From Prevotella sp. UBA3208 (GTDB lineage Bacteria; Bacteroidota; Bacteroidia; Bacteroidales; Bacteroidaceae): a DNA stretch of 5,629 bases. This document shows positions 1-5,629 of this stretch, piece by piece (the stretch's first letter is position 1; every line of letters starts with the position of its first letter). The notes beneath the pieces were generated by a model. The model worked only from the letters and a program-made list of their open reading frames with translations, had not been told where the DNA came from and did not search any database. The position numbers and the translations under genes are program-made. The stretch is from assembly GCA_002363695.1 (NCBI GenBank), contig DEWO01000022.1, positions 1-5,629 on the forward strand, read 5' to 3'.

Positions 1-156
1 TTCCTCCTCTCCGGCGGAATAGGACCCGACGACGCCCGCCGGGTCAGAAAATTCCACCATCCACAGTGCGCCGGCATCGACCTCAACTCCCGTTTCGAGC
101 TCGCCCCCGCCCTCAAAGACATTCAGCAACTCAAACAATTCTTACAACAACTATGA
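1..156 (+). CDS. trpF: Phosphoribosylanthranilate isomerase, C-terminal end (partial)
   Basis: The last 51 codons of trpF are read in frame from the first base to a TGA at 154-156; the 5' part lies left of the window. The enzyme is a TIM-barrel protein that converts N-(5-phosphoribosyl)anthranilate to CdRP in cytoplasmic tryptophan synthesis. The visible part starts with the phosphate-binding loop LLSGGIGPDDA (residues 2-12 of the fragment) and continues with GIDLNSRFE, the counterpart of the GvDvsSgvE motif that closes the barrel in this family, then a final helix ending in FLQQL. The stop overlaps the trpA start as ATGA, so the two are probably translationally coupled. The trpF-then-trpA order fits the usual Bacteroidetes trp operon. 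The assignment rests on two motifs and the neighbour, and is strong for a fragment. Confidence 0.9.
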   Translation, partial: FLLSGGIGPDDARRVRKFHHPQCAGIDLNSRFELAPALKDIQQLKQFLQQL

Positions 157-935
157 ATAAGATAAACCAGTTATTCGCCGAAAGGCCACAGGGAAAGAAA
201 TTCCTCTCCCTCTACTTCTGCGCCGGCTGTCCAACCCTCGACAGCACCACCGACGTCATCCTGACCATGCAACGACGTGGCATAGACTTCATCGAAGTCG
301 GCATACCCTTCAGCGACCCCCTCGCCGACGGACCCGTCATCCAGACCGCCGCCACCAAGGCTCTCCGCAACGGCATGAGCCTGCGGCTGCTCTTCGAACA
401 GCTCAAATCCATACGGGACAAGGTCAAAATCCCGCTCATACTCATGGGATACCTCAACCCCATCCTACACTACGGCATCGAGCCCTTCTGCCAGGCGTGC
501 GCCGAGGCCGGAGTCTCAGGCATGATCATCCCCGACCTGCCGTTCGCCGACTATCTGGCCTCCGTCAAGCCCGTCGCCGACCGCTACGACCTCCGCGTCA
601 TCATGCTCATCACCCCAGAGACCAGCGACGAGCGCATCCGATTCATCGACGACCACACCGACGGCTTCGTCTACATGACCAGCTCAGCCGCAACCACCGG
701 CGCACAGCAATCCTTCGACGAGCAGAAGCAAGCATACTTCCGACGCATCGACGAGATGCAATTGCGCAATCCACGCATGATCGGCTTCGGCATCAGCAAC
801 AAGCAAACGCTGCAGGCCGCCCAAGACAACGCCGCCGGCGCCATCATCGGCTCCAAATTCGTCACCCTGCTCGACGAGTCCGGCGGAAATCCGGACTTGG
901 CGCTGGACTGCCTCTTCGCGGCCTTGGATAAATAA
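153..935 (+). CDS. trpA: Tryptophan synthase alpha chain
   Basis: Encodes 260 residues, close to the usual family length (about 268 in E. coli). TrpA cleaves indole-3-glycerol phosphate to indole and glyceraldehyde 3-phosphate, and passes indole to TrpB inside the alpha2-beta2 complex in the cytoplasm. The catalytic pair is present: Glu48 in DFIEVGIPFSD and Asp59 in PLADGP, matching E. coli Glu49 and Asp60. Further family marks are MGYLNP (98-103), the loop-6 region TSSAATTGAQ (176-185), and the phosphate-binding segments GFGIS (211-215) and IIGS (231-234). I chose the ATG at 153 because it overlaps the trpF stop (ATGA) and gives the family N-terminus. The frame is open upstream to 66, but that part lies inside trpF and has no TrpA similarity. 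There is no clear Shine-Dalgarno sequence, consistent with coupled translation and common in Bacteroidetes. It is the last gene of its operon. Confidence 0.97.
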   Translation: MNKINQLFAERPQGKKFLSLYFCAGCPTLDSTTDVILTMQRRGIDFIEVGIPFSDPLADGPVIQTAATKALRNGMSLRLLFEQLKSIRDKVKIPLILMGYLNPILHYGIEPFCQACAEAGVSGMIIPDLPFADYLASVKPVADRYDLRVIMLITPETSDERIRFIDDHTDGFVYMTSSAATTGAQQSFDEQKQAYFRRIDEMQLRNPRMIGFGISNKQTLQAAQDNAAGAIIGSKFVTLLDESGGNPDLALDCLFAALDK

Positions 936-945
936 TAAAATTTGT

Positions 946-972
946 AAAAGCGTGGGTTATCTCACGCTTTTT
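946..972 (+). terminator. Intrinsic terminator after trpA
   Basis: The arms AAAAGCGTG (946-954) and CACGCTTTT (963-971) are perfect reverse complements and enclose an 8-base loop; the T run extends to 972. The hairpin starts 10 bases after the trpA stop, where the trp operon would be expected to end. The A run before and T run after the GC core make it usable in both directions, although no convergent gene is present. The core has only five non-A/T-tract pairs, so some read-through is possible. Confidence 0.75.
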
Positions 973-975
973 CAT

Positions 976-983
976 TAACTTTG
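976..983 (+). promoter_or_regulatory. Bacteroidetes -7 promoter element for the pectin genes
   Basis: TAACTTTG matches the Bacteroidetes sigma-ABfr -7 consensus TAnnTTTG at all fixed positions. It lies 27 bases before the ATG at 1011, giving a predicted 5' leader of roughly 20 bases. The element begins only four bases after the T run of the trp terminator. No good -33 TTTG is found at the usual spacing (the stretch around 952-956 matches poorly), so basal activity may be low or depend on an activator, as is usual for polysaccharide genes. The promoter call is inferred from the motif and its position. Confidence 0.6.
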
Positions 984-1010
984 CACACAAAACTACTAAA
1001 ACAAGACAAG

Positions 1011-3671
1011 ATGAAAAAGCTATTATCGTTGCTGATGCTGTGCATCGTCGCCCTGACCGCACAGGCCAAGGGCTGGGACGACCAGCAGTACAAACAGATT
1101 GAGCAGAGCATACGCCTGCCACAGTTTGCCGACAAAGTGTATGACATCACCAAGTACGGCGCAAATCCCACCAACACAGCCGCCAAGAACCAAAAGGCCA
1201 TCCAGAAAGCCATCGACAAGTGCTCGAAGAAGGGCGGCGGACGCGTGGTCATTCCCGCCGGACAAAAATTCCTCACAGCTGCCATCCAGCTCAAGTCCGG
1301 CGTCAATCTGGAAGTTCAGGAGGGAGCCGTACTGGAGTTTGCCTTCGAGCCGGAACTCTATCCCATCGTACCCACCCGATGGGAGGGACTGGACTGCTGG
1401 AACCTCTCGCCGCTGATCTACGCCTACCAGGCACGCGACATTGCCGTCACGGGCAAGGGTACCATCGACGGCGGCGGCTCTAACGATACTTGGTGGCCCT
1501 GGTGCGGCAGCAAGAAATTCGGCATGAAGGAGGGAGGCATTGCACAAAACATGGGAGCCCGCGCCCGTCTGCTGAAACAGGCTGAGGACGGCGTGGACAT
1601 GGACCAGCGCCGCTTTGGCCCCCAAGACGGCCTGCGTCCCCAGATGATCAACTTCAACCAGTGCGAGGGCATCCTCATTGAGGACATCACCCTGCTGCGC
1701 TCACCCTTCTGGGTCATCCATCCCCTGCTGTCGAAGGATATTACCGTTCGCGGCGTACACATCAACAACGACGGACCCAACGGCGACGGATGCGACCCGG
1801 AGTCGTGCGACCGCGTACTGATAGAAAACTGCTACTTCAACACCGGCGACGACTGCATAGCCATCAAGAGCGGACGCAACAACGACGGCCGCGAGGGTGG
1901 TCAGGGCCGTTTTGCCGGCACACCGTCGAAGAACATCATCATACGCAACAGCAAGTTCAACAACGGTCACGGTGGCGTGGTCATCGGCTCTGAGATTTCC
2001 GGCGGCTGCCAGAATGTCTATGCCGAGAACTGCGAAATGGACTCTCCCTCGCTGGACCGCGTGTTGCGCATCAAGACCAACTCCTGCCGAGGCGGTGTCA
2101 TCGAAAACATCAACATGCGCAACGTCACCGTCGGACAGTGCAAGGAAGCCGTGCTCAAGATTAATACCGACTACGAGCCGCGCGAGGTTTGCTGCCGCGG
2201 ATTCTACCCCACCGTGCGCAACGTCACCATGGAGAACGTCACCTGCAAGAAGTCTAAGTACGGCGTCATGATAGTCGGCTACGAAGACCCGAAACTGGCT
2301 TATACCGTCAACAACATCACCGTACGCAACTGCCAGTTCGACGGCGTCTACAACAAGCCCATACACCAGATTGGCCTCGCGCAGGACGTGAAGTACGAGA
2401 ATCTCATGATCAACGGCTCCCTCGTACTACAGGAGATGCCGTACAAGCACTATTCCGAGTGGCTCACCTACTCCGAGATGAAGCGCGTGCCACAGTCCTA
2501 CATGCTCGACTTCGCCAAGAAGCCCAAGTGGTCATACGTCATGGGCATTGAACTGGAGGGAATGCTTGATACCTACCTCCGCTACGGCGGACAGGACATC
2601 TACAACTACTGCAAGATGTACACCGACAAGATGATTGACGAACAGGGCAACATCACAGGATATAACATCCTGGACTACAACCTCGACAACATCCGCACCG
2701 GACATTTCGTCACCCGAATGTACCAAAACTGGCCCGAGGCGAAGAACCTGCTGGCCATGAAGACCATGATGAAACAACTGAACGACCAGCCGCGCACCAT
2801 TGCCGACAAGGTCTTCTGGCACAAAGCCATCTACGCCTACCAGGTATGGCTCGACGGCATCTTCATGGGCTTGCCCTTCCGCACGCTGACGGCTCCCATC
2901 ACCCTCTCGGCCAAGGACAAGAAGAAAGGTGCCGTCACCAAAATCTACGACGACGCCGTCAATCAGCTCAAGATAACCTACCAGCGCACCCTAGACCCCA
3001 AGACCGGACTGAACCGCCATGCCTACGACGAGACACGCAAGGCCTTCTGGAGCGACAACGAGACCGGTCTGTCACAGCACTGCTGGGGCCGCGCCCAGGG
3101 CTGGTACTCCATGGCCCTCATCGAGGTGCTCGACGCACTGCCCGAGAACTACGCACGCCGCTCAGAGGTCATCGACCTGCTGCAGAAAGACCTCGACGCC
3201 ATCCTGAAGTGGCAGGACAAGAAGACCGGTCTGTGGTATCAGGTCATGGACAGCCCCGAGCGCGAGAAGAATTATCTGGAGAGCACCTGCTCGTCCATGT
3301 TCACCTATGTCCTGCTGAAGGCTTACCGCAAAGGCTACGTCGGTGAGAAGTACCGCGATGCCGGCATCCGTGCCTACAAGAGCATGATAGAACGGTTCAT
3401 CCAGATTCATCCCGACAAGACCATCTCGCTCACCCAGTGCTGCGAGGTTGCAGGTCTTGGTCCGGCAGTCACCCCTGAGGTCGAGGCAGCCATGAAGCGC
3501 ATCAACCCCAAGGGCAGCGTCAAGGAGAACCGCCGTCGTGACGGCAGCTACGCCTACTATCTCTCGGAGCCCATCCGCTCTAACGATGCCAAGGGCGTAG
3601 GTCCCTTCATCTGGGCCTCCCTCGAAATGGAGATGCTGGGCTACACCACCGAGAACCTGATGAGTAAGTAA
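1011..3671 (+). CDS. Secreted GH28-GH105 fusion: polygalacturonase-type plus unsaturated galacturonyl hydrolase
   Basis: This 886-residue exported protein joins two pectin glycosidases. Residues 1-19 form a signal peptide (MKKLLSLLML core, cleavage likely after AQA19). Residues about 42-470 are a GH28 right-handed beta-helix. Its catalytic acids are Asp259 in NGDGCDPESC (NTD in most GH28) and Asp280-Asp281 in TGDDCIAIKSG, with His320 in GHGG and Arg353/Lys355 in RIK. Coil repeats such as NITVRNC are visible near 435. Residues about 495-880 form a GH105 (alpha/alpha)6 domain, with VMGIELEG (510-517), WLDG carrying the likely catalytic Asp615, CWGRAQGW (691-698), YLEST (755-759) and YYLSEPIRSND...KGVGPF (849-866). 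GH28 hydrolyses alpha-galacturonyl links; GH105 removes 4,5-unsaturated galacturonyl residues left by lyases. The exact substrate (homogalacturonan or rhamnogalacturonan I) is not settled by sequence. It has no sorting tail, so it is probably periplasmic. I chose the ATG at 1011 because it starts the signal peptide; a TTG at 981 lies in the promoter. It likely forms an operon with the lyase 15 bases downstream. Confidence 0.93.
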   Translation: MKKLLSLLMLCIVALTAQAKGWDDQQYKQIEQSIRLPQFADKVYDITKYGANPTNTAAKNQKAIQKAIDKCSKKGGGRVVIPAGQKFLTAAIQLKSGVNLEVQEGAVLEFAFEPELYPIVPTRWEGLDCWNLSPLIYAYQARDIAVTGKGTIDGGGSNDTWWPWCGSKKFGMKEGGIAQNMGARARLLKQAEDGVDMDQRRFGPQDGLRPQMINFNQCEGILIEDITLLRSPFWVIHPLLSKDITVRGVHINNDGPNGDGCDPESCDRVLIENCYFNTGDDCIAIKSGRNNDGREGGQGRFAGTPSKNIIIRNSKFNNGHGGVVIGSEISGGCQNVYAENCEMDSPSLDRVLRIKTNSCRGGVIENINMRNVTVGQCKEAVLKINTDYEPREVCCRGFYPTVRNVTMENVTCKKSKYGVMIVGYEDPKLAYTVNNITVRNCQFDGVYNKPIHQIGLAQDVKYENLMINGSLVLQEMPYKHYSEWLTYSEMKRVPQSYMLDFAKKPKWSYVMGIELEGMLDTYLRYGGQDIYNYCKMYTDKMIDEQGNITGYNILDYNLDNIRTGHFVTRMYQNWPEAKNLLAMKTMMKQLNDQPRTIADKVFWHKAIYAYQVWLDGIFMGLPFRTLTAPITLSAKDKKKGAVTKIYDDAVNQLKITYQRTLDPKTGLNRHAYDETRKAFWSDNETGLSQHCWGRAQGWYSMALIEVLDALPENYARRSEVIDLLQKDLDAILKWQDKKTGLWYQVMDSPEREKNYLESTCSSMFTYVLLKAYRKGYVGEKYRDAGIRAYKSMIERFIQIHPDKTISLTQCCEVAGLGPAVTPEVEAAMKRINPKGSVKENRRRDGSYAYYLSEPIRSNDAKGVGPFIWASLEMEMLGYTTENLMSK

Positions 3672-3673
3672 AT

Positions 3674-3680
3674 AAAGGAA
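3674..3680 (+). promoter_or_regulatory. Shine-Dalgarno-like site of the pectate lyase
   Basis: AAAGGAA ends six bases before the ATG at 3687. That spacing supports 3687 over the second in-frame ATG at 3699, which would begin MKKYVSTLLL and also give a workable signal peptide. Strong Shine-Dalgarno sequences are not general in Bacteroidetes, so this is modest evidence for the start choice. Confidence 0.45.
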
Positions 3681-3686
3681 TATAAA

Positions 3687-5069
3687 ATGGAAAAGAATAT
3701 GAAGAAATACGTATCCACCCTATTGCTGGCAGCATTCTCGCTGTCAGCAATAGCTGACGACTTTGACACCAGCAAGCCTTTCGGTTTCTGCACCGTATCT
3801 TCACGCACAGATGCCAGCAGCACCTACAATGTTACAGGTGGCGGATGCTACACCTATCCTGTGCCCGGCGACTTCACGGGCAAAGTAGTCGTGCTGAAGG
3901 CAGAGAAGAATGCCGACGGCACACCCAAGGACATGAAATCTAAAATTAACACCGCTATCCAGAATAACAAAGTTATTATCTTTGATGGGTCTGAGGGTGA
4001 CTTCATCATCAGCAGCACTATTGGTCTGCCCAGTTCGCAAGGCACTGGCAAGACGCTATTAGGCATCAACAATGCCCGTCTATGTACCAAATGGTATGTG
4101 ACGCCCGAAATCAAAGAAGCACTCGATAAAGCTAATGTCAAGAGTAAGAGTTCCAGTTCCGGTACTGGAGGCACGCTGTCCAACGGGGAGTCTGTTGATG
4201 AGGAAAGAGAGTTTGTAACCCGCCAGACCATCATTGACCAGACCGGTGATAAGAGCGAATCTTGCCGGAAGGCAGGCATCTTCTCCTTCAGCAGCTGTAC
4301 GAACGTCATCATCCGCAACATCAACTTCGTAGGTCCCGGTGCCGTGGACGTCGGTGGTGCCGACCTGATTTCTTTTACCGGTTCCAAACACTGCTGGGTT
4401 GACCATTGCCAGTTCACTGACGGAACGGACGGTAACTTCGACATTACCAACGCGTCAGATTTCAATACTGTCAGCTGGTGTACCTTTAGCTATACCGACC
4501 GTTCTTACGACCATCGTAACACCAACCTGATAGGTAGCAGCGACAAAGAGACTGTAGGAACTTTAAACACCACGTTCGCCTTCAACTGGTGGGGAACAGA
4601 CTGCAATCAGCGTATGCCTATGGCTCGCGCGGGAAAGATTCACATGCTGAACAACTACTATACCTGTGTCGGCAATAGTGTTTCCATCAATCCGCGTAAG
4701 AATTCTGAATTCTTGGTGGAAGGCAACTACTTTGCAACAGGCGTCAAGAACATCTACAACCAGTCTGGTGCTGTTGCCGTAACCTGGGCAGACAACAACT
4801 ATGCTGCCAGTGCCAGCAAGCCATCCTCATTCGGGACTACCGTTACCGTTCCCTACTCTTATACCGTAGCAGATGTCAATACGGTTCCTACTGAGGTCAG
4901 CACCAAGGCAGGAAACACGCTGTATAAAGATGCTTCTGGCATCGAGTCTGTGTCAGCAGCCGTCAACACCCCTAAGACTACAGTCTGCTACAACCTCAGA
5001 GGCCAGCGCGTCAGCGAGGACTACAAAGGTATCGTTATAAAGAACGGTAAAAAATATATTCAGAAATAA
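3687..5069 (+). CDS. Secreted pectate lyase, polysaccharide lyase family 1, with C-terminal sorting-type tail
   Basis: This 460-residue protein should cleave polygalacturonate by calcium-dependent beta-elimination, giving 4,5-unsaturated oligogalacturonides. Residues 1-23 are a signal peptide (cleavage after AIA23). The body to about 375 is a PL1 parallel beta-helix: NVIIRNINF (206-214), CWVDHC (236-241), DGNFDITNASD (248-258), LIGSSD (281-286) and NQRMPMARAGKIH (307-319). By alignment with PelC, Asp239, Asp248 and Asp252 are the calcium ligands, Arg309 the catalytic base and Arg314 the substrate-binding arginine. The PelC Lys190 position seems to be Asn278. A long, low-complexity Ser/Gly loop (about 152-170) sits before the helix core. 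Residues about 418-460 (GIESV linker, then YNLRGQRV...KGIVIKNGKKY) form a Bacteroidetes C-terminal tail of the type used for outer-membrane sorting. Its products are substrates for the upstream GH105 domain. GC is lower than in the upstream genes: 24 of 60 at 4081-4140 against 32 of 60 at 2101-2160. A second tail-like stretch follows the stop in the same frame. Confidence 0.93.
   Translation: MEKNMKKYVSTLLLAAFSLSAIADDFDTSKPFGFCTVSSRTDASSTYNVTGGGCYTYPVPGDFTGKVVVLKAEKNADGTPKDMKSKINTAIQNNKVIIFDGSEGDFIISSTIGLPSSQGTGKTLLGINNARLCTKWYVTPEIKEALDKANVKSKSSSSGTGGTLSNGESVDEEREFVTRQTIIDQTGDKSESCRKAGIFSFSSCTNVIIRNINFVGPGAVDVGGADLISFTGSKHCWVDHCQFTDGTDGNFDITNASDFNTVSWCTFSYTDRSYDHRNTNLIGSSDKETVGTLNTTFAFNWWGTDCNQRMPMARAGKIHMLNNYYTCVGNSVSINPRKNSEFLVEGNYFATGVKNIYNQSGAVAVTWADNNYAASASKPSSFGTTVTVPYSYTVADVNTVPTEVSTKAGNTLYKDASGIESVSAAVNTPKTTVCYNLRGQRVSEDYKGIVIKNGKKYIQK
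4938..5066 (+). other. C-terminal sorting-type tail domain of the pectate lyase
   Basis: These are the last 43 residues of the lyase. They start at GIESV, a junction typical of Prevotella and Bacteroides secreted proteins, and end with a compact beta-strand repeat: YNLRGQRV, a short turn, KGIVI, then NGKKYIQK with a basic end. Such tails resemble the C-terminal domains used by the type IX secretion system and are thought to direct export and surface attachment. No secretion gene is in the window, so the route is an inference from the tail pattern. Confidence 0.65.
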
Positions 5070-5210
5070 GTCACGCCTGCTTCTGCCATCACGGCTACCG
5101 AGTACTACGACCTGAACGGACGGCGACTGGCTGAGCCACAGCGGGGCATCAACATCCGCGTGGAGCGCATGGCTAACGGCCAGACCGTGACCTCCAAGGT
5201 CATCAAGTAA
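5070..5210 (+). pseudogene. Remnant of a second secreted-protein C-terminal tail, in frame after the pectate lyase stop
   Basis: From the base after the lyase TAA (5067-5069) the same frame stays open for 46 sense codons, to a TAA at 5208-5210. The translation begins VTPASAITATEYYDLNGRR and continues LAEPQRGINIR, ending in TVTSKVIK. This has the same plan as the lyase tail (Y-x-L-x-G-x-R-V/L, short turn, xGIxI, polar turn, basic end) but is a different sequence, and it fits the YYDLNGRR class of Bacteroidetes tails. There is no plausible start for an independent protein, since the only internal ATG (5169) is near the end. It is also GC-richer than the lyase (38 of 60 at 5101-5160). The best reading is the surviving 3' end of an older gene at this site. 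Read-through producing a two-tailed lyase, or an assembly joint, are less likely alternatives. Confidence 0.7.
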
Positions 5211-5253
5211 CAGCCTGGGGTGAACAACCCTCCATCGAGATACAACAGCAAAC

Positions 5254-5298
5254 AGGGGAGGTGCCACGATTTAACCAATCAGTGAGCACCTCCCCTTT
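5254..5298. terminator. Strong stacked hairpin between convergent genes, probable bidirectional terminator
   Basis: An 11-bp perfect stem (AGGGGAGGTGC at 5254-5264 with GCACCTCCCCT at 5286-5296) continues, after a bulged A at 5285, into CAC/GTG (5265-5267 with 5282-5284). After a second bulged A at 5281 it continues into GATT/AATC (5268-5271 with 5277-5280), closing on a five-base loop. That makes 18 pairs in all. It lies 43 bases after the remnant stop and 36 bases beyond the end of the minus-strand gene, where a shared terminator is expected. The downstream tract is pyrimidine-rich (CTTTCCTCTTTCC) rather than a clean T run, so termination may be imperfect. Confidence 0.65.
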
Positions 5299-5332
5299 CC
5301 TCTTTCCTCCGAGTTCTCTGGCCTGCCGTTTT

Positions 5333-5629
5333 TTATGGCTGTAGTTGTGAATACTCCTTCACGGCATCGAAGCACGGGCAGGCTTTCAGCGGGTTCAGGT
5401 TGCGGTGGCCTACGATGAGGGCGCGGGGGTAGCGCTCCTTCAGTGCCTTCAGCAGCCGCCTGAGCGCTTCCTTCTGTGCCTCGGTGCGCGTGTCAGCGGG
5501 TTGACCGCGGATGTCCAGCCCGCCCTCGTAGCACACGCCTATCGAATGGGCGTTGTGGTTCTGGCAGTGGGCGCCGACCATGTACTCCGGCCGTCCCGTC
5601 TCAATCTGTCCGTCACGACGGACCACGTA
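5333..5629 (-). CDS. N-acetylmuramoyl-L-alanine amidase, T7 lysozyme-like (partial)
   Basis: The 98 C-terminal residues are visible; the start lies beyond the right edge and the stop is TAA at 5335-5333. Amidase_2/PGRP-fold enzymes cut the bond between N-acetylmuramic acid and L-alanine in peptidoglycan, using zinc. Visible marks are RRDGQIETGRP (fragment residues 4-14), VGAHCQNHNAHSIGVCYEGG (18-37), DTRTEAQ (46-52) and GHRNLNPLKACPCFDA (74-89). By alignment with T7 lysozyme, His75 and Cys84 are zinc ligands (T7 His122 and Cys130) and Lys82 matches the catalytic Lys128. The first zinc histidine and the conserved tyrosine would be off the window. A GTG at 5626-5624 is in frame but falls inside the fold, so it is not the start. 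Small amidases of this type are frequent in Bacteroidales chromosomes, sometimes phage-derived. It runs convergent to the pectin genes and shows no link to them. Confidence 0.9.
   Translation of the reverse strand, partial: YVVRRDGQIETGRPEYMVGAHCQNHNAHSIGVCYEGGLDIRGQPADTRTEAQKEALRRLLKALKERYPRALIVGHRNLNPLKACPCFDAVKEYSQLQP

What the first reader, a model, noticed from the sequence alone, without database searches (positions are those of the whole stretch)
5067..5210. Two different C-terminal sorting tails in tandem, in the same frame, separated by one stop codon
The pectate lyase ends with a complete tail (YNLRGQRV...KGIVIKNGKKYIQK) and TAA. The very next codon starts another open stretch, in the same frame, that encodes a second complete tail of the same class (EYYDLNGRR...RGINIR...SKVIK) and then TAA. 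The two differ in sequence and in base composition. About 16 of 25 bases match between the tail cores starting at 4988 and 5105, so they are related but not a recent duplication. Possible readings: (a) an incoming lyase gene replaced an older gene and left its 3' tail behind; (b) tails behave as exchangeable cassettes; (c) occasional read-through makes a two-tailed lyase. I favour (a).
Basis: partly seen in the sequence, partly recalled or inferred. Interest (0 to 1): 0.7.

Follow-up and report, generated by a model that had tools for sequence, protein, structure and literature searches.

The report
Leftover tail of a lost enzyme
Just after the stop codon of a pectin-degrading enzyme gene in a Prevotella-like bacterium sits the last 40-odd codons of a different pectin-degrading enzyme whose body is gone; a related genome still has that second enzyme whole at the same spot, so this is a small gene fossil and not a new kind of signal.

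Summary
Observation confirmed: the lyase (3687-5069) ends in one short tail and TAA; 5070-5210 continues in frame with a second, different tail. That tail is a relic. In the orthologous locus of relative G095 (trpA to GH28-GH88 89% identical DNA, tail 2 to amidase 87%) the slot holds an intact 581-aa pectate lyase ("gene 2") ending in tail 2. Homology starts sharply at 5080 (first 43 bases identical), 10 bases after TAA. Tail 2 ends gene 2 in 10 of 13 strong carriers with DNA, a lyase in 3. The relic lacks the cleavage-site motif, so is not quite complete. It has diverged so little that it is young or still constrained. The six lyases at least 78% identical end in tail 1-type tails, one (99%) at the same codon. 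Reading (a) is right in its core (remnant of another gene), but "an incoming lyase replaced it" cannot be separated from deletion of a downstream gene 2: G370 has trpA, GH28-GH88, lyase+tail 1, gene 2+tail 2. Ordinary process, well resolved; modest interest.

The parts
153..935 (+). trpA, tryptophan synthase alpha; left syntenic flank shared with G095
   Evidence: Pfam PF00290 4e-71; window 52-3672 is 89% identical DNA to G095
1011..3671 (+). GH28-GH88 two-domain pectin enzyme; homology to the G095 locus ends right at its stop codon (about 3672)
   Evidence: Pfam PF00295, PF07470; BLASTN 52-3672
3687..5069 (+). pectate lyase (PF00544) with a signal-peptide-like start and its own C-terminal tail 1; stop TAA 5067-5069
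   Evidence: 99% identical P0001 ends at the same codon
4935..5066 (+). tail 1: short T9SS-type C-terminal tail (SGI... YNLRGQRV...KGIVIKNGKKYIQK)
   Evidence: small strands predicted at residues 434-459; motifs compared by eye with PMC11969387
5070..5079 (+). 10 bases between the stop and the start of homology to gene 2; origin unknown (spacer or altered linker)
   Evidence: BLASTN alignment to G095 starts at 5080; R538 and T539, invariant in 29 gene 2 proteins, are absent
5080..5210 (+). tail 2 relic: last 42 codons plus stop of the lost gene 2 (or of a gene with the same tail)
   Evidence: first 43 bases identical to the 3' end of intact G095 gene 2, 87% over 5080-5536
5254..5296 (+). hairpin downstream of the relic, probable transcription terminator, stem kept in G095 (by eye)
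   Evidence: fold -41.7 kcal/mol for 5205-5332, z -3.3; G095 alignment; against it, the terminator pattern scan found none in 4900-5400
5333..5629 (-). N-acetylmuramoyl-L-alanine amidase (cut by the window's end); right syntenic flank
   Evidence: Pfam PF01510 8e-13; match to G095 through 5536

Best explanation
The second tail is the 3' stump of another secreted pectate lyase gene (gene 2) that stood last in this pectin cluster. Its body (about 1.6 kb) is gone and only its last 42 codons, stop and 3' flank with hairpin remain, right behind the stop codon of the lyase that now ends the cluster. Shown: an intact gene 2 with this very tail sits at the orthologous place in G095 with the same sequence downstream. 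Inferred: the stump is not translated as part of a protein and is transcribed as 3' untranslated sequence of the lyase. How the body was lost is open: deletion from a lyase/gene 2 tandem (my estimate 55%), replacement of the resident gene by a lyase that brought its own tail and stop (35%), other (10%).
For: Orthologous locus G095: window 52-3672 and 5080-5536 align at 89% and 87%, and between them G095 has gene 2 ending in tail 2 where the window has the lyase with tail 1. Tail 2 is close to single-copy: 12 strong hits (E below 1e-15) in 11 genomes, two of them in G116, all in open frames of 558-609 aa, while tail 1-type tails number 9-59 per genome in 6 genomes. Of 13 strong tail 2 genes with DNA, 10 are gene 2 (one with CBM77), 2 lyase-CBM77, 1 lyase. 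The tandem trpA, GH28, GH88, lyase+tail 1, gene 2+tail 2 exists in L147; lyase then gene 2 on the same strand in 15 of 54 non-window lyase entries, taken from 54 selected loci. G095 gene 2 is a pectate lyase by PDB 9buj_A (4.5e-58). The stop recurs in P0001 (99% identical, 6 residues differ by eye), and P0001-P0006 (78-99% identical) end in tail 1-type tails.
Against: The relic has not decayed: no frameshift or stop, 7 synonymous and 3 nonsynonymous differences from G095 in 42 codons, where about 24 nonsynonymous changes would be expected on the window's branch had it been neutral since the split. So it is young, recently transferred, or still under some constraint. The junction itself is seen only in this window. 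P0017, with the same first 44 residues as the window lyase, carries CBM77 and tail 2, so the lost body may have been a lyase-CBM77 and not gene 2.
Confidence: 0.88

Rival explanations
1. Replacement: an incoming lyase with tail 1 and stop was recombined into a slot that held gene 2 (or lyase-CBM77) and left the resident's tail behind. This is a sub-case of the best explanation, so the odds overlap.
For: The closest relative found, G095, has only gene 2 in the slot. P0017 shares the first 44 residues with the window lyase (44 of 44) but has a 67% identical body, CBM77 and tail 2, as if bodies had been swapped behind a shared start. The GC3 gap between lyase (0.59) and GH88 (0.83) in the window is the third largest of 33 loci that hold both (read off).
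Against: Relatives carry both genes in tandem, so one deletion suffices. The lyase is poorer in GC3 than GH88 in 30 of 32 other loci (first lyase copy of each), and G095 gene 2 is as poor (0.59), so composition does not mark an arrival by itself.
Confidence: 0.33
2. Tails are cassettes: tail 2 or tail 1 was inserted as a module next to the other.
For: P0002 and the window lyase are 96% identical in the body but 60% in the tail; P0090 (lyase) and P0179 (gene 2) share an identical 46-aa tail, as do P0121 and P0122 with 47% identical bodies.
Against: Here tail 2 comes with its own downstream sequence, hairpin and amidase, as in G095. Fourfold sites give no sign that tails travel apart from bodies: pooled identity 0.379 in tails and 0.379 in bodies of 13 genes.
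Confidence: 0.05
3. Read-through of TAA makes a two-tailed lyase, or the relic is otherwise still used, which would explain its lack of decay.
For: Frame open; low nonsynonymous change; last 36 residues 35 of 36 identical to the working tail of P0132.
Against: None of the six lyases at least 78% identical (454-460 aa) is longer than the tail 1 end (the list shows the best 120 of 1292). TAA is usually the least leaky stop (general knowledge, not tested). The relic lacks the cleavage-site motif, and has no in-frame ATG, GTG or TTG before the GTG at 5160 (by eye).
Confidence: 0.04
4. Assembly misjoin between two strains' alleles.
For: No genome is held for the window, so a metagenome source is likely (inference); the junction is seen once; proteins with different bodies and tail 2, or with the same start and another end, exist.
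Against: The bases before 5080 do not resemble the G095 sequence in front of tail 2, so no shared word at the junction is apparent. The lyase end is confirmed by P0001, the downstream part by G095.
Confidence: 0.05

Closest known systems
Short C-terminal domains (CTDs) of type IX secretion cargo, Prevotella intermedia (PMC11969387)
   Same: Length, Tyr...Gly plus basic motif B, Gly-x-x-Ile motif D, basic motif E near the end, PT/GI-like cleavage motif in tail 1 (SGI) and in gene 2 (TTGIS/TTAIS); cargo with pectin-lyase-fold domains is reported there
   Different: Tail 1 has KGIVI (GxV) where the paper reports GxY or GxN; the relic tail 2 has GIN-I (GxN) but no cleavage motif and is no protein's C-terminus. 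No cleavage or secretion is shown for any tail here
3' gene remnants left by deletion or replacement in bacterial genomes (general knowledge, recalled)
   Same: Truncated end of a gene whose intact ortholog is present at the same place in a relative
   Different: The stump is short, in frame with and right behind another gene's stop, and not decayed
Por_Secre_tail TIGR04183 (canonical T9SS type A sorting domain)
   Same: Same functional class by inference
   Different: The lyase and the 46-residue tail 2 match no tail model in Pfam or NCBIfam at E up to 1; in 4 relatives the TIGR04183 matches lie on other contigs than this locus

Membership tests
3' gene remnant | intact ortholog with the same sequence at the same place in a relative | tested here: met
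   G095
3' gene remnant | no signal peptide and no catalytic body in the remnant | tested here: met
   46-codon open stretch, first in-frame ATG/GTG/TTG is GTG at 5160
3' gene remnant | relaxed or absent selection (decay) | tested here: not met
   7 synonymous, 3 nonsynonymous differences in 42 codons; compatible with a recent event
T9SS short CTD, tail 1 | at the C-terminus of a protein with an N-terminal signal peptide | tested here: met
   MKKYVSTLLLAAFSLSAIA start judged by eye, no signal-peptide program run; tail ends the protein
[quoted passage not shown]
   SGI, YNLRGQRV and NGKK present, motif D reads GIVI instead of GxY/GxN; compared by eye
T9SS short CTD, tail 1 | three-stranded sheet | tested here: inconclusive
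   small strands at 434-459 with pLDDT about 59-74
T9SS short CTD, tail 1 | a T9SS in the organism | tested here: inconclusive
   SprA TIGR04189 in 8 of 8 relatives; the window's own genome is not held
T9SS short CTD, tail 2 relic | cleavage-site motif and being a protein's C-terminus | tested here: not met
   motif missing, stop in front
T9SS short CTD, both tails | cleavage and surface attachment | not testable with these tools
   needs mass spectrometry

The most novel reading that the evidence does not exclude
The last slot of this pectin cluster is an exchange site: enzyme bodies are swapped or deleted while the resident tail 2 and its 3' flank stay, so that gene 2, gene 2-CBM77, lyase-CBM77 and lyase alone all end in the same tail; the window caught a case in which the new body kept its own stop and left the resident tail as a standing, still intact reserve.
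Probability: 0.25. Interest if true: 0.6.

Novelty: new member of a known kind. Interest (0 to 1): 0.4.

Why it matters
It shows, with an orthologous before-state in hand, how a gene is lost down to its secretion tail in a pectin cluster, and that the end gene of this cluster varies between related species while its tail type is often kept. If the tail proves to be a fixed anchor for changing enzyme bodies, it would be a simple route by which Prevotella re-equip a cluster. As it stands it mainly warns that a tail-like open stretch behind a stop codon may be a fossil and not a signal.

Tried and rejected
Window's own genome: not held. Plasmid collection: no match. IMG/VR: no relative. A second DNA search for the 3' flank (window 5040-5629) in 378 relatives of G095: 49 matched, but only G095 matched across tail 2 and into the downstream part; G225, G005, G116 and G215 matched in the tail alone, the other listed matches lie in the amidase. 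Idea that the lyase's low GC3 proves an arrival: dropped as proof, since the lyase is poorer than GH88 in 30 of 32 other loci, though the window's gap is among the three largest. Idea that the tail travels apart from its body: tested on 13 tail 2 genes, pooled fourfold identity 0.379 in tail and 0.379 in body; 4 pairs had p below 0.1 (smallest 0.049, uncorrected). Idea that post-stop tails are common: in 128 loci plus the window (some loci overlap) 136 tail-bearing segments, of which 4 are short and not at an edge: the window; L027 and L112, where the enzyme runs in another frame; L096 (G147, near a contig edge, stop in front, what ends there does not look like a tail). A further short frame with a tail in L169 is also a frame change at the end of the lyase. 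No second case of tail, stop and a second tail in frame was seen in these. Structures: gene 2's tail has low confidence (pLDDT 30-57), so no statement on its fold. Paper searches on tail exchange, short CTDs in Prevotella, pectin loci and gene remnants listed no title or abstract start on post-stop second tails; I saw the outline, passages and section 3.5 of PMC11969387, otherwise listings only.

Full report
What is there. The window holds trpA (153-935), a GH28-GH88 enzyme (1011-3671), a pectate lyase of family PF00544 (3687-5069) and, on the other strand, an amidase (5333-5629). The lyase ends in a short tail (tail 1) and TAA. From 5070 the same frame reads on for 46 codons as a second tail (tail 2) to TAA at 5208-5210. 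Both tails belong to one broad class: their profiles align with probability 90.8 and E 1.2e-6.

What tail 2 is. A pattern scan of 84,980 species genomes with the lyase gave 41 loci. In 6 of them tail 2 recurs at 65-93% identity, each time as the C-terminus of an intact open frame in the cluster: in L002, L004, L005 and L007 the gene after the lyase (gene 2), in L001 and L003 the lyase itself, with a CBM77 domain between. Searching 397 relatives of G001 with window DNA 3687-5330 brought up G095 with 85% identity over window 5080-5330. Its locus is the ortholog: window 52-3672 matches at 89% and 5080-5536 at 87%, and between the two G095 has gene 2 (581 aa from its ATG; pectate lyase by PDB 9buj_A, 4.5e-58) directly behind GH28-GH88, ending in tail 2. 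The first 43 bases of the match, from 5080 on, are identical. Upstream of 5080 the match stops; two residues that never vary in the 29 aligned gene 2 proteins (R538, T539) and the T-[GA]-I cleavage motif are absent. So the window keeps the last 42 codons, stop and 3' flank of that gene, 10 bases behind the lyase's stop. A hairpin at 5254-5296 (not called by the pattern scan) lies behind the relic, so the relic should be transcribed as part of the lyase's 3' untranslated region (inference).

Specificity. A model of tail 2 run on 11 genomes gives 12 hits with E below 1e-15, one per genome and two in G116, all in open frames of 558-609 aa; 6 weaker hits lie elsewhere. One of the two in G116 (L164) shows no GH28-GH88 in the stretch fetched. 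Tail 1-type tails number 9 to 59 per genome in 6 genomes. Of 398 genomes searched with tail 2 itself, 42 matched at E up to 1e-8. Of the 238 proteins listed by the two protein searches, 122 carry a tail 2-like end (at least 28 of 46 residues): 107 on gene 2, 10 on gene 2-CBM77, 4 on the lyase, 1 on lyase-CBM77; sampling was by tail 2 and by lyase, so these are not population frequencies.

Deletion or replacement. Relatives show both genes in tandem: L147 (G370) has trpA, GH28, GH88, lyase+tail 1, gene 2+tail 2, and lyase-then-gene 2 occurs in 15 of 54 non-window lyase entries from the 54 loci put into that count, out of 184 loci fetched by then. From there one deletion of gene 2's body gives the window, and loss of the lyase gives G095. 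Against that, the closest relative has no lyase in the slot, and protein P0017 has the same first 44 residues as the window lyase (44 of 44) but a 67% identical body, CBM77 and tail 2. P0117 and P0005 look alike in the same way (95% of 43 positions, body 68%); three further pairs that passed this filter (among P0102, P0105, P0107) have bodies of 73-79% and are less telling. The pattern suggests bodies being swapped behind a shared start, which would fit replacement. I cannot decide: the DNA behind P0001-P0006 and P0017 was not reached (metagenome scans were capped at 0). L001, L003 and L182, where a lyase carries tail 2 itself, may be further outcomes of the same kind of loss, with in-frame fusion (inference).

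Age. Between window and G095, dS is 0.52 for GH28-GH88, 0.90 for trpA and 0.54 for the amidase piece (its dN is 0.19, much higher than the others); tail 2 has dS 0.26 and dN 0.03 (7 synonymous, 3 nonsynonymous in 42 codons). Had tail 2 been free of constraint since the split, about 24 nonsynonymous changes would be expected on the window's branch alone, taking half the GH28-GH88 dS as the rate. At the 3 differing sites the window's residues also occur in working tails of other proteins, so none is clearly a change in the window (by eye). The relic is therefore young against that split, was refreshed by transfer, or is still constrained. The fourfold-site difference by itself is not strong (17 of 21 identical against 258 of 379).

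Function. Tail 1 and gene 2's tail resemble the short C-terminal signals of type IX secretion cargo described in Prevotella intermedia (PMC11969387; outline, passages and section 3.5 seen): 40-55 residues, PT/GI-like cleavage site, Tyr...Gly motif, Gly-x-[YN]-Ile motif, basic end. SprA is in 8 of 8 relatives tested. The tails are not hit by Pfam or NCBIfam models at E up to 1. Sorting by these tails is inferred, not shown. The relic lacks the cleavage motif and follows a stop, so I see no working role for it as it stands.

Results that cut the other way. Orphan or out-of-frame tails exist elsewhere at low frequency, so tail relics as such are not unique; none seen repeats the tail-stop-tail arrangement, though L188 could not be judged because its contig ends. 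Identical tails on different bodies (P0090 and P0179; P0121 and P0122) suggest exchange, yet fourfold sites of 13 tail 2 genes show no difference between tail and body. The junction is seen in one sequence only.

Verdict. Observation confirmed; the object is a short, fresh 3' remnant of a neighbouring or former pectate lyase gene.

Noticed in passing
window 4900-5066 compared with P0002: The lyase body is 96% identical to P0002 over 340 positions but the tail only 60% over 35, so tail 1 itself may have been exchanged.
   Followed up: partly
window 3699-3830 compared with P0017: First 44 residues identical, body 67%: a mosaic at the start of the lyase.
   Followed up: partly
L157 6069-6170 (oriented along the lyase; also in L112) and L169 5453-5542 (oriented along the lyase): Lyases whose tail lies in another frame than the core: frameshift or assembly error just before the tail.
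   Followed up: partly
L185 2850-2912 after reverse complement (G095 C30 23089-23151): Orphan tail in a 36-codon open stretch with no gene visible in the three frames of that strand over the 1.2 kb in front.
   Followed up: no
L187 2084-2182 (G370 C161): A gene that looks broken over several frames but whose last 102 codons, tail included, are open.
   Followed up: no
L188 98-214 after reverse complement (G147 C12): A tail 2-like stretch in frame right behind a stop, near a contig edge; what ends at that stop cannot be read.
   Followed up: partly
L001 4810-6012 (-): A second, tailless lyase copy stands inverted directly behind the lyase-CBM77-tail 2 gene.
   Followed up: no
L004, L005, L007 around 6209: Lyases without a tail directly in front of gene 2 with tail 2.
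   Followed up: no
window 5333-5629 (-): The amidase has many similar copies in relatives; G095 has another one (C45) 91% identical over 288 bases.
   Followed up: no
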